Source: Roseomonas sp. (GTDB lineage: Bacteria; Pseudomonadota; Alphaproteobacteria; Acetobacterales; Acetobacteraceae). From it: 64,000 bases of DNA. Under the pieces are notes generated by a model, which saw only the letters and a list, made by a program, of their open reading frames with translations, was not told where the DNA came from and did not search any database. The stretch is taken from the NCBI GenBank assembly GCA_020249435.1, contig JADCFQ010000022.1, forward strand, positions 62,001 to 126,000, in the 5' to 3' direction. This document shows positions 1-64,000 of this stretch, piece after piece (positions within the stretch are counted from its first letter, which is position 1; each line of letters begins with the position of its first letter). The position numbers and the translations under genes were made by a program.

Positions 1-392
1 GCGAAAAGGTTCTGGTCCAGCACCTGGTTCCAATGCTTCAGGTCACGGAACAGGAAGGGCGCATCCACAAAGGGGGCGGCGCGGCTGAAGGTGGACATAT
101 GCGCGGGCGAGACAATGCCGTAATCCACCGCACCACGGCCCGCCGACATATATTCGAAATACTGCTTTTCCAGCCCCAGGCTGCTGTTCTTGTGCAGCAC
201 GAAATTCACCGGGCCAGCCGTGTAATAGCGCTTCACAAGCTCTTCAAAGCGCACCAGGGCGCGGGTGAAGACATGTTCATCATTGAACTGCACCGCGCCA
301 TTCAGGGTGATGGCCTGCTGCGCCCGTGCCACGGCCGGCGCGGCCAGGCCCGCAGCGGCCAAGCTTAGCCCAAGCAATTGCCTACGATTCAT
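1..392 (-). CDS. TRAP transporter substrate-binding protein, DctP-type (C-terminal part outside window)
   Basis: About 130 codons read leftward from an ATG at 392-390 and run off the window, so only the N-terminus is present. It opens with an Arg-Arg-containing signal peptide (MNRRQLLG, then a hydrophobic Ala/Gly/Leu stretch ending ARAQQ), which suggests export to the periplasm, possibly by Tat. The following text (FNDEHVFTRALVRFEELV) resembles mature DctP/TAXI-type solute receptors of TRAP transporters, which bind organic acids. A purine-rich GGGAGAAA lies just upstream of the ATG. It is divergent from the SDR at 527, which may mark it as the receptor for the catabolic genes to its right. 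The family call is good; the ligand is unknown. Confidence 0.7.
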   Translation of the reverse strand, partial: MNRRQLLGLSLAAAGLAAPAVARAQQAITLNGAVQFNDEHVFTRALVRFEELVKRYYTAGPVNFVLHKNSSLGLEKQYFEYMSAGRGAVDYGIVSPAHMSTFSRAAPFVDAPFLFRDLKHWNQVLDQNLF

Positions 393-526
393 GACGTTTC
401 TCCCGTTTTTACCGGCTTCGTGCACCGGCTGGCATGACTATAGGCAGGCATTTCGGCGCGCGGGAAGCCTTGGGGCTTTCCAGGGGTGATTTTCCCGTCA
501 AAACTCGAGAGAGCGGAGGAAGTGAC

Positions 527-1276
527 ATGGCAAAGACTGATCTGGCAGGGCGGGTTGCGGTGATTACCGGGGCAGCGCGTGGCATTGGCCTGGCGGTGGC
601 CGCATTGGCCGCTTCACGCGGGGCTGCCATCGCCATTTGGGATATGGATGAAGCCGCTGCCAAGGCCGCCGCCGCGCGCTTGGGGCAGGCCAAGGTCAGC
701 ACCCATATCCTGGACCTGACCGATGCGGCGGCGGTGGAAGCCGCGACGCAAGCGACACTCGCCGCCCATGGGCGGGTGGATATTCTGGTCAATAATGCCG
801 GCATCACCGGCGGCAATGCGCCGGTCTGGGAATTGCCCGTGGCGGAATGGCGCCGCGTGATTGAGGTGAATTTGATCGCCCCCTTCATCGTCGCCCGCGC
901 CCTGGTGCCGCATATGCGTGCGGCGGGTTATGGGCGTGTGGTGAATATCGCCTCCATCGCCGGCAAGGAAGGCAATCCGAATGCGTCGCATTACAGCGCT
1001 TCCAAGGCAGGTTTGATCGGGCTCACCAAATCGCTCGGCAAGGAATTGGCCGGCAGTGGGGTGCTTGCCAATTGCGTCACACCGGCAGCGGCCGAAACCG
1101 ATATCTTCAAGCAAATGACCGCTGAGCAAATCGCCTGGATGCGCTCCAAAATTCCGATGGATCGCTTTGTGCAGGTGGAAGAAATCGCCGAATTGGTCTG
1201 CTGGCTGGCGTCCGAGGCCTGTTCCTTTTCCACCGGCGCGGTTTTCGACATTTCCGGCGGGCGCGCCACCTATTGA
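527..1276 (+). CDS. SDR-family NAD(P)-dependent oxidoreductase (FabG-like)
   Basis: A 249-residue classical short-chain dehydrogenase. The cofactor motif TGAARGIG is at residues 14-21, NNAG follows, and the catalytic Tyr156-x3-Lys160 (YSASK) is intact; the C-terminus ends in a typical SGGRATY. A longer reading from 434 is open, but the ATG at 527 has GGAGGAAG 5-12 bases upstream and starts just where SDR proteins normally do. It lies 69 bp before a second SDR, with a solute-binding-like protein after that, so the three probably form one transcript. Family homologues include 3-oxoacyl-ACP reductases and sugar or polyol dehydrogenases; in this setting a sugar or hydroxy-acid dehydrogenase is more likely than fatty-acid synthesis. 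Substrate not determinable. Confidence 0.88.
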   Translation: MAKTDLAGRVAVITGAARGIGLAVAALAASRGAAIAIWDMDEAAAKAAAARLGQAKVSTHILDLTDAAAVEAATQATLAAHGRVDILVNNAGITGGNAPVWELPVAEWRRVIEVNLIAPFIVARALVPHMRAAGYGRVVNIASIAGKEGNPNASHYSASKAGLIGLTKSLGKELAGSGVLANCVTPAAAETDIFKQMTAEQIAWMRSKIPMDRFVQVEEIAELVCWLASEACSFSTGAVFDISGGRATY

Positions 1277-1345
1277 CAGGGGCGCATTGCCAGCCGGCGC
1301 GCGGCGCTGCAAGCTTCACGAAACCTGATGGGAGAGAGATTGGAC

Positions 1346-2104
1346 ATGAGCACAGAAGGCAAGATCGCCGTCGTCACCGGGGCTGGCAGCGGCGTGGGCC
1401 GCGCGGCGGCATTGGCGCTGCTGGGCGGTGGTTGGCAGGTGGTGCTGGCGGGGCGCCGCGCCGATGCCTTGCAGGAAACCGTCACCCTGGCGGGTGCGGC
1501 AGGATCGCGCGCGCTTTGCGTGCCTTCCGATGTGTCAGACCCTGCGGCAGTGGATGCGCTTTTTGCCACCGTCAAGCAACGCTATGGCCGGCTTGATATG
1601 CTGTTCAACAATGCCGGCACCAATGTGCCTGGCATGCCCTTTGAAGATCTGACCTATGCGGATTGGACGCGGGTTGTCGGCGTGAACCTGACCGGCTGTT
1701 TTCTCTGTGCCCAGGCCGCCTTTCGCATCATGAAGGACCAAAAGCCGCAGGGCGGGCGCATCATCAATAATGGTTCGATCAGCGCGCATACGCCGCGCCC
1801 GGATAGCGCGCCCTATACCGCCACCAAGCATTCCATTACGGGGCTGACAAAATCCCTCATGCTCGATGGCCGCAAATACGATATTTGCGCGGGGCAGATT
1901 GATATCGGCAATGCCGCAACGCCCATGACGCAGCGCATGACGCGCGGCGTGAAGCAGGCCGATGGCAGCACGGCGGTGGAGCCCACCATGGATGTCACGC
2001 ATGTCGGCAATGCCATTTTGCATATGGCCAATCTGCCTTTGGAGGCGAATATCTTCACGCTCACCATCAAGGCAACCAAGATGCCCTTCGAAGGTCGCGG
2101 CTGA
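1346..2104 (+). CDS. SDR-family oxidoreductase
   Basis: A 252-residue short-chain dehydrogenase with TGAGSGVG at residues 11-18, NNAG and an active-site Tyr157-x3-Lys161 (YTATK). An in-frame ATG at 1328 exists, but GGGAGAGA sits between it and the ATG at 1346 at the right distance for ribosome binding, so 1346 is chosen. Its Rossmann core differs from the upstream SDR, and its C-terminal part ([14 protein letters not shown]) fits a subset often called SDR oxidoreductase of unknown substrate. The stop codon is six bases before the next ATG, which implies translational coupling to the NMT1-like gene. It probably oxidises or reduces a hydroxyl/keto group of the same imported compound as its neighbours; this is inferred from context. 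Confidence 0.88.
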
Positions 2105-2110
2105 AGGCTT

Positions 2111-3022
2111 ATGGCAAAGCATCATCTGAAGGTTCAGGAACCCTTCCGCGCGCTGTTTTACGCGCCTTTCTATGCGGCGCTGGCGCGCGGCGATTACGCG
2201 GCAGAGGGCGTGGAGGTCACGCTGCTGCCCGGCGCGGTGCCATCGCTTGCAAAGGATTCGGTATTGGATCGCACGGCAGACCTCGCCTGGGGTGGGCCGA
2301 TGCGGCTTTTGCTCGCGCATGATGCCGATCCCGCCTGCCCTTTGCGGTTGTTTGGCGCAGTGGTGATGGGTGATCCATTCTTTCTGGTCGGGCGTGCGCC
2401 CAATCCCGGCTTCAAGCTGCGCGATCTGGCGGGCATGACGCTTGGCAGCGTCAGCGAAGTGCCGACGCCTTGGTGGACACTACAAGACGATATCCGCGCG
2501 GCGGGGATTGATCCGAACGCCATCAAGCGCATCACGGATCGGCCCATGCCCGCCAATGCCGCTGCGGTTGCAGCAGGCAGTTTGGATGTTGCGCAGCTTT
2601 TCGAACCGCTGGTCAGCCAGATGGAGGCCGCGGGCACCGGCCATGTCTGGTATGCGCAAGCAAGCCGCGGCCCCACCTCCTATACGGCCCTTTACGCGCG
2701 CACTGATGTGATCGCCGCCAAGCGCGCGGCGATGGAAGCCATGGTGCGCGGGCTGGCGCGCACGCTCACTTGGTTCAGCGCCGCGTCGCCGCAGGAAATT
2801 GTTGCCTGCATCGCCGATTTCTTCGAAGGCGGCGATCACGCGCTGATGGCGCGCGCCATTGCCCGCTACAAATCAGTGAAGCTCTGGACTGAAACGCCGC
2901 GCTTCCCGCCGGAAGCCTTGGCGCAATTGGAACGCGGCATGCTCTCCGCCGGTGCCATCAAGCGCACACCTGGTTTTGCCGGGCTGGTCGCGGAAGATGT
3001 GACGGAAAGCGCGCTCGCGTGA
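2111..3022 (+). CDS. NMT1/THI5-like (SsuA-type) binding-protein fold, no signal peptide
   Basis: The 303 residues match the periplasmic-binding-protein type II fold of ABC nitrate/sulfonate/thiamine-precursor receptors: an early FYAPFYAALARGDYAAEGVEV segment (the 'become the ligand-bound lobe' helix), then WGGPMRLLL and a hinge around LAGMTLGSVSE. Unlike true receptors it has no signal peptide: the protein starts directly at what is normally the first mature strand, and the start is fixed by a GAAGG ribosome site that overlaps the preceding SDR stop. It therefore probably stays in the cytoplasm. No ABC permease or ATPase is nearby. It may be a cytosolic ligand sensor or an enzyme on this fold (as THI5/NMT1 are). 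Function unknown. Confidence 0.7.
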   Translation: MAKHHLKVQEPFRALFYAPFYAALARGDYAAEGVEVTLLPGAVPSLAKDSVLDRTADLAWGGPMRLLLAHDADPACPLRLFGAVVMGDPFFLVGRAPNPGFKLRDLAGMTLGSVSEVPTPWWTLQDDIRAAGIDPNAIKRITDRPMPANAAAVAAGSLDVAQLFEPLVSQMEAAGTGHVWYAQASRGPTSYTALYARTDVIAAKRAAMEAMVRGLARTLTWFSAASPQEIVACIADFFEGGDHALMARAIARYKSVKLWTETPRFPPEALAQLERGMLSAGAIKRTPGFAGLVAEDVTESALA

Positions 3023-3024
3023 TT

Positions 3025-4200
3025 TCAACCGCGCGGCAGTAATTGCTCGGCCAGCGTCGCCCAATAGGAAGCGCCGACGGGCAGGATATTGTCGTTGAAA
3101 TCATAGCGCGGATGATGCACCTGCGCGTCATCCGGCCCACGCCCGCCGCCCAGCATCAGATAGGCGCCTGGCTTGGCATTCAGCATGAAGGCGAAATCCT
3201 CACCGCCCATGGTGGGTTTTTGCATGGGAAGCACGCGGGCTTCACCTTGCACCGCGCGCGCGGCCTTGGCGGCCAGATGCACGCTTTCCACTTCATTGAT
3301 CGTCGCCGGATAGGCGCGGGCGAATTCGGCGGTGGCAGTCGCCCCCATGGCCGTGGCAATGCCTGTCACGGTTTCCTTGAAGCGGCGTTCGAGCAGATCA
3401 CCAATTTCTGGCGCGAACCAGCGCGCCGTGCCGAGCATGCGCACAGTCTCCGGGATCACGTTGAAGGTATGCCCGCCGGTGATATGGCCGATGGTAATCA
3501 CGCCCGCTTCCACCGGTTCCACATTGCGCGCGACGATGGATTGCAGGGCCTGCACAATGGCGGCAGCCACCACAATCGGGTCCGTGCCATTATGCGGCAT
3601 GGCGCCATGGGCACCTTTTCCAGTGATATTGACTTCAAGATTGGCGACCGCCGCCATCACAGGGCCTTCGCGCCAAAGGAACGTCCCTTCCGGCGCGCCC
3701 GGCCAGTTGTGCATGCCGAAAACACGTTCCATCGGAAAGCGTGTAAATAGCCCTTCCTTCACCATCAATTCGCCGCCCGCCAGGTTTTCTTCCGCCGGCT
3801 GGAAAATGACATAGACGGTGCCATCGAAATTGCGCGTCTCGGCCAGGTATTTCGCGGCGCCCAGCAGCATGGTGGTATGCCCATCATGGCCGCAGGCATG
3901 CATCTTGCCGGGGATCTTGGACGCATAAGGCAGGCCGGTTTCTTCCACGATCGGCAGCGCATCAATATCGGCGCGCAGCCCAATGGCGCGGCCATTATCC
4001 ACGCGGCCACGGATCACGCCGACAACGCCCGTCTTGGCAATGCCGGTGATCACCTCATCACAGCCGAAGTTACGCAACTTTTCGGCGATGATGCCGGAAG
4101 TGCGCACCTCCTCCAGCCCCAATTCGGGGTGTTCATGAAAATCCCGCCGCCAGGCGGTCATTTCCGGGTGGAATTCGGCGATGCGGTTGATGATGGGCAT
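3025..4200 (-). CDS. M20-family amidohydrolase (hippurate hydrolase/aminoacylase-like)
   Basis: A 391-residue zinc-type M20D amidohydrolase. Visible motifs are WRRDFHEHPELG near residue 17, ADIDALPI, the metal-binding HACGHDGHT, and EENLAGG with the catalytic Glu pair region; the C-terminal GGEDFA is also family-typical. The central insertion is the lid/dimerisation domain (residues about 185-295). Members cleave N-acyl or N-carbamoyl amino acids or hippurate in the cytoplasm. AAGGAAGG precedes the ATG. It is convergent with the gene to its left (two-base gap) and downstream of the NAD(P)-binding and dehydratase genes, so it may be the last gene of that transcript. Exact substrate not predictable. 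Confidence 0.9.
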   Translation of the reverse strand: MPIINRIAEFHPEMTAWRRDFHEHPELGLEEVRTSGIIAEKLRNFGCDEVITGIAKTGVVGVIRGRVDNGRAIGLRADIDALPIVEETGLPYASKIPGKMHACGHDGHTTMLLGAAKYLAETRNFDGTVYVIFQPAEENLAGGELMVKEGLFTRFPMERVFGMHNWPGAPEGTFLWREGPVMAAVANLEVNITGKGAHGAMPHNGTDPIVVAAAIVQALQSIVARNVEPVEAGVITIGHITGGHTFNVIPETVRMLGTARWFAPEIGDLLERRFKETVTGIATAMGATATAEFARAYPATINEVESVHLAAKAARAVQGEARVLPMQKPTMGGEDFAFMLNAKPGAYLMLGGGRGPDDAQVHHPRYDFNDNILPVGASYWATLAEQLLPRG

Positions 4201-4212
4201 GGGAAGCCTTCC

Positions 4213-5067
4213 TTATTTCTTCGGAGCAGAGGCGAAGGTCAGCGCCAGCCCCTGTTCCAGCGGGATCGGCATGACGCCAAGAATACCCCGCATCGGCGCA
4301 ATGTCGAAAGCCTTGTCTTCCGTCAAGCGGCGAATTTCATCGGCGCCAATCGAAGGCAGGCCGGGGATAATGCGGGTGAACCACGCCAAGCCGCGCAGCA
4401 GGCCAAGCGGTAGCGGCAGCACCGGGCGCGCACCAAGCCCTGCGGCGCGCACCACGGCAGCCAGGAAATCCCGATAGGGCATGGGTTCCGGCCCCGCGAT
4501 CACCATCGCCTCTGGCCCCGTCCAGGGATGGCGCGCGGCGGCGAGCAAGGCGCGTGTCACATCGCTTTGATGGATTGGCTGCACCAGGGACTGCCCGCCC
4601 CCCGGCAGGGGCGCAAAAGGTAAGCGGCGCAAAAGTGCTGCCAGGCGCTGCACATTATCCTCACCCTCTGCACCATAGACCATGGTCGGGTGCAGCATGA
4701 CGCCGGCGCGCCCGCTGGCGAGGAAGGCAGCCTCACCCGCGCGCACGCCATCGCCATGGGCATCCGCCCAGCGCGAATAACGCCGGGTCGAGCCCATCAG
4801 CACAAAACGCGCATCCTGCGGCGCAGCAGCCAGGATGGCCGGCGCATGGCGCGCATGGGCAGTGCTGATGACAAGCGAGGCATCTTCCAGCGCAGTCCTT
4901 AGCGAAGCGGGATCGGCCAGATCAGCAATGCGCGGCGCAAGGGGCAAGCCAAGCGCTGACCATTTCGCCGCATCGCGCACCACAGGCGTGAAGGGCGTGG
5001 CTTCAGCCAGTAGCGCGCAGGCGAGTGCCGCGCCGCTCCGCCCCGAAGCGCCAATCAGCGCAATCAA
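4213..5067 (-). CDS. NAD(P)H-binding atypical SDR / epimerase-like protein
   Basis: The 284 residues begin with a Rossmann finger (MIALIGASGRSGAALA) and carry an extended/atypical SDR layout (NmrA/complex I NDUFA9-like), including VISTAHARHA and MLHPTMVYG, where a family Tyr lies in the YG context. Translation starts at TTG 5067-5065, sharing four bases (TTGA) with the end of the upstream dehydratase, so the two are coupled. There is no classical YxxxK seen in a confident position, so it may be a redox-sensing or chaperone-like NAD(P) binder rather than an enzyme. The neighbours imply a role with the dehydratase. Function otherwise unassigned. Confidence 0.75.
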   Translation of the reverse strand: MIALIGASGRSGAALACALLAEATPFTPVVRDAAKWSALGLPLAPRIADLADPASLRTALEDASLVISTAHARHAPAILAAAPQDARFVLMGSTRRYSRWADAHGDGVRAGEAAFLASGRAGVMLHPTMVYGAEGEDNVQRLAALLRRLPFAPLPGGGQSLVQPIHQSDVTRALLAAARHPWTGPEAMVIAGPEPMPYRDFLAAVVRAAGLGARPVLPLPLGLLRGLAWFTRIIPGLPSIGADEIRRLTEDKAFDIAPMRGILGVMPIPLEQGLALTFASAPKK

Positions 5068-6761
5068 GGTGCTGCGCGCAGGAAGGCCAGATCAGCACCG
5101 AGTGGCGCCTGCGTCACCTGATCATACACCAGCTTGTCCCAGCCGCGCTTGGGCGCCGGGGCGGGCTGCCAGGCAGCGCGGCGGCGGGCCATTTCATCTT
5201 CCGCCACCAGCAGATCAAGCTTGCGATCCTTCACCGAAAGCCGGATGCGATCACCGGTTTGCACCAACGCCAGCGGCCCGCCAACTGCCGCTTCCGGCGC
5301 GATATGCAGCACAATCGTACCGAAAGCCGTGCCGGACATGCGGCAATCGCTCATGCGCACCATGTCCTTCACGCCGGCGCGGGCGAGTTTTTTCGGGATC
5401 GGCAAATAGCCCGCTTCCGGCATGCCGGAGGGTGAACGCGGCCCAGCATATTTCAGCACCAGAATATCCTGGGCCGTCACATCAAGCGCGGGGTCGTCAA
5501 TGCGGTTCGCCAAATCCTCCAGCCCGTCAAACACCATGCAGCGGGCTTCGGTTTCGAATAGCGCGGGCGTTGCGGCGCTGCGCTTCAAGATCGCACCCTC
5601 GGGCGCCAGGGAACCGAATAGGGCGACCAAGCCACCTACCGGGGAGACAGGCTCAGCGCGCGCGCGAATGATGCGCCGATCCACGAAATGGCTGCCATCG
5701 CCAATCCGATCCGCCAGGCTGACGCCATCAAGATCAATCGTTGTCAGATCAAGCAAATCGCGCAATTCCCAGAGCAGCGCGCGCATGCCGCCGGCGGCGT
5801 GGAAATCTTCCATATAGCCCTCGCCGGTTGGCTTCAGGTCCACCAGCACCGGCGTTTCCTCAGACAGCGCATCAAGCCGCTTGAGGTCCAGCGAAAGCCC
5901 TGCGCGGCCGGCAATGGCGGCCAGATGCACCACCGCATTGGTGGAACCACCAAGAGCGAGCAGCACGCGCACCGCATTGTCCAGATTGCCCTGCGTCATC
6001 ATCTGGCTTGGGCGGATCGGGTGTTTGATCAGCCGCACGGCCTGCGCGCCGGCTTCTTCGGCAATGCGCAAACGGTCCGCATGCACGGCGGGGGCACTCG
6101 CCCCGGCAAGCGGCATGAAGCCAAGGGTCGCTGCGATGCAGGCCATGGTGGAAGCCGTGCCCATCACGCCACAGGTGCCTGCCGTGGTGGCAAGCTTGCC
6201 TTCCAATTCGCCGATCCGCTCCGCGCTCACTTCCCCGGCGCGGTAGCGCGCCCAATAGCGCCGACAATCGGTGCAGGCGGAAAGCCTCTCGCCCTCGAAA
6301 GCCTGCGCCAGCATGGGGCCGGTGACGAGCATCACGGCAGGAATATCGGCAGAAATCGCCGCCATCAGCTGCGCCGGCACGGTCTTGTCGCAGCCGCCCA
6401 CCAGCACCGCCGCATCCATCGGCTGGGCGGAGAGCATCGCTTCCGTATCCAGCGCCATCAGGTTGCGATAATGCATGGAACAGGGGCTGAGCGATGGCTC
6501 ACACAGGCTGACCGTCGGGAAACCCAAGGGCAGCGCGCCTTCGGACAGCACGCCGCGGCGCACGGCTTCGATCAGCTCCGGCACGGTGCGGTGGCAATTG
6601 TTGTAATCGCTCGCGGTATCGGCAATGCCGACCACGGGCTTGTCCAGCATGCGCTGCGAATAGCCCATGGATTTGGCGAAGGACCGCCGGAGATAGAGCG
6701 CGAAATCGCGATCCCCGTAATTGGAGGTATTGCGGCCAAGGCCATGGGGTTTGTCGCTCAT
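5064..6761 (-). CDS. IlvD/EDD-family dehydratase (sugar-acid or dihydroxy-acid)
   Basis: A 565-residue dehydratase of the iron-sulfur, Mg-dependent IlvD/EDD family, which removes water from dihydroxy or aldonic acids to give 2-keto acids. Three cluster-ligand Cys regions are visible: DYNNCH, VGGCDKTVPAQ and TAGTCGVMG. The C-terminal domain carries SDCRMSGTAFGT, the segment with the proposed catalytic Ser. An upstream in-frame extension to 6863 is open, but homologues begin near MSDKPHGLGRNTSNYGDRDF and a GGAAG lies before this ATG. The SDR, amidohydrolase and TRAP context, with no other branched-chain amino-acid genes, favours an L-arabinonate/galactonate-type sugar-acid dehydratase over isoleucine-valine synthesis. 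Family certain; substrate inferred. Confidence 0.88.
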   Translation of the reverse strand: MSDKPHGLGRNTSNYGDRDFALYLRRSFAKSMGYSQRMLDKPVVGIADTASDYNNCHRTVPELIEAVRRGVLSEGALPLGFPTVSLCEPSLSPCSMHYRNLMALDTEAMLSAQPMDAAVLVGGCDKTVPAQLMAAISADIPAVMLVTGPMLAQAFEGERLSACTDCRRYWARYRAGEVSAERIGELEGKLATTAGTCGVMGTASTMACIAATLGFMPLAGASAPAVHADRLRIAEEAGAQAVRLIKHPIRPSQMMTQGNLDNAVRVLLALGGSTNAVVHLAAIAGRAGLSLDLKRLDALSEETPVLVDLKPTGEGYMEDFHAAGGMRALLWELRDLLDLTTIDLDGVSLADRIGDGSHFVDRRIIRARAEPVSPVGGLVALFGSLAPEGAILKRSAATPALFETEARCMVFDGLEDLANRIDDPALDVTAQDILVLKYAGPRSPSGMPEAGYLPIPKKLARAGVKDMVRMSDCRMSGTAFGTIVLHIAPEAAVGGPLALVQTGDRIRLSVKDRKLDLLVAEDEMARRRAAWQPAPAPKRGWDKLVYDQVTQAPLGADLAFLRAAP

Positions 6762-6883
6762 GCGGGCGGGTCTTCCGAAAGGGTTGCCGGTGGCTGGCAG
6801 ATTAAGCACCCCAGGCCGCGCAAGGGTAGGGCCATCTGCGGATGCGGTAACCTGATACCACAAGACAAAATCGCGCTTTGCGC

Positions 6884-6912
6884 TTGACTTTTGGCGCCCC
6901 TGCCCGGATAAG
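6884..6912 (+). promoter_or_regulatory. Sigma-70-type promoter for rplM-rpsI
   Basis: TTGACT at 6884-6889 and GATAAG at 6907-6912 are separated by exactly 17 bases, 36 bases before the rplM ATG. The -35 matches the consensus at five of six positions; the -10 at four. Location directly upstream of a ribosomal-protein operon supports it. The transcription start would fall near 6919, leaving a roughly 30-base leader. It lies in the 186-bp gap shared with the divergent dehydratase gene. Confidence 0.6.
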
Positions 6913-6947
6913 CCCGCTTCCTTTCCATAGGTTTATTCGGAACCACC

Positions 6948-7433
6948 ATGATTGCCACGCAAACCCGCTCGCTGAAGCCGGCGGAGGTGAAGAAGAACTG
7001 GGTGTTGATTGATGCGGATGGGCTCGTGCTCGGCCGCCTTGCAACCCTGGTCGCCAATCGCCTTCGCGGCAAGCACAAGCCGCAATTCACCTCCCATGTG
7101 GATTGCGGTGACCATGTTGTCATCATCAATGCGAAGAAGGTGCGTGTCACCGGCGCCAAGGCGGAACAGAGCGTGTTCTACTGGCACACCGGCTATCCGG
7201 GCGGCATCAAGGGCCGCACTATCCGTGAACGGATGGAAGGCCGCTTCCCGGAGCGTGTGATCGAAAAGGCGGTTGAGCGCATGATCACCCGTGGCCCGCT
7301 TGGCCGCGCGCAAATGCGCAACCTGCATGTCTATGCCGGGGCCGAACACCCGCATGCCGGCCAGCAGCCTGCTGCCCTGGATGTGGCGGCGCTGAACCGT
7401 AAGAATTCCCTCGCAGTGAAGAAGGCGGGCTGA
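6948..7433 (+). CDS. rplM: 50S ribosomal protein L13
   Basis: The 161-residue product is L13, one of the early assembly proteins of the large ribosomal subunit. Recognisable segments are [45 protein letters not shown] and the MLPRG-equivalent [20 protein letters not shown]. It is slightly longer than the usual ~142-150 residues because of an Ala-rich C-terminal tail. It precedes rpsI with a four-base spacer, the conserved L13-S9 pair of bacteria. A sigma-70-like promoter is visible upstream. Confidence 0.98.
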
Positions 7434-7437
7434 GGCT

Positions 7438-7929
7438 ATGAGCGGCGAAAACAAGACCCTCGCGGACCTCAAGGAAATTGTGGCCGGCACCCCCGCGGCA
7501 GCGGCGGAAGCGGCGATCAAGCGGGAACCGAAGCGCGATGCGCAGGGCCGTTCCTATGCCACTGGCCGGCGCAAGGACGCGGTTGCCCGCGTTTGGATCA
7601 AGCCGGGCAAGGGCCAGATCACCATCAACGACAATCCGGCAGCGAAGTATTTCGCGCGCCCGGTGCTGCGCATGCTGATCACCCAGCCCTTCCTGGTGGC
7701 GGATCGCTATCAGCAATTTGATGTCATCTGCTCGGTTGTCGGTGGCGGCTTGTCCGGCCAGGCCGGTGCGGTGCGCCATGGCATCAGCCGTGCGCTGTGC
7801 AATTATGAGCCGGATCTGCGCTCCATCCTGAAAAAGGCGGGCTTCCTGACGCGCGACCCGCGCGTGGTGGAACGCAAGAAGTACGGGCGCCCGAAGGCAC
7901 GACGTTCCTTCCAGTTCTCCAAGCGCTGA
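7438..7929 (+). CDS. rpsI: 30S ribosomal protein S9
   Basis: A 163-residue S9 of the small subunit. The conserved core reads [22 protein letters not shown], followed by the Q-rich middle and the invariant C-terminal SFQFSKR, whose Lys-Arg end reaches the P-site tRNA. The first ~35 residues (an Ala/Glu-rich extension before EPKRDAQGR) are typical of alphaproteobacterial S9 and absent in E. coli. It is co-transcribed with rplM. Two GC-rich hairpins follow the stop. Confidence 0.98.
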
Positions 7930-7936
7930 CGCCAGC

Positions 7937-8010
7937 GGACCGGCGTCGCGCGCCGGTCCCATACTGGGATTTTCATCAGGGGGCGGGTCCGCAAGGGTCC
8001 GCCCCTCTTG
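7937..8010 (+). terminator. Paired hairpins after rpsI (probable transcription end)
   Basis: A perfect 9-bp stem (GGACCGGCG / CGCCGGTCC, 7937-7945 and 7951-7959, five-base loop) is followed by a 7-bp stem (GGGGCGG / CCGCCCC, 7980-7986 and 7999-8005), then TCTTGCATTT. The second has only a poor U-tract, so termination could be partly Rho-dependent. It lies in the 130-bp gap before argC. Confidence 0.55.
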
Positions 8011-8059
8011 CATTTCAGGGTTTTTCGCGCCGCAATGCGGCATCCACGGGAGAAGTACC

Positions 8060-9010
8060 ATGGCCAAGACTGCGAAGATTTTCATTGATGGCGAAGCCGG
8101 CACCACGGGCCTGCAAATCCGCGACCGTATTGCCGCCAATCCGCATGTTGAATTGCGCTCCATCGCGGCTGAGCACCGCAAGGACGCCAATGCGCGCCGT
8201 GAGATGATGGACAGTGTTGACCTGGTGATCCTGTGCCTGCCGGATGATGCGGCGAAGGAAAGCGCCGCGCTGGCCGCTTCACTGGGCGCACAGGCGCCGA
8301 AGCTTTTGGATGCATCCACCGCGCATCGGGTTGATCCGAATTGGGTCTATGGGCTCGCGGAACTTTCGCCCGAGCAGCCGGGCGCGATTGCGGCGGCGAA
8401 ATGCGTTTCCAATCCTGGCTGCTACCCGACCGGCGCCATTCTGATGCTGCGCCCGCTGATTGATGCCGGTGTGATGGCGGCGGATTTTCCGGTGACGGTG
8501 AATGCGGTGTCGGGCTATTCCGGCGGCGGCAAATCCATGATTGCGGCCTATGAAGCCCGCACCGCGCCGGATTTTGAGCTTTACGGGCTGGCGCTGGAAC
8601 ACAAGCATGTTGCGGAATTGCAGAAATATGCCGGGCTGACACGCCGGCCGATCTTCGTGCCTTCAGTCGCGGATTATGCGCAAGGCATGATCGATTCGAT
8701 TCCGCTGCATCTTGATCTGCTGAAGGGCAATGTGAAGCCCGCCGATCTGGAGGCGTTGTTGATCAAGCGCTATGCCGGCAGTAATGTGGTGCGTGTGGTG
8801 ACGGCGGAAGCGAATGGCAAGCTGGAACCCCAGGCGCTGAACGGGACCAACGGGCTTGAAATCCGTGTCTATGGCAATGAAAAGCGCGGCCAGGCCGTGC
8901 TGGTGGCGCGGTATGACAATCTCGGCAAGGGCGCGTCCGGGGCGGCGGTGCAAAACCTTGGGCTGATGCTGGGCGTGCCGGTTTCAGCTGATTTGCCGAA
9001 GGCGGCGTAG
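8060..9010 (+). CDS. argC: N-acetyl-gamma-glutamyl-phosphate reductase, type 2
   Basis: ArgC reduces N-acetylglutamyl phosphate to the semialdehyde with NADPH, the third step of arginine (ornithine) synthesis, in the cytoplasm. The 316-residue length and the N-terminal [17 protein letters not shown] place it in the shorter type-2 group typical of alphaproteobacteria. The catalytic Cys121 lies in [10 protein letters not shown], and the GYSGGGKSM motif follows. GGGAGAAG precedes the ATG. No other arg genes are adjacent; it sits between rpsI and the carbonic anhydrase-like gene, nine bases before the latter, so those two are probably co-transcribed. Confidence 0.95.
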
Positions 9011-9019
9011 AGGGCGGCC

Positions 9020-9571
9020 ATGGATATGCAACAAGCGACCAATCGCGGCCCGCTTTATGTGTTTGAAGGCGTCTGGCCGAAACTACACGAAAGCGTGTTT
9101 ATCGCGCCGACCGCCGCCGTGATCGGCAATGTCACGATCGGGGAGCAATCAAACATCTGGTATCACTGCGTGCTGCGCGGTGATTCCAACTTCATCACCA
9201 TCGGCAAGCGCGTGAATATCCAGGATGGCACGATTGTGCATGTGAATGCAGGGCGCGAACCCACCATCATCGGCGATGATGTCACCGTGGGCCATGCCGC
9301 CATTGTGCATGCCTGCACGCTGATGGACCGCGCCTTTGTCGGCATGGGGGCCACCGTGCTGGATGGCGCGGTGATTGAAGAAGGCGGCGTGATCGCTGCC
9401 GGTTCCGTGCTGCCACCCGGCAAGCGCATCAGCGCCATGGAGCTTTGGATGGGCAATCCTGCCAAGCTTGTGCGCGTACTCACAGAAGAACAGCGCGCCG
9501 GTTTTGACCGCACCGCGAAGAATTACGTGCAGCTTGCGGGGCGGCATCGCCTGTCGCTCGCTGGGGGCTGA
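9020..9571 (+). CDS. Gamma carbonic anhydrase-family hexapeptide protein
   Basis: A 183-residue left-handed beta-helix protein built from hexapeptide repeats (visible as FIAPTAAVIGNVTIG, VGHAAIVHACTL, VGMGATVL). Potential zinc ligands of gamma carbonic anhydrases are present: the HVNAG, GHAAIVHAC region supplies the His residues. Homologues are cytoplasmic or are accessory to respiratory complex I in mitochondria; many bacterial ones (YrdA/PaaY group) show weak anhydrase activity or thioesterase activity. It follows argC at a nine-base distance. Fold certain; activity not provable from the sequence. Confidence 0.88.
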   Translation: MDMQQATNRGPLYVFEGVWPKLHESVFIAPTAAVIGNVTIGEQSNIWYHCVLRGDSNFITIGKRVNIQDGTIVHVNAGREPTIIGDDVTVGHAAIVHACTLMDRAFVGMGATVLDGAVIEEGGVIAAGSVLPPGKRISAMELWMGNPAKLVRVLTEEQRAGFDRTAKNYVQLAGRHRLSLAGG

Positions 9572-9625
9572 CTAGGCGCCGTTTTCGTTCATAATACCGC
9601 CTCGGGAAACGCCGAGGAGAGACGC

Positions 9626-11134
9626 GTGAACGCAACCCTGAATGCCCTTCTGACCAGCGGCGCGCCTGCCGCGCCGGCCATCCGCGCGCCGGGCCGCCCG
9701 GCGCTTTCCTATGCGGGGCTGCGTGACCTGGCCGCCGCCACCATTGCGCGGCTGAATGGCATAGGCATCGGCCGCAATGATCGTGTGGCGATTGTACTGC
9801 CCAATGGCCCGGAAATGGCGGCAGCCTTTATCGCGATAGGTGCGGGTGCCACCACCGCGCCGCTCAACCCGGCCTATCGCGCGGATGAATTCAACTTCTA
9901 TCTGACCGATCTGAAGGCCAAGGCGCTGGTCGTGCAAAAGGGTGTCTCCACCGAAGCGCGCGATGTGGCGGCGAAGCTTGGCGTCGCCGTGCTGGAATTG
10001 GTGCCCGGTGACCTCGCCGGCAGCTTCACGCTGGAAGGTGGCGCGCCCGCGAAGGCCGCGCAGCCCGGCGCAGCTGAGGCTGGCGATATCGCGCTCGTGC
10101 TGCATACCTCCGGCACCACGGCGCGGCCCAAGATTGTGCCCTTGTCTCAGGCGAATATCTGCGCCTCGGCCCGGCATATCGGCGCCACACTGGCACTTTC
10201 GCCCGCTGATGCGTGTTTGAACATCATGCCGCTATTTCATATTCACGGGCTGATTGCGGCGGTGCTTTCTTCCCTCGGCGCGGGCGGCGCGGTGATTTGC
10301 ACGTCGGGCTTTGATGCCTTGCGTTTCTTCCGCCTGTTGGATGAGGAACGGCCAAGCTGGTACACCGCCGTGCCCACCATGCACCAAACCATCCTGACGC
10401 GTGCGGACCGCAATGCGGAAATCATTGAACGCGCGAAGCTCCGCTTCATCCGTTCATCCTCGGCATCGCTCCCCGGTCCGGTGATGGAACAATTGGAAGC
10501 GGTGTTTGGCTGCCCGTTGGTGGAAAGCTACGGCATGACGGAAGCATCGCATCAGATGGCATCCAACCCGCTCGCCGGGCCGCGCAAGCCAGGCTCGGTC
10601 GGGCGTGCTGCAGGGCCGGAAGTTGCGATCATGGATGATGACGGCAAAATCCTGCCGCAGGGCGAGATTGGTGAGGTTGTGATCCGCGGCCCCAATGTTA
10701 CCGCGGGCTATGAAGCCAATCCGGACGCCAATGCCAAGGCTTTCACCAATGGCTGGTTCCGCACCGGCGATCAGGGCGCCTTTGATACGGAAGGTTATCT
10801 GACGCTCACGGGCCGCCTGAAGGAATTGATCAATCGCGGCGGTGAAAAGGTAAGCCCCCTTGAAGTGGATGGCGTGCTGTCCGCCCATCCGGCAGTTGCG
10901 CAGGCGCTGACTTTCGCGATGCCGCATGCGAAGCTTGGTGAGGAAGTGGCCGCCGCCGTGGTGCTGCGCGAAGGGGCGGCCTGCACCGAACGTGAATTGC
11001 GTGATTTTGCTGCGCAGCAGCTCGCGGATTTCAAGGTGCCGCGCAAGGTTGTGTTTCTGCCGGAAATCCCGAAGGGTGCGACGGGCAAGCTGATGCGCAT
11101 TGGGCTTGCGGAAAAGCTTGGGCTTTCGGCGTGA
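9626..11134 (+). CDS. AMP-forming acyl-CoA synthetase (oxalate-CoA ligase-like)
   Basis: A 502-residue adenylate-forming ligase. The P-loop HTSGTTARPK, the A5-like segment ESYGMTEASHQM, the GWFRTGDQG motif and the C-terminal PKGATGKLMR with the catalytic Lys are all intact. Overall it resembles PCS60/AAE3-type oxalyl-CoA synthetases and short-chain acyl-CoA ligases. The start is a GTG at 9626 with GAGGAGAG eight bases upstream. Its stop overlaps the start region of the following ketopantoate reductase-like gene, implying coupling. Adenylation and thioesterification are certain by family; oxalate as substrate is a guess. Confidence 0.87.
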   Translation: MNATLNALLTSGAPAAPAIRAPGRPALSYAGLRDLAAATIARLNGIGIGRNDRVAIVLPNGPEMAAAFIAIGAGATTAPLNPAYRADEFNFYLTDLKAKALVVQKGVSTEARDVAAKLGVAVLELVPGDLAGSFTLEGGAPAKAAQPGAAEAGDIALVLHTSGTTARPKIVPLSQANICASARHIGATLALSPADACLNIMPLFHIHGLIAAVLSSLGAGGAVICTSGFDALRFFRLLDEERPSWYTAVPTMHQTILTRADRNAEIIERAKLRFIRSSSASLPGPVMEQLEAVFGCPLVESYGMTEASHQMASNPLAGPRKPGSVGRAAGPEVAIMDDDGKILPQGEIGEVVIRGPNVTAGYEANPDANAKAFTNGWFRTGDQGAFDTEGYLTLTGRLKELINRGGEKVSPLEVDGVLSAHPAVAQALTFAMPHAKLGEEVAAAVVLREGAACTERELRDFAAQQLADFKVPRKVVFLPEIPKGATGKLMRIGLAEKLGLSA

Positions 11135-11139
11135 CGCGC

Positions 11140-12117
11140 ATGAAAATCTGCATCTTCGGTGCCGGTGCCATTGGTGGGCTGATGGGCGCCAAGCTTGCCG
11201 CCAAGGGTGATGTGGATGTCACCTTCATCGCGCGCGGCCCGCATCTGGATGCCATGCGCGAAAACGGCGTAAAGCTGATCAGCGAAGGCGCGGAACAAAT
11301 CGTCCATCCACGCTGTGTCTCAAGCGCCGAGGAAGCCGGGCCGCAGGATTATGTGCTGGTGACGTTGAAGGCGCATTCGCTGCCCTCAGCGGCGAAGCAA
11401 ATGCAGCCCTTGCTTGGCCCCGATACCGCGATTGTTAGTGCGGTGAATGGCATTCCCTGGTGGTATTTCCACGGAATTGGCGGCGCTTATGAAGGGCGCA
11501 TTGTGCAAAGCGTGGACCCGGATGGCCAGGTTTCCGCGCTGCTGCCGCCATCCCGCGCCATTGGCTGCATTGTCTATCCGGCAGCCGAGGTGACAGCGCC
11601 CGGCGTGATTGACCATAGCTATGGTGATCGTTTCAGCCTGGGCGAGCCTGATGGCAGCCGCAGCCCGCGCGCGCAGGCACTGTCTGAGGCGCTGATCGCC
11701 GCCGGCTTCAAGGCGCCAGTGCGTCCGAAAATCCGTGATGAGCTCTGGGTGAAGCTTTGGGGCAATATGGCCTTCAACCCGATCTCGGCGCTCACCACCG
11801 CAACCCTTGATGTGCTGACCGCCGATGAGGGTCAGCGCAGCGTCGCGCGCGCGATGATGCTGGAAGGCCAGCGCGTGGCGGAAGCACTTGGCGTGCGCTT
11901 TGCGATTGATGTGGATAAGCGCATCGCCGGCGCGGCGGAGGTTGGCGCGCATAAAACCTCCATGCTGCAAGATCTGGAACGCGGTCGGCCGATGGAGATT
12001 GAGGCGCTGCTCGGCGCCGTGGTGGAATTGGCCGATTGGGTCGGTGAAGCCGCGCCGATTTCGCGCACCGTGCTGGCGCTGGTGCGCGCCAGGGCACGGG
12101 CGGCGGGGTGCTTGTAG
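11140..12117 (+). CDS. panE: Ketopantoate reductase (2-dehydropantoate 2-reductase) family
   Basis: The 325-residue protein starts with the NADP-binding MKICIFGAGAIGGLMGAKLA and has the family's central Lys/Asn/Glu region: KLWGNMAFNPISALT (with the Asn and Lys of ApbA/PanE) and a C-terminal domain containing HKTSMLQDLERGRPMEIE. PanE makes pantoate for coenzyme A synthesis, but many paralogues reduce other 2-keto acids. A GTG at 11131 would overlap the acyl-CoA synthetase stop by four bases (GTGA); the ATG at 11140 is chosen because homologues begin MKI. Pairing with an acyl-CoA synthetase hints at a catabolic paralogue, so the symbol is tentative. Confidence 0.8.
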   Translation: MKICIFGAGAIGGLMGAKLAAKGDVDVTFIARGPHLDAMRENGVKLISEGAEQIVHPRCVSSAEEAGPQDYVLVTLKAHSLPSAAKQMQPLLGPDTAIVSAVNGIPWWYFHGIGGAYEGRIVQSVDPDGQVSALLPPSRAIGCIVYPAAEVTAPGVIDHSYGDRFSLGEPDGSRSPRAQALSEALIAAGFKAPVRPKIRDELWVKLWGNMAFNPISALTTATLDVLTADEGQRSVARAMMLEGQRVAEALGVRFAIDVDKRIAGAAEVGAHKTSMLQDLERGRPMEIEALLGAVVELADWVGEAAPISRTVLALVRARARAAGCL

Positions 12118-12207
12118 GGGTGGGGCTTGGCCTGGATTTGATATTGCGCGCTGATTGGCGACCGGTTTGGCCGAGGATGATGCGATAAGGTGATTAAGGA
12201 GAGCAGC

Positions 12208-12948
12208 TTGAAGCCACCTGATCGTCACAGCAGTTATACGGCGCCACGAAAGCCGATAAGGCTTGGGCGGGCTTTGTTTGCCATGATGCTAGCTGCATTA
12301 ACGCCCGGATGCATCGGTGGCTTTGGCAAGGGCGACGAGGCTAGTCGAGTCTTCGTGCTTTCGACGGCTTTCGCAGAGGTCGCTGCGCAAAGGCTTTATG
12401 TCGAAGCCGGTCGCCCGATTCCAATGGGCATGATAGGAATTCCGCCCGGGTTCCCGCGCGCGCAGGAGACGTACGGGCATCTGCCGTCATGTTTTAACCA
12501 GGGATTCCCGAATTCGACTTTAGGTGAACCGAATGCGTGCCTCACGGGTCTCTATTGGGTTACTTCTGAAAGCAAAACCGCTTGTTCGTATGTCCGAAGG
12601 GACATCTGTAACGCCGTCAATGTGCCGATGGATATCTTTGATAATCGAAGATTTATACAAATAATGACAGACTATGCATCAAACATGTGTCAATTCCTGA
12701 GTGACTATAGGGAAATCAGCGTACCCGCAGCAGCGCGTGAAGGACATTTGCCGCACCAACTATCTTATGCTCTGGCCTTGGAACGTAGTTTGATCTGCAC
12801 CACTGGCGCGGATCACCCTTTTGTAAAGGAAGACTCGAAGCATTTCTGGCGCCGCATGCGGCCACTGATACTCGTAAGGTCAAGGGATGGCACGATTGCA
12901 GAAGAAATCGAACTCCGTCTGCAATTCGCGAATTTGCAGCCTCGGTAA
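12208..12948 (+). CDS. Hypothetical exported protein, probable lipoprotein-like orphan
   Basis: I do not recognise this 246-residue protein. A basic N-terminus is followed by a hydrophobic stretch ending AALTPGC, a poor lipobox (Thr at -3), so it may be a lipoprotein or simply secreted. Five further Cys residues could form disulfides (SCFNQG, NACLTG, TACSYV, DICNAV, NMCQFL). A TTG at 12208 is preferred over the GTG at 12190 because a perfect AAGGAG lies five bases before it. Its composition is visibly less GC-rich than its neighbours (codons such as ATA, AAA, TTA, CGT), suggesting acquisition. It is convergent with hom (eight-base gap). Confidence 0.6.
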   Translation: MKPPDRHSSYTAPRKPIRLGRALFAMMLAALTPGCIGGFGKGDEASRVFVLSTAFAEVAAQRLYVEAGRPIPMGMIGIPPGFPRAQETYGHLPSCFNQGFPNSTLGEPNACLTGLYWVTSESKTACSYVRRDICNAVNVPMDIFDNRRFIQIMTDYASNMCQFLSDYREISVPAAAREGHLPHQLSYALALERSLICTTGADHPFVKEDSKHFWRRMRPLILVRSRDGTIAEEIELRLQFANLQPR

Positions 12949-12956
12949 CGTAACCC

Positions 12957-14249
12957 TTACAGCGCCTCAATCCTGATCAGCGCTGGCTTTTCCATCACGG
13001 TATTCAGCTCCGCGATGCGCTTCAATGCCGCGCGCACCGAAGCCTCGCTGGTTTCATGCGTGGTCAGCACCACGGGCACGGCCTCACCAGGTGCGCGGCC
13101 ACGTTGCAGCATGGATTCCAGGCTGATCGCATGGTCGCGCAAAACGCCCGTAACGTCGGCAATCACGCCAGGGCGGTCCACCACCATCAGGCGCAGATAA
13201 TAGGCGCCGGTATGGCGATCCATCGGGAAGGAAGGCTCGGGCTTCAAGGCAGCCGCTTCCGCGCCCCAAACCGGCGTGAAGCGACCGCGCGCGATGTCAA
13301 TCACATCAGCGACCACGGCTGAGGCGGTTGGCCCTTCCCCGGCGCCGCGGCCTTCCATCATCACGCGACCGACGAAATCACCTTCCGCCACCACGGCATT
13401 GAACACGCCATCCACCCGCGCAATGGGGGCCGAGATCGGCACCATGCAGGGATGCACGCGGGTTGCAATGCCGCCATCTTCGCGCCGCGCAATGCCAAGC
13501 AGCTTGATGCGATACCCAAGTTCCTCGGCGAGTGCGATATCAAGTGCCGAGACGTCACGAATGCCTTCCACATGTACCGCGGCGAAATCCACCGGCCGGC
13601 CAAAGGCGAGTGCGGCCAGGATCGCCAACTTATGCGCCGCATCAATGCCATCAATATCGAAGGATGGATCGGCTTCCGCATAGCCAAGCTTTTGTGCCTC
13701 GGCCAACACTTCAGCGAATTCGCGCTTTTGTTCGCGCATCACGGTCAGGATGTAATTGCAGGTGCCGTTCAGAATGCCGGCCACGCGCTGGATGCGGTTG
13801 GCGGCCAAGCCTTCGCGCAAAGCCTTAATTGCGGGAATGCCGCCGGCCACTGCCGCTTCGAATGCCAGCGCCACTCCGCGCGCTTCGGATGCCTGTGCCA
13901 GGGCCGCGCCATGCACGGCGAGCAGCGCCTTATTCGCGGTCACCACATGCTTGCCGGCGGCAATCGCGGCTTGCACCAAGGCGCGCGCCGGGCCTTCCGA
14001 ACCGCCGATGCATTCCACCACCACATCCACTTGCGGATCGGCGGCGAGTGCGACGGGGTCTTCATACCAGCGGAGCCCCGAAAGGCTGATGCCGCGATCC
14101 CGGTTGCGTTCACGCGCGGAAACGGCGGTGATGGCAATGGGGCGGCCAGCGCGTGCGGCAATGATATCGGCATTGGCGCGCAGCAATTTCACCACGCCGG
14201 CGCCAACCGTTCCAAGGCCGGCAACCGCAATCGCAAGGGGGCGGGTCAT
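12957..14249 (-). CDS. hom: Homoserine dehydrogenase
   Basis: The 430 residues comprise an N-terminal NAD(P) domain (VAGLGTVGAGVVKLL), the catalytic domain with VTANKALLA and the conserved NGTCNYILT, and a C-terminal ACT domain (residues about 350-430, starting near YYLRLMVVDRPGVIADV) that normally mediates threonine feedback. The enzyme reduces aspartate semialdehyde to homoserine for threonine, methionine and isoleucine synthesis. It overlaps the upstream aminotransferase by four bases (ATGA), a conserved pairing in this lineage as far as I recall. Confidence 0.96.
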   Translation of the reverse strand: MTRPLAIAVAGLGTVGAGVVKLLRANADIIAARAGRPIAITAVSARERNRDRGISLSGLRWYEDPVALAADPQVDVVVECIGGSEGPARALVQAAIAAGKHVVTANKALLAVHGAALAQASEARGVALAFEAAVAGGIPAIKALREGLAANRIQRVAGILNGTCNYILTVMREQKREFAEVLAEAQKLGYAEADPSFDIDGIDAAHKLAILAALAFGRPVDFAAVHVEGIRDVSALDIALAEELGYRIKLLGIARREDGGIATRVHPCMVPISAPIARVDGVFNAVVAEGDFVGRVMMEGRGAGEGPTASAVVADVIDIARGRFTPVWGAEAAALKPEPSFPMDRHTGAYYLRLMVVDRPGVIADVTGVLRDHAISLESMLQRGRAPGEAVPVVLTTHETSEASVRAALKRIAELNTVMEKPALIRIEAL

Positions 14250-15466
14250 GCATTCACCATATCAGAAGCAGCATCCTGCGGCGCGGCATTGTCGCCGCCG
14301 AGGAAAGTCTTGATGCCACGCAAAGCCTGACGGATGCGGTGGTTATTTTCCACCAGCGCAATGCGGACATGTTCATCACCATGTTCACCAAAGCCAAGGC
14401 CGGGTGCCACCGCGACCTTCGCCTTTTCCAGCAGCAGCTTTGAAAACCCGACCGAGCCCAAATGGCGAAAACGCTCGGGAATCGGCGCCCAGAGGAACAT
14501 GGAAGCCTCCGGCGCCGGCACATCCCAGCCCGCGGCATGCAGGCCCTTCACCAGCACCTCGCGGCGTTCCTTATACAGAACACGCATTTCCTCAATGCAA
14601 TCCTGCGGGCCATTCAGCGCAGCGGTCGCCGCCACCTGGATCGGCGTAAAAGCACCATAATCCAGATAGGATTTCACGCGCGCCAAAGCCGCGATCAGGC
14701 GCGGATTGCCGGCAGCAAAACCCATGCGCCAGCCAGGCATATTGTAGGTTTTCGACATGGAGGTGAATTCCACCGTAATGTCCTTCGCCCCTTCCACTTC
14801 CAAGACGGAAGGCGGTGGCGTATCGCCGAAATACAGTTCGGCATAGGCAAGATCGGATAGGATGAACAATTCATGCCGACGGCAAAGGGCGACCAATTCG
14901 CGGTAGAATTCAATCGGCGCGGTCAGCGCTGTCGGGTTGGATGGGAAATTGACAATCACCGCATTTGGTTTGGGGACGGAATGGCGCACGGCGCGGTCAA
15001 TTGCGGCCAGCATCGCATCATCGGGCGTATAGGGGATGCTGCGCACCGAAGCGCCCGCAATGATGAAGCCGAATTGATGGATGGGATAGGAAGGATTAGG
15101 CACCAGGATGGTATCGCCCGGGCTTGAGATGGCCTGCGCCAAATTTGCAAGCCCTTCCTTGGAACCGAGCGTCGCCACCACTTCGGTTTCCGGATCCAGC
15201 TTCACGCCAAAGCGCCGGTCATAATAACCAGCCAATGCCTTGCGCAGCCCTGGAATGCCCTTGGACATGGAATAGCGATGCGTGCGCGGGTCCTGCACCG
15301 CTTCAATCAGCTTCGCCACAATATGCGGCGGTGTCGGCGTATCGGGATTGCCCATGCCAAGGTCAACAATATCCTCTGCCGACGCGCGCGCCTTGGCCTT
15401 GGCGGCATTCACCTCGGCAAAGACATAGGGCGGCAGGCGCCGGATACGGTGGAAATCCTCGGTCAT
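14246..15466 (-). CDS. Class I/II PLP aminotransferase (AlaC / LL-DAP aminotransferase-like)
   Basis: A 406-residue fold-type I aminotransferase. The N-terminal LGMGNPDTPTPPHIV, the cofactor-phosphate segment near GSKEGLANLAQA, NPTALT, and the Schiff-base lysine in SMSKTYNMPGWRMGF are intact. Close families are AlaC (glutamate-pyruvate transaminase) and DapL-like enzymes; annotators usually call this alphaproteobacterial group 'LL-diaminopimelate aminotransferase'. The ATG is preceded by TGAGACTGAGAT, a poor ribosome site. Translational coupling to hom links it to aspartate-family amino acid metabolism. Reaction class certain; exact amino donor uncertain. Confidence 0.88.
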   Translation of the reverse strand: MTEDFHRIRRLPPYVFAEVNAAKAKARASAEDIVDLGMGNPDTPTPPHIVAKLIEAVQDPRTHRYSMSKGIPGLRKALAGYYDRRFGVKLDPETEVVATLGSKEGLANLAQAISSPGDTILVPNPSYPIHQFGFIIAGASVRSIPYTPDDAMLAAIDRAVRHSVPKPNAVIVNFPSNPTALTAPIEFYRELVALCRRHELFILSDLAYAELYFGDTPPPSVLEVEGAKDITVEFTSMSKTYNMPGWRMGFAAGNPRLIAALARVKSYLDYGAFTPIQVAATAALNGPQDCIEEMRVLYKERREVLVKGLHAAGWDVPAPEASMFLWAPIPERFRHLGSVGFSKLLLEKAKVAVAPGLGFGEHGDEHVRIALVENNHRIRQALRGIKTFLGGDNAAPQDAASDMVNA

Positions 15467-15511
15467 GATCTCAGTCTCAATGTTTTCGGGCTGCGCTTAT
15501 AGACCAGCGCG

Positions 15512-16123
15512 TCACGGGCGGCGAGGCGCATCACGCAAAACGGGCGGCGGCGGCGGGGCGGAGGGCGTCAGCATCGGGGCGGCCGGGATGCCGGCTGGGG
15601 CGATCATCGGCGGCGCAGGAATGCCGGAGGGTTCGGGCAAGGCCGCGGGGGCGGGGGCAAGCTGGCTGGGTGTTGCTGCGGGGCCCGCCGGGGCGGCGGG
15701 CATCACAGGGGCGGCAATGCTCGGCGCAGGCATGGCCATGCCGGCCAAGGCTGGCGCCAAGGCCGGGGGCGGTGGCCCCAAGCGCGGCGCGGCACCGGGC
15801 AGGGCGCCAAGCGGCTCTCGGCTGGCTTCCCGCTGCTGGACCAGGCGGTTGGCCAGGGCCTCTCGCGATGCCATATCCGGCGTTTCTGGCCGAGGCGGCA
15901 CGGTGCCTAGATTGGGGAAGGGCGCATCGGCATTGGGCGGTGCGGGCCGGCCTTCATTCTCTGGTCCCCAGGCGCGATCCCAGAATTTCGCCACCGCCTG
16001 GCCGGGTTCCGTCTGGCAGCCGGGCAGCATCAAGGCCAGCAGCACGCAAAACCGTGCTTGATTGGCCCTGCTTCGCCACCTAGGTTGCAATTTGGTTCCA
16101 GATGTCTCGCGATGCTCGCTCAT
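15512..16123 (-). CDS. Proline/alanine-rich lipoprotein
   Basis: A 203-residue protein beginning MSEHRETSG with a hydrophobic segment LLALMLPGC that ends in a plausible lipobox Cys, so it is probably an outer- or inner-membrane lipoprotein. After residue ~100 it is low-complexity, dominated by Pro, Ala and Met (for example APALAGMAMPAPSIAAPVMP), which would be disordered and could span the periplasm. The open frame continues upstream to 17050, but that part runs antisense inside phaC and is an artefact of GC-rich coding; the ATG at 16123 is chosen. It is divergent from phaC (81-bp gap). Function unknown. Confidence 0.62.
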   Translation of the reverse strand: MSEHRETSGTKLQPRWRSRANQARFCVLLALMLPGCQTEPGQAVAKFWDRAWGPENEGRPAPPNADAPFPNLGTVPPRPETPDMASREALANRLVQQREASREPLGALPGAAPRLGPPPPALAPALAGMAMPAPSIAAPVMPAAPAGPAATPSQLAPAPAALPEPSGIPAPPMIAPAGIPAAPMLTPSAPPPPPVLRDAPRRP

Positions 16124-16204
16124 GCGCCCCTGCCTGCGAAAAGGGGTTAGCCTGAAACGGGCGCGGCGCGAAGCGTCTGGAAGAAACTTGCTAGGAAGTC
16201 TGCC

Positions 16205-17986
16205 ATGGCCGAAGGCGACAACACCTCTTTCCGCCTGCCCGATCCGGCGCTGGTCAGCCGCACAATGTCCGATGTGGCAGAACGCAGCCAGCGCATTGTG
16301 GCCGATTTCCTGAAGCGCCAGGCCGATCAACCCGGAGAGGCCGACCCGATGCATATCGGCAATGCCTTTTTGGATATGACCACGCGGCTCATGACCAATC
16401 CGGCCAAGCTGATGCAGGCGCAGATCGGCTTTTGGCAGGATTACTTGACGCTTTGGCAGAATACCGCGCGGCGCATGATGGGTGAACCCGCGCCCGCCGT
16501 GATTGCCGAAGACCAAAAGGATAAGCGCTTCAAGGATGAAGCCTGGCGCGACAATGAAGTGTTTGACTTCATCCGGCAGAGCTATTTGCTTTCCGCCCGC
16601 TACATGCAGGGCCTGGTGCATGATGCGGAAGGCATGGATGAGAAAACCGCCCAGAAGGTGGATTTTTACACGCGCCAATTCGTGGATGCGATGAGCCCCA
16701 CGAATTTCGCGCTGACCAATCCGGAAGTGCTGCGCCGCACGGCGGAAACAGGTGGCGAGAATCTGCTGAAGGGCCTGTCCAACCTGCTGACCGATCTTGA
16801 ACGCGGGCAAGGCAATCTCCGCATCCGCATGACGGATGAAAGCAAATTCAAGGTCGGCGAGAATATCGCGGTCACGCCGGGGAAGATTGTCTATCAGAAT
16901 GATTTGATGCAGCTGATCCAGTATGCGCCAACCACCGACAAAGTGCTGAAGCGGCCACTGCTGATCCTGCCGCCCTGGATCAACAAATATTACATCCTTG
17001 ATCTGCGCCCCAAAAACTCCTTCATCCGCTGGGCGGTGGATCAGGGGCATACGGTGTTTGTGGTTTCCTGGGTCAATCCGGATGCGCGCCTCGCCGAAAA
17101 AGGGTTTGAGGATTACATGCTGGAAGGCCCCTATGCCGCGCTGGATGCGATTGAAAAGGCAACCGGCGAGAAATCCGTCAATGCGATTGGCTATTGCCTA
17201 GGGGGGACGCTGCTGTCAGCGACACTCGCGCATATGGCAGTCAAGAAGGATACGCGGATCAAATCGGCCACCTTCTTCACCACCATGGTGGATTTCGCCG
17301 AGGCGGGTGAATTGGGTGTTTTCATTGATGAGGAACAATTGAAGGCGCTTGAAGCCAAGATGCAAAAGCGCGGCTTTCTGGAAGGCCGTGAGATGGCGAC
17401 CACCTTCAATATGCTGCGCGCCAATGACCTGATCTGGTCATTCGTCGTGAATAATTACCTGCTGGGTCAGGACCCCTTCCCGTTTGATTTGCTCTACTGG
17501 AATGATGATTCAACCCGCATGCCGGCGCGGATGCATTCCTTCTATCTGCGCCGCATGTATCAGCAGAATGATCTGATCAAGCCGGGCGGGATTGAATTGC
17601 TCGGCGTCAAGCTTGATCTCCGTAAGATCAAGCTGCCGACATATATTCTTTCGACGCGGGAAGATCACATCGCGCCCTGGGCTTCCACCTATCGCGCAAC
17701 CCAGACCTATGCGGGCGATATCCGCTTTGTGCTGGCGGCGTCAGGGCATATTGCGGGTGTGGTCAATCCGCCGGATGCGGGCAAATACAGCCATTGGGTG
17801 AATACGGAACTGCCGGCGGACCCGGAAGCCTGGTTGGCGGGCTCGACTGAATTGGCGGGTTCCTGGTGGCCGGATTGGCAGCGCTGGGTCACCGGGCAGG
17901 ATCCTGCGCAAGTGCCATTCCGCCCACCGAAAAACGCGATCGAGGATGCGCCAGGCAGCTATGTGAAAGTCATGGCGCAGGATTGA
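16205..17986 (+). CDS. phaC: Class I poly(3-hydroxyalkanoate) synthase
   Basis: PhaC polymerises 3-hydroxyacyl-CoA into storage polyester at the surface of cytoplasmic granules. The 593-residue length fits class I. The lipase-like box GYCLGG carries catalytic Cys331, and the partner Asp487 (REDHIAPW) and His515 (SGHIAGVVN) are in place; the N-terminal PHB-depolymerase-like domain (residues about 60-250) is complete. AGGAAG lies just upstream of the ATG. No phaA, phaB or phasin genes adjoin it in this window, so precursor supply is encoded elsewhere. Confidence 0.97.
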   Translation: MAEGDNTSFRLPDPALVSRTMSDVAERSQRIVADFLKRQADQPGEADPMHIGNAFLDMTTRLMTNPAKLMQAQIGFWQDYLTLWQNTARRMMGEPAPAVIAEDQKDKRFKDEAWRDNEVFDFIRQSYLLSARYMQGLVHDAEGMDEKTAQKVDFYTRQFVDAMSPTNFALTNPEVLRRTAETGGENLLKGLSNLLTDLERGQGNLRIRMTDESKFKVGENIAVTPGKIVYQNDLMQLIQYAPTTDKVLKRPLLILPPWINKYYILDLRPKNSFIRWAVDQGHTVFVVSWVNPDARLAEKGFEDYMLEGPYAALDAIEKATGEKSVNAIGYCLGGTLLSATLAHMAVKKDTRIKSATFFTTMVDFAEAGELGVFIDEEQLKALEAKMQKRGFLEGREMATTFNMLRANDLIWSFVVNNYLLGQDPFPFDLLYWNDDSTRMPARMHSFYLRRMYQQNDLIKPGGIELLGVKLDLRKIKLPTYILSTREDHIAPWASTYRATQTYAGDIRFVLAASGHIAGVVNPPDAGKYSHWVNTELPADPEAWLAGSTELAGSWWPDWQRWVTGQDPAQVPFRPPKNAIEDAPGSYVKVMAQD

Positions 17987-18026
17987 AACGCGCGACATCG
18001 GCGCGACCCAGGGAAGGAAACACATC

Positions 18027-18776
18027 ATGGCAGGCAGATTGGCGGGGAAGCTTTGTTTCGTCACCGCGGCGGGCCAGGGCATTGGCCGCGCCACCGCCCT
18101 TGCCATGGCCGGCGAAGGCGCGCGGGTGGTGGCAACGGATCGTGATGCGGCGCTGCTGGCGAACCTTACGGCGCCGGGCATCACCACGGCGGTTTTGGAT
18201 GTGCTGGATGATGCCGCCATCAGCGCCGCCGCCAAGGCTGCCGGGTCCGTTGATATCCTGTTCAATTGCGCGGGTTTTGTGCACCAGAACACCATCCTGA
18301 CCTGCAGCGATCAGGATTGGGATTTCGGCTTTGCGCTGAATGTGCGCGCCATGTGGAAGGTGGCGCAGGCCTTCATCCCCGGCATGCTGGAACGCCGCCA
18401 TGGCAGCATTGTGAACATGTCTTCCGCCTGTTCCTCCATCAAAGGTGCGCCCAATCGCTTTTTGTATGGCACCACCAAGGCGGCTGTTGTCGGCCTCACG
18501 AAATCCATCGCGACCGAATATGTCGCCCAGGGCATTCGCTGCAATTGCCTCTGCCCCGGCACGGTGGATACACCATCGCTGCACGACCGAATCGCCGCCA
18601 ATGCCGCCGCCGCTGGTTCGGTGGAGGCCGCCCGCGCTGCCTTTGTCGCGCGCCAGGCCATGGGGCGGCTCGCCACCGCTGAGGAAATGGCCGCTTTGGT
18701 GCTTTATCTGGCATCCGATGAGGCCGCTTTCGTTACCGGCCAGGCCATTGTCATTGACGGCGGCTGGACATTGTAG
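18027..18776 (+). CDS. SDR-family oxidoreductase (2-keto-3-deoxy-L-fuconate dehydrogenase/BDH2-like)
   Basis: A 249-residue SDR with TAAGQGIG at residues 13-20 and the active-site Tyr147-x3-Lys151 (YGTTK). The phrase LFNCAGFVHQ and the C-terminal VIDGGWTL are typical of the DHRS6/BDH2 and bacterial 2-keto-3-deoxy-L-fuconate dehydrogenase group, which oxidise keto-deoxy sugar acids or 3-hydroxybutyrate. Downstream, after a small membrane protein, is a fumarylacetoacetate-hydrolase-fold enzyme; that pair (SDR plus FAH hydrolase) is the signature of the non-phosphorylative L-fucose route. No fuconate dehydratase is nearby, so the pathway assignment is an inference. Being next to phaC, a 3-hydroxybutyrate dehydrogenase is also possible. 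Confidence 0.85.
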   Translation: MAGRLAGKLCFVTAAGQGIGRATALAMAGEGARVVATDRDAALLANLTAPGITTAVLDVLDDAAISAAAKAAGSVDILFNCAGFVHQNTILTCSDQDWDFGFALNVRAMWKVAQAFIPGMLERRHGSIVNMSSACSSIKGAPNRFLYGTTKAAVVGLTKSIATEYVAQGIRCNCLCPGTVDTPSLHDRIAANAAAAGSVEAARAAFVARQAMGRLATAEEMAALVLYLASDEAAFVTGQAIVIDGGWTL

Positions 18777-18809
18777 GAAGCCAATCCCGCTTTCCTGAAG
18801 GAGGATGAA

Positions 18810-19046
18810 ATGGCCAGTGAATTTGCCGTGCCGATGATGGGTGCCATGGGTGCCGTGGTGCTTGCCGGCATGAATGAGGATATGGCGATGCCCGCCTATA
18901 TGGTGCTGGGCTCCATTGCCATGCTGATCGCGCTGCTGCTTGCCGCGGGCGCGGTGACCTTGCCGGTCAACAGCATCCAGGCGCTGGCCTTTGGTGGCAT
19001 CGGCTTGGCGTTTTTCGGGCATGTGCGCGCCCGCCGTTCCAATTGA
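18810..19046 (+). CDS. Small two-helix membrane protein, function unknown
   Basis: A 78-residue protein with a strong AAGGAGG ribosome site seven bases upstream of ATG, so it is very probably translated. Two hydrophobic helices are visible (about residues 26-46 and 51-69) separated by a short polar turn, with a basic C-terminus RARRSN that would be cytoplasmic. It has no recognisable family motif. Lying 33 bp after an SDR and 13 bp before an FAH hydrolase, it should be co-transcribed with them; proteins of this kind often assist transporters or are simply uncharacterised. Confidence 0.65.
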   Translation: MASEFAVPMMGAMGAVVLAGMNEDMAMPAYMVLGSIAMLIALLLAAGAVTLPVNSIQALAFGGIGLAFFGHVRARRSN

Positions 19047-19059
19047 AGGAGAGGCTTAG

Positions 19060-19908
19060 ATGAAGCTGCTGCGTTACGGCCCTGCGGGCCAGGAAAAGCC
19101 GGGCATTCTGGACGCTGCCGGCGCCATTCGTGATCTTTCCGGCATTGTGCCGGATATCACGGGTGATGTGCTCTCCCCCGCCGCGCTCGCGAAGATTGCC
19201 GCGGTGGATGTGAATAGCCTGCCCAAGGTCGCCGGCAATCCGCGCCTTGGCTCGCCCGTCACGGGCATGAAGAATTTGATTTGTATCGGGCTGAACTATG
19301 CCGATCACGCGGCTGAAACCGGCGCGCCGATCCCGAAGGAGCCGATTGTCTTCCTGAAATCGCTCAATGCGCTGCAAGGGCCGAATGATGATGTGGTGAT
19401 CCCGCGCGGGTCGGTGAAAACCGATTATGAGGTGGAGCTTTGCATCATCATCGGCACGCGCGCCAAATATGTCTCGGAAGATCAGGCGCTGGATCATGTC
19501 GCGGGTTATGCCGTTGGCAATGATGTGTCTGAACGTGAATGGCAGGCGGAACGCGGAGGCGCTTGGGATAAGGGCAAGGGGTTTGATACTTTCGGCCCGC
19601 TCGGTCCCTGGCTGGTGACGAAGGATGAAGTGCCGGATCCGCAAAACCTCGCCATGTATTGCGATGTGGATGGCGTGCGCGAACAGAATGGCTCCACCAA
19701 GACCATGATCTTCGGCGTGAAGCAGATTGTGTCCTATGTCAGCCAATGCATCACGCTCAATCCGGGGGATGTGATCTTCACCGGCACGCCGCCGGGTGTG
19801 GGGCTTGGCAAGAAGCCGACGCCGATCTTCCTGAAGGCCGGCCAGACCATGAAGCTTGGCATTGCCGGGCTTGGTGAGCAGACGCAGAAACTTGTCGCCA
19901 GCGCCTGA
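19060..19908 (+). CDS. Fumarylacetoacetate-hydrolase family protein (2,4-diketo-3-deoxy acid hydrolase-like)
   Basis: A 282-residue FAH-fold hydrolase. The metal-binding EVELCIIIGTRAKYV (first Glu pair) and the downstream GNDVSEREWQ, GKGFDTFGPLGPWL and IFTGTPPGVG blocks are all diagnostic. The N-terminal ~65 residues form the usual capping domain. Family members cleave carbon-carbon bonds in 2,4-diketo acids or ureidoglycolate; with the SDR it fits 2,4-diketo-3-deoxy-L-fuconate hydrolase. GGAGAGG precedes the ATG. It partly overlaps the next gene if that starts at TTG 19892. Fold certain; substrate inferred. Confidence 0.9.
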   Translation: MKLLRYGPAGQEKPGILDAAGAIRDLSGIVPDITGDVLSPAALAKIAAVDVNSLPKVAGNPRLGSPVTGMKNLICIGLNYADHAAETGAPIPKEPIVFLKSLNALQGPNDDVVIPRGSVKTDYEVELCIIIGTRAKYVSEDQALDHVAGYAVGNDVSEREWQAERGGAWDKGKGFDTFGPLGPWLVTKDEVPDPQNLAMYCDVDGVREQNGSTKTMIFGVKQIVSYVSQCITLNPGDVIFTGTPPGVGLGKKPTPIFLKAGQTMKLGIAGLGEQTQKLVASA

Positions 19909-20221
19909 AACGCCAACTCTGGTGATCTTCGACTTCCCCGCCAGGAAAGCTGGCGGGGAAGCGCAGGCTCGGGCGCTACGCGCTTTGGCGGAAGACATTG
20001 CCGCCGAGCCTGATCTGCTCTGGAAAATCTGGACCGAGGATAAGGCGGCCGGGCGTTCGGGCGGGATCTATCTGTTCCGTAATCGCGCCGCCGCAGCAGC
20101 CTATCACGCCAAGCACGCCGCACGGCTGACCGCGGCAGGTGTGACGGGGATTGAGGCTGTTTATCGCAGCTACAATGCGGAGCTCACCGCCATCACTCGC
20201 GGGCCTGTCGGCAGCCCCTAA
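19892..20221 (+). CDS. YdhR-like monooxygenase-fold protein
   Basis: About 109 residues resembling E. coli YdhR (ABM/antibiotic-monooxygenase-like dimeric alpha/beta barrel): the phrases LWKIWTED, SGGIYLF and a C-terminal alpha/beta run match. YdhR itself is of unknown physiological substrate. The start is unclear: I chose TTG 19892, which overlaps the FAH stop; TTG 19856, GTG 19874 and GTG 19922 are also in frame and none has a good ribosome site. The gene ends four bases into the convergent gltX stop region (20218-20221 shared). Confidence 0.65.
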   Translation: MSPAPETPTLVIFDFPARKAGGEAQARALRALAEDIAAEPDLLWKIWTEDKAAGRSGGIYLFRNRAAAAAYHAKHAARLTAAGVTGIEAVYRSYNAELTAITRGPVGSP

Positions 20222-21612
20222 CCAGCCGCGGCAAGGATGCGCAGTGTCGCTTCCTCCCGCCCAAGCGCCCAGAGCACGGCATCAATCGGCGGGCTGGTGG
20301 TGCTGCCGCTGAGTGCCGCGCGCAAGGGCTGCGCCACCTGGCCAAGCTTGATGCCCTTCACCTCAGCATAGTCGCGCAGCCACTGGTCAAGATCCTGCTT
20401 TTCCCAAGGTGCTGTCTGCAAAAACGCGGCAAGATCGGTCAAGCGCGCCTTGGCTTCTGGCGTCAGCAATGCCTCGGCCTTGGCTTCCATCATCGGTGCG
20501 CCATCCTGCACCGCGAAAGCCGCCGCGCCGGTCAATTCTTCCACTGTCTTCGCCCGTTCCTTCAGGAAGGGCATCAGCATCCGCACGCGCTTCGCACCCT
20601 CCGGCCCGAACAGGACAGTGCGTTTCGCAAGCCGTTCCAGCACCTCCCGCGTCAGCGCATCATCATCGGCCATGCGCAGATATTGTCCGTTCAAATGCGT
20701 GAGCTTGGCATAATCCATCCGCGCCGCCGCGCGCCCGACATCCTTGATGTCAAACAGCGTCACCGCGCGATCACGCGGGATGAATTCCTCATCGCCATGG
20801 CCCCAGCCAAGCCGCAGCAGATAATTGCAGACAGCTTCGGGCAAGAAGCCTTGCTCACGAAAATCGAGCACGGAAACCGCGCCATGGCGCTTGGAAAGCT
20901 TGGCGCCATCAGCACCATGGATCAGCGGCACATGGGCGAAATGCGGGCGCGTCCAGCCCATGGCATCATAAACCATGCATTGGCGGAAAGTATTGGTCAG
21001 ATGGTCATCGCCGCGGATCACATGGGTGATGCGCATATCGTGATCATCCACCACCACCGCATGCAGATAGGTCGGCGTGCCGTCGCTCCGCAGAATGATC
21101 ATGTCGTCCAATTCACTATTGGCGACGCGCACCTCACCCTGCACCAAATCCGCGACAACGGTCTCCCCTTCCAAAGGCGCCTTGATGCGGATGGCGAAGG
21201 GCTTGCCGGCCTGTTCCGGCCCAGGCTCACGCTCCCGCCAGCGGCGGTCATAACGCGGCGGGCGGCCCTCGGCGGCGGCGCGTTCGCGCATTTCGGCCAA
21301 TTCTTCCGGCGTCGCCCAGCAGCGATAGGCCTTGCCCATCGCCAGCAAAGCTTCGGCAATTTCACGGTGCCGCGCTTCCCGCGCCGCCTGTAACACCGGC
21401 GGTTCATCCGGCGAAAGGCCGAGCCATTCCAGGCTGTCCAGGATCTGATCCACCGCTTCCCCGGTGGAGCGTTCGCGATCCGTATCTTCAATACGCAGCA
21501 GGTATTCCCCGCCATGGTGGCGCGCAAAGAGCCAATTGAACAAGGCAGTGCGGGCCCCGCCGATATGCAGATAGCCGGTGGGGGAAGGGGCAAAGCGCGT
21601 GCGAACCGTCAT
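20218..21612 (-). CDS. gltX: Glutamate--tRNA ligase
   Basis: The 464-residue class I aminoacyl-tRNA synthetase charges tRNA-Glu (and in many alphaproteobacteria tRNA-Gln, later amidated). The HIGH equivalent is in PSPTGYLHIGGART and the KMSKS equivalent is KLSKRHG. The anticodon-binding alpha-helical cage forms the C-terminal third. The length fits the usual 440-490. It is convergent with the YdhR-like gene and divergent from comEC (125-bp gap for a 5' region). Confidence 0.97.
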   Translation of the reverse strand: MTVRTRFAPSPTGYLHIGGARTALFNWLFARHHGGEYLLRIEDTDRERSTGEAVDQILDSLEWLGLSPDEPPVLQAAREARHREIAEALLAMGKAYRCWATPEELAEMRERAAAEGRPPRYDRRWREREPGPEQAGKPFAIRIKAPLEGETVVADLVQGEVRVANSELDDMIILRSDGTPTYLHAVVVDDHDMRITHVIRGDDHLTNTFRQCMVYDAMGWTRPHFAHVPLIHGADGAKLSKRHGAVSVLDFREQGFLPEAVCNYLLRLGWGHGDEEFIPRDRAVTLFDIKDVGRAAARMDYAKLTHLNGQYLRMADDDALTREVLERLAKRTVLFGPEGAKRVRMLMPFLKERAKTVEELTGAAAFAVQDGAPMMEAKAEALLTPEAKARLTDLAAFLQTAPWEKQDLDQWLRDYAEVKGIKLGQVAQPLRAALSGSTTSPPIDAVLWALGREEATLRILAAAG

Positions 21613-21707
21613 GGCGTGGTCATCATTCTCCTGATGCGCTGCCTTTAAACCACATGCCGCGCCGGGGAAATCAGGCGACGGTGCGGCGCAGGCGATGAAT
21701 TTCCCGT

Positions 21708-21736
21708 TTGGGAGTTCGATAAGCCCTCTATATACT
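21708..21736 (+). promoter_or_regulatory. Sigma-70-like promoter within the annotated comEC start region
   Basis: TTGGGA (21708-21713), a 17-base spacer and TATACT (21731-21736) make a good sigma-70 core. Transcription would start near 21743, downstream of the first available ATG of comEC at 21738, which has no ribosome site. This argues that comEC is translated from a later start such as the ATG at 21816. Confidence 0.5.
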
Positions 21737-21815
21737 TATGGTTGTGCTCCTTCACGCTTCCTCCGCGACCCAAATCCCAAGCCTGGCGCCGCCAAGGGGC
21801 ATTTGGCGCGCTTGG

Positions 21816-23894
21816 ATGGACCGGGCCGCCGAGGCTTCCGCCGCCGAACGCCAACATCAGGCGCTTTGGCTGCCTGTGGCCATGGGGGCGGGCATCCTGT
21901 TCTATTTCAGCCTGCGGAGCGAACCGGATGCACGGCTGATCTGGTTGGCGCCCGCCCTTGTCATCACCGCGCTGCTGGTGGCACGCCGCTGGGCCTTTTG
22001 CGGCTGGCTTTGCGCGCTGGTAGCGGCAGGCAGCTTTGGCTTCGCCATCACGCTTTGGCATGCGCAACGGGCGCCGCCGCCGATCTCGCCTCCGCCGCGC
22101 GCGCTCGTGATCCAGGGCATTGTGCAAAATGTGCAGGCCTTGCCGCAGGGGCTCAGGGTGACGCTCGGGCAGGCGCAATTCGGGCCAGAGGCGCCAAAAC
22201 TTGAACGCAGCCTCCGCATTCGGCTCCGCAATGATGACCCTGCGCGGCCAGCGCCCGGCGATTTGCTGAGTGTGCGCGCCCTGATCCGCGCCCCGGCAGC
22301 GCCGGCCTATCCGGGCGCCTGGGATTTCCAACGCGCAGCGTTTTTCAGCGGCCAGGGCGGCGTGGGTTTTGCCATTGGCTCGGCAGAGGTCACGCCAGGC
22401 GCTGGCGAAGCCCCGCCCTTCGCTGGCCTTCGCACCGAACTCGAAGCACGGGTGATGGCGGCCTTGCCCGGCTCGGCCGGGGCGATTTCGGCAGCGCTGC
22501 TGACGGGGAGCCAAAGCGCCATCACCACCGCTGATTTGAATGCCATGCGGGATTCGGGCCTTGCGCATCTGCTGTCCGTATCCGGCCTGCATATCGCGAT
22601 TGTGATGAGCGTTTCCTTCTGGGTAACGCGCCTGCTGGCGGCGCTCTATCGCCCCTTGGCGCTCAGGGTGCCGGGCAAATTGCTGGCGGGATGCGGCGCC
22701 TTATTGGCCGGTGGCTTTTATATGCTGCTAACCGGCGCGCAGGTGCCCATGCAGCGCAGCTTTGCCATGGCGTGTCTGGTGACGCTCGCCATTCTGGCGG
22801 GGCGGAAGGCGATTTCGCTGCGCGGCCTGGCTTGGGCGGCGGCGGCAGTGATGATCTTTGATCCGGCGTCGCTGCTCGGCCCATCCTTTCAAATGTCCTT
22901 CGCGGCGGTGCTTGCCCTGATTGCGGGGTGGGAAGCCTTGCAGCCGCACCTTGCCGGGCTTCGCGGCCAAAAGGGTTGGGCCTGGCGCCTTGGCTTTGGC
23001 GTGGTTGGGCTGATGATGACCTCAGTCCTCGCGGGTGCGGCGACAGCGCCCTTCGGCCTCGCGCATTTCGGGCGGCTGCAATGGTATGGCGTGGCGGCCA
23101 ATGCGGTGGCGGTGCCGCTGACCTCCTTCATTGTCATGCCGGCGGGGATGTTGGCGGCTGTGCTGATGCCGCTTGGCCTGGAAGCGCCGGCGCTTTGGGT
23201 GATGGGCTTCGGGGTGGAGGGTATTTTGTGGGTGGCGCGCCTCGTCGCCGCCTGGCCGGGGGCGACCGAATCCGCCATGCCGATCCCCGGCTGGGGCTTG
23301 GCGGTTTTTGCCTTTGGGCTTTGCTGGCTGTGCCTGTGGCGGCGCTGGTGGCGCGCCTTGGGCGTGCTGCCGATGATGCTCGGCCTTTTCAGCGCCGCTT
23401 TGGTGCAGCCGCCCCATATCCTGATATCGCAGGATGCGCGGCTGGTTGGGTTTTTCGCGACCGATACGCTATTCATCCAACGCCAACAGGGTGCGTCCAA
23501 CCTGACGCGCGATGCCTGGCTCAGGCTTTATGGGCAGGATGCGGCCAAGGCGTTGTCGGCTGAAGGCGCAAGCCCGGATGGCAAACTGAGTTGCACCGCC
23601 GATGGCTGCCGGTTTGACGCGGGTGCAAGCGCCTTTTTCGTCCGGCGCGGCAATATCATGGCGCAATGCGGCGCAGTGGCGGTGATCATCTCTGCCGAGC
23701 CGATCCGGCAGCGCTGCCGGCAGAGCATTCTGATTGATCGTTTCTCCGTCTGGCGCGATGGGGCGCATGCGATCTGGCTTGCGCCTGAGGGCGCGCAGGT
23801 GATGTCTGATCGTGCCTGGCGCGGAGATCGGCCCTGGGCGCCGCCGCCACCCCTGCCGCGCGCGGCCGCTGAACCGCCGGCGCCGATTGAATAG
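21816..23894 (+). CDS. comEC: ComEC/Rec2-family DNA-uptake channel protein
   Basis: A multi-pass inner-membrane protein that in competent bacteria forms the channel for single-stranded DNA. It has the N-terminal DUF4131-like segment (residues about 10-200), the Competence domain with the family phrase LLTGSQSAITTADLNAMRDSGLAHLLSVSG region and many helices, then a soluble C-terminus with a CTADGC motif. The HxHxDH metallo-beta-lactamase motif of full-length Rec2 is absent, as in many alphaproteobacteria. I use the ATG at 21816 because a promoter overlaps the alternative ATG at 21738 and no ribosome site precedes it; the longer form would add 26 residues. Confidence 0.88.
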   Translation: MDRAAEASAAERQHQALWLPVAMGAGILFYFSLRSEPDARLIWLAPALVITALLVARRWAFCGWLCALVAAGSFGFAITLWHAQRAPPPISPPPRALVIQGIVQNVQALPQGLRVTLGQAQFGPEAPKLERSLRIRLRNDDPARPAPGDLLSVRALIRAPAAPAYPGAWDFQRAAFFSGQGGVGFAIGSAEVTPGAGEAPPFAGLRTELEARVMAALPGSAGAISAALLTGSQSAITTADLNAMRDSGLAHLLSVSGLHIAIVMSVSFWVTRLLAALYRPLALRVPGKLLAGCGALLAGGFYMLLTGAQVPMQRSFAMACLVTLAILAGRKAISLRGLAWAAAAVMIFDPASLLGPSFQMSFAAVLALIAGWEALQPHLAGLRGQKGWAWRLGFGVVGLMMTSVLAGAATAPFGLAHFGRLQWYGVAANAVAVPLTSFIVMPAGMLAAVLMPLGLEAPALWVMGFGVEGILWVARLVAAWPGATESAMPIPGWGLAVFAFGLCWLCLWRRWWRALGVLPMMLGLFSAALVQPPHILISQDARLVGFFATDTLFIQRQQGASNLTRDAWLRLYGQDAAKALSAEGASPDGKLSCTADGCRFDAGASAFFVRRGNIMAQCGAVAVIISAEPIRQRCRQSILIDRFSVWRDGAHAIWLAPEGAQVMSDRAWRGDRPWAPPPPLPRAAAEPPAPIE

Positions 23895-23897
23895 GGC

Positions 23898-23941
23898 ATA
23901 GAGCGTGTTGCGTTCACATAGGTTCACGCAACGCGCTCTAT
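23898..23941. repeat. Intergenic palindrome, 16-bp arms
   Basis: Arms ATAGAGCGTGTTGCGT (23898-23913) and ACGCAACGCGCTCTAT (23926-23941) are complementary except for one position, which would be a G-U pair in RNA. A 12-base spacer separates them. It starts four bases after the comEC stop, and could act as a terminator or be a dispersed palindromic element; near-identical GAGCGCGTTGCGT palindromes are, from memory, frequent between genes in related genomes. Confidence 0.6.
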
Positions 23942-23954
23942 ATTTTGGTTTTTC

Positions 23955-24000
23955 GAGCATCTTCACCCGTTCAGATTTTCCATCTGAACGGGATATGCTC
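23955..24000. repeat. Intergenic palindrome with GTTCAGAT core, shared terminator
   Basis: A perfect 11-bp stem CCCGTTCAGAT / ATCTGAACGGG (23966-23976 and 23982-23992) with a five-base loop is nested in an outer GAGCAT / ATGCTC pair (23955-23960, 23995-24000). Its last base is the first of the stop codon of the minus-strand gene ending at 24000. It looks like a dispersed mobile palindrome that may also terminate both convergent genes. Confidence 0.6.
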
Positions 24001-24740
24001 TACCCCAGCATCCGCACCGCCATCACCGCCAGCACCACGCCATTCAGCAGAAATAACCCCGCCGCCACGCTGCGCATGGCCCGCCCGTGACTCTTGCCAA
24101 AAAACCGCCCGAGCAAGGCCACGCCGATCAGCGCGGGGATCGTGCCGGCGACGAAGCTCACCATCGCCAGCGCGCCGCCCAAGGCGCTGCCCGTCGCTGC
24201 TGCCCCGGCCAAGGCGCCGTAAAGCAGGCCGCAAGGCAACGCCGAGAGTAGCAAGCCGAGCGCCACTCCCCGCAGACCTGTAGGCGCTGCCAGCAGCGGG
24301 CCAAGCCGTGCTTCCAGGAAGTTCGGCAGTCGCGGCGCGGCGAGGCGCGGCAGCAAGGCCGCAATCCGGGCCGAGGCTTGCGCCAACATCAGCAGCGCCG
24401 CGAGCGCGAGCATCCCCGCCAGCAACACCCGCCACCCAGTGCCCAGGCTGACCGCGCCCACCACCCCGCCAGCCAGCGCGCCGAGCCCCCCGTAACCAAG
24501 GGCTCGGCCGAGATGATAAGGCGCCAAAGCCGCACCTGAGAGCCGCTGCACCCTGCCGCCAATGGCCGTGCGATCCGCCATGGCGGCGGCTTGGGCCAGC
24601 ACAAAAGGCCCGCACATGGCGGCGCAATGCGTCGCCCCGCCGGCGAGCCCGGCCAGAAAAAGTGCCCCCATCACCGCCCAAAGCCCGCCCGGGCCAAGCG
24701 CTTCCAGCCCATGCAGGCAATTGGCGAGGAATTCCGCCAT
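24000..24740 (-). CDS. TauE/SafE-like membrane protein (sulfite exporter/UreH group)
   Basis: A 246-residue, six- to seven-helix membrane protein of the TauE/SafE superfamily. The opening GLAGGATHCAAMCGPFVL, with the HCxxMCGP motif, places it in the UreH/'cytochrome biogenesis' branch of the family that often neighbours copper or cytochrome oxidase maturation genes. A second half-repeat begins near residue 125. These proteins move small anions or metals; which one is not readable here. It is coupled to the uracil-DNA glycosylase gene upstream (six-base gap) and convergent with comEC. Confidence 0.82.
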   Translation of the reverse strand: MAEFLANCLHGLEALGPGGLWAVMGALFLAGLAGGATHCAAMCGPFVLAQAAAMADRTAIGGRVQRLSGAALAPYHLGRALGYGGLGALAGGVVGAVSLGTGWRVLLAGMLALAALLMLAQASARIAALLPRLAAPRLPNFLEARLGPLLAAPTGLRGVALGLLLSALPCGLLYGALAGAAATGSALGGALAMVSFVAGTIPALIGVALLGRFFGKSHGRAMRSVAAGLFLLNGVVLAVMAVRMLG

Positions 24741-24746
24741 GGAAGA

Positions 24747-25559
24747 CTATGCCGAGTCCTGATCCAGCATGCGCCGCAGCAGCAGCAAATCCGCCCAGGC
24801 GTCGCGCTTGGAAGCGGGGCTGCGCAGCAAATAGGCAGGGTGGAGCGTCGGCAAGGCCGGGATGCGGCCAAGCCCCGCGATTTCCACCTCATGCCAGCGG
24901 CCACGCAGCCGCGTGATGCCTTCCTTGCCGCCGATCAACCCCTTGGCCGCAACGCCCCCCACCAGCACCAGCCGCTTCGGGCGGATCAACGCCACCTGGC
25001 GGCGGAGAAAGGGCAGGAACAGCGCCACCTCCGCATCGGTTGGGGTGCGATTCCCCGGTGGCCTCCAGGGCAGGATATTGGTGATGTAGAAATTGCTCTC
25101 TCGCGACAGCCCGACCGAGGCAAACATCCGGTCCAGCAATTGGCCCGAGGCACCGACAAAGGGCCGCCCGGCGCGGTCTTCATCAGCGCCTGGAGCCTCG
25201 CCAATCAGCATCAGGCCGGCATCGGTGATGCCCTCACCAAAGACCAGATTGGTCGCGGTTTCCTTGAGCGGTGAGGCATCAAAGGCAGCAATGGCGGCCT
25301 TCAGCGCTGCCAGATCGGGCGCGGCTGCGGCCAGGGCTTCGGCGCGGGTATTGGCGGGCGGCGTGGGGGCCAGGGCAATGGGTGCGGTGCGGATCGGGCG
25401 CGGGGCTGGTTCTGGCACAGGGCGGGCGGCTTCCGGCGCGCGCGCGGGCGCTTCCCGCAGCGCCAGGCGATCCGCGGGGCTTTCCATCAGCGCCTCATCC
25501 GCGCCCCAGTCGCATTGCAACGCCAGGGCGGCGGCCAGGGCGGATTTCTCCTGCTCCAT
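24747..25559 (-). CDS. Uracil-DNA glycosylase, family 4 (UDGa-like)
   Basis: A 270-residue glycosylase that removes uracil from DNA. The family-4 motif [20 protein letters not shown] (motif A with the catalytic Glu region) and the later HPAYLL (motif B His) are intact, with [10 protein letters not shown] between. Family 4 enzymes bind a 4Fe-4S cluster, but I see only one or two Cys in the core (CDWG is N-terminal), so the cluster ligands should be checked. The first ~100 residues are Ala/Pro-rich and disordered, unlike the ~200-residue archaeal forms. The ATG at 25559 is chosen over 25595. Divergent from the ETF oxidoreductase. Confidence 0.82.
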
Positions 25560-25646
25560 GCCCCACATATCGGGCCGGAGCGGGGTTCCGCGCAACCCGC
25601 GCCTTCGCTACATGGAGAAATTCGTGAAGAGGAAAGGCGTAGCGGT

Positions 25647-27275
25647 ATGTCCGAAGAACGCGAAGCGATGGAATTTGATGTGCTGATCGTGGGCGGTGGG
25701 CCTTCCGGCCTTGCCGCCGCCATCCGCCTGAAACAATTGGCCCCCGACATGGCGGTGTGCCTGATTGAAAAGGGTAGTGAGATCGGCGCGCATATCCTCT
25801 CGGGCGCTGTGCTGGAACCGCGCGCCTTGGATGAGCTGATCCCCGATTGGCGTGATGATCCGCCGGCCTTGGCGACACCTGCCGGTGATGACCGTTTCAT
25901 GTTCCTGACGGAAACCAAGGCCTTCAAACTGCCCACACCGCCGGCCATGAATAATCACGGCAATTACATTGTCTCCTTGGGCAATGTCTGCCGTTGGCTG
26001 GGCGCGAAGGCTGAGGCGCTTGGCGTTGAAATCTATCCAGGCTTCGCCGCTTCCGAGACGATCATTGAAGATGGCCAGGTGCGCGGCGTGGTGGCCGGCG
26101 TGATGGGCATAACCAAGGATGGCGAAAAGGGGCCGAATTACCAGCCGGGGATGGAACTCCGCGCCAGTTACACGCTGTTTGCCGAGGGCTGCCGCGGGTC
26201 ACTCACGAAAAAGCTTTTTGAGACCTTCAATCTGCGCGATGGCGTGGCACCGCAGACCTTTGGTTTGGGCATTAAGGAATTATGGGAAATCCCGAAGGAA
26301 AAGCATCAGCCGGGCCTGATTTGGCATAGCGTTGGCTGGCCGTTGAATACCGATACCTATGGCGGGTCTTGGCTTTATATGCTCGGCGATAATCTGGTCA
26401 GCATCGGCTTTGTTGTTGGGCTGGATTATCAAAATCCCTGGCTTTCGCCGTTTGAGGAATTTCAGCGCTTCAAGCAGCACCCGGCGGTGCGCGCCATGTT
26501 GGAAGGTGGCAAGCGCATTGCCTATGGCGCGCGCGCGCTGAATGAGGGTGGCTTCCAGGCGATTCCGAAGCTGGTGTTTCCGGGGGGCGCAATTATTGGT
26601 GATTCGGCGGGTTTCCTGAATGTGCCCAAGATCAAGGGCACGCATACGGCGATGAAATCCGGCATGATCGCGGCCGAGGCTTTGGCGGCGGCTTGCGCCA
26701 CGGAAAATCGCGCGCCGGTGCTGAACGCCTATCCGGAAATGCTCCGTCATTCCTGGATTTGGCCGGAATTGGAAGCCGTGCGGAATATCCGCCCCGGCTT
26801 TGCGAAATTCGGCTTCTGGGGCGGCATGATCAATGCCGCGATTGAAACCTATGTAACGCGCGGCAAGTCCCCCTGGACGCTGTCGCATCACGAAGATCAC
26901 GCGGTGCTGAAAAGGGGTACTGAGGCACCGAAGATCACCTACCCAAAACCCGATGGCGTTTATTCCTTTGATCGGCTGTCTTCCGTGTTCCTCGCGAATA
27001 CCAATCATGAGGAAGACCAGCCCGCGCATCTGCAATTGCGCGATCCTGGGCTTTGGAAGGGCGTGAATTGGGAAATCTTTGGCAGCCCCGAAAGCCGCTA
27101 TTGCCCCGCCGGGGTTTATGAGGCGGTCGGTGTGGAAGAGGGCCAGCCGCGTTTGGTGATCAATGCGCAGAATTGCGTGCATTGCAAAACCTGCGACATC
27201 AAGGATCCCACGCAGAATATTGATTGGTGCACGCCGGAAGGCAGCGGCGGGCCGAATTACATCGGCGGCATGTGA
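25647..27275 (+). CDS. Electron-transfer flavoprotein-ubiquinone oxidoreductase
   Basis: The 542-residue ETF-QO passes electrons from reduced ETF (fed by acyl-CoA dehydrogenases such as glutaryl-CoA dehydrogenase, encoded later in this window) to ubiquinone in the inner membrane. Visible features are the FAD-binding DVLIVGGGPSGLAAA, the ubiquinone-domain phrases and the C-terminal 4Fe-4S ligands in NCVHCKTCDIKDPTQNIDWCTP. The ATG at 25647 is preceded by GAGGAAAGG and homologues start here, although the frame is open further up. It is followed by a GST gene 29 bp later. Confidence 0.95.
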   Translation: MSEEREAMEFDVLIVGGGPSGLAAAIRLKQLAPDMAVCLIEKGSEIGAHILSGAVLEPRALDELIPDWRDDPPALATPAGDDRFMFLTETKAFKLPTPPAMNNHGNYIVSLGNVCRWLGAKAEALGVEIYPGFAASETIIEDGQVRGVVAGVMGITKDGEKGPNYQPGMELRASYTLFAEGCRGSLTKKLFETFNLRDGVAPQTFGLGIKELWEIPKEKHQPGLIWHSVGWPLNTDTYGGSWLYMLGDNLVSIGFVVGLDYQNPWLSPFEEFQRFKQHPAVRAMLEGGKRIAYGARALNEGGFQAIPKLVFPGGAIIGDSAGFLNVPKIKGTHTAMKSGMIAAEALAAACATENRAPVLNAYPEMLRHSWIWPELEAVRNIRPGFAKFGFWGGMINAAIETYVTRGKSPWTLSHHEDHAVLKRGTEAPKITYPKPDGVYSFDRLSSVFLANTNHEEDQPAHLQLRDPGLWKGVNWEIFGSPESRYCPAGVYEAVGVEEGQPRLVINAQNCVHCKTCDIKDPTQNIDWCTPEGSGGPNYIGGM

Positions 27276-27304
27276 AAAAACCAGATCAGGACAGGAAAAA
27301 CCTC

Positions 27305-27913
27305 ATGCTGAAAATCCACGGCATCGCCCGTTCCCGCGCCTTTCGCTGCATCTGGGCGGCAGAGGAAGCAGGGCTTGCTTATGAAGTCATTCCGCTTGGC
27401 TTCGCGCCCGGCTTCAAGCTGGAACGCCCGCTGGCCATCAACCCGAACAACAAGATCCCCGCCTTGGAAGATGGCGATCTGGTGCTGTTCGAAAGCCTTG
27501 CGATCAATCTGCATATCGCGGGCAAGGTCGGCGCGCCTTTGATGCCATCAGGCAATGACGCATCACGCGTGCTGCAATGGACGCTTTGGGCCGCGACCGA
27601 AATTGAGCCGCATGTGATGCGCTGGGCCTATAATGCTTTCCTCCGCCCGCCCGCAGATCGCATCGCGGCCGAGGCAGCGCTCGGCAAGGAAGCGACCGAT
27701 CAGCGGCTTGCCGTGCTGGAAGCGGAATTGTCAGGGCGCGATTATCTGGTCGGCAATGGCTTCACCATTGCGGATGTGAATCTGGCATCGGTGCTCTATG
27801 GCGCCTTCATGAATGGCTATGATTTCGCGGCCTTCCCGAAGGTGAAGGCCTGGCTTGCCCGCTGCCTGGAACGCCCGGCAGCCAAGCGCGCGCGGGCGCA
27901 GCGCGAAGGCTGA
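27305..27913 (+). CDS. Glutathione S-transferase family protein
   Basis: The 202 residues show a thioredoxin-like N-terminus (MLKIHGIARSRAFRCIWAAEEAGL, equivalent to the G-site region), the cis-Pro motif NKIPALEDGD with the following FESLAIN, and an alpha-helical C-terminal domain with DYLVGNGFTIADVNLA. This is a soluble cytoplasmic GST of the type alphaproteobacteria carry in many copies; substrates cannot be read. It follows the ETF oxidoreductase closely (29-bp gap) and precedes a Bug receptor by 21 bp. Confidence 0.88.
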   Translation: MLKIHGIARSRAFRCIWAAEEAGLAYEVIPLGFAPGFKLERPLAINPNNKIPALEDGDLVLFESLAINLHIAGKVGAPLMPSGNDASRVLQWTLWAATEIEPHVMRWAYNAFLRPPADRIAAEAALGKEATDQRLAVLEAELSGRDYLVGNGFTIADVNLASVLYGAFMNGYDFAAFPKVKAWLARCLERPAAKRARAQREG

Positions 27914-27934
27914 GGCGGAGCAGGAGGAAGCAAC

Positions 27935-28900
27935 ATGATCCAACGTCGTCTATTGCTCGCTGCCCCCATGCTGGCCATGCCGGCCTTGGCGCGCGCGCAA
28001 GCCTGGCCGTCGCGCCCGGTGCGCATTGTGCTGGCCTATCCGCCGGGAGGCTCCACCGATGTGCTGGCGCGCACCCTGGCCGCCGCACTGCAGGAAGCGA
28101 TCCCCGGCAGCGCCTTTGTGGTGGATAATCGGCCCGGTGGCGCGGCAGTGGTGGGGACGCAGGCGGTGGCGCAAGCAGCGGCGGATGGCTATACGCTGGC
28201 GCTTGGCAATAATCAGACCCATGCGGCGAATGCGGCCATGCTGCCTTCGCTCCCCTTTGACCCGGTCGCCGATTTCGCGCCCGTCGCCAAGCTTGCCACG
28301 GTGCATCACGCGCTGGTGGTGCCGGTCAGCGGCGCCAAGACCCTCGCCGAATTGGCCGCAAAGGGCCGCAATGGCGGCAAGGTCACCTACGCGTCTTCCG
28401 GCGCCGGTTCCGCGAGCCATGTGATTGCCGAGACCTTCGCCAGGCGGGAACGGCTGGATGCCACCCATGTGCCCTATCGCGGTGGCGCCCAGGCGACCAC
28501 GGATACCATTGCCGGCACGGTGGATTTCTTTGTCTCCACATGGCCGCAGGTGGTGTCCCTGGTGCGCGAGGGCCGGCTGCGCGCGCTTGGCATTGGCGCC
28601 CCGGCGCGCCTGCCCGAAGCGCCGGATGTGCCGACATTTGCGGAGCTTAATGCGCCCGATCTGGCCGTGGATGCCTGGTTTGGCCTTTGGGCGCCGGCGC
28701 GTACTGCGCCCGAGATCGTGACAAGGCTTTCGGACAGCTTGCTCCGCATCCTGGCCGAGCCCGCCATGCGGGAAAGGCTGCAAGGTCAGGGTTTTGTCGC
28801 CGCCCCCATGGCAGCGGGACCGTTCGGCGAGTTTCAGAAGGCAGAGCTCGCCCGTTGGCGGGCGCTGGTCGAACTGACCGGGATCAGGCTTTCGGGCTGA
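27935..28900 (+). CDS. Tripartite tricarboxylate transporter substrate-binding protein (Bug family)
   Basis: A 321-residue periplasmic receptor of the Bug/TctC family with a Sec signal peptide (IQRRLLLAAPMLAMPALARAQ) and the family's opening WPSRPVRIVLAYPPGGSTDV, then DNRPGG, PYRGGAQA and a final C-terminal lobe. Such receptors bind di- or tricarboxylates, aromatic acids or pyrimidines and feed TctAB-type transporters. No tctA or tctB lies near, so it is an 'orphan' receptor. GAGCAGGAGGAAG precedes the ATG, so translation should be strong. It ends in front of a bidirectional terminator. Confidence 0.93.
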   Translation: MIQRRLLLAAPMLAMPALARAQAWPSRPVRIVLAYPPGGSTDVLARTLAAALQEAIPGSAFVVDNRPGGAAVVGTQAVAQAAADGYTLALGNNQTHAANAAMLPSLPFDPVADFAPVAKLATVHHALVVPVSGAKTLAELAAKGRNGGKVTYASSGAGSASHVIAETFARRERLDATHVPYRGGAQATTDTIAGTVDFFVSTWPQVVSLVREGRLRALGIGAPARLPEAPDVPTFAELNAPDLAVDAWFGLWAPARTAPEIVTRLSDSLLRILAEPAMRERLQGQGFVAAPMAAGPFGEFQKAELARWRALVELTGIRLSG

Positions 28901-28922
28901 AGTTTGTTATTACATCGCACAT

Positions 28923-28952
28923 AAAAAAGGGGCGCCTTGCGGCGCCCTTTTC
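28923..28952. terminator. Bidirectional terminator between Bug receptor and OmpA-like gene
   Basis: The hairpin GGGCGCC-TTGC-GGCGCCC (28930-28936, 28941-28947) is flanked by A6 on its left and a T-rich CTTTTCTTT on its right, so it can stop transcription in both directions. It serves the Bug gene (plus) and the OmpA-like gene ending at 28978 (minus). A nearly identical element follows the second OmpA-like copy. Confidence 0.8.
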
Positions 28953-28977
28953 TTTGCCCGGAAGGGATCGTCCCGAA

Positions 28978-30069
28978 TTACTTCAGGATGATTTCCACGC
29001 GGCGGTTCTGCGGTTCACGCACACCATCCGCCGTCGGCACCAGGTTGTTTTCCTCGCCGAAGCCGCGGGTCACGATTTCATTGCGCGGCACGCCACGGCG
29101 CACCAGCTCAGCGGCCACGGCATTGGCGCGGCGGATCGAAAGCTGCATGTTGTAATCCGCCGGGCCGGAACGGTCCGTGAAGCCATTGACTTCGATGCGG
29201 GTCACACCAGCGCCGCGGGCAGAGGCCGCTTCACCGATGATCTGACGCGCACGATCCGTCAGGTCAGCCTTGCTCCAGTCAAAGAAGACCAGGAAGGTAC
29301 GGGCCGCAGCGACCGGCGCAGCAGCCACCGGCATGGCCGGGGCGGCGTTGAAGGCGTAGCGAAGGCCGACGAGCAGAGAGTGGTTGAAGTTATCCACATC
29401 AGCATTCAGGCGGGTCTGGGACGGCCCAGCCCCGGTGGTGATGTTGCCCGTGCCATTGATATCATGACCGAGCGTGCCCATGAAGCGATACTCGGCCGTG
29501 ACCGCGAGGCCAGGTACGCTGCTGATGGGGACTGCGAAACCGAGAATAGCCTGGTACCCAAAGGCGCCAGTATCGCCATTATACACAGCCTGCTCACCAG
29601 TTGAGCGACGCGCCCCAACATCCTGATAGTCGTGCCAAATGTAGCCAGCACCCACACCGATATAGGGGGTAAGCCCGCCAAGGGCACCACCAAGATTAAA
29701 GTCATAAAGGGCGTTGGCCATCACGCCATAGCTGACCGCTGTGCCCTTACCGCTGGCAAGGCCCTGCACAGAAGCACCGCCAACCCTGGTGTCGCTCACT
29801 TCGTTGGAGCGATAATTGCCTTCAATCTCGGCCCGGAGGCCGTTGCCAAAGCCCCAACCGAGGCTCAATACGCCAACATAGCCAAGCTGAAATTCATTTT
29901 CGATCTTGGTGCCAGCGGCATTGTTCACCGAACCATTCAGCGTTGAATCCTGCAGCATGTTGCCGCCAATGCCAGCGCCGAGGTAGAGCCCACGCACCGT
30001 CTGGGCTTGTGCCAGCACAGGAAGGGCGGCCACCGCCGCAGCGGCCAGGAGGGTTTTTCTAAAGGTCAT
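28978..30069 (-). CDS. OmpA-like outer-membrane protein, copy 1
   Basis: 363 residues: signal peptide (TLLAAAAVAALPVLAQA), a beta-barrel of alternating hydrophobic strands and variable loops (about residues 25-245), an Ala/Pro hinge (APAMPVAAAPVAAA), and a C-terminal OmpA peptidoglycan-binding domain with VNGFTDRSGPADYNMQLSIRRANAV. It should sit in the outer membrane and tether it to peptidoglycan. A second copy lies 277 bp upstream in the same direction; the C-terminal ~130 residues differ at about two positions while the barrels have diverged strongly. GAGGAAAG precedes the ATG. It is followed by its own terminator. Confidence 0.93.
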   Translation of the reverse strand: MTFRKTLLAAAAVAALPVLAQAQTVRGLYLGAGIGGNMLQDSTLNGSVNNAAGTKIENEFQLGYVGVLSLGWGFGNGLRAEIEGNYRSNEVSDTRVGGASVQGLASGKGTAVSYGVMANALYDFNLGGALGGLTPYIGVGAGYIWHDYQDVGARRSTGEQAVYNGDTGAFGYQAILGFAVPISSVPGLAVTAEYRFMGTLGHDINGTGNITTGAGPSQTRLNADVDNFNHSLLVGLRYAFNAAPAMPVAAAPVAAARTFLVFFDWSKADLTDRARQIIGEAASARGAGVTRIEVNGFTDRSGPADYNMQLSIRRANAVAAELVRRGVPRNEIVTRGFGEENNLVPTADGVREPQNRRVEIILK

Positions 30070-30291
30070 CGTCTTTCCTCATCTAAATTTCGCGGATTCA
30101 CCCCAGAGCAACGAATCCGTCAGAGCTCGATAAATGCTCTTTAGCACGTTTCGTCTGCCAGCATAGGATAGACTGGCTGGAGCGAGCCCCGCGTGATGTA
30201 ACCGTCACCCACCGTGGTAAATTTGCCACTTTCTCGGGGTGACCCGCCTCAGATCATTGTAACATCACCAAGAGACAGGAAAGCGACGGAC

Positions 30292-30317
30292 AAAAAAGGG
30301 GCGCCTTGCGGCGCCCC
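30292..30317 (-). terminator. Terminator of OmpA-like copy 2
   Basis: A perfect 8-bp stem GGGGCGCC-TTGC-GGCGCCCC (30298-30305 and 30310-30317) followed on the minus strand by TTTTTTG makes a textbook intrinsic terminator. It is near-identical to the one downstream of copy 1, so the terminator was part of the duplicated unit. It separates the two paralogues into single-gene transcripts. Confidence 0.82.
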
Positions 30318-30346
30318 TGATCTTTCCCGAGCGGGACTTTCCCGAA

Positions 30347-31420
30347 TTACTTCAGGATGATTTCCACGCGGCGGTTCTGCGGTTCACGCACACCATCCGC
30401 CGTCGGCACCAGGTTGTTTTCCTCGCCGAAGCCGCGCGTGACGATTTCGTTGCGCGGCACGCCACGGCGCACCAGCTCAGCCGCCACCGCATTGGCGCGG
30501 CGGATCGAAAGCTGCATGTTGTAGTCGGCCGGGCCGGAACGGTCCGTGAAGCCATTGACTTCGATACGAGTCACACCGGCGCCACGGGAAGACGCGGCTT
30601 CGCCGATGATCTGGCGGGCGCGATCCGTCAGGTCAGCCTTGCTCCAGTCAAAGAAGACCAGGAAGGTGCGGGCAGCGGCCACTGGCGCGGCAGCGACCGG
30701 CATGGCCGGCGCGGCGTTGAAGGTGTAACGCAAGCCGACGAGCAGCGAGTGGTTGAAGTTATCAACCTCAACCTTTAGTTTCTCTGACGTGGTCGAGCCG
30801 CCACCTGTAGTTCTCAGGGTGGTATCTATTTCGGGGCTGGAGGTCGCCATCCAGCGATACTCCGCTGTCAAAGACAAACCAGGGACTGCGCTAATGGGCA
30901 AAGATAGACCAAGAATTGCCTGCCCACCAAACGCGCCTTCCGTTCCGCTAAAGGTTCCCCTGTTGCCAGCCCCCGGAACGCCGACATTGTCATAATCATG
31001 CCAAATATAGCCGGCGCCAACACCGACATAAGGCGTCAACCCACCAAGCATTCCTCCAAGATTTATGTCATAGAGAACGTTGGCCATCGCACCATAACTC
31101 GTAACCGTTCCTGTCGCACCTGGCCCTTTGACATTTCCCCCAAGTTTGTAGTCGGAAACATCATTTGAACGGTAGCTGCCCTCAAGCTCAACACGAAAGC
31201 CATTCCCAAAACCCCAACCAAGGCTAAGGACGCCAACATAACCCCAGGAGAAATCAATCGTGTCCTTGCCATTAAAGCCCTTTGACGTGGCATCGGTTTC
31301 AATCAGCGTGTTCCCACCAAAGCCTGCGCCAAGATAAAGACCGCTCACCGGCTGGGCCTGCGCCAACACCGGAAGCGACACCACCGCCGCAGCGGCCAGA
31401 AGGGTCTTTTTCAAGCTCAT
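30347..31420 (-). CDS. OmpA-like outer-membrane protein, copy 2
   Basis: 357 residues with the same architecture as copy 1: signal peptide (TLLAAAAVVSLPVLAQA), barrel, hinge, and a C-terminal OmpA domain nearly identical to that of copy 1. The barrel loops differ (for example GGNVKGPGATG and PGAGNRGTFSGTEGAFG), as expected for surface-exposed segments. Between about 30760 and 31300 the DNA is noticeably richer in A and T than the C-terminal part, so the barrel half may have a different history. GAGGAAAG precedes the ATG; AT-rich sequence and a 12-bp palindrome (31451-31462) lie upstream. Confidence 0.93.
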   Translation of the reverse strand: MSLKKTLLAAAAVVSLPVLAQAQPVSGLYLGAGFGGNTLIETDATSKGFNGKDTIDFSWGYVGVLSLGWGFGNGFRVELEGSYRSNDVSDYKLGGNVKGPGATGTVTSYGAMANVLYDINLGGMLGGLTPYVGVGAGYIWHDYDNVGVPGAGNRGTFSGTEGAFGGQAILGLSLPISAVPGLSLTAEYRWMATSSPEIDTTLRTTGGGSTTSEKLKVEVDNFNHSLLVGLRYTFNAAPAMPVAAAPVAAARTFLVFFDWSKADLTDRARQIIGEAASSRGAGVTRIEVNGFTDRSGPADYNMQLSIRRANAVAAELVRRGVPRNEIVTRGFGEENNLVPTADGVREPQNRRVEIILK

Positions 31421-31756
31421 TGTCTTTCCTCATCTCGGTTCCGAGGCCGTGATTTCGAAATCCGAATCCAGCCTTGACTGCAAGAATATCTTTGATGATG
31501 TTTCGGCTTCTGCGCTAGTCTCGAATAGCTTATGAAGCCTTGGCGTCTCATATCTGCCATTCACTGTGGCAGAATTACCACGCACCCAAGAGCCTTTTCC
31601 ACCGCCAGGATGGTATGCCGCCGCCTTCACCACCACGATCACCGCCACGATAAGCCCGGCCCGAACCGGGCCTTGGGGCCGACCGGGCGCATTTTGGGGT
31701 GCCGCTGGCTCCATAGTCGCCCCCCCCCCGTAGCTCCCTCGACGGCGCCGCATTGG
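31421..31756. other. 336-bp intergenic region upstream of OmpA copy 2
   Basis: No convincing gene. Near the OmpA start it holds the 12-bp palindrome GATTTCGAAATC (31451-31462), the small CTCGG-TT-CCGAG stem (31434-31445) and an AT-rich stretch to about 31570 where the minus-strand promoter probably lies. The right part is GC-rich and contains a C10 run at 31720-31729 and a CCCGG/CCGGG stem near 31653-31672 that may close the ABC-transporter transcript. A 107-codon minus frame here has a low-complexity, non-familiar product and no ribosome site. Confidence 0.5.
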
Positions 31757-32797
31757 CTATCCCGTGACCATGCTCAGCGCGATGGCCCGTTCCACACGGC
31801 ACCGCACCTCATCCCCCGGCGCGAATACGAGCGTCCCCGCCGGCGCGACGACAAATACCTGCCCGGCTGGTGTCGCCACTTCATATTCATGCGTCTGGCC
31901 CAAGAATGCCGCGCGCTTGATCTGGCCAGGCAGCCCCTCCCCTTCCGCATGCAGGGAGACCGCTTCCGGCCGGATCGCGAGCAAGGCCGCGCCAGGCGGA
32001 TGGGGGCGGAGCCTGGTTTCAAGCGCGACACCCGCCAGCGCGATATGCCCAGGGCCAAGCACTTCGCCTTGCAGCACATTCGCTTCCCCCATGAAATCGG
32101 CGATGAAGGCATCGGCGGGTTCGTCATAAAGCTCCCGCGGCGTGCCCATTTGCGCGATCCTGCCCGCGCGCATGACGCAAACAAGATCGGAAACCGCAAG
32201 CGCTTCCTGTTGGTCATGCGTGACATAAACTACCGTCAGGCCAAGGCGTTTCTGCAAATCGCGGATATCTTCGCGCACTTGCCGGCGCAGCCTCGCATCC
32301 AGATTGGATAAGGGTTCATCAAACAGCAGCACTTGCGGGCGCAGCACCAAGGCGCGCGCCACCGCGACCCTTTGCTGCTGGCCGCCAGAAAGCTCCGCCG
32401 GCAGGCGCTGCCCCAAGCCTTCCAGCCCCAGGGTTTTCAACATGGCGAGCGCATCCGCCTCAGCCGATGCCTTGCGCGCACCTTGCACCACCAGGCCGTA
32501 CGCCACGTTTTCCAGCACATTCATATGCGGAAACAGCGCATAGGATTGGAACACCATGGCGATGCGCCGTTCCGCCGCGGCCAGGCGCGTGACATCGCGC
32601 CCTTCAATCATGATGCTGCCGGCATTGGGCAATTCCAGGCCAGCAATCAAGCGTAACGTTGTAGTCTTGCCGCAACCCGATGGCCCAAGCAGCGTCACCA
32701 GGGCACCACGCGGGATGCTAAGGCTCACCTCATCCACCGCGCGGACGGTGCCGAAGCTTTTTGTCACCTTATCGAAAACAATGGCATTCGCGCTCAT
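31757..32797 (-). CDS. ABC transporter ATP-binding protein (FbpC/AfuC/PotA type)
   Basis: A 346-residue importer ATPase: Walker A GPSGCGKT at residues 38-45, Q-loop, signature LSGGQQQRVA, Walker B LLFDEPLSN and H-loop VTHDQQEAL, then a TOBE regulatory domain in the last ~110 residues. This architecture belongs to the ferric/putrescine/sugar-phosphate (Fbp, Pot, Afu) group. The ATG at 32797 begins one base after the permease stop, which fixes both the start and the operon. It powers the importer from the cytoplasmic side; the specificity must come from the binding protein. Confidence 0.95.
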   Translation of the reverse strand: MSANAIVFDKVTKSFGTVRAVDEVSLSIPRGALVTLLGPSGCGKTTTLRLIAGLELPNAGSIMIEGRDVTRLAAAERRIAMVFQSYALFPHMNVLENVAYGLVVQGARKASAEADALAMLKTLGLEGLGQRLPAELSGGQQQRVAVARALVLRPQVLLFDEPLSNLDARLRRQVREDIRDLQKRLGLTVVYVTHDQQEALAVSDLVCVMRAGRIAQMGTPRELYDEPADAFIADFMGEANVLQGEVLGPGHIALAGVALETRLRPHPPGAALLAIRPEAVSLHAEGEGLPGQIKRAAFLGQTHEYEVATPAGQVFVVAPAGTLVFAPGDEVRCRVERAIALSMVTG

Positions 32798-32798
32798 G

Positions 32799-34982
32799 TC
32801 AGGCTCCTGCCCTGGTCGGCGTGGGTGGCGGCGCGCCACCGGCGCGGCGCGCAATCTCGGCGCGTCCCACGAGTTTTTCGATACCGATCACTACGGCCAG
32901 CATGATCAGGATCAGCGCGGTGGAATAGGCGATGGCGAGTGCCATTTCACCCGCCTCCACACGGCCCACTATATAGACAGTGGCAAGGTTATGCCGTGCG
33001 GAGACCAGGAAGATCACGGCGGAAACCGCTGTCATGGCATGGACAAAACTGAAGGCGAGTGCGGTGATGATCGCCGGGCGCATCAGGGGCAGGATAACGC
33101 GGCGGAGCGTTTGCAGCGCACTCGCCCCCATGGTGGCGCTGGCTTCGTCAAGGGATCGGTCAATCTGCGCCAGGGCAGCAATACCACCACGCACACCGAC
33201 TGGCAGATTGCGAAACACAAAACAGAGAATGAGGATCAGCGCCGTGCCGGTCAGTTCCACCGGCGGTACGTTGAAGGCCATGATGTAGGAAACGCCCACC
33301 ACCGTGCCCGGAATGGCGAAGGACAGCATGGTCATGAATTCCAGCAGGCGCCGGCCACGAAATTCCTGCCGCGCAATCAGCCACGCAAGCAAGATGCCAA
33401 GCCCGGCCGTGAGCGGCGCCGAAATGGCCGCGACTTCCAGCGTGGTGAGCAGGCTATCCCAGGCGGAACCGCGCAGCGCCATGCCATCCTGCCATTCCAC
33501 CTCAAAGGCGGTGGTCAAATGCCGCCAGGTGAAGCTCATGTCGCCACGGCCAATATCATGCACAAAGCCGCCCACCAGAATGATGCCATAGACAACGGCG
33601 GTGAAGATCATCCAGGGCCAGACAATCGCGGCGGCGGTGAATTTCAGGCCCTTGGGCAAGGGCGCCGGCAGGCCGGAATCGCCCTTGCCGGTGACGGTGG
33701 TATAGCGCCGCTTGCCAAGCCAAAGCGCCTGCAGTGCAAAGGCGCCAAAAGTGAGGAACAACAACAGCAAGGCAAGCGCTGCCGCGCGCCCCGGATCATG
33801 CCGCGCGCCGGCAATGGCGAAAAAGATGCGCGTGGACAGCACATCAAAATCGCCCCCCAGGACCAGCGGATTGCCGAAATCAGCGAGGGATTCAACAAAA
33901 CCGAGCAGAAACGCCGCCGCCAAGGCAGGACGCAACAAGGGCCAGGTTACGGTACGAAATACGGTGAAGCGTCTTGCCCCCATGGTGGCAGAAGCTTCTT
34001 CCAGGCTCGGCGAAATCGCGCGCAGCGCACCATCCAAAAGCAGGAAGGCAATCGGCGCCTGCGCCAGAACCTGCGCCAAAAGCACGCCGGGCAGGCCATA
34101 AATCCAGCGGCTGCGCGGAATGGCGAACCATTCCCACAGCAGCGTCGTCACAATCCCCGTCCTGCCAAAGAGCACAATCAGCGCCATGGCGACAACGAAG
34201 GGCGGCGTGATCAGCGGCAGCAAGGTCATGGCGCGAAACAGCGGCGTCGCGCGCATGCCGCCGCGCACTGCAAGCAGCGCGAAGAACAGGCCAATGGCGG
34301 TGGAGATCGCCGCCGTCAGCGTTGCCAGCAGCAGCGTATTCCACACCACACCGCAACCCTGATGGGTGGAAAGGCAGGCAAGGCTCCAGGCTTCCTGCGC
34401 AGAAAGCCGCGCAACCAAGGCATGGGGCGCGAAGTCCTTGCCCTCATAAACCGCGGCGAGAAGAATGGTGGTGAGCGGCGCAAAGACGAACAGCAACAGC
34501 AGAAAGCCGCTGCCGGTCACAAGAAAGGCAATGAAGGCATCACCGCGAAAACCGCCAAGTGCCGCAAAACCAGCAGCAAGAAACCCTGTCGCGCCAACAA
34601 GCAACAACAAGGCGCCCCAACCAAGAGAGGGCTGCGGCGGTGCCTCAGCAAGCCAGGGGCTGAGCCATTGCCATTCCAGCCCGCGCAAGCCGATGGCTTC
34701 CCCCATCAGGAAAATCCAGAAGGTGATGCCACCGCCGGCCAGCAGCAACAGCGCGGCATGGGCGCGCTTGCCGAGTGCAGCGGCAGCACCCAACAACACA
34801 AGGCAAGGCAGCGGCCAAAGCCACCAGCGCGCACCGGTGCCGAGCAGCATCGGCAAGGGCGCTGCATTGCCGTGCGGCCAGGCGCGGAATTCCTTGAAGC
34901 CGTCTTCCAGACCATGCCAAGGCAATAGCAGTCCCAGCGCCGCACAAAGCAGCGCCAGACGAGCCAGTTTCAACGCGCCCAA
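32799..34982 (-). CDS. ABC transporter permease, two fused permease domains (AfuB/FbpB type)
   Basis: A 727-residue membrane protein holding two MetI-like permease modules in tandem, each with its own EAA loop (EEASATMGARRFTVFRTVTWP and DEASATMGASALQTLRRVILP regions). An extra hydrophobic N-terminal stretch of about 170 residues precedes the first module. Fused double permeases are the rule in the Fbp/Afu iron and sugar-phosphate importers. The start is a TTG at 34982, 27 bases after the binding-protein stop; the only upstream alternatives are also non-ATG. It lies between the binding protein and the ATPase in a single operon. Confidence 0.92.
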   Translation of the reverse strand: MGALKLARLALLCAALGLLLPWHGLEDGFKEFRAWPHGNAAPLPMLLGTGARWWLWPLPCLVLLGAAAALGKRAHAALLLLAGGGITFWIFLMGEAIGLRGLEWQWLSPWLAEAPPQPSLGWGALLLLVGATGFLAAGFAALGGFRGDAFIAFLVTGSGFLLLLFVFAPLTTILLAAVYEGKDFAPHALVARLSAQEAWSLACLSTHQGCGVVWNTLLLATLTAAISTAIGLFFALLAVRGGMRATPLFRAMTLLPLITPPFVVAMALIVLFGRTGIVTTLLWEWFAIPRSRWIYGLPGVLLAQVLAQAPIAFLLLDGALRAISPSLEEASATMGARRFTVFRTVTWPLLRPALAAAFLLGFVESLADFGNPLVLGGDFDVLSTRIFFAIAGARHDPGRAAALALLLLFLTFGAFALQALWLGKRRYTTVTGKGDSGLPAPLPKGLKFTAAAIVWPWMIFTAVVYGIILVGGFVHDIGRGDMSFTWRHLTTAFEVEWQDGMALRGSAWDSLLTTLEVAAISAPLTAGLGILLAWLIARQEFRGRRLLEFMTMLSFAIPGTVVGVSYIMAFNVPPVELTGTALILILCFVFRNLPVGVRGGIAALAQIDRSLDEASATMGASALQTLRRVILPLMRPAIITALAFSFVHAMTAVSAVIFLVSARHNLATVYIVGRVEAGEMALAIAYSTALILIMLAVVIGIEKLVGRAEIARRAGGAPPPTPTRAGA

Positions 34983-35009
34983 GGCAAGCCCCGTGAAGCG
35001 CCTGCTGCT

Positions 35010-36038
35010 TCAGCGCGCCCCGGCACGCACTTCGCGCTGCCAACGGTCAATCAGGCGCGTGCGTTCCTCGGCACTGCCCCAGCGCGCGAAATCATAATCA
35101 ATCAGCGGCACGTTTTCGAAGCGCGGCGCCTGCGGCGGGATCGGCGCATTGCGGTTGGAGGGCAATTGATACGCTTTCGCATCCGCCGCCAGCGCCTGGG
35201 CTTCCGCGGTCAACGCCCAATCAAAGAACCGCCGCGCATTGGCCATATTGCGTGCGCCGCGAATGATGGACATGGACCCGATTTCATAGCCCGTACCCTC
35301 ACAGGGGCCGACCAATTCCACGGGTGCACCCGTCACTTTTTGCGCCACCGCATCATGCAGAAAGGTGATGCCGACCAGCGTCTCGCCCGTCGCTGCCGCA
35401 CGCGCCGGCGCCGCGCCAGAACGCGTATATTGATTGACATTGCGATGCAGCGCACGAAGGAATTGGAAGGCAGGGTCTTCGCCCATGATCTGCACGAGTG
35501 TCGCCAACATGGTATAGGCAGTGCCGGAGGTATTCGGGTCCGCCACCTGCACCTCGCCACGGAATTCTGGCTTCGCCAAATCCGCCCAGCAACGCGGTGT
35601 TGCAATGCGGCGGCGCTGCAATTCGGGCGCATTGAAGGAATACCCCAAAGCACCCGCATAAATGCCAACGGTGCGGAAGTTGGTCTGTTCCGCCTGCCGT
35701 ACCGCCCAGGGCTGCAATTGCTCGAGCATCGGTGAGCGGTATTCAACCGTCAGATTTTCCTGCGCGGCCTGCATATGCGGATCGCCCGTGCCGCCCCACC
35801 AGACATCGCCGCGCGGATTTTGCGCCTCGGCACGGATCTGCGTGAGAGTCTCGCCAGAGCTTCTGCGCGTCATGGCAACGCTGATGCCGGTGGCGCGTTC
35901 AAAGGCGGCCATCATTGGGCGGCACCATTCTTCCTGCACCGAACAATAGACAGAAAGATTGCCCTGCGCCTTTGCCGCCATCGGCAGCAAAGCCGTCATC
36001 GCAAGGCCAAAAGCCGCGCCGACCATTCCCTTTTTCAT
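35010..36038 (-). CDS. ABC transporter substrate-binding protein (AfuA/FbpA-type, COG1840)
   Basis: A 342-residue periplasmic receptor with a Sec signal peptide (LAMTALLPMAAKAQ). The mature protein starts LSVYCSVQEEWCRPMM, with two closely spaced Cys that could form a disulfide, and contains TRRSSGETLTQIRAEAQNPRGDVWWGGTGDPH, the ligand-site loop. Annotators usually call this group 'iron ABC transporter', but AfuA of Actinobacillus was shown to bind hexose phosphates, and the Ser/Thr-rich SSGET loop fits an anion such as phosphate better than ferric iron, which needs Tyr ligands. Encoded 22 bases after an inositol-monophosphatase gene. Ligand inferred, not proven. Confidence 0.9.
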   Translation of the reverse strand: MKKGMVGAAFGLAMTALLPMAAKAQGNLSVYCSVQEEWCRPMMAAFERATGISVAMTRRSSGETLTQIRAEAQNPRGDVWWGGTGDPHMQAAQENLTVEYRSPMLEQLQPWAVRQAEQTNFRTVGIYAGALGYSFNAPELQRRRIATPRCWADLAKPEFRGEVQVADPNTSGTAYTMLATLVQIMGEDPAFQFLRALHRNVNQYTRSGAAPARAAATGETLVGITFLHDAVAQKVTGAPVELVGPCEGTGYEIGSMSIIRGARNMANARRFFDWALTAEAQALAADAKAYQLPSNRNAPIPPQAPRFENVPLIDYDFARWGSAEERTRLIDRWQREVRAGAR

Positions 36039-36060
36039 TTTTTCCTCTCCCTGTTCCCGG

Positions 36061-36843
36061 TCATGGTGTCATTAAACGCATCAAACCTGCCCCCAAAGCA
36101 GGCGCAGCAAAGCAGATGGGATTGCCGCTGCCCAGCCAATCGCCGCTGTCGAAGGCATTTGTCCAGCAGCCGGCTTCGCGCGCGATGGCGAGTGCGCCAC
36201 AGGCATCCCAGGCATTGATGTGCAATTCCATATAGCCATCAAGCCGCCCGATCGCGGTTTCCACGAGCCCGAGCGTACCAGAACCGCCGCAGCGCATGCC
36301 GGCACCGCTTGCCATGACACGCCCGGCAAGTGCGATGTAGTCGCCCACAGGCCGACGGAGCGACCAGCCGATTTCAATCGTTGCACGGCCAAAATCCTGC
36401 GTGGCCGCTGCCCGTATCGGCACGCCATTCAGCGTAGCGCCACAGCCCTGCGCGCCGAGGATCAATTCCTGCGGCGCGTGGCGCGCGATGGCGCCGAGTA
36501 TCGCGCGGCCATCCAACGCAAGACCGATTGAGACACACCAGCGATCCCCACCACGCGTGAAATTGGATGTGCCATCAATCGGATCAATGATCCAAAGCGG
36601 GCCGGAAGCCGGAACCTCACCGCCGCCTTCCTCACCCAATATCGCCTCACCCGGAAAAAGCCGCGCGAGTTCGCCGCGAATGAAATCCTCGGTCGCGCCA
36701 TCGGCTTCGGTCAGGAAATCCTGCGCGCCCTTCAAGCGCGCGGCGCCCTTGCCTTCATCGCGCAGCCGCACAGCAAGGGCGGCGGCATCCCGCGCCATGG
36801 GCGCCAAAAGCGCCAGGCGGCGCTGCAATTCAGCGGGGTTCAT
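36061..36843 (-). CDS. Inositol monophosphatase-family phosphatase
   Basis: A 260-residue Mg-dependent phosphatase of the IMPase superfamily (also 3'-phosphoadenosine or fructose-bisphosphate phosphatases). Metal ligands are in place: Glu71/72 (EEGGGE), Asp87-x2-Asp90-Gly-Thr (DPIDGT) and Trp212-Asp213 (WDACGAL). The ATG at 36843 overlaps the SDR stop by four bases (ATGT/stop), so it is chosen over a longer frame. In the operon with iolG and an AfuABC-like importer, the likely job is to strip phosphate from an imported sugar- or inositol-phosphate. Histidinol phosphatase is another function of some paralogues. Confidence 0.9.
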   Translation of the reverse strand: MNPAELQRRLALLAPMARDAAALAVRLRDEGKGAARLKGAQDFLTEADGATEDFIRGELARLFPGEAILGEEGGGEVPASGPLWIIDPIDGTSNFTRGGDRWCVSIGLALDGRAILGAIARHAPQELILGAQGCGATLNGVPIRAAATQDFGRATIEIGWSLRRPVGDYIALAGRVMASGAGMRCGGSGTLGLVETAIGRLDGYMELHINAWDACGALAIAREAGCWTNAFDSGDWLGSGNPICFAAPALGAGLMRLMTP

Positions 36844-37631
36844 GTATAGGCCCCCACGATATTCTGATCGAAATCCACCAAGGCGCCGGTCATCATCTCT
36901 GCCGCGTCGGACAGCAGATAAATCGCAAGCCCCGCCACATCGGCGGGCCTGATCAATCGCCCGAAAGGTTGCGCGGCTTCGGCCTTGGGCAGCCAATCGG
37001 GCGGATTGCCATCACGCTGCTGAATCACATGTTCGCCGGGCGTATCCGCCCAGCCAAGATTGATGCCATTCACCCGAATGCGCATGGGCCTGAGGCCAAG
37101 GGCGGTATTCTTGGTAAGTGTCGCAAGCGCGCCCTTGGAAGCCGCATAGGCAGTCAGAAAAGGCTGGCCGCCATGGCTCGACATGGTGATGATATTCACA
37201 ATGGCGCCGGGGCGCTTGGCTTCGGCCAGGCCTTGCGCCATTGCCTGCGTCAATTGAAAAGGGGCGCGCGCATTCACCGCAAAAAGCCGATCCCAAAGTG
37301 CGACTGATGTATCCAGAATGCTGCCGCGATCCGTGAGGCCCGCCGCATTGATCAGCCCATCCACCAGGCCAAGCTTCGCTCCCGCATCAGGGATAACGCG
37401 CGCGACGCTTTCGGCATCTGCCAGATCAGCCGCACAAAACTGAGCGCGCACGCCAAGGGCGCAGAGCTTTGCCACCACCGCCTTGCCGCGCGCCTCATGC
37501 CGACCCGTGATGGTAATGGCACCAGCGCCGGCTTCTGCGGCGGCCAGGGCGCAACCTTCGCCAATGCCCTGCGTACCGCCGGTGATCAGGATATGCCGCC
37601 CCACCAGTGAGATTTTCGGCAAAGCGCCCAT
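36840..37631 (-). CDS. SDR-family oxidoreductase in the iol operon
   Basis: A 263-residue SDR with ITGGTQGIGEG near residue 14 and the catalytic Tyr-x3-Lys in YAASKGAL. The start is an ATG at 37631 that shares one base with the iolG stop (TGATG); the preceding GTG at 37634 is also possible. Its end overlaps the IMPase start by four bases. It may oxidise an inositol isomer, for example scyllo-inositol or a keto-inositol, alongside IolG, or the phosphate-free product of the transporter's cargo. The substrate is not deducible from the motifs. Confidence 0.85.
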   Translation of the reverse strand: MGALPKISLVGRHILITGGTQGIGEGCALAAAEAGAGAITITGRHEARGKAVVAKLCALGVRAQFCAADLADAESVARVIPDAGAKLGLVDGLINAAGLTDRGSILDTSVALWDRLFAVNARAPFQLTQAMAQGLAEAKRPGAIVNIITMSSHGGQPFLTAYAASKGALATLTKNTALGLRPMRIRVNGINLGWADTPGEHVIQQRDGNPPDWLPKAEAAQPFGRLIRPADVAGLAIYLLSDAAEMMTGALVDFDQNIVGAYT

Positions 37632-38617
37632 CACAGCCTCACGGGCTTGCCGCTGCTGAGTGAAGCATTGGCGGCCTCTGCCAAAACCAAGGCGCGGCGG
37701 CCATCTTCCGCGCCAACAGGCATCGGGGATTTGTGCAGGACGGCATCAATGAAGGCCGCCAATTCGATACGATAGGCATCGGCATAGCGTTCCAGAAAGA
37801 AATGCAGCGGCTTGTCGGCAGCGACCGCCTGACCATCGGCCAATTCCACTGTGGTAGGCGTGCGATTGCCGGCCAGCAGGCGCCCGGCACTGCCAAAAAC
37901 CTCGACGCGTTGATCATAACCGTAGCTGGCGCGGCGGCAATTATTGATATGCGCCATGCGCCCGCTTGGGGTGCGCAGCAGCACCATCGCGCTATCAATA
38001 TCGCCGGCAGCGCCAATCGCCTGATCCACCAGATTGGCGCCATAGGCGAAGACCTCATGCGGTTCTTCGCCCAGCATCCAGCGCGCCATATCGAAATCAT
38101 GAATGGTCATGTCACGGAACAATCCGCCCGAGACCTTCACATAGGAAATCGGCGGCGGCGCAGGATCGCGGCTGGTAATGATCACCTGTTCCACCGCGCC
38201 AATTGCGCCGGCAGCGATGCGGCGATGCAATTCCGCGAAGGATGGATCAAAACGCCGATTGAAACCAACCAGCATGGGCACGCTGGACTTGGCCACTTCG
38301 GCAAGGCAGGCATCCACCCGCGGCAGCGCAAGATCAATCGGCTTTTCGCAGAATATCGCCTTGCCATGCTGTGCGGCGGCGATCACCAGATCAGCATGGG
38401 TATCGGTGGAAGATGCGATGATCACCGCGCCGACTTCCGGATCGGTCAAGGCGCTCGCAGTATCACTGACACGCGCGCCATGGCGCCCGGCAAGCGCGGC
38501 CGCCGCTTCGGCATTGATATCCACCACATGCTTCAGCCTGGCGCGACCGGATACGGCAAGATTGCCGGCATGAATGGCGCCGATACGTCCGGCGCCGAAT
38601 TGGGCGAAAATCAGCAT
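37631..38617 (-). CDS. iolG: Inositol 2-dehydrogenase-like Gfo/Idh/MocA oxidoreductase
   Basis: A 328-residue NAD-dependent dehydrogenase. The Rossmann motif GAGRIG is at residues 8-13; Glu91-Lys92-Pro93 and the catalytic Asp169-x3-His173 (DMTIHDFD) match myo-inositol 2-dehydrogenase, where Lys, Asp and His form the active triad. It converts inositol to 2-keto-myo-inositol, the substrate for IolE. The ATG at 38617 is fixed by homology (MLIFAQFGAG). It heads a six-gene operon ending with the ABC importer and is divergent from iolD-iolE with a 97-bp shared control region. Confidence 0.88.
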   Translation of the reverse strand: MLIFAQFGAGRIGAIHAGNLAVSGRARLKHVVDINAEAAAALAGRHGARVSDTASALTDPEVGAVIIASSTDTHADLVIAAAQHGKAIFCEKPIDLALPRVDACLAEVAKSSVPMLVGFNRRFDPSFAELHRRIAAGAIGAVEQVIITSRDPAPPPISYVKVSGGLFRDMTIHDFDMARWMLGEEPHEVFAYGANLVDQAIGAAGDIDSAMVLLRTPSGRMAHINNCRRASYGYDQRVEVFGSAGRLLAGNRTPTTVELADGQAVAADKPLHFFLERYADAYRIELAAFIDAVLHKSPMPVGAEDGRRALVLAEAANASLSSGKPVRL

Positions 38618-38644
38618 GCTTGGCCTGGCGTTTCCTGGGTGGTT

Positions 38645-38679
38645 CTTGCACGGTGGTTTGAATGACCGTAACACGCAAG
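38645..38679. promoter_or_regulatory. Candidate operator between iolG and iolD
   Basis: In the 97-bp divergent gap, ACGGT (38650-38654) and ACCGT (38665-38669) form an inverted repeat with a ten-base spacer, inside an outer CTTGC (38645-38649) and GCAAG (38675-38679) pair whose centre is shifted by 2.5 bases. This could be the binding site of a local iol repressor (IolR/RpiR or LacI type). No regulator gene lies within the window. Confidence 0.35.
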
Positions 38680-38714
38680 AAAGGCGGGACAATACCCCCA
38701 GGCGAGGAGATTCC

Positions 38715-40553
38715 ATGGCGAGCCTCACTCTGACCGCGGCCGAGGCCGTGGTCCGCTTCCTGGCAGCGCAGGAAACCGAGATTGATGGCCGGGCGCTGCC
38801 GCTGTTCGGCGGTGTCTGGGCGATTTTCGGCCATGGCAATGTCGCTGGGCTGGGGCCGGCTTTGGAAGCGCAGCGCGGCAAGCTGCCGGTTTTTCGTGCG
38901 CATAATGAACAGGCCATGGCGCTGGCCGCAATTGCCTATGCCAAGACCCATGCGCGGCGGCGCATGATGGCCTGCACCAGCTCCATCGGGCCGGGGGCGA
39001 CAAACATGGTGACGGCAGCCGCGGTTGCGCATGCGAATCGCCTGCCGCTTTTGTTGTTGCCCGGCGATGTCTTTGCCAGCCGGCGCCCTGATCCGGTTTT
39101 GCAGCAGATCGAAAATTTCAGCGATGCGACGCTTTCCGCAAATGATTGCTTCCGCCCCGTATCGCGCTATTTCGATCGCATCACGCGGGCCGAGCAATTG
39201 CTGACCGCTTTGCCCGCTGCCATGCGGGTGCTGACCGATCCCGCCGAATGTGGCCCCGTCACGCTGGCCTTCCCGCAGGATGTGCAGACGGAAGCCATGG
39301 CATGGCCGGCTGCTTTCTTCCGCAAGCGCCTGTGGCGCCCACGTGCTGCGGAACCCGATGCGCGGGAACTCGCCGCTGCCGCCGCGCTGCTTGGGCAGGC
39401 GAAGCGCCCGATCATCATCATCGGTGGCGGCGTGAAATATGCGCGCGCGGAAGCGGCGCTTGAGAAGTTTGTTGCGCGCCACGGCATTCCCTATGCCGAA
39501 ACCCAGGCCGGCAAGGGCAGCCTCGCTTGGGATGCGCCGGGCAATCTGGGCGCTATTGGTGTGACTGGCACAGCGGCGGCCAATGCGCTGGCCGCAAAGG
39601 CTGATGTTGTGCTGGCGATTGGCACGAGATTGCAGGATTTCTCCACCGGCTCTCGTGCGCTGTTTTCGAAGGCGCGCTTGATTGGCCTGAATGTCGCGGG
39701 CTTTGATGCGCATAAGCATGGTGCGCTGCCGCTGGTGGCCGATGCCGCGCATGGGCTTGCCGCGCTTTCAACCGCACTCGGCGCCTGGGCCGCGCCGCAA
39801 GCCTGGCAAGCGAAGGCGCGCAACGCCATCCAGCAATGGCAGCGCGTGGTGGACCGCGTCACCGCCGCGCCCAAAGGCAAAAATACTGCCCTGCCTTCAG
39901 ATGCGCAGGTTGTCGGCGCGGTCAATCGCGCCATGCCGCGCCATGGCATGGTTGTCTGCGCGGCCGGCGGACTGCCCGGTGAGCTGCACAAGCTATGGCG
40001 CGCGACAGATGGCACTGGCTACCATTTGGAATATGGCTATTCCTGCATGGGCTATGAAATCGCGGGCGGGCTTGGTGCCAAGCTTGCGGCGCCAGAACGC
40101 GAGGTCGTGGTGATGGTCGGCGATGGCAGCTATCTGATGATGAATAGCGAAATCGCGAGCTCCATCGCGCTTGGCGCCAAGCTTACAATCATCGTGCTTG
40201 ATAATCGTGGCTTTGGCTGCATTCATCGCCTGCAACGCGGCACGGGCGGCGTGGCCTTCAATAATCTGCTGACCGATGCCGCACCGCGCATTGATTTCGC
40301 AGCCCATGCGGCGGCCTTGGGCGCCGAGGCACGCAAGGTCAGTGATATCGCGACATTGGAAGCCGCCCTGCCCGTTGCCTTCGCCGCCAAGCGCACGCAG
40401 GTAATCGTGATTGAAACAGACCCTGAGACCGGCACGGCCGAAGGTGGCGCCTGGTGGGAAGTGCCGGTCAGCGCCGCGCCAAATTCCCCCGCGCAAAAAG
40501 CCGCACGCAGCGATTATGACGTGAAGCGCCGCAAACAGGCGGAAGGGGGCTGA
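38715..40553 (+). CDS. iolD: 3D-(3,5/4)-trihydroxycyclohexane-1,2-dione hydrolase
   Basis: The 612-residue thiamine-diphosphate enzyme opens the inositol-derived ring to 5-deoxy-glucuronate in the third step of inositol catabolism. The three ThDP-enzyme domains are visible: PYR domain with the catalytic-glutamate region FRAHNEQAMA, the central Rossmann domain, and the PP domain with MVGDGSYLMMNSE as the Mg-ThDP motif. The ATG at 38715 follows GGCGAGGAGATTCC, a good ribosome site; the frame is open upstream into the control region but homologues start here. It is two bases from iolE. Confidence 0.95.
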   Translation: MASLTLTAAEAVVRFLAAQETEIDGRALPLFGGVWAIFGHGNVAGLGPALEAQRGKLPVFRAHNEQAMALAAIAYAKTHARRRMMACTSSIGPGATNMVTAAAVAHANRLPLLLLPGDVFASRRPDPVLQQIENFSDATLSANDCFRPVSRYFDRITRAEQLLTALPAAMRVLTDPAECGPVTLAFPQDVQTEAMAWPAAFFRKRLWRPRAAEPDARELAAAAALLGQAKRPIIIIGGGVKYARAEAALEKFVARHGIPYAETQAGKGSLAWDAPGNLGAIGVTGTAAANALAAKADVVLAIGTRLQDFSTGSRALFSKARLIGLNVAGFDAHKHGALPLVADAAHGLAALSTALGAWAAPQAWQAKARNAIQQWQRVVDRVTAAPKGKNTALPSDAQVVGAVNRAMPRHGMVVCAAGGLPGELHKLWRATDGTGYHLEYGYSCMGYEIAGGLGAKLAAPEREVVVMVGDGSYLMMNSEIASSIALGAKLTIIVLDNRGFGCIHRLQRGTGGVAFNNLLTDAAPRIDFAAHAAALGAEARKVSDIATLEAALPVAFAAKRTQVIVIETDPETGTAEGGAWWEVPVSAAPNSPAQKAARSDYDVKRRKQAEGG

Positions 40554-40555
40554 TC

Positions 40556-41443
40556 ATGCGTATGCGCCTTGGCATCAATCCACTCACCTGGACCAATGAT
40601 GACATGCCGGAATTGGGCGCGGCCACGCCGCTCGAGACCTGCCTCGCTGAAGGCAAGCAGGCCGGCTTTGCGGGGTTTGAGCTTGGCAATAAGTTTCCGC
40701 GCGATGCTGCGGTGCTCAGCCCGATCCTGGCGCGGCATGGGCTTGACCTTGTGTCCGGCTGGTATGGTTCTCGGCTGCTGGAACGCGATGTGGATGCCGA
40801 AATGGCAGCGGCGGAAGCGCATATCAGCCTTTTGGTGGCGATGGGCTGCAAGGTGATGGTGCATGCGGAAGTCGCCCGCGCCATTCATGGCGCAAAGACT
40901 GTTCCTTTGTCACAACGTCCTGTCATGTCCGATGCGGATTGGGCGATTTTCACGCCGCGCATCACGGAATTTGCAAAGCGCCTGAAGGCGCGCGGGCTTT
41001 GGCTTGCCTATCACCACCATATGGGCACGGTGATTGAAACCCAGGCGGAAATTGATCGACTGATGGCACTCACCGGGCCTGAGGTCGGGCTTTTGCTCGA
41101 TACCGGACACCTTACGTTTGCAGGCGGTGATCCCGCGCTGGCGGCGCGCCAGCATGCGGCGCGGATTGTCCATGTGCATTGCAAGGATATTCGCGCGGCA
41201 GTGCTGCAAGACGTGATCGCGCGTGATCTTCCCTTTCTGGCGGCGGTGCTTGAGGGCGTCTTTACCGTGCCCGGCGATGGCAGCGTGGATTACCAAGCGG
41301 TGCTGAAGCCCTTGGCGTCTGCTGGCTACAAAGGTTGGCTGGTGGTGGAAGCTGAACAGGATCCTGCCAAGGCGCATCCCCTCAGCTATGCGCGCATGGG
41401 CCATGACAATCTGGCGCGGTTTGCGCGCGATGCTTTTGGGTGA
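40556..41443 (+). CDS. iolE: Myo-inosose-2 dehydratase
   Basis: A 295-residue TIM-barrel (xylose-isomerase-like) enzyme that dehydrates 2-keto-myo-inositol to the dione that IolD hydrolyses. Metal-binding and active-site segments are recognisable: the N-terminal MRLGINPLTWTNDDMPELG, LAYHHHMGTVIET and LLDTGHLTFAGGDP with HVHCKDIR. Length matches known IolE proteins (about 295-300). The ATG lies two bases after the iolD stop and overlapping ribosome site TGATC suggests coupling. iolB, iolC and iolA are not in this window. Confidence 0.93.
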   Translation: MRMRLGINPLTWTNDDMPELGAATPLETCLAEGKQAGFAGFELGNKFPRDAAVLSPILARHGLDLVSGWYGSRLLERDVDAEMAAAEAHISLLVAMGCKVMVHAEVARAIHGAKTVPLSQRPVMSDADWAIFTPRITEFAKRLKARGLWLAYHHHMGTVIETQAEIDRLMALTGPEVGLLLDTGHLTFAGGDPALAARQHAARIVHVHCKDIRAAVLQDVIARDLPFLAAVLEGVFTVPGDGSVDYQAVLKPLASAGYKGWLVVEAEQDPAKAHPLSYARMGHDNLARFARDAFG

Positions 41444-41446
41444 GGC

Positions 41447-42271
41447 ATGAATTATCGCCACGCCTTTCATGCCGGCAATCATGCGGATTGCCTGAAGCAT
41501 GCGTTACTGCTGTCGCTGCTCGCGGCACTCAAACGCAAGCCGACGCCTTTTGCTGTACTCGATACACATGCCGGCTGCGGCATTTATGATCTGGCCGCAT
41601 CGGAAGCCGCCCGCACCGGTGAAGCGGCGCGTGGCGCCTTGCGGCTTCTGGAAAGCACCAACCCAGCGCTGGCGCCATTTCTTGAAGCTTTGAAACAGTC
41701 AGGCTTTCCGGCCTTCTATCCAGGATCACCGGCGCTGATCCGCGCCGCGCTCCGCCCGCAGGATCGGCTGATGGCGGTGGAGCTACACCCGGAAGATCAC
41801 GCGCGGCTGAAGGCGCATTTCAAGCGCGACACGCAGATTGCCGTGCATAAGCGGGATGCCTGGGAAGCCTTGCGCGCGCTGACGCCTTTTCCTGAAAAGC
41901 GCGGCCTGGTGCTGATTGATCCGCCCTTCGAACAGGAAGGCGATTATGGTCGCATCACGGAAGCCATGGCCATGCTGCGGCATCGTTTTCGTGCTGCCAT
42001 CATCGCCGCCTGGTATCCCATCAAGCATCGCGCGCCGGTGCGGAGCTTTCATCATGCGCTGATGGAAGCGGGCGTGGCGCCATTGCTGGCGGCTGAATTG
42101 TGGCTGCGGGAGCCGACCGATCCACAACGGCTCAATGGCAGCGGTTTGGTGATTGCCAATCCACCGCAGGGCTTTGCCGAAGACGCCGCCGAGATTTTGC
42201 CCGCCTTGCTCGCTGGCCTTGGCGCTGATGAAGCGGGCGCGGGCAGTGCCGTGACCTGGCTCGCGCCATGA
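41447..42271 (+). CDS. rlmJ: 23S rRNA (adenine-2030-N6)-methyltransferase
   Basis: A 274-residue SAM-dependent methyltransferase. The N-terminal MNYRHAFHAGNHADCLKHA is the unmistakable RlmJ (formerly YhiR/ComJ) signature, with the SAM loop LDTHAGCGIYDL and the DPPFEQ motif (DPPY equivalent) that flips out the target adenine. It modifies A2030 of 23S rRNA late in 50S assembly. The three-base gap from iolE means it may be partly read through from the inositol transcript. It overlaps gpsA by four bases (ATGA). Confidence 0.95.
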   Translation: MNYRHAFHAGNHADCLKHALLLSLLAALKRKPTPFAVLDTHAGCGIYDLAASEAARTGEAARGALRLLESTNPALAPFLEALKQSGFPAFYPGSPALIRAALRPQDRLMAVELHPEDHARLKAHFKRDTQIAVHKRDAWEALRALTPFPEKRGLVLIDPPFEQEGDYGRITEAMAMLRHRFRAAIIAAWYPIKHRAPVRSFHHALMEAGVAPLLAAELWLREPTDPQRLNGSGLVIANPPQGFAEDAAEILPALLAGLGADEAGAGSAVTWLAP

Positions 42272-43251
42272 AGGATCACATCGCCATTATCGGCGCTGGC
42301 GCCTGGGGCACGGCGCTTGCCATTCAGGCGCATCGTGCGGGGCAAAGCGTCATGCTTTGGGCACGCGATCCGTCGCGCGCCGCCTTGATCCAACAAAGCC
42401 GCGCGAATGAACGGCTGCTGCCTGGCGTCAGCTTGCCGAAGGGCATCACCGTTACTGCCGATGCAGGGCAGGCGCTGGATGGTGCGGCACTGATCCTGCT
42501 TGTGGTGCCGGCGCAAGCGCTGCGCCCCGTGCTGCAAAGCCTGCCGACGCTGCCCGCCCCCGTGCTGATCTGCGCCAAGGGAGTGGAGGCAGGCAGCCTG
42601 ATGCTGCCGCTTGAAATCCTCAGCGCAACGCACCCCGATGCCATTGCTGGCGTGTTGAGTGGCCCGAATTTCGCCCATGAAATCGCTCGCGGCCTGCCCG
42701 CTGCCGCTGTGGTGGCGAGCCATGATGCAGGCCTGCGCGCGCTTGGCGTGGCGCGGCTTGGGTCGGCGGGGTTCCGGCTTTACGGCGGCGATGACCCGGT
42801 GGGTGCCGAGATCGGTGGGGCAGCCAAGAATGTGATCGCGATTGCCGCCGGCGCCGTGATGGGTGCCGGGCTTGGCGAGAATGCGCGCGCCGCGCTGATC
42901 ACGCGCGGGCTTGCGGAGATTGCGCGCCTCGCCAGTGCATTAGGTGGGCGCGCCGATACGGTGGCGGGGCTTTCGGGGCTTGGTGATTTGCTGCTGACGG
43001 CAACAGGGGCGGGCAGCCGCAATACGTCGCTTGGCATGGCGCTCGGGCGCGGGGAGAGCTTGGCCGATATTCTCGCCGCGCGGCAGGGTGTGACGGAAGG
43101 GGTGGCGACTGCGCCGGCCTTGGTTGAACGCGCGGCACAGCTTGGCGTTGACCTGCCGATTTGCGCTGCGGTGGCGGATCTCGTGCGCGGGAAGGTGACA
43201 GTGCAGGAAGCGGTGGCGCGATTGCTCGCGCGGCCGCAGAGGGATGAGTAG
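42268..43251 (+). CDS. gpsA: NAD(P)+-dependent glycerol-3-phosphate dehydrogenase
   Basis: The 327-residue enzyme reduces dihydroxyacetone phosphate to sn-glycerol-3-phosphate for phospholipid synthesis. The Rossmann motif IIGAGAWGTALA is at the N-terminus, the family's GVLSGPNFAHEIARGLP follows, the catalytic Lys is in GGAAKNVIAIA, and the C-terminal helical domain has LSGLGDLLLTATG. The stop is 48 bp before hemD. In many alphaproteobacteria gpsA lies beside tsaD and hemC; neither is seen here. Confidence 0.97.
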   Translation: MKDHIAIIGAGAWGTALAIQAHRAGQSVMLWARDPSRAALIQQSRANERLLPGVSLPKGITVTADAGQALDGAALILLVVPAQALRPVLQSLPTLPAPVLICAKGVEAGSLMLPLEILSATHPDAIAGVLSGPNFAHEIARGLPAAAVVASHDAGLRALGVARLGSAGFRLYGGDDPVGAEIGGAAKNVIAIAAGAVMGAGLGENARAALITRGLAEIARLASALGGRADTVAGLSGLGDLLLTATGAGSRNTSLGMALGRGESLADILAARQGVTEGVATAPALVERAAQLGVDLPICAAVADLVRGKVTVQEAVARLLARPQRDE

Positions 43252-43299
43252 CAGAGGGCATCCTCGCCAAACGCGCCCTATCAAGTCTAGCCTTGCATC

Positions 43300-44037
43300 A
43301 TGCCGCGTCAGGCCGCCCGCGCATCGCGCGCCATTCTGATCACCCGCCCGGAACCCGGCGCGGCGGAATCCGCGCGCGCTGTTGCCGCACTTGGGTGGGA
43401 AGCGGTGCTGGCGCCAGCGCTTACGCTGACCGCACTGCCCTTCAAGCCGCCGGCAAATTGCCAGGCGATCATCATCACCAGCCGTGCCGCCGCCCGCGCC
43501 TTGCCGCCCGCTGCGCTGCCCGTGATGGCGGTCGGCGAAGCCTCAGCCGCTGAGGCCCGCGCGCGCGGTTTTCTTGATGTGCGTGCGGCGGCAGGGGATG
43601 CGCAGGCACTGGCAGCGCTGATTGGCGCAACGCTCAAGCCCGAAGCGGGCACGCTTTGCCTGGCCGTTGGCGAAGGCTATGCGCTTGATCTCGCTTCTGC
43701 CTTGCGTACCAAGGGATTTCGCGTGCTCCGCCGCGTAGTTTATGCCGCGCGGCCCAGCGCCGCATTGCCGGAACAAGTGCGCCAAGCCATGCAAGAAGGG
43801 CGCATTCATGCCGCGCTTTTCACCTCCCCACGCTCTGCGCAGGAGGCGATGCGCCTGCTGCGCGATGCCGGGTTGGAAAAGGCGGCCCAGAAGATCATCG
43901 CCATCGCGCTCAGCCCGCGCATTGCCGCGCACCTTGCCGCCCTGCCCTGGCAGGAAATCCGCACCGCAAGCCGGCCGGATCACGCTGCCTTGTTGGCATG
44001 CCTTGGCGACCCGGATGTGCTAAGTAAGCGCCCATGA
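43300..44037 (+). CDS. hemD: Uroporphyrinogen-III synthase
   Basis: HemD inverts the D ring and closes hydroxymethylbilane to uroporphyrinogen III, on the way to haem and cobalamin. The 245-residue protein is highly divergent, as always for this family, but shows ILITRPEPGAAESARAV at the start, IITSRAAARALP, GEGYALDLASAL and the C-terminal FTSPRSAQEAM motif. The stop overlaps the next gene by four bases (ATGA). It follows gpsA directly; hemC is not nearby. Confidence 0.88.
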   Translation: MPRQAARASRAILITRPEPGAAESARAVAALGWEAVLAPALTLTALPFKPPANCQAIIITSRAAARALPPAALPVMAVGEASAAEARARGFLDVRAAAGDAQALAALIGATLKPEAGTLCLAVGEGYALDLASALRTKGFRVLRRVVYAARPSAALPEQVRQAMQEGRIHAALFTSPRSAQEAMRLLRDAGLEKAAQKIIAIALSPRIAAHLAALPWQEIRTASRPDHAALLACLGDPDVLSKRP

Positions 44038-45146
44038 CTGAGACCTCCCCCGCGCCCAAGCGCCGCCTCGATCCTCTGTTGCTGCCGCTTTTTGCCGGCG
44101 GCGCGGTGCTGGTATTTGCGCTTGGCTGGCTGCTGATCACACCGCGCCCAAGCGCCCCGCCCCTGCCCAATCTCGGTCCGCTGGAAGCCCGGCTTGCGGC
44201 GCTGGAAGCCCGCCCCGGCTTCAATGCCGCGCCTTTGGAATCCCGGATCACTGTTCTGGAAGCAAGGCCCCGCACTGCCGCCGCATCGGATCTGGCGCCG
44301 ATGGCGCAGCGCCTGGAAGCACTGGAAGCCCGCCTTGCCGGGCTGGAAGGCAGGCCAGCGCCAAGCCTGGATGTCTCCGGCCTTGCCCCACGCGCCTTGG
44401 CGGAAACCCTGGCCACACGGCTGGATCGCCTGACCGAGCGGCAGGACGCCATCGCCGCCCGGCTGCAAGCCGCCGATGCCGAGGCTTTGCGCCGGACCGA
44501 AGACCTGGCACGCAGCCTGCTCACGCGCCTGGAAGCCGCCGAAAAGCTGGAAGCCGAGCGCATCGCCGCAGCCGGTACGGCCCTGGAAGGCAGGCTCGCT
44601 GGCGCCGAATCCGCGCTTGGCGCCCGGCTACAGGCGCTGGAAGCGGCGCAAGCACGCATTGCGGGGCTTGAGGCGCGCACCAATCGCGTGCAGGCTATCG
44701 CCGCGCTGCGTGCGCGGCTGGATGCAGGGCAGGCGTTGGGTCCGACGCTTGCGCCCTTCCCCAACCCACCGCCGGCGCTGAGCCGCTTTGCCACGGCCAG
44801 CCCGCCGACCGAAGCCGCGCTTCGCCTCACTTTTGAAGATGCCGCCCGCGCGGCGCGCGCCGCGAGTGAACCAGCACGGGAAGGGCAATCCATTCTGGAA
44901 AGCGCCTCTGCCCGGCTGGCGGGGCTGATCACCATCAGGCGCGGTGAGACCATCATTTGGGGTGATGAGGCCGCCGCCGCCTTGGAAGCGGCACGCCGCG
45001 CCCTGGAAGCAGGCGATCTGCCCGGCGCCTTGGGTAGGCTTTCGCCCCTGCCACCGGCAGCCCGAGCGGCGCTTGGCCCCTGGGAAGCGGAAGCGCAGGC
45101 GCTGCTCGCGGCACGCGCGGCCATTATCACCCTGGCCGGGGGCTGA
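44034..45146 (+). CDS. COG4223-type (mitofilin/HemX-like) inner-membrane coiled-coil protein
   Basis: A 370-residue protein with one N-terminal membrane helix (LLPLFAGGAVLVFALGWLLI, about residues 17-36), followed by a long heptad-rich, Ala/Leu/Glu/Arg coiled coil (to about residue 230) and a small globular C-terminus. It resembles the mitofilin-related COG4223 family that sits between hemD and hemY throughout alphaproteobacteria. Mitofilin (Mic60) shapes mitochondrial cristae and this bacterial relative has been linked to intracytoplasmic membranes. Overlaps hemD and is six bases from hemY. Confidence 0.82.
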   Translation: MTETSPAPKRRLDPLLLPLFAGGAVLVFALGWLLITPRPSAPPLPNLGPLEARLAALEARPGFNAAPLESRITVLEARPRTAAASDLAPMAQRLEALEARLAGLEGRPAPSLDVSGLAPRALAETLATRLDRLTERQDAIAARLQAADAEALRRTEDLARSLLTRLEAAEKLEAERIAAAGTALEGRLAGAESALGARLQALEAAQARIAGLEARTNRVQAIAALRARLDAGQALGPTLAPFPNPPPALSRFATASPPTEAALRLTFEDAARAARAASEPAREGQSILESASARLAGLITIRRGETIIWGDEAAAALEAARRALEAGDLPGALGRLSPLPPAARAALGPWEAEAQALLAARAAIITLAGG

Positions 45147-45152
45147 CGCGCC

Positions 45153-46400
45153 ATGCGCAGGGCGCTTTTGCTATTGGCGGCGCTGATTGGTGTCGCCGCG
45201 ATTACGCTTTGGCTGCTCAGGCTGGGCGGCACGGTTGAAATCCGCGCCGGTGATTTCTGGATCGGCCTGCCCGTGCCGGTGGCAGCTGCGCTTCTGGCGC
45301 TGGGTTTTATTCTGCTGCATGGGGCGTTGCGGCTATGGGCGTGGTCCCGCGGTGTGCCGGGCAGGATGGGGCTACGCCGCGCCGCGCGACGCCGGGCGGA
45401 TGGTGATCTGGCCATCACCCGCGCGCTGATCGCGCTTGGTGCCGGCACCGCCCCGCGCGCCCTGGAAGAAACCCGCCGCGCGCGAACACTTTTGGGCGAT
45501 ACGCCGCAAACCTTGTTGCTGGCAGCCGAGGCAGAAAAACTCGCCGGCAAGGAAGACGCTGCCGGGGCTATTTTCAAGAAATTGTCGGAAGATTCTGGGG
45601 CGCGTTTCCTCGGGCTGCGTGGGCTGCTGCGGCAAGCCATGCAGCGTGAGGATTGGCCCGAAGCTCAGCGCCTGGCGCGGGAGGCCGAGGCAGCGCAACC
45701 AGGTGCCGCCTGGCTTCGCGAAGAACGCCGGCTGCTCGCGGAACGCACGCGGGATTGGCGGGAAGCGCTGGCGCTTTGCCCACCGGATGGCCCGCGCGCT
45801 GCCTTTGCGCTGGCAGCCGCAGCAGCGGAACCCGATGCCTCCAAGGCAGCGGAATTGGAAAAGCAAGCGGTCGCGGCGGATGCGAAATTCGCGCCGGCGG
45901 CTTTGGCGCAAGCCGCGCGGTTGATGGCGGCAGGCAGCCAGCGCCGCGCGCGCAGTGTCTTGGAAGCGGCCTGGAATGCCGCGCCGCATCCGGATTTGGG
46001 CGCGGCCTGGATTGAGGCTGTGCCGGCGCCTTTGGCGCGCGTGAAGGCAGTGGAAGATCTGACGCATCGCAACCCTACCCATCCCGAGGCGCGGCTTTTG
46101 ATGGCGCGGGTCGCGCTGGCGGCGGGGCTCACGGGCCGGGCGCGCAGTGAATTGGATGGCTTGGTGCATAGCGGTGCAGCGGATCGGCGCGCCTTTCTGC
46201 TTTTGGCGGAATTGGAACGCGCCGAGCATGGCGATAGTGCCGAGGGCCGCGCGGCCGAGGCTGCCTGGCTGCGTGAAGCGGCCAATGCCGCTGGCGCGCC
46301 GCGCTGGCGGTGCGATGCTTGTGGCGCGGAACATGGCGCCTGGAAGCCGGATTGCGCGGGCTGTGGCGGGATGGGGCGGATTGGCTGGTCGCGTAGCTAG
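45153..46400 (+). CDS. hemY: HemY-type membrane protein with tetratricopeptide-like repeats
   Basis: 415 residues: two N-terminal membrane helices (about 5-20 and 40-60), the HemY_N domain (LWLLRLGGTVEIRAGDFWIGLPV), a TPR-like helical region (about 100-380) and a C-terminal zinc-ribbon-like WRCDACGAEHGAWKPDCAGC with four Cys in two CxxC pairs. Despite the name, this proteobacterial HemY is not the protoporphyrinogen oxidase; its role in haem synthesis is unclear and it may act as a scaffold. It closes the hemD-COG4223-hemY run. Confidence 0.88.
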   Translation: MRRALLLLAALIGVAAITLWLLRLGGTVEIRAGDFWIGLPVPVAAALLALGFILLHGALRLWAWSRGVPGRMGLRRAARRRADGDLAITRALIALGAGTAPRALEETRRARTLLGDTPQTLLLAAEAEKLAGKEDAAGAIFKKLSEDSGARFLGLRGLLRQAMQREDWPEAQRLAREAEAAQPGAAWLREERRLLAERTRDWREALALCPPDGPRAAFALAAAAAEPDASKAAELEKQAVAADAKFAPAALAQAARLMAAGSQRRARSVLEAAWNAAPHPDLGAAWIEAVPAPLARVKAVEDLTHRNPTHPEARLLMARVALAAGLTGRARSELDGLVHSGAADRRAFLLLAELERAEHGDSAEGRAAEAAWLREAANAAGAPRWRCDACGAEHGAWKPDCAGCGGMGRIGWSRS

Positions 46401-46466
46401 AGCGCTGCATCTTGCCCGATGGCGCTAAGGCTGTATTGGGGCGCGAGAGCTTGAAAGGATTCAACC

Positions 46467-47171
46467 ATGGCCCTGACCCCCGCCCAAAAGACCGCGCTTG
46501 AAGCGGTGACCACCGCGACGCTGACGACAGTGCTGCTCAAGAAGGGCGTTCGGTTTTGCTACATCGCGGGATCGAACCCGATTGTGCAGGGCGACCGCCG
46601 CCGCATCGTGGGGCCGGCCTTCACGCTCCGCTTCACGCCGACGCGCGAAGATTTGGCGACGGTGGATAGTTGGTCCTCACCACGTTCCACGCGTGCAGCA
46701 ATTGAAGACATGCCGGAAGGTTGCGTTGCCGTGGCTGACGCGATGGGCAGCAAGGCCGCTGGGATTTTTGGTGACATCCTGTGTGCGCGCATGGCGAAGA
46801 AGGGTGTGGCCGGCCTGGTGACGGATGGCGTGGTGCGCGATGGCGCGGGCGTGATCGGCACGGGCTTGCCTGTCTATTGCCAGGGTTATGTCGCGCCGGC
46901 TTCGGTGGCGGCGCTTAACTTCGTCGGCTGGCAGGAAACCATTGGCTGCGGCGGCGTGACCGTGGTGCCCGGCGATATCATTGTGGCGGATGCCGATGGC
47001 GCTGTGGTGATCCCGCAAGCGCTGCTGGATGCCGTGGTGGATGCCGCGGTGGAACAGGAACGGCTGGAAGCCTGGATCATGGAAGAAGTCGGCAAGGGCG
47101 TGCCGTTGCCTGGGCTCTATCCGCCCAATGCCGAGACCAAGGCGCGGTATGAGGCGACGCGGAAGGGTTGA
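46467..47171 (+). CDS. RraA / HMG-aldolase family protein
   Basis: A 234-residue member of the RraA fold. The segment GDILCARMAKKGVAGLVTDGVVRD carries the Gly-rich and Arg-Asp residues that bind Mg and pyruvate-type substrates in 4-hydroxy-4-methyl-2-oxoglutarate aldolases; E. coli RraA, which inhibits RNase E, lacks aldolase activity. The longer length and intact Arg-Asp suggest an aldolase rather than the RNase regulator. Its convergent neighbour resembles LigI of the protocatechuate 4,5-cleavage route, whose LigK aldolase is of this same fold; a link is possible but not shown. Confidence 0.82.
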   Translation: MALTPAQKTALEAVTTATLTTVLLKKGVRFCYIAGSNPIVQGDRRRIVGPAFTLRFTPTREDLATVDSWSSPRSTRAAIEDMPEGCVAVADAMGSKAAGIFGDILCARMAKKGVAGLVTDGVVRDGAGVIGTGLPVYCQGYVAPASVAALNFVGWQETIGCGGVTVVPGDIIVADADGAVVIPQALLDAVVDAAVEQERLEAWIMEEVGKGVPLPGLYPPNAETKARYEATRKG

Positions 47172-47199
47172 GTATAGTTCGAGGGGGTGTAATGCCCCT

Positions 47200-48054
47200 T
47201 CAAAACCCATAAAGCCGCGCGGGATTTTCCACTAAGACGCGGCGGCGTTCTGCATCACTCGGCGCCCATTGGCCAAGCAGATCGAGCAAATGGCCATCTT
47301 CCGGCATCCATTGCTGCGAGCTTGGATGCGGCCAATCCGTGCCCCAAACCGCGCGATCCGGCGCCGCATCCAAAAGTGCCCGCGCAAAGGGCGCAACATC
47401 GGCAAAGGGCGGCCCGCCTGAGATACGATAGCCCGAAATCTTCACCCAGCATTGCGGGCTTTCCAGCATCCTCAGCAGCGCCTTGAAGCCTGCACCGTTC
47501 AGCCCTTCGCTGGCTTTCACACCGCCCATGTGATCCACCACGACCGGCACCGGTAGCGTCGCCAGACGCGGCGCCAATTCCGGCAATTGATGGCCTTCGG
47601 CATAAAGCTGCAAATGCCAGCCAAGCGGTGCGATGCGGCGCGCCAAAGCTTCCAACTGCTCAAGCGGTGTGCCATTGCCGCTGACAGCATTGAAGCGCAC
47701 GCCGCGCGTGCCGCGGGCATGCAGTTTCTTGAGCGCGGCATCATCAAAACCATCATCAATCACCACGACAACGCGCGCGCGATCCAGGCCGAATTGCTCC
47801 GCGGCATCAAGCGAGACTTCATTCTGCGTGCCATAGACACTCGGCTGCACAATCACCATGCGTTCAATGCCAAGTGCCGTGGCCATGCGCTGGTAATCGG
47901 CAATGGTCGCTGCCTGCGGGTCATAATGCCGCCCCGCATCAAGCGGGAAGCGATCATAAGGCCCGAGTATATGGAAATGGCAGTCGCAGGACAGCGCGGG
48001 CGCGCGCCAGGAAGGGCGCGGCGTGGTGGCAAGCGGCGGCAGGCAGGGTTTCAT
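47200..48054 (-). CDS. Amidohydrolase-2 family protein (LigI / pyrone-dicarboxylate lactonase-like)
   Basis: A 284-residue TIM-barrel hydrolase. The metal-binding HxH appears as CDCHFHILGPYDRFP, the lactonase-family VVDHMGG holds a later His, and WGTDWPHP carries the Asp that is typical of the family. These motifs match 2-pyrone-4,6-dicarboxylate hydrolases and other COG3618 lactonases. AAGGAC lies before the ATG at 48054, which is favoured over an in-frame ATG at 48075. It is 13 bp upstream of the nitroreductase stop in the same transcript. Lactone or amide substrate uncertain. Confidence 0.85.
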   Translation of the reverse strand: MKPCLPPLATTPRPSWRAPALSCDCHFHILGPYDRFPLDAGRHYDPQAATIADYQRMATALGIERMVIVQPSVYGTQNEVSLDAAEQFGLDRARVVVVIDDGFDDAALKKLHARGTRGVRFNAVSGNGTPLEQLEALARRIAPLGWHLQLYAEGHQLPELAPRLATLPVPVVVDHMGGVKASEGLNGAGFKALLRMLESPQCWVKISGYRISGGPPFADVAPFARALLDAAPDRAVWGTDWPHPSSQQWMPEDGHLLDLLGQWAPSDAERRRVLVENPARLYGF

Positions 48055-48067
48055 GGCGTGTCCTTCT

Positions 48068-48763
48068 TTATTCACCCCAGCCCGCGAAACGCGCGAAATC
48101 CTGCGCCGGGGCGCGTTCTGTCACCAGGCTGTTTTCCACTGCATCCGGGTCCGCATAGCCAAGCGCCATGCCGCAGACGAGCATTTCCTCGGGCGGGATT
48201 TCCAGCATGGTTTGGATGGTGCGGTGATAGGGCATGAAGGCCGCTTGCGGGCAGGTATCCAAGCCCATGCCGCGCGCTGCCACCATCACATTTTCCAGGA
48301 ACATGCCGTAATCCAGCCAGGAACCCTGTTCCAGATCGCGATGGATGGTGAAGATCAACCCAACCGGCGCGCCAAAGAAAATCAGGTTGCGGCCATGTTG
48401 TGCGCGCATGCGTTCGTTCTCGCCCTTCGCAATGCCGAGCAGCGCATAAAGATCCCAACCCACCTTGCGACGGCGGCCATGATAGGGCTCAAAAAACTTG
48501 CGCGGGTAGTATTGGTATTCGGATTCCGGGGTGATGCCGCTGGCGTGTTCCGCCATCAGCGCATCACACAAGCGCTGTAGTGGCGCGCCGGTCAGCGCAT
48601 GCACCTTCCAGGGCTGGATATTGCTGCCCGAAGGGGCGCGCGCGGCCACATCCAGCAGATGTTCAACATCCGCCTGCGGCACGGGCTTCGGCAAAAACGC
48701 GCGGATGGAACGGCGAGAGGTGATCGCCGCTTCCACCGCCTGTTGCGCGGCGGCGTCCGGCAT
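48068..48763 (-). CDS. Nitroreductase-family protein
   Basis: A 231-residue FMN-dependent oxidoreductase of the NfsB/BluB fold. The N-terminal ITSRRSIRAFLPKPV and ARAPSGSNIQPWKV form the FMN phosphate site, and the C-terminal MALGYADPDAVEN is the usual PxxxxxGYP-equivalent. It reduces nitro groups, quinones or, in BluB-like members, FMN fragmentation products. The ATG at 48763 shares its first base with the upstream dihydroorotase-family stop (TGATG), so the two are co-transcribed. Confidence 0.88.
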   Translation of the reverse strand: MPDAAAQQAVEAAITSRRSIRAFLPKPVPQADVEHLLDVAARAPSGSNIQPWKVHALTGAPLQRLCDALMAEHASGITPESEYQYYPRKFFEPYHGRRRKVGWDLYALLGIAKGENERMRAQHGRNLIFFGAPVGLIFTIHRDLEQGSWLDYGMFLENVMVAARGMGLDTCPQAAFMPYHRTIQTMLEIPPEEMLVCGMALGYADPDAVENSLVTERAPAQDFARFAGWGE

Positions 48764-50094
48764 CAAGCGTGCCTGGTGTCAATGAATTCCACAGGTCGGC
48801 CCTGCGGCGCGCCCTGCACTTCATCATCGCGCATGGCGATATGCCCGCGCACCACCGTCATCACCGGCCAGCCGCTGCAGCGATGCCCGGCAAAGGGTGT
48901 CCAGCCGCAGGGCGAGACAATCCAGCTATCTTCGATGGTGCGCGTTTTTTTCATATCAACAACGGTCACATCGCCATCCAGGCCAACCGCAAGCCGCCCC
49001 TTGGTCTTGGCGCCATAAATCCGCGCGGGGCCGGCGCACATCAAATCCGCCAGACGCGGCAGGGAAAGCCGCCCGGCGCTGACATGATCCAGCATCAAGG
49101 GCACAATGGTTTGAATGCCCGTGAGCCCCGCCGCGGTATCCGGCCAGGGGCGTTCCTTTGCTGCGCGGGAATGCGGCGCGTGGTCCGATCCCACGCAATC
49201 CACCGTGCCATCGGCCACCGCCTTCCAGGCCGCTTCCAAATGCCGCGCGCCACGAATGGGTGGGTTCATCACCGCATAACCGCCAAGCCGCCCATAGGCT
49301 TCATCGGTTTGCGTCAAATGGTTCAGCAGCACTTCGCAGCTTGCGACATCACGGTAATCCGCCAGATAGGCCAATTCCTCGGCGGTTGAGACATGCAGGA
49401 TATGCGCGCGCCGCCCGGTCTTGCGCGCCAGCGCCATCAAGCGCCTGGTACCGAGCAGCGCCGTTTCCACATCGCGCCATTCCTGATGGTTGATATGCGG
49501 CATGCCTGGTGTGAACATGGGCTTGCGTGCTTGCAGGCGATATTCATCTTCCGAATGATAGCAAATGGCGCGGCGGCCAGAACGCATCACCGCTTCCAGG
49601 CTGGCATCATCTTCCACCAGCAAATCCCCGGTGGAAGACCCCGCGAAAATCTTGATGGCGCAGACATTGGGCTCAAGTTCAAGCGCTGCCAGTTCGGCGA
49701 TATTCGTCTTGGTGCCGCCGACATAAATCCCGATATCGCACCAGGCGTGGCCGTTCACGAAATCCCGCTTGGCGTTCAGCCTTTCGGTATTGGTGATGGA
49801 AGGCGTGGTATTCGGCATGTCGAAAACCGCCGCAAGGCCGCCCAGCACCGCAGCGCGGGTGCCGGTTTCCATGGTCTCCACCTTGGGGTCGCCGGGGTCG
49901 CGCAAATGCACATGCGGGTCAATCAGGCCGGGCAGCAGATGGAGGCCCTTGCAATCCACGGTTTGCGCGGCTTCCGCCTGGGTCAGATCGCCAATGGCAG
50001 CGATGCGCCCGGCGCGGATGCCGATATCGGCGCGCACCACGCCCCAAGGCATCACACATTCTCCGCCCTTCAGGGCCAGATCGAAACGCGCCAT
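48763..50094 (-). CDS. Dihydroorotase / hydantoinase-family amidohydrolase
   Basis: A 443-residue cyclic amidohydrolase. The HxH motif lies in LIDPHVHLRDPG, and the later His and Asp are in CYHSEDEYR, HILHVSTAEE and GSDHAPHSRA, all as in class I dihydroorotases and allantoinases. Where the carboxylated Lys is expected the sequence reads CAIKIFAGSSTG, with Lys. Context (nitroreductase, amidohydrolase-2) is not a pyrimidine operon, so a hydantoinase or allantoinase-like role is as likely as pyrC. The tandem repeat lies about 90 bp upstream of its start. Confidence 0.88.
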   Translation of the reverse strand: MARFDLALKGGECVMPWGVVRADIGIRAGRIAAIGDLTQAEAAQTVDCKGLHLLPGLIDPHVHLRDPGDPKVETMETGTRAAVLGGLAAVFDMPNTTPSITNTERLNAKRDFVNGHAWCDIGIYVGGTKTNIAELAALELEPNVCAIKIFAGSSTGDLLVEDDASLEAVMRSGRRAICYHSEDEYRLQARKPMFTPGMPHINHQEWRDVETALLGTRRLMALARKTGRRAHILHVSTAEELAYLADYRDVASCEVLLNHLTQTDEAYGRLGGYAVMNPPIRGARHLEAAWKAVADGTVDCVGSDHAPHSRAAKERPWPDTAAGLTGIQTIVPLMLDHVSAGRLSLPRLADLMCAGPARIYGAKTKGRLAVGLDGDVTVVDMKKTRTIEDSWIVSPCGWTPFAGHRCSGWPVMTVVRGHIAMRDDEVQGAPQGRPVEFIDTRHA

Positions 50095-50185
50095 ATCAGC
50101 ATCCTCCGGGTGTCATGCTGCTACATTGCACCATGGCGCGGATGTGAAAAGATGGAGTGCCCCTATCGGGCGCGCCTTCGCGCGA

Positions 50186-50322
50186 CTGATTCACGGCTCC
50201 GGCATTCGCCTCCGCCGATCAGATGCTTATTTGCGCGGCTGATTCACGGCTCCGGCATTCGCCTCCGCCGATCAGATGCTTATTTGCGCGCCTGATTCAC
50301 GGCTCCGGCATTCGCCTCCGCC
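50186..50322. repeat. 53-bp tandem repeat, about 2.6 copies
   Basis: Units starting CTGATTCACGGCTCCGGC at 50186, 50239 and 50292 are spaced exactly 53 bp; the third copy is cut at 50322, three bases before the stop codon of the threonine dehydratase-like gene. The first two copies are practically identical. The period is not a multiple of three, so it is unlikely to be coding. It fills most of the 230-bp gap between the dehydratase end and the dihydroorotase-family start. Confidence 0.85.
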
Positions 50323-50324
50323 TC

Positions 50325-51284
50325 TCAGGCGCGGGCCATCACCCAATCGCGGAACAGCGCCAAATCAATATTGCCGCCGCAGAGCACAACCCCCACACGC
50401 CTGCCGCGCATGGCATCACGTTCTTGCATCAGCGCGGCGAGCGGTGCGGCGCCCGCGCCCTCCGCCAGGTTATGCGTATCCTGCCAATAGGCGCGCATGG
50501 CCGCGGCCACTTCATCATCCGTCACCGTCACAATACGCGCGGCACCCTTGCGGATGATCTCCAGCGCGCCGGCATCGGGGATGCGCGTTGCCATGCCATC
50601 GGCGCGCGTAGTGGCGGTTGGCGTCGTCACCACATGGCCCGCTGCGAAGGAAAGCGCATAGGCCGGCGCTTCGGTACTTTGCACACCAATGATTTCGGTA
50701 GAAAGGCCGAGCAGATCACGCGCCAGGATGCAGCCGCAAATGCCGGACCCAAGGCCGATTGGCACATAAAGTGCCGCGAGTGGCGGCGCCGCGCGCAATA
50801 ATTCCAGCGCATAAGTGGCCACACCCATCACCAGATCGCGCGCGAAAGATGGCGCAAACAGCAAGCCCTCTGCCTTGGCCAGCCGCGCGGCTTCTTCCCG
50901 CGCTTCGTCAAAATCCGCGCCATGTTCAATCAACCGCGCACCCTGCGCGCGCATGGCATTGTTCTTTTCCGCGCTATTGCCGCGGGGCACCAGAATGGTC
51001 ACCGGTATCCCATGCCGCGCGCCTGCATAGGCCAAGGATTGCCCATGATTGCCGCGCGTTGCACTCACCACGCCCGGCACATCTGGGTTCTCGCGCTTCA
51101 GCCTTTCCATGAAAACCAGACCGCCGCGCACCTTGAAGGCGCCAGTCGGCGTGTGGTTTTCATGCTTCACCCAAACCTCAGCCCCAACACGTTCCGCGAG
51201 TAAGGGCCAAGCATATTGCGGTGTTGGCGCGAAAGCAGCATGCACCAGCCGCGCTGCCGCTTCCAATTCACCAAGCGTGAACAC
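50325..51284 (-). CDS. Threonine/serine dehydratase-like PLP enzyme (fold type II)
   Basis: A 319-residue enzyme with the Schiff-base Lys in PTGAFKVRGG, the substrate loop SATRGNHGQSLA and the phosphate-binding glycine loop GLGSGICG. It lacks the C-terminal regulatory (ACT-like) domain of biosynthetic IlvA, so it is of the short, catabolic threonine/serine dehydratase or hydroxyaspartate dehydratase type, converting a hydroxy amino acid to a 2-keto acid plus ammonia. It is followed by nrdB upstream on the same strand only by a six-base gap, so it could share the nrdB transcript. Confidence 0.88.
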   Translation of the reverse strand: MFTLGELEAAARLVHAAFAPTPQYAWPLLAERVGAEVWVKHENHTPTGAFKVRGGLVFMERLKRENPDVPGVVSATRGNHGQSLAYAGARHGIPVTILVPRGNSAEKNNAMRAQGARLIEHGADFDEAREEAARLAKAEGLLFAPSFARDLVMGVATYALELLRAAPPLAALYVPIGLGSGICGCILARDLLGLSTEIIGVQSTEAPAYALSFAAGHVVTTPTATTRADGMATRIPDAGALEIIRKGAARIVTVTDDEVAAAMRAYWQDTHNLAEGAGAAPLAALMQERDAMRGRRVGVVLCGGNIDLALFRDWVMARA

Positions 51285-51290
51285 AGGGCG

Positions 51291-52358
51291 TCAATGCCGC
51301 GCGATTTCGATCTCACCTTCCGGCTGCGGGGAAGAAAACGCACTATCCGCGAAGGCTTCTTCCCAGGAACCGGCTGTGCTCGCCTTGGAATATTCGGTGG
51401 CGCGGTTTTCGAAGAAATTCGCGTGCTCCACCGCATTCAGCATTTCATCCAGCCAGGGCAGCGGGTTCTTCTCGATCTTATAAAGCGGCTCCAGCCCCAA
51501 TTGCTGCAAGCGCCGATCCGCGATGAAGCGGATATATTGCTTGGTGAGCGAAGCATCGAGCCCCTGCACCCCACCCAATTCAAACGCCAGATCAATGAAA
51601 GCGTCTTCATGATCCACAATGGTGGCGCAGATCAAATAAAGATCGCGGCGGAATTCCTCGGTCCAGATTTCCGGGTTTTCCTGCACGAAGGTGCGGAATA
51701 GCCGGATCACCGAAAGGCAATGCAGCGTTTCATCGCGCACAGACCAGCTCACGATCTGGCCCATGCCCTTCATCTTATTGAAGCGCGGGAAATTCATGAG
51801 AATCGCGAAGGAAGCAAAAAGCTGCAAGCCTTCGGTAAAGGCGCCAAAAGCCGCCAGAGTCTTCGCGATTTCCGTCTTATTCGCAACGCTGAAGCCCTGC
51901 ATGTAATCGTATTTGTCCTTCATCTCCTTGTATTTGAGGAAGGCCGTATATTCGATTTCAGGCATGCCGATGGTATCAAGCAAATGGCTATAGGCCGCGA
52001 TATGCACCGTTTCGATGTTCGAGAAGGCCGAGAGCATCATCAGCACTTCCGTCGGCTTAAAAACCTGGGAATAGTGCTTCATGTAGCAATTATTCACTTC
52101 CACATCCGCCTGAGTGAAGAAGCGGAAAATCTGCGTCAGCAGATTGCGTTCGGATTGCGTCAGATTTTTCTGCCAATCCTTCACATCATCCGCGAGCGGC
52201 ACTTCTTCCGGCAGCCAATGGATGCGCTGCTGCTGCAACCAGGCTTCATAGGCCCAAGGGTAGCGGAAGGGCTTATAGACAGGGTTCGAGGTCAAAAGAT
52301 CGAATTTCACCGGCAATTCATCCCGCATCATGCCATCGGCCATTAGATCGAATCCCAT
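51291..52358 (-). CDS. nrdB: Class Ia ribonucleotide reductase, beta subunit
   Basis: The 355-residue radical-generating subunit. Iron/radical residues are visible as Asp85 (FTQADVEVNNCY), Glu116 and His119 (NIETVHIAAY) and the radical Tyr123, closely matching E. coli D84, E115, H118 and Y122. The C-terminus ends with short Glu-rich text that would dock on NrdA. There is no ATP-cone at the N-terminus. It is separated from nrdA by a Bug receptor gene on the same strand, unlike the usual contiguous nrdAB. Confidence 0.95.
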   Translation of the reverse strand: MGFDLMADGMMRDELPVKFDLLTSNPVYKPFRYPWAYEAWLQQQRIHWLPEEVPLADDVKDWQKNLTQSERNLLTQIFRFFTQADVEVNNCYMKHYSQVFKPTEVLMMLSAFSNIETVHIAAYSHLLDTIGMPEIEYTAFLKYKEMKDKYDYMQGFSVANKTEIAKTLAAFGAFTEGLQLFASFAILMNFPRFNKMKGMGQIVSWSVRDETLHCLSVIRLFRTFVQENPEIWTEEFRRDLYLICATIVDHEDAFIDLAFELGGVQGLDASLTKQYIRFIADRRLQQLGLEPLYKIEKNPLPWLDEMLNAVEHANFFENRATEYSKASTAGSWEEAFADSAFSSPQPEGEIEIARH

Positions 52359-52432
52359 TGTTTGAGCTGAGCGACGCTTTTACCACAATTGGTGGGTCGG
52401 GCAATCGCTCAACGCAAGATATTGTGGTGGGG

Positions 52433-53401
52433 CTACTCCACGCGGATATTCGCCTCCCGCGCGACCACAACATTTTCCGCCAATTCACGGACAATGCGGG
52501 CTGCGAAAACCTCAGGCCCTTCGCCCAGGATCACGCCGCCCTGATCGAGCAGCCTTTGGCGGATGGTAGGATCACGCAGCAGGCCCTGCACATCGCGTGC
52601 GATGCGATCCACAATGTCACGCGAAATACCGCGGGGCGCGATGAAGCCATACCAGGGGCTGGTATCCGGAATGCCCATGCCGAGTTCATCCAAGGTGGGC
52701 ACATCGGGCAGCACCGGCACGCGCTGCGGTCCGCCAATCGCAAGCGGGCGGAGCTTGCCATCCCGCGCCAAGCCAATCGCACCGGACAGCGTGCTGAAAG
52801 TCCCCGGCACGCGCCCCGCCACCACATCCTGCAAGGCCGGCGCCGCGCCACGATAGGCAACATGGGTCAGATCAAGGTTCATTTTCTTGCGGAACATCTC
52901 AAGCGCGAAATGCCCGGAAGACCCATTGCCGGAAGAAGCGAAGGCCATCCCCGGATCACGCCGCGCCGCCGCCACCAAATCCTGCGCCGTCCGGAAGGGC
53001 TGGCCCACCCCCGTGAACAACACGGTGGGTGAGGCATAGATATTCACAATCGGCGTGAAATCATTGATCGTGTCATAGGGCAGCCGCGCATAGACCGCTG
53101 CATTGCTGGCATGCGTGCTGGCTGCCAGGAAAATCGTATAGCCATCCGGGGCTGAGCGCGCGACCATTTCAGAGGCGATCACCTGGCTCGCACCCGGGCG
53201 ATTCTCAATGACGATGGGCTGACCCCAAAGCCGTTGCAGCGGTTCCTGCAATAGCCGCCCCGGAAAATCCGTGGGCCCGCCGGCAGGATAGCCAATGATC
53301 ATCCGTACCGGACGATCCGGCCAAGTGGTCCCCTGCGCCTTGGCTTTGGTGATGATGGTGCTGGCGATCCCGGCGGCCAGCAGGCTGCGACGCTTGAACA
53401 T
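52433..53401 (-). CDS. Bug-family (TctC) substrate-binding protein between nrdA and nrdB
   Basis: A 322-residue periplasmic receptor: signal peptide (FKRRSLLAAGIASTIITKAKAQ), then the typical WPDRPVRMIIGYPAGGPTDF, ENRPGASQ and HVAYRGAAPALQ. It is one of three Bug genes here, none with tctAB partners. The ATG at 53401 is fixed by the signal peptide; the frame is open 74 codons further. It lies 79 bp after the nrdA stop, and its own stop is 74 bp before the nrdB start, in the middle of the usual nrdAB pair, so it may be expressed with the reductase or be an insertion. Ligand unknown. Confidence 0.92.
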   Translation of the reverse strand: MFKRRSLLAAGIASTIITKAKAQGTTWPDRPVRMIIGYPAGGPTDFPGRLLQEPLQRLWGQPIVIENRPGASQVIASEMVARSAPDGYTIFLAASTHASNAAVYARLPYDTINDFTPIVNIYASPTVLFTGVGQPFRTAQDLVAAARRDPGMAFASSGNGSSGHFALEMFRKKMNLDLTHVAYRGAAPALQDVVAGRVPGTFSTLSGAIGLARDGKLRPLAIGGPQRVPVLPDVPTLDELGMGIPDTSPWYGFIAPRGISRDIVDRIARDVQGLLRDPTIRQRLLDQGGVILGEGPEVFAARIVRELAENVVVAREANIRVE

Positions 53402-53434
53402 TCCAGACTTCCTCCCGCGCCCATTTCGGGCTTG

Positions 53435-53456
53435 CCGCCCCCGAAACTGGGGGCGG
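53435..53456 (-). terminator. GC hairpin between nrdA and the Bug gene
   Basis: A perfect 8-bp stem CCGCCCCC / GGGGGCGG (53435-53442 and 53449-53456) with a GAAACT loop lies 24 bases after the nrdA stop. No U-tract follows on the minus strand (the next bases are GGCAAGCCCG), so it may attenuate or stabilise the nrdA mRNA rather than stop transcription fully. Confidence 0.4.
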
Positions 53457-53480
53457 GTTGGGGGAAAGTCTAACCCAGCT

Positions 53481-55340
53481 TTACTGGCAGGCCAAACATT
53501 CTTCGTAATTATTGCTAGTCGCCGGCACCGCCGCCACAAGCGGCAATTGCGCCTGATCATTGGCCGGCGCCGCCACACCAAGCGCAGCCTGCGGCGCCAC
53601 TTTTTCACTGATGGCATCCGCACGCTGGATCGAAAGGCTCCGGCAATAATAGAGCGACTTCACACCCTTCTTCCACGCCGTCATGTGGATCTGGTGCAAA
53701 TCCCGCTTATGCACATTGGCCGGCAGGAAGATGTTCACCGATTGCGACTGGCAGATATAGGGTGTGCGATCCGCCGCATGTTCAATGACCCAGCGCTGAT
53801 CCAGTTCAAAGGCCGTCTTGAAGGTGGCTTTTTCCTGATCGGTCAGGAAATCCAGATGCTGCACGCTGCCTTTGTTCACCGTGATGGTGGTCCAGGTATC
53901 GTCATCATCCCGGCCATGCTTCGCCAGCACCTTCTTCAGGAACGGGTTGCGCACAATGAAGGACCCGGACAGCGTCTTGTGGTTATAGACATTGGCCGCG
54001 ATCGGTTCGATCCCCGGGCTCGCGCCACCGCAAATGATGCTGATGGAAGCGGTCGGTGCAATCGCGATCTTGTTGGAGAATCGCTCCATGAAACCGTATT
54101 CGGCGGCATCCGGGCAGGGGCCGCGTTCTTCCGCCAATTGGCGCGAAGCCGCATCAGCCTGGGCGCGAATATGCTTGAACATCCGCATATTCCACACCTT
54201 CGCCACCACGCTTTCAAACGGCACATTCAGCGCCTGCAGAAAGGAATGGTAGCCCATCACCCCAAGCCCGACCGAGCGTTCACGCATCGCGCTATAGCGT
54301 GCCCGCGCCATGGAATCGGGTGCCGTATCAATGAAGGATTGCAGCACATTATCCAGGAAGCGCATCACATCGGGGATGAATTGCGCCTCATCCTTCCATT
54401 CAAACCAGGTCTCGAGATTGAGCGAAGACAGGCAGCACACCGCCGTGCGCTGTTCGCCATGCTGGTCAATCCCGGTCGGCAGCGTGATTTCAGAACATAG
54501 GTTCGAGGTCTTGACCTCAAGCCCCGCCAGCTTCTGATGCTCGGGCCGCGCATTATTCACGTGGTCGGAATAGATGATGTAGGGCTCACCGGTTTCGATG
54601 CGCGCGGTCAGGATGCGAATCCAAAGCCCCCGCGCGGAGACCTTCTTCATCAGCGCGCCATCCTTGGGCGAGACCAGCGCCCATTCCTCATCCGCTTCCA
54701 CGGCGCGCATGAAGGCATCGGGGATCAGCACGCCGTGATGCAGATTGAGCGCCTTGCGATTCGGATCACCACCGGTCGGGCGGCGCATTTCTAGAAACTC
54801 TTCGATTTCCGGGTGATTGACGGGCAGATAGCACGCCGCCGAACCGCGACGGAGTGAGCCCTGCGAAATCGCCAGCGTCAGGCTATCCATCACGCGAATG
54901 AAGGGAATAACGCCCGAGGTCTTGCCATTGCGGCCGACCTTTTCGCCGATGCCGCGCAGATTCCCCCAATAGGAACCGATGCCACCGCCCTTGGCCGCGA
55001 GCCACACATTCTCATTCCAAAGCCCGACAATGCCATCAAGGCTGTCAGAGGCTTCGTTCAGGAAGCAGGAAATCGGCAAGCCGCGAGTCGTGCCGCCATT
55101 GGACAGCACAGGTGTCGCCGGCATGAACCAGAGCCGCGAGATATAGTCATAAATCCGCTGCGCATGCGCCGCATCATCGCCATAAGCGGATGCGACACGC
55201 GCGAACAAATCCTGATAGGATTCGCCCGGCAGCAAATAGCGATCATCAAGCGTCGCCTTGCCGAAATCGGTCAGCAGCGCATCGCGCGACCGATCAATGC
55301 GAACCTGGCCATGGCCTTCAAGTTGAACTGCGTCGAACAC
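53481..55340 (-). CDS. nrdA: Class I ribonucleotide reductase, alpha subunit lacking ATP-cone
   Basis: The 619-residue catalytic subunit reduces ribonucleotides to deoxyribonucleotides. Family signatures are MPATPVLSNGGT, the substrate-site GLPISCFLNE, NLHHGVLIPDAF, SNLCSEITLP and the redox C-terminal pair in EECLACQ. At 619 residues it is ~140 shorter than E. coli NrdA and begins directly with the catalytic ten-helix region, so the N-terminal ATP-cone is missing; allosteric inhibition by dATP via that cone is not expected. Start is GTG 55340. Two NrdR-box-like sites lie 56-102 bp upstream. Confidence 0.95.
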   Translation of the reverse strand: MFDAVQLEGHGQVRIDRSRDALLTDFGKATLDDRYLLPGESYQDLFARVASAYGDDAAHAQRIYDYISRLWFMPATPVLSNGGTTRGLPISCFLNEASDSLDGIVGLWNENVWLAAKGGGIGSYWGNLRGIGEKVGRNGKTSGVIPFIRVMDSLTLAISQGSLRRGSAACYLPVNHPEIEEFLEMRRPTGGDPNRKALNLHHGVLIPDAFMRAVEADEEWALVSPKDGALMKKVSARGLWIRILTARIETGEPYIIYSDHVNNARPEHQKLAGLEVKTSNLCSEITLPTGIDQHGEQRTAVCCLSSLNLETWFEWKDEAQFIPDVMRFLDNVLQSFIDTAPDSMARARYSAMRERSVGLGVMGYHSFLQALNVPFESVVAKVWNMRMFKHIRAQADAASRQLAEERGPCPDAAEYGFMERFSNKIAIAPTASISIICGGASPGIEPIAANVYNHKTLSGSFIVRNPFLKKVLAKHGRDDDDTWTTITVNKGSVQHLDFLTDQEKATFKTAFELDQRWVIEHAADRTPYICQSQSVNIFLPANVHKRDLHQIHMTAWKKGVKSLYYCRSLSIQRADAISEKVAPQAALGVAAPANDQAQLPLVAAVPATSNNYEECLACQ

Positions 55341-55395
55341 GGATAACCCCCTGAGAACTCCCCCGAGGCCGGATCATGCCCCAAGTTACAGTCTG

Positions 55396-55442
55396 ACTAC
55401 AAGATGTAGTCTTGCCACAGTCGCAATACCACTAGATGCGGT
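55396..55442. promoter_or_regulatory. Pair of NrdR-box-like sites, 32 bp apart, upstream of nrdA
   Basis: ACTACAAGATGTAGT at 55396-55410 has perfect 5-bp inverted arms, and ACCACTAGATGCGGT at 55428-55442 matches it at 11 of 15 positions. Their start-to-start spacing is exactly 32 bp, about three DNA turns, which is the arrangement of NrdR tandem boxes upstream of nrd genes. NrdR is a zinc-ribbon/ATP-cone repressor. Regulation of nrdA (minus) and possibly the divergent Bug gene is inferred. Confidence 0.65.
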
Positions 55443-55604
55443 GCGTGATTCTGGGCTTGCAAAACCGGTGGCAATTGGGGCAGCGCGGTTTTGTTCCCGT
55501 TTCGCCCCCATGCCCTTCCCTTCCGGGCAGGGCTGGCTCACAATCGGCACGGAACCTAAGAAATAGCGCAAAAACAGTATGTTGTCTTGAGGAAGGAGCC
55601 CCCC

Positions 55605-56591
55605 TTGGCCAAACTGACCCGCCGCAGCCTGATCGCCGCCCCGCTGGCGCTCGGCCCGCTTGCCTGCCCCGCCTATGCCCAGGCGCCCTGGCCAACCCGG
55701 CCCATCCGTATTGTGATTCCCTTCGGCACCGGGGGCGGGACGGATATCACCACGCGGCTTTTGGCCCCGAAAATGGCGGAAATCCTGGGCCAGCCCGTGG
55801 TGCTGGAAAACCGCCCCGGCGCGGGTGGTGTGGTCGGCACGGATTACGTCGCGAAGCAGCCGCCGAATGGCGAGGTTTTTGTGCTCTCAACCCTTTCGCC
55901 CATCGCCCTCGCCCGCGGCTTGCCGGCGCCGGTGCCCTTTGATGCGCGGACCGATCTGGTGGCGGTGGCGCCGACCGTCTTTGTGCCCATCGCGCTGGCC
56001 GTCACCACGCGCAATTTCGCGCCCACCACGGCAGCCGAGTTCATCGCAACCCTGAAGGCCGCGCCGGGGCGCTATCAATATGGCTCCTCGGGCATTGGCA
56101 CTTCGGGGCATATCGCCTCGGCCAGTTTCTGCGTGCGCACGGGGACGGATGCGGTGCATGTGCCCTATCGTGGCGGCGGGCAGGTTTTTACCGCGCTCAC
56201 GGCAGGCGAAATTCAATTCTGCTGCGATATCCCCTCCCTCCTGAAAGGGTTTCAGGATGCCGGCACGGCGCGGGTGCTGTTTGTCGCGACCGATCAGCGG
56301 TCTTCCCTGCTGCCCAATGTGCCAACGGCGGCCGAGGCAGGGATCGCCGGCTATAAATCCCATTCCTGGTATGGATTTTTCGCCCCGCGCGGCACGCCGG
56401 CGGCCATTGTCGCGCGGCTCGCCGCCGCCACCGAACAGGCGCTGTCCGATCAGGCGATCAATCAGCGCTTTGAGGAAATGGGCACCCCCGCCATGCGCGG
56501 CTACACGCCCGAGCGATTCGCGGCCTATGTGCGGGATGAGATTGCCTTCTGGGAACCCGAAGTGCGCAGCCTTGGCATCAAGGCTGAATAG
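55605..56591 (+). CDS. Bug-family (TctC) substrate-binding protein
   Basis: A 328-residue periplasmic receptor with signal peptide (TRRSLIAAPLALGPLACPAYAQ), then WPTRPIRIVIPFGTGGGTDITTR, NRPGAGGVVG and VPYRGGGQVF, all Bug-typical. TTG at 55605 is preferred to the TTG at 55587 because GGAAGGAG (55591-55598) sits six bases before it. It is divergent from nrdA and shares a 264-bp gap containing the NrdR boxes, and is convergent with the methyltransferase (two-base gap). The third orphan Bug receptor of the window; ligand unknown. Confidence 0.92.
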   Translation: MAKLTRRSLIAAPLALGPLACPAYAQAPWPTRPIRIVIPFGTGGGTDITTRLLAPKMAEILGQPVVLENRPGAGGVVGTDYVAKQPPNGEVFVLSTLSPIALARGLPAPVPFDARTDLVAVAPTVFVPIALAVTTRNFAPTTAAEFIATLKAAPGRYQYGSSGIGTSGHIASASFCVRTGTDAVHVPYRGGGQVFTALTAGEIQFCCDIPSLLKGFQDAGTARVLFVATDQRSSLLPNVPTAAEAGIAGYKSHSWYGFFAPRGTPAAIVARLAAATEQALSDQAINQRFEEMGTPAMRGYTPERFAAYVRDEIAFWEPEVRSLGIKAE

Positions 56592-56593
56592 AA

Positions 56594-57865
56594 TCAGCGC
56601 TTCACCTTGTTCGGCCGACTGAGCACGACAACTGCCTCCAACTGACCGGACCAGAGGAATTGATCAATCGGCGTGGCGGCATCCACCCGCCAGCCCTGAT
56701 CGGCAAAAAAGCGCATATCCCGCGCCAAGGCCTGCGGGTTGCAGGACACATAAATCACCGCCGGCACGGCAGAACGCGCCAGCAATGCCGCCTGTTCCTC
56801 GGCCCCGGCGAAGGGGGGGTCCAGCACCACCGCGGCGAAGGGCGCCAATTCCGCCACCGTGAGTGGCTGGCGCACCAAATCCCGCCGCGTCGCGACCAGG
56901 GGCAGCCCTGCCTTGGCCGCAGCATTGGCGAGCGCCGCCACCGCCGCCCCATCCGATTCGAAGGCCGTGACCCGCCCCCGCCGCGCCAAGGCCAGGCTGA
57001 GCGTGCCATAGCCCGCATGCAGATCAGCAATCCGCCCCCGCCCAGCGAGCTTGGTGGGCAGACCGGCCAGCATGGCAGCGATGATCGCCCGCTCCCCTGC
57101 CGCGCTGGCTTGCAGGAAGGCGCCGGGTGCGGGTGTGACCGCCACACCGCTCAGCGTGATGGCCACCGGCCCAAGCTGGGCCGCGACCTCTGCCGGGCCA
57201 TTGCCGCGCGCCCAGGCGATTCGCGCCAGACCCTGCGCCGCCGCAAACCCCGCCAGCAGCGCCCGCCCCGCCGCGTCCAAAGTGCCATCGGTGCGCAGCA
57301 GCAAATCCGGCCCGGTATCAAGCAGGTTCAGCACCGCCGACCCATCGCGCTTCAACGCCGGCAGGCGCGGCAGCAAATCCCGCAGCGGCCCGAGCAGCGC
57401 CACCAGGCGCGGATGCAGCACCGGGCAGGCGGCGATATCCAGAATGGCTGCACTGCCGGCGACGTGAAACCCAAGCCGGAGCCCATCCGTCCCGCGCCGG
57501 ATGGCAAAATCAGCGCGCCTGCGCGCGCCAGCTTGTGTCGTGATGGTCTCGGCAATCGGCGCCTCGGCAAAGCCACCCCGCCCCAGGGCCACGCGCAGCT
57601 TGTCGCGCTTCCAGGCCGCTTGCGGCGCCGGCGCCCAATGTTGCAACGCGCAACCGCCACAGCCTGCCGTGAAATGCGCGCAGGCAGGCGCGATGCGATC
57701 CGCGCTTGGGGTGATGATGTCCTGAATGGCGGCCAGCGCCCCATCACCGCGCTTGCCGGTGATGGTGACATTCAGCCTCTCGCCAGGAAGCGCCTGCGGC
57801 ACATAGATCGGGCCGGGGGCGATACCATCGCCGCCCGCGCCCATACGCTCAATCAGGATTTCCAC
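56594..57865 (-). CDS. rlmD: Class I SAM-dependent RNA uracil-C5 methyltransferase (RlmD/TrmA-type)
   Basis: A 423-residue protein: an N-terminal TRAM-like segment (residues about 1-60), a 4Fe-4S Cys set (CAHFTAGCGGCALQ, plus AACPVL) as in RlmD (RumA), a SAM domain with ADLHAGYGTLSLA, and the catalytic nucleophile Cys in VIYVSCNPQ. RlmD methylates U1939 of 23S rRNA. Start is GTG 57865 (MEILIERMG). It follows glutaryl-CoA dehydrogenase 19 bp downstream on the same strand. RlmC and TrmA are alternatives; the Cys set argues for RlmD. Confidence 0.82.
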   Translation of the reverse strand: MEILIERMGAGGDGIAPGPIYVPQALPGERLNVTITGKRGDGALAAIQDIITPSADRIAPACAHFTAGCGGCALQHWAPAPQAAWKRDKLRVALGRGGFAEAPIAETITTQAGARRRADFAIRRGTDGLRLGFHVAGSAAILDIAACPVLHPRLVALLGPLRDLLPRLPALKRDGSAVLNLLDTGPDLLLRTDGTLDAAGRALLAGFAAAQGLARIAWARGNGPAEVAAQLGPVAITLSGVAVTPAPGAFLQASAAGERAIIAAMLAGLPTKLAGRGRIADLHAGYGTLSLALARRGRVTAFESDGAAVAALANAAAKAGLPLVATRRDLVRQPLTVAELAPFAAVVLDPPFAGAEEQAALLARSAVPAVIYVSCNPQALARDMRFFADQGWRVDAATPIDQFLWSGQLEAVVVLSRPNKVKR

Positions 57866-57884
57866 GGCTGGCGCGTCGGCGAGA

Positions 57885-59087
57885 TCAGCCGAAGGCGTTC
57901 AACCCGGTCTGCGCCCGGCCCAGGATCAACGCATGCACATCATGCGTGCCTTCATAGGTATTGACCGTCTCCAGGTTCATGACGTGGCGAATGACGTGAT
58001 ACTCATCCACAATGCCATTGCCGCCATGCATGTCGCGCGCAACGCGGGCAATATCCAAAGCCTTGCCGCAATTATTGCGCTTGACCAGGCTGATCATCTC
58101 GGGCGCGGCCTTGTGTTCGTCAAACAGGCGCCCCACGCGCAGCACCGCATGCAGGCCAAGCGTGATTTCGGTTTGCATATCGGCCAGCTTCTTCTGCACG
58201 AGCTGCGTCGCCGCCAGCGGCTTGCCGAACATGATGCGGTTCAGCGTGTAATCCCGCGCCGCATGCCAGCAGAATTCCGCTGCCCCCAGCGCGCCCCAGG
58301 CAATGCCATACCGCGCGCGATTGAGGCAGGAGAAAGGACCCGCCAAAGACCGCACACCCGGCAGGCGGTTTTCTTCCGGCACGAACACCTCATCCATCAT
58401 GATCATGCCGGTGACGGAAGCGCGCAGGCTGAACTTGCCTTCAATTTTCGGGAAAGTCAGGCCCTTCATGCCGCGTTCCAGCACAAAGCCACGCAGAATG
58501 CCCTCATCATCCTTGGCCCAGACAACGGCCAGATCGGCGATGGGTGAATTGGTGATCCAGGTTTTTGAACCGCTCACGATATAACCGCCATCCACCTTCC
58601 TGGCGCGCGTGCGCATGGAATTGGGATCAGACCCCGCATCGGGTTCGGTCAGGCCAAAGCAGCCCACCCATTCGCCGGTGCGCAGCTTCGGCAGGTATTT
58701 TTGCTTCTGTTCTTCCGAGCCATAGGCATGGATCGGGAACATGACCAATGAGGATTGCACGCTAAACGCACTGCGATAGCCGGAATCGACGCGTTCCACT
58801 TCGCGCGCCATCAGCCCATAGGACACATAGGAAACGCCGGCGCAGCCATAGCCATCCAGCGTCGCACCCAGAAAACCCATTTCGCCGAATTCATTCATGA
58901 TGTCGCGATCAAAGCGCTCATGCCGATTGGCTTCCAAAACGCGGGGCATCAGCCGTTCCTGGCAGAATTGCCGCGCGCTGTCGCGGATCATGCGTTCTTC
59001 TTCCGTCAGCGCTTCTTCAAGCAGCAAGGGGTCTTCCCAGGTGAAGGGCGCGATGGCGGTCTTCTTCGGTGGGGTCACGACATTCAT
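57885..59087 (-). CDS. gcdH: Glutaryl-CoA dehydrogenase
   Basis: A 400-residue flavoprotein acyl-CoA dehydrogenase that oxidises and decarboxylates glutaryl-CoA to crotonyl-CoA in lysine/tryptophan breakdown. It has the glutaryl-specific Arg region [14 protein letters not shown], the FAD motif [22 protein letters not shown] and the catalytic Glu379 in [20 protein letters not shown]. It passes electrons to ETF and then to the ETF-ubiquinone oxidoreductase at 25647. The ATG has GAGGATAGCC upstream. Glutaryl specificity is inferred from these family residues and the 400-residue length. Confidence 0.92.
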
Positions 59088-59144
59088 GTGGCTATCCTCA
59101 ACTCTGGCTTTGCTTTGCAGGATAAAATGACGTTTGCGGGCGAG

Positions 59145-60986
59145 TCAGGCGGCGTCAACCTCGGGCGCTGCCTCCACCGCAGCCGGCGCGGCGGGACGAC
59201 GCGGGCGCGGGATCGGGATCAGCATGAAGGCCGGCACCAAATCACCGAACCCCTGCACGGGCGGGCCAAGGTCATCGCGCCGGTCACGGTTGCGATAATC
59301 GCGATCCTGGCGCGGTGCCTCACGTTCACGCGGCGGCAGGTCACGCATGGCGGCTTCACGCAGCGCGAATTCGCTTGGCTGCGCATCACGGTCGCGCCGC
59401 GGCGCGCGATCACGCCTATTTGCGTCGCGGCCTTCCTGCGCTTCGGGGCGCGGGCGGCGTTCTGGGCGCTCCCGCCGGGCGGGGGCCTCAGCCGAAATTT
59501 CTTCCGGCGCTTCCGGGCGCGGCGCGCGGTCCGGCGCATCACGGCGGCCACGTTCCGGCCGCCCCCGCCCGCCATCGCGGCGATCCGGCCGACGCGCTGG
59601 GCCAGCGCGGCCACGGCCCCGCCTGGTGGAGGTCAGCGCTTCCTGAATCTCCGCTTCCGTCACCGGCTCCAGCCCTTCGATATCCAGAAGCGGGATCGGT
59701 TTGCCGGTCAGTTTTTCGATGGCGGCGACATTCTTCGCATCATCGGCGGTTGCGATCGTATAGGCATGGCCTTCTCGCCCCGCGCGACCGGTGCGGCCAA
59801 TGCGATGCACGTAATCTTCCGAATGAAAGGGCACATCGAAATTGAACACATGCGAAAGCCCGCCAATGTCAAGCCCGCGTGCGGCGACATCGGAACAGAC
59901 CAGCAGCTGCAATTCATCCGCCTTGAAGGCATTAAGGGTGGCGAAGCGCTGGCTTTGATCCATATCGCCATGCAAGGCGCCCACGCTGAAGCCATGCTTC
60001 TTCAGCGATTTGTACAGGATATCCACTTCGATCTTGCGATTGCAAAAAATCAGCGCATTGGTCACCTGTTCGCGCCGGATCAGCCGGCGCAACGCCTCGC
60101 GCTTGTCAAAAGGCTGCACGTAAGCAAGGCCCGTCGTGATCGTGGTCGCGACCGAAGCCGGGCGGGCTACCGTGATTTCCTTCGGGTTGGACAGGAAAGC
60201 ATCCGCGAGGCGCCGGATTTCCGGCGCCATTGTCGCGCTGAAGAACAGGGTTTGGCGGAGCGGCGGCAGCATGGAAACAATGCGCTCCACATCCGGAATG
60301 AAGCCCATATCGAGCATCCGGTCCGCTTCATCAATCACCAGCACCTTGCAATCGGCGAGCAGCACACGGCCACGATCAAAAAGATCAAGCAGGCGGCCGG
60401 GGGTCGCGATCAGCACATCCACGCCCTTTTCCAGCACATCGCGCTGGTCATTCATGCTCTCACCGCCGATCAGCAGCGCGTGGTTCAGCTTCAGATATTT
60501 GCCGTATTTCTCGAAATTCTCGGCAACCTGCAACGCAAGCTCGCGGGTTGGTTCCAGGATCAGGCTGCGCGGCATGCGTGCCTTGGCGCGTGAACCAGTC
60601 AGGATATCGAGCATGGGCAGCACGAAGGATGCGGTCTTGCCCGTGCCGGTTTGCGCGCAACCCAGCACATCGCGGCCCATCAGCACATGCGGGATGGCCT
60701 GTTCCTGAATGGGCGTTGGGTGGCGATAGCCCGATTCCGTCACCGCCTTCACGATTTCCTCAGACAAGCCAATGGAATCGAAAGTGGCGCGGTCTTCTTC
60801 CGGGATGGGCAGCACCTCGGGCGCGGATTCCGCCACTTCCGGGGCGGCTTCCGCGGCCGGCGCTTCGGCCAGCGGGGCTTCTTCGGCTGGCGCGGCTTCA
60901 GACATTGCGGGCGCCGGGGGAAGGGTTTGCGGTTCGCTTGGGACAGCCTCGGTGGCGGTCACTTCAGTATTTTCGTTCAACTTCAA
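59145..60986 (-). CDS. DEAD-box ATP-dependent RNA helicase (RhlE-like)
   Basis: A 613-residue helicase: Q-motif (GYRHPTPIQEQ), motif I AQTGTGKT, II DEADRMLDMGF, III SAT, VI HRIGRTGRAGR. An acidic, Ala/Pro/Glu-rich N-terminal extension of about 60 residues precedes the core and a long Arg/Asp/Gly-rich tail follows it (about 450-585), ending VQGFGDLVPAFMLIPIPRP. The RGR/RDR-rich tail probably binds RNA. RhlE-like helicases act in ribosome assembly, mRNA decay and cold tolerance. Start is TTG 60986 with a weak ribosome site; ATG 60905 is a possible alternative. Confidence 0.93.
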   Translation of the reverse strand: MKLNENTEVTATEAVPSEPQTLPPAPAMSEAAPAEEAPLAEAPAAEAAPEVAESAPEVLPIPEEDRATFDSIGLSEEIVKAVTESGYRHPTPIQEQAIPHVLMGRDVLGCAQTGTGKTASFVLPMLDILTGSRAKARMPRSLILEPTRELALQVAENFEKYGKYLKLNHALLIGGESMNDQRDVLEKGVDVLIATPGRLLDLFDRGRVLLADCKVLVIDEADRMLDMGFIPDVERIVSMLPPLRQTLFFSATMAPEIRRLADAFLSNPKEITVARPASVATTITTGLAYVQPFDKREALRRLIRREQVTNALIFCNRKIEVDILYKSLKKHGFSVGALHGDMDQSQRFATLNAFKADELQLLVCSDVAARGLDIGGLSHVFNFDVPFHSEDYVHRIGRTGRAGREGHAYTIATADDAKNVAAIEKLTGKPIPLLDIEGLEPVTEAEIQEALTSTRRGRGRAGPARRPDRRDGGRGRPERGRRDAPDRAPRPEAPEEISAEAPARRERPERRPRPEAQEGRDANRRDRAPRRDRDAQPSEFALREAAMRDLPPREREAPRQDRDYRNRDRRDDLGPPVQGFGDLVPAFMLIPIPRPRRPAAPAAVEAAPEVDAA

Positions 60987-61197
60987 TCGCTTTCTAGGCC
61001 CGCGCTATCAGCGCTTGGCGGTGGGTGCGGGAAAGGCCGAGCCCCGGCGGGGCGCGCATGCCGGGGCCGGCGGATCCGGCCCGCCTTACCGCGAGCGCGC
61101 CCCCTATGCGCCCATACCGCGCCGGAATCAAGGATTTCCGTTGCCTTGGGTGGGGCTTGCCTGGACGGTTGCGCCGCTGCGGGGATAGTTTCCGTCC

Positions 61198-61896
61198 ATG
61201 GCTCAGGACGAAACGCTTTTATTGCTCCCCGGCATGCTCTGCGATGCCCGGCTCTGGCGCGACCAGATCGAAGCCTTCAGCGCCTCCCGCCGGGTCGTGG
61301 TCGCTTGCCTGACCGGGTATGACAGCATCGCTGCCATGGCGGAAGCCGCCCTTGCCGGGCTCGATGGGCCATTGGCCGTTGCAGGGCTTTCCATGGGGGG
61401 TCATGTGGCGCTGGAAGTGATCCGCCGCGCGCCGGGCCAAGTCACGCGCTTGGCGCTATTCGACAATTCGGCCCGCGCGGATACGCCGGAACAGACCGAA
61501 CATCGGCGCGGATTGCTCACCCTTGCCCAGACCGGGCGTTTTCGCGGCGTGACGCCACGCCTGCTGCCCATGCTGGTGCATCCTTCCCGCCTGAATGGCC
61601 CCCTCGCGGCAGAGGTGATGGCCATGGCGGAACGGGTTGGGCGTGACGCTTTCCTCCGCCAGCAAACCGCGATCATGGGGCGCGTCGACTCCCGGCCCGA
61701 TTTGCCCGCTATCCGCGCGAGAACGCTGGTGGCGGTAGGCGAGGATGATTTGCTGACACCGCCCCACCTCGCTGAGGAAATGGCCGCTGCCATTCCGGGC
61801 GCGCGCTTGGTCCGCTTCGCCGGTTCGGGCCATTTGCCGAGCATGGAAGTGCCGGAAGCGGTGAATGCGGCGATGGCCGAATGGTTGGCCGACTAG
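61198..61896 (+). CDS. Alpha/beta-fold hydrolase
   Basis: A 232-residue hydrolase. The nucleophile elbow is GLSMGGHVALEV (Ser in G-x-S-x-G), the acid lies in VAVGEDDLLTPPHLA, and the His is in GSGHLPSMEVPEAV. An oxyanion-hole GMLCD occurs near the N-terminus (LLLPGMLCDARLW). It belongs to the large soluble carboxylesterase/lactonase group with no specific substrate. It is alone between the DEAD helicase and acnA, convergent with acnA across a shared hairpin. Confidence 0.88.
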   Translation: MAQDETLLLLPGMLCDARLWRDQIEAFSASRRVVVACLTGYDSIAAMAEAALAGLDGPLAVAGLSMGGHVALEVIRRAPGQVTRLALFDNSARADTPEQTEHRRGLLTLAQTGRFRGVTPRLLPMLVHPSRLNGPLAAEVMAMAERVGRDAFLRQQTAIMGRVDSRPDLPAIRARTLVAVGEDDLLTPPHLAEEMAAAIPGARLVRFAGSGHLPSMEVPEAVNAAMAEWLAD

Positions 61897-61900
61897 GCAC

Positions 61901-61938
61901 AAAAAAAGCGCGGCCCTTTCGGCACCGCGCTTCTTTCG
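61901..61938. terminator. Bidirectional terminator between hydrolase and acnA
   Basis: An 8-bp stem AAGCGCGG / CCGCGCTT (61906-61913 and 61925-61932) with an 11-base loop is preceded by A7 and followed by CTTTC, so it can end transcription from both sides. It begins five bases after the hydrolase stop and lies 15 bp before the acnA stop. Confidence 0.75.
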
Positions 61939-61952
61939 CTTACAGCCCTAAA

Positions 61953-64000
61953 TCACGCCGCCTTTGCCATCCCGCGCAGCACGTAATGCAGGATGCCGCC
62001 ATTCTTGTAGTATTCCACCTCATCGGCGGTATCCACACGGCACAGCACCTCGGTCTTCACGGTGGACCCATCGGCGCGGGTGATGACAACATCCATCATC
62101 ATGCGCGGCGAAAGCTTTTCCACGCCCAGGATGTCAATCTTCTCATCGCCCGTGAGGCCAAGGCTCTGGCGGCTTTCGCCTTCCTTAAACACCAAGGGCA
62201 GCACGCCCATGCCGACCAGGTTTGAACGATGGATACGCTCAAAACTTTCGGCAATCACGGCCTTGATGCCAAGCAGATAGGTACCCTTCGCCGCCCAATC
62301 GCGTGAAGATCCCGTGCCATATTCCTTGCCGCCAATCACCACCAGCGGCACGCCTTCATTCTTGTAGCGCATCGCCGTGGTGTAGATCGGCGCCACATCA
62401 CCCGAAGGGTAATGCTTGGAAATGCCACCTTCCACGCCGGGCACCATTTCATTGCGGATGCGCGGATTGGCGAAGGTGCCGCGCATCATCACCTGATGGT
62501 TGCCGCGCCGCGCGCCATAGCTGTTGAAATCCGCCTGACGCACCTGGTGTTCCAGCAGATATTCACCCGCCGGCGACGCCTTCCGGATATTCCCCGCCGG
62601 CGAGATATGGTCGGTGGTGATAGAATCCGCGAGCTGCGCCAGGATGCGCGCCCCCTTCACATCACCCACCGGCTTCGGGTCCGCCGTCATGCCTTCAAAG
62701 TAAGGAGGGTTCTGCACATAGGTGCTGCCCGAATTCCAGCGATAGGTATCGCTGCCGGCTTCAACGCGAATGGCCTGCCATTGCGTCGGACCCTTGAAGA
62801 CATCGCCATAACGCTCCTGGAACATCTCACGCGTCACAGCGGCGTGAACGGTATCGTTCACTTCCTTCTGCGTCGGCCAGATATCCTTGAGGTAGACCGG
62901 CTGGCCATCACGGCCCGTGCCAATCGGTTCTTTCGTCAAATCCTTGCGGATCGTGCCAGCCAGCGCATAGGCCACCACCAGCGGCGGCGAGGCAAGGTAA
63001 TTCGCGCGCACATTGGCATGCACACGGCCTTCGAAATTGCGATTGCCCGACAGCACCGAAACGCCGACCAGCTTGTTGTTTTCAATCGCATCCACAATGG
63101 CATCCGGCAGCGGGCCGGAATTGCCGATGCAGGTGGTGCAGCCATAGCCCACCGTCTGGAAGCCAAGCGCATCCAGATGCGGCGTCAGCCCGGCCTTGTT
63201 CAGATATTCCGTCACCACCTGAGACCCAGGCGCGAGCGAGGTCTTCACCCAAGGCTTCGCCGTCAGGCCCTTTTCCACCGCCTTCTTCGCAACCAGGCCG
63301 GCTGCCACCAGCACATAAGGGTTCGATGTATTGGTGCAGGAAGTGATGGCCGCAATCACAACATCGCCATGGCCGAGGTCATAATTCGCCCCTTCCACCG
63401 GCACGCGCAAATCCGCCTGATCGCCCGGCACACCCATGGTGCCCGCCGCCAAATCCTTGAGGAAGGCTGGCGCAGCATTGCTGAGTGCGACCCGATCCTG
63501 CGGCCGCTTCGGCCCCGCCATGGAAGGTTCAACGGTGCTCAGGTCCAGTTCCAGCGTATCGGTGAAGACCGGATCAGGCGCGCCCGCTTCGCGGAACATG
63601 CCCTGCGCCTTCAAATACTCGCGCGTCAGGTTGATGCGATGCTCATCACGGCCAGAAAGGCGCAGATATTCGAGCGTCGTGTCATCCACCGGGAAGAAGC
63701 CGCAAGTCGCGCCATATTCGGGCGCCATATTGCCAATGGTCGCACGATCCGCGAGCGGCAGGTGCGCCAAACCAGGGCCGAAGAATTCAACGAACTTGCC
63801 GACCACGCCCTTCTTGCGGAGCATTTGCGTGACCGTCAGCACCAGATCGGTCGCCGTCACGCCTTCCTTCACGGAACCGGTCAGCTTGAAGCCAATCACA
63901 TCGGGGATCAGCATGGCAATCGGCTGGCCGAGCATGGCGGCTTCCGCTTCAATGCCACCGACACCCCAGCCCAGCACGCCAAGGCCATTCACCATGGTCG
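61953..64000 (-). CDS. acnA: Aconitate hydratase A, 5' end outside window
   Basis: The C-terminal ~680 residues of AcnA, which interconverts citrate and isocitrate in the TCA cycle. Recognisable blocks are [53 protein letters not shown], the 4Fe-4S ligands in CTNTSNP and [11 protein letters not shown], and the swivelling domain with [12 protein letters not shown]. The normal protein is near 890-900 residues, so about 210 residues lie beyond 64000. The reading frame is open to the edge. Confidence 0.97.

Follow-up and report, generated by a model that had tools for sequence, protein, structure and literature searches.

An AfuA-type importer in a Roseomonas inositol gene cluster and its probable role in uptake of an inositol monophosphate

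What does an ABC importer carry when its genes are packed together with a phosphatase of the inositol monophosphatase (IMPase) family and with inositol-catabolic (iol) genes? The question is raised by an eight-gene cluster at 31757..41443 of the window, by which we mean the whole 64,000-nt stretch of Roseomonas sp. DNA that was analysed. The original prediction had described six minus-strand genes, separated by overlaps or gaps of 1-27 bases and diverging from iolD-iolE, and the sequence bears this out; all eight genes are open frames in the described order.

31757..32797, minus strand: importer ATPase, AfuC/FbpC/PotA-like with a TOBE domain (Pfam ABC_tran 126 bits, TOBE_2 45 bits)
32799..34982, minus strand: fused permease, AfuB-like, TTG start (Pfam BPD_transp_1 in two stretches)
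35010..36038, minus strand: periplasmic receptor, AfuA family, Ser-60 type (Pfam SBP_bac_6 88 bits, cut-off 24.6; phmmer; pocket residues)
36061..36843, minus strand: IMPase-family phosphatase (Pfam Inositol_P 160.5 bits, cut-off 27)
36840..37634, minus strand: SDR dehydrogenase, PRK06198 subfamily (NCBIfam 333 bits, cut-off 240)
37631..38617, minus strand: IolG, inositol 2-dehydrogenase (NCBIfam TIGR04380 438 bits, cut-off 355)
38618..38714, no strand: putative divergent promoter region between iolG and iolD, 97 b, intergenic by sequence
38715..40553, plus strand: IolD, trihydroxycyclohexanedione acylhydrolase (NCBIfam TIGR04377 899 bits, cut-off 715)
40556..41443, plus strand: IolE, inosose dehydratase (NCBIfam TIGR04379 408 bits, cut-off 290)

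The iolG stop overlaps the GTG start of the SDR gene, the SDR and IMPase genes share an ATGA overlap at 36840-36843, and gaps of 22 and 27 b precede the receptor and permease genes; the permease stop is followed by one base and then the ATPase ATG. The predicted identities also held, with IolG, IolD and IolE above curated cut-offs, a phosphatase of the IMPase family and a receptor whose closest solved relatives include AfuA. Because five other Acetobacteraceae genomes (L036-L040), as well as named genomes, show these eight genes in the same order, the arrangement is more than chance. An RlmJ gene (41447-42271) begins three bases past iolE; neither RlmJ nor GpsA was found in a tblastn survey of the five full eight-gene loci, so this part of the neighbourhood looks incidental. 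Many of 24 aligned iolG-iolD intergenic regions (38618-38714 of the window and 23 related ones) carry CTTG and then a CGTAACAC-like element about 18 b apart, a putative promoter or operator.

The window IMPase aligns with solved inositol-1-monophosphatases at about 1e-29, and GEEGG, DPIDGT and WDACGA, which we take to be its catalytic and metal-binding motifs, lie in matching places; no NCBIfam equivalog cut-off was reached. IMPase-family enzymes act on many substrates. The window genome holds five IMPase-family matches, which would put the probability of such a neighbour arising by chance well under 1%.

In phmmer searches, the receptor's solved relatives are 8x1a (6e-91), AfuA (4r72-4r75, 4.5e-89) and P5PA (6wce, 2e-77), and the homology to AfuA is full length, 4r72 aligning to query residues 25-338. 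Its closest named receptors are Roseomonas and Falsiroseomonas records at 90-98% identity, in keeping with the family Acetobacteraceae named in the original prediction, and its N-terminus looks, by eye, like a signal peptide. AfuA binds G6P, F6P and S7P, and does not bind glucose, fructose or inorganic phosphate in the results that PMC4546632 gives for these compounds; the ligand of P5PA is pyridoxal phosphate (PLP; PMC8427247). Hand mapping on the phmmer alignment found 16 of the 19 AfuA contacts named in the available text of PMC4546632 and PMC8427247 to be identical in the window receptor, and among them are all five positions that were probed by mutation in AfuA (S37, T150, H205, D206 and E229). 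The three differing contacts are T11, G36 and I186, replaced by Gln35, Ser60 and Ala209. His205, Asp206 and Glu229, the motif by which AfuA was sought (PMC4546632), correspond to H228, D229 and E252 in the window.

These features were followed in 83 linked receptors, those with an IMPase gene within 600 b or an iol gene within 8 kb; the ring motif is present in 83/83. The equivalents of the phosphate-pocket residues G38, T60, S148, G149, T150 and G185 are likewise kept in all 83, Thr150 corresponding to T173 of the window, and at AfuA Ser37 (window S61) 71 have Ser and 12 Ala. As a group they depart from AfuA at the Gly36 position (Ser in 81/83) and the Ile186 position (Ala in 77/83). The receptor is, by each sequence feature examined, an AfuA-family member; this kinship does not by itself make it a hexose-phosphate transporter. 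A structure prediction from a 12-row alignment was poor (mean pLDDT 65.5) and was set aside. At three loci (L061:8408-11389, L060 and L062), two or three AfuA-like receptor genes stand in tandem, and in one receptor of each the ring-pocket His-Asp-Glu is replaced by Met-Glu-Glu, which suggests a different ligand.

We then asked how regularly the importer keeps company with IMPase and iol genes. Searching named genomes with an alignment of 12 receptors gave 466 relatives, from which the best 80 by similarity to the window (61-98% identity) were kept, a choice that favours shared gene order. The 80 loci span Roseomonas, Falsiroseomonas, Neoroseomonas, Elioraea, Microvirga, Bosea, Methylobacterium and Beijerinckiaceae MAGs, and also take in Rhodoferax, other Burkholderiales and one Rokuibacteriota MAG; gene calls in these GC-rich loci are mechanical and noisy. 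In 64 of these best 80 of 466, the receptor gene has a co-directional IMPase gene as its neighbour, upstream in 63 and downstream in one (L185), at 26-249 b from the matched receptor stretch. Grouping of similar receptors leaves the pattern in place, with an IMPase in 32/43 groups at 90%, 16/20 at 80% and 9/11 at 75% (groups drawn from the 78 loci whose upstream sequence sufficed). Genes for iolB, D, E or G occur in 47 of the 80 loci; we count these four because labels of 'iolC' may include other PfkB kinases, and one locus with 'iolC' alone would make 48. Both kinds of neighbour are present in 43 loci and at least one in 68. The remaining 12 have neither, three of them (L150, L156 and L162) with less than 700 b of upstream sequence and nine with more.

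The full set of importer, IMPase and iolB, C, D, E and G was found in seven loci (L142, L144, L145, L148, L153, L161 and L172), all Hyphomicrobiales or Burkholderiales and so outside the Acetobacteraceae. Within that family, genome G102 (locus L057) has receptor, permease, ATPase and IMPase genes transcribed away from iolG, a protein of the recurrent group c8, iolC, iolD, iolE and iolB, with iolB and iolC above cut-off. This locus is the only one with an IMPase in a 12-row Acetobacteraceae receptor sub-clade, seven of whose 12 loci have iol genes. Ten Microvirga loci have the IMPase and importer and no iol gene within the fetched flanks, so that phosphate, not carbon, could be the goal there. 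A Pho-box-like pattern occurs with at most two mismatches upstream of the IMPase in 11 of 19 loci, where about 2 would be expected; eight of the 11, however, are near-copies from Microvirga that face away from the operon, and matches facing the operon are in L155 and L186 (one mismatch each) and in L176 (two). Among the scanned loci that lack both IMPase and iol genes, neighbours include an amidohydrolase in L165, found also in L161, a permease in L146, an FAD oxidoreductase in L139 and an ArsB-like pump in L189. Ten neighbour proteins, taken from eight loci and analysed with Pfam, revealed no helpful shared partner.

The residue at window position 60 divides the receptors according to this company. 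Counting rows in which His-Asp-Glu is kept, by the link criteria given above and with some contigs entering from both data sets, 81 of 97 Ser-60 rows have a link to IMPase or iol genes. For the class with Gly, as in AfuA, no IMPase lies within 600 b in any of 11 rows, one of which (L060_1) is at a contig end and could hide a neighbour; iol genes are near in two of the 11, and both of those loci also have a Ser-60 copy. On a receptor tree built by a quick method after seven rows had been dropped, 93 Ser-60 rows and L165, which has Gln for the His, form a 94-row clade (SH-aLRT 98), comprising 45 rows with both kinds of neighbour, 21 with IMPase only, 11 with iol only and 17 with neither. Nine label changes for IMPase and 22 for iol on this tree imply repeated gain or loss of the association.

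Whole genomes give the same picture. In 150 Acetobacteraceae genomes the tallies of receptor, iolD and SDR are lower bounds, since for many of the genomes part of the candidates were scored (at most 14, 7 and 17, respectively). The Ser-60 receptor was found in at least 20 genomes and iolD in at least 19 of those 20, the exception being G087, an 84% complete MAG. By comparison, iolD was found in none of six genomes with the Gly-60 type only and in 36 of all 130 genomes without Ser-60 (Fisher p 3e-5 and 7.5e-9, respectively, shared descent being ignored). In five of the 19 genomes (L047, L051, L052, L053 and L059) receptor and iolD lie on different contigs, so the link between them does not require gene adjacency. 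The original prediction had proposed loss of co-inheritance of the importer with iolG/D/E as the result that would count against it; the test has now been run, and the IMPase, iolB/D/E/G and iolD frequencies above leave the prediction standing.

From these data we consider it likely that the cluster encodes a dedicated inositol-monophosphate importer with internal hydrolysis, linked to the initial reactions of inositol breakdown. Its AfuA-type receptor would bind the ester, with the phosphate in its Ser/Gly/Thr pocket and the cyclitol ring held by His228, Asp229, Glu252 and Gln291, by analogy with AfuA. The fused permease and ATPase would carry the inositol monophosphate in, and the IMPase, if the ester is its substrate, would release myo-inositol and phosphate. 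Flux would then presumably run through the textbook reactions, in which IolG converts inositol to 2-keto-inositol, IolE dehydrates the product and IolD opens the ring to give 5-deoxyglucuronate. Anatomy, pocket and co-inheritance agree on this reading, and import of hexose phosphates, of free inositol or of iron would each conflict with at least one result.

Import of hexose phosphates such as G6P and F6P, as by AfuA, with IMPase and iol genes nearby for other reasons, would fit the 16 identical contacts, yet we regard it as unlikely: the linkage to IMPase and iol genes is persistent, and the linked class is unlike AfuA at the Gly36 and Ile186 positions. Moreover, inositol-3-phosphate synthase is required for the known conversion of G6P to inositol, and a search of the window genome for that enzyme (PF07994) gave no match, which leads us to reject such a route in this organism.

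The source of the ester bears on a further alternative. Phytases often leave a monophosphate. The original prediction had suggested phytate as one origin of the substrate; this idea found no support when two phytase families, histidine acid and beta-propeller (BPP), were sought in the window genome and neither was found. More likely, the organism scavenges ester released by others, or by some other enzyme of its own. Phytate is called a main organic phosphorus form in soil (PMC4844319), and Ins(2)P is an intermediate of its breakdown, formed by Mitsuokella (PMC7618129). The same lack of both phytase families makes a phospholipid-derived ester conceivable, so that the importer might take a larger compound (glycerophosphoinositol, another phosphodiester or a bisphosphate) that is processed before the IMPase acts. 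We judge this improbable, given that no phosphodiesterase appeared among 30 neighbour proteins analysed with Pfam, a small part of all neighbours, and that AfuA does not bind fructose-1,6-bisphosphate (PMC4546632 Table 2).

Free inositol as the transported compound, with the IMPase serving another reaction, would account for the linkage to iol genes and for a cluster in which Pfam finds no ribose-type importer. The inositol importer known from Caulobacter, IbpA-IatA-IatP, is presumably ribose-type, that is, of another class of sugar importer than the one encoded here. The phosphate pocket kept in every linked receptor also speaks against free inositol, as does the failure of AfuA to bind unphosphorylated glucose or fructose (PMC4546632), and we hold this alternative to be very unlikely. 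Import of iron or 2-aminoethylphosphonate (2-AEP), as automatic annotation would have it, is barely credible: the best NCBIfam models are indeed PRK11432 'ferric ABC ATP-binding' for the ATPase (367 bits), PhnU2 for the permease (253 bits) and PhnS2 for the receptor (205 bits), but these scores fall far under the cut-offs of 496, 593 and 393, none of the three proteins reaches a ferric (FbpA) or 2-AEP equivalog cut-off among its 25 best models, and PDB chains named as ferric-iron receptors match at about 1e-12 or weaker, apart from 8x1a, which was deposited as an iron(III) receptor, against 4.5e-89 for AfuA.

Uptake of an inositol monophosphate, hydrolysis and oxidation thus remains the best fit to the evidence, the ligand being assigned by analogy, whereas the canonical catabolism assumed to follow did not hold up. 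All three canonical steps present in the cluster, IolG, IolE and IolD, are above cut-off. In the window genome, which is 99.23% complete, IolB (TIGR04378) gave no match at E up to 1e-3 (the control was found in 3 of 14 genomes), the best IolC candidate scored 128.8 bits against a cut-off of 300, and DUF2090 (PF09863), which accompanies IolC in the Caulobacter type and is fused to it in the L057 type as read from an NF047869 match, gave none (control found in 2 of 14 genomes). A 2-dehydro-3-deoxygluconokinase model gives the 128.8-bit kinase a better score, again under cut-off. With the IolB and IolC tests failing, the window cluster is not a canonical iol pathway, an incompleteness that the original prediction overlooked and that weakens the case for growth on inositol.

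Absence of an iolB match extends beyond the window genome. Among the 150 Acetobacteraceae genomes, iolD was found in at least 55, iolB in 22 and both in 20, so that 35 of 55 iolD genomes have no iolB match; iolB is rarer in iolD genomes with the Ser-60 receptor (1/19) than in other iolD genomes (19/36; p 4e-4). An inositol route without the usual isomerase thus seems common in the family. The SDR, whose nearest solved chain is 4nim, was found (E up to 1e-60) in at least 22 of the 150 genomes, 21 of them with iolD, compared with 34 of 128 genomes without the SDR, and it is a predicted inositol-linked dehydrogenase. As a plain substitute for IolB it was rejected, since 9 of the 22 SDR genomes have iolB and the same SDR type also stands beside iolB and iolC in Hyphomicrobiales (L142, L144, L145, L148 and L161).

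A candidate for replacing IolB is a further isomerase-like TIM-barrel protein (AP_endonuc_2), distinct from IolE and encoded near iol genes in nine Acetobacteraceae loci, L085:11793-12716, L054:5827-6744, L046, L056, L079, L081, L086, L090 and L093; its domain was checked in L085 and L054, and the 22 genomes in which iolB was matched include none that carries one of these loci. A second iol cluster with the same SDR type, at L105:7466-18138 of genome G130, also has genes for an aldehyde dehydrogenase, an HpcH/HpaI aldolase, a 2-hydroxyacid dehydrogenase, a second GFO/IDH enzyme and an IolA-like methylmalonate-semialdehyde dehydrogenase, and looks like another downstream route. The window genome gives no support for this set, the best match to its aldolase being 46% with a stop inside.

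More speculatively, and with less confidence than we place in the importer itself, the AfuA-type clade with Ser at Gly36, spread over alpha- and betaproteobacteria, may be the first dedicated family of inositol-monophosphate importers, feeding in Acetobacteraceae a route that diverges from the textbook pathway once IolD has acted, with the SDR and other enzymes in place of IolB and IolC. Among the matches listed in a search of the open-access literature (PMC), there was no report of a bacterial inositol-monophosphate importer. If the assignment is true, a group of receptors for which 'ferric' or '2-AEP' models are the best curated matches would gain a testable function across two proteobacterial classes, and the 35 of 55 Acetobacteraceae genomes with IolD and no IolB would point to an undescribed downstream route.

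Among the closest known systems, AfuABC, the hexose/heptose-phosphate ABC importer of A. pleuropneumoniae and C. rodentium (PMC4546632), has the same receptor family, phosphate pocket, three mutation-tested ring residues and importer parts; the window cluster differs in its IMPase and iol neighbours, in Ser for Gly36, Gln for Thr11 and Ala for Ile186, and in its presumed ligand. P5PA shows the AfuA fold re-tuned to another ring phosphate; in it, Ala replaces both Asp206 and Glu229, which AfuA and the window receptor share (PMC8427247). The Caulobacter crescentus IbpA-IatA-IatP system with its iol genes likewise ties ABC import to inositol breakdown in an alphaproteobacterium, but it imports free myo-inositol and has a full iol set, and the available text of PMC2597717 describes no IMPase step. 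IolCatGC clusters have IolG, IolD and IolE in common with the window cluster; the survey that defined them called, in its available text, for at least three of iolB, C, D and E within 10 kb (PMC9430895), and would have passed over the window cluster, which has D and E only.

Two minor observations concern other genes. Dipeptide-type ABC importer genes (SBP_bac_5 and partners, by Pfam on L054) lie beside the iol loci L054, L073, L075 and L090, whose genomes are without an iolB match. In the window, two neighbouring open frames of 363 and 357 aa at 28978-31420 on the minus strand have nearly identical C-terminal parts and are probably a tandem duplication of a gene for a protein that looks, by eye, outer-membrane-like.
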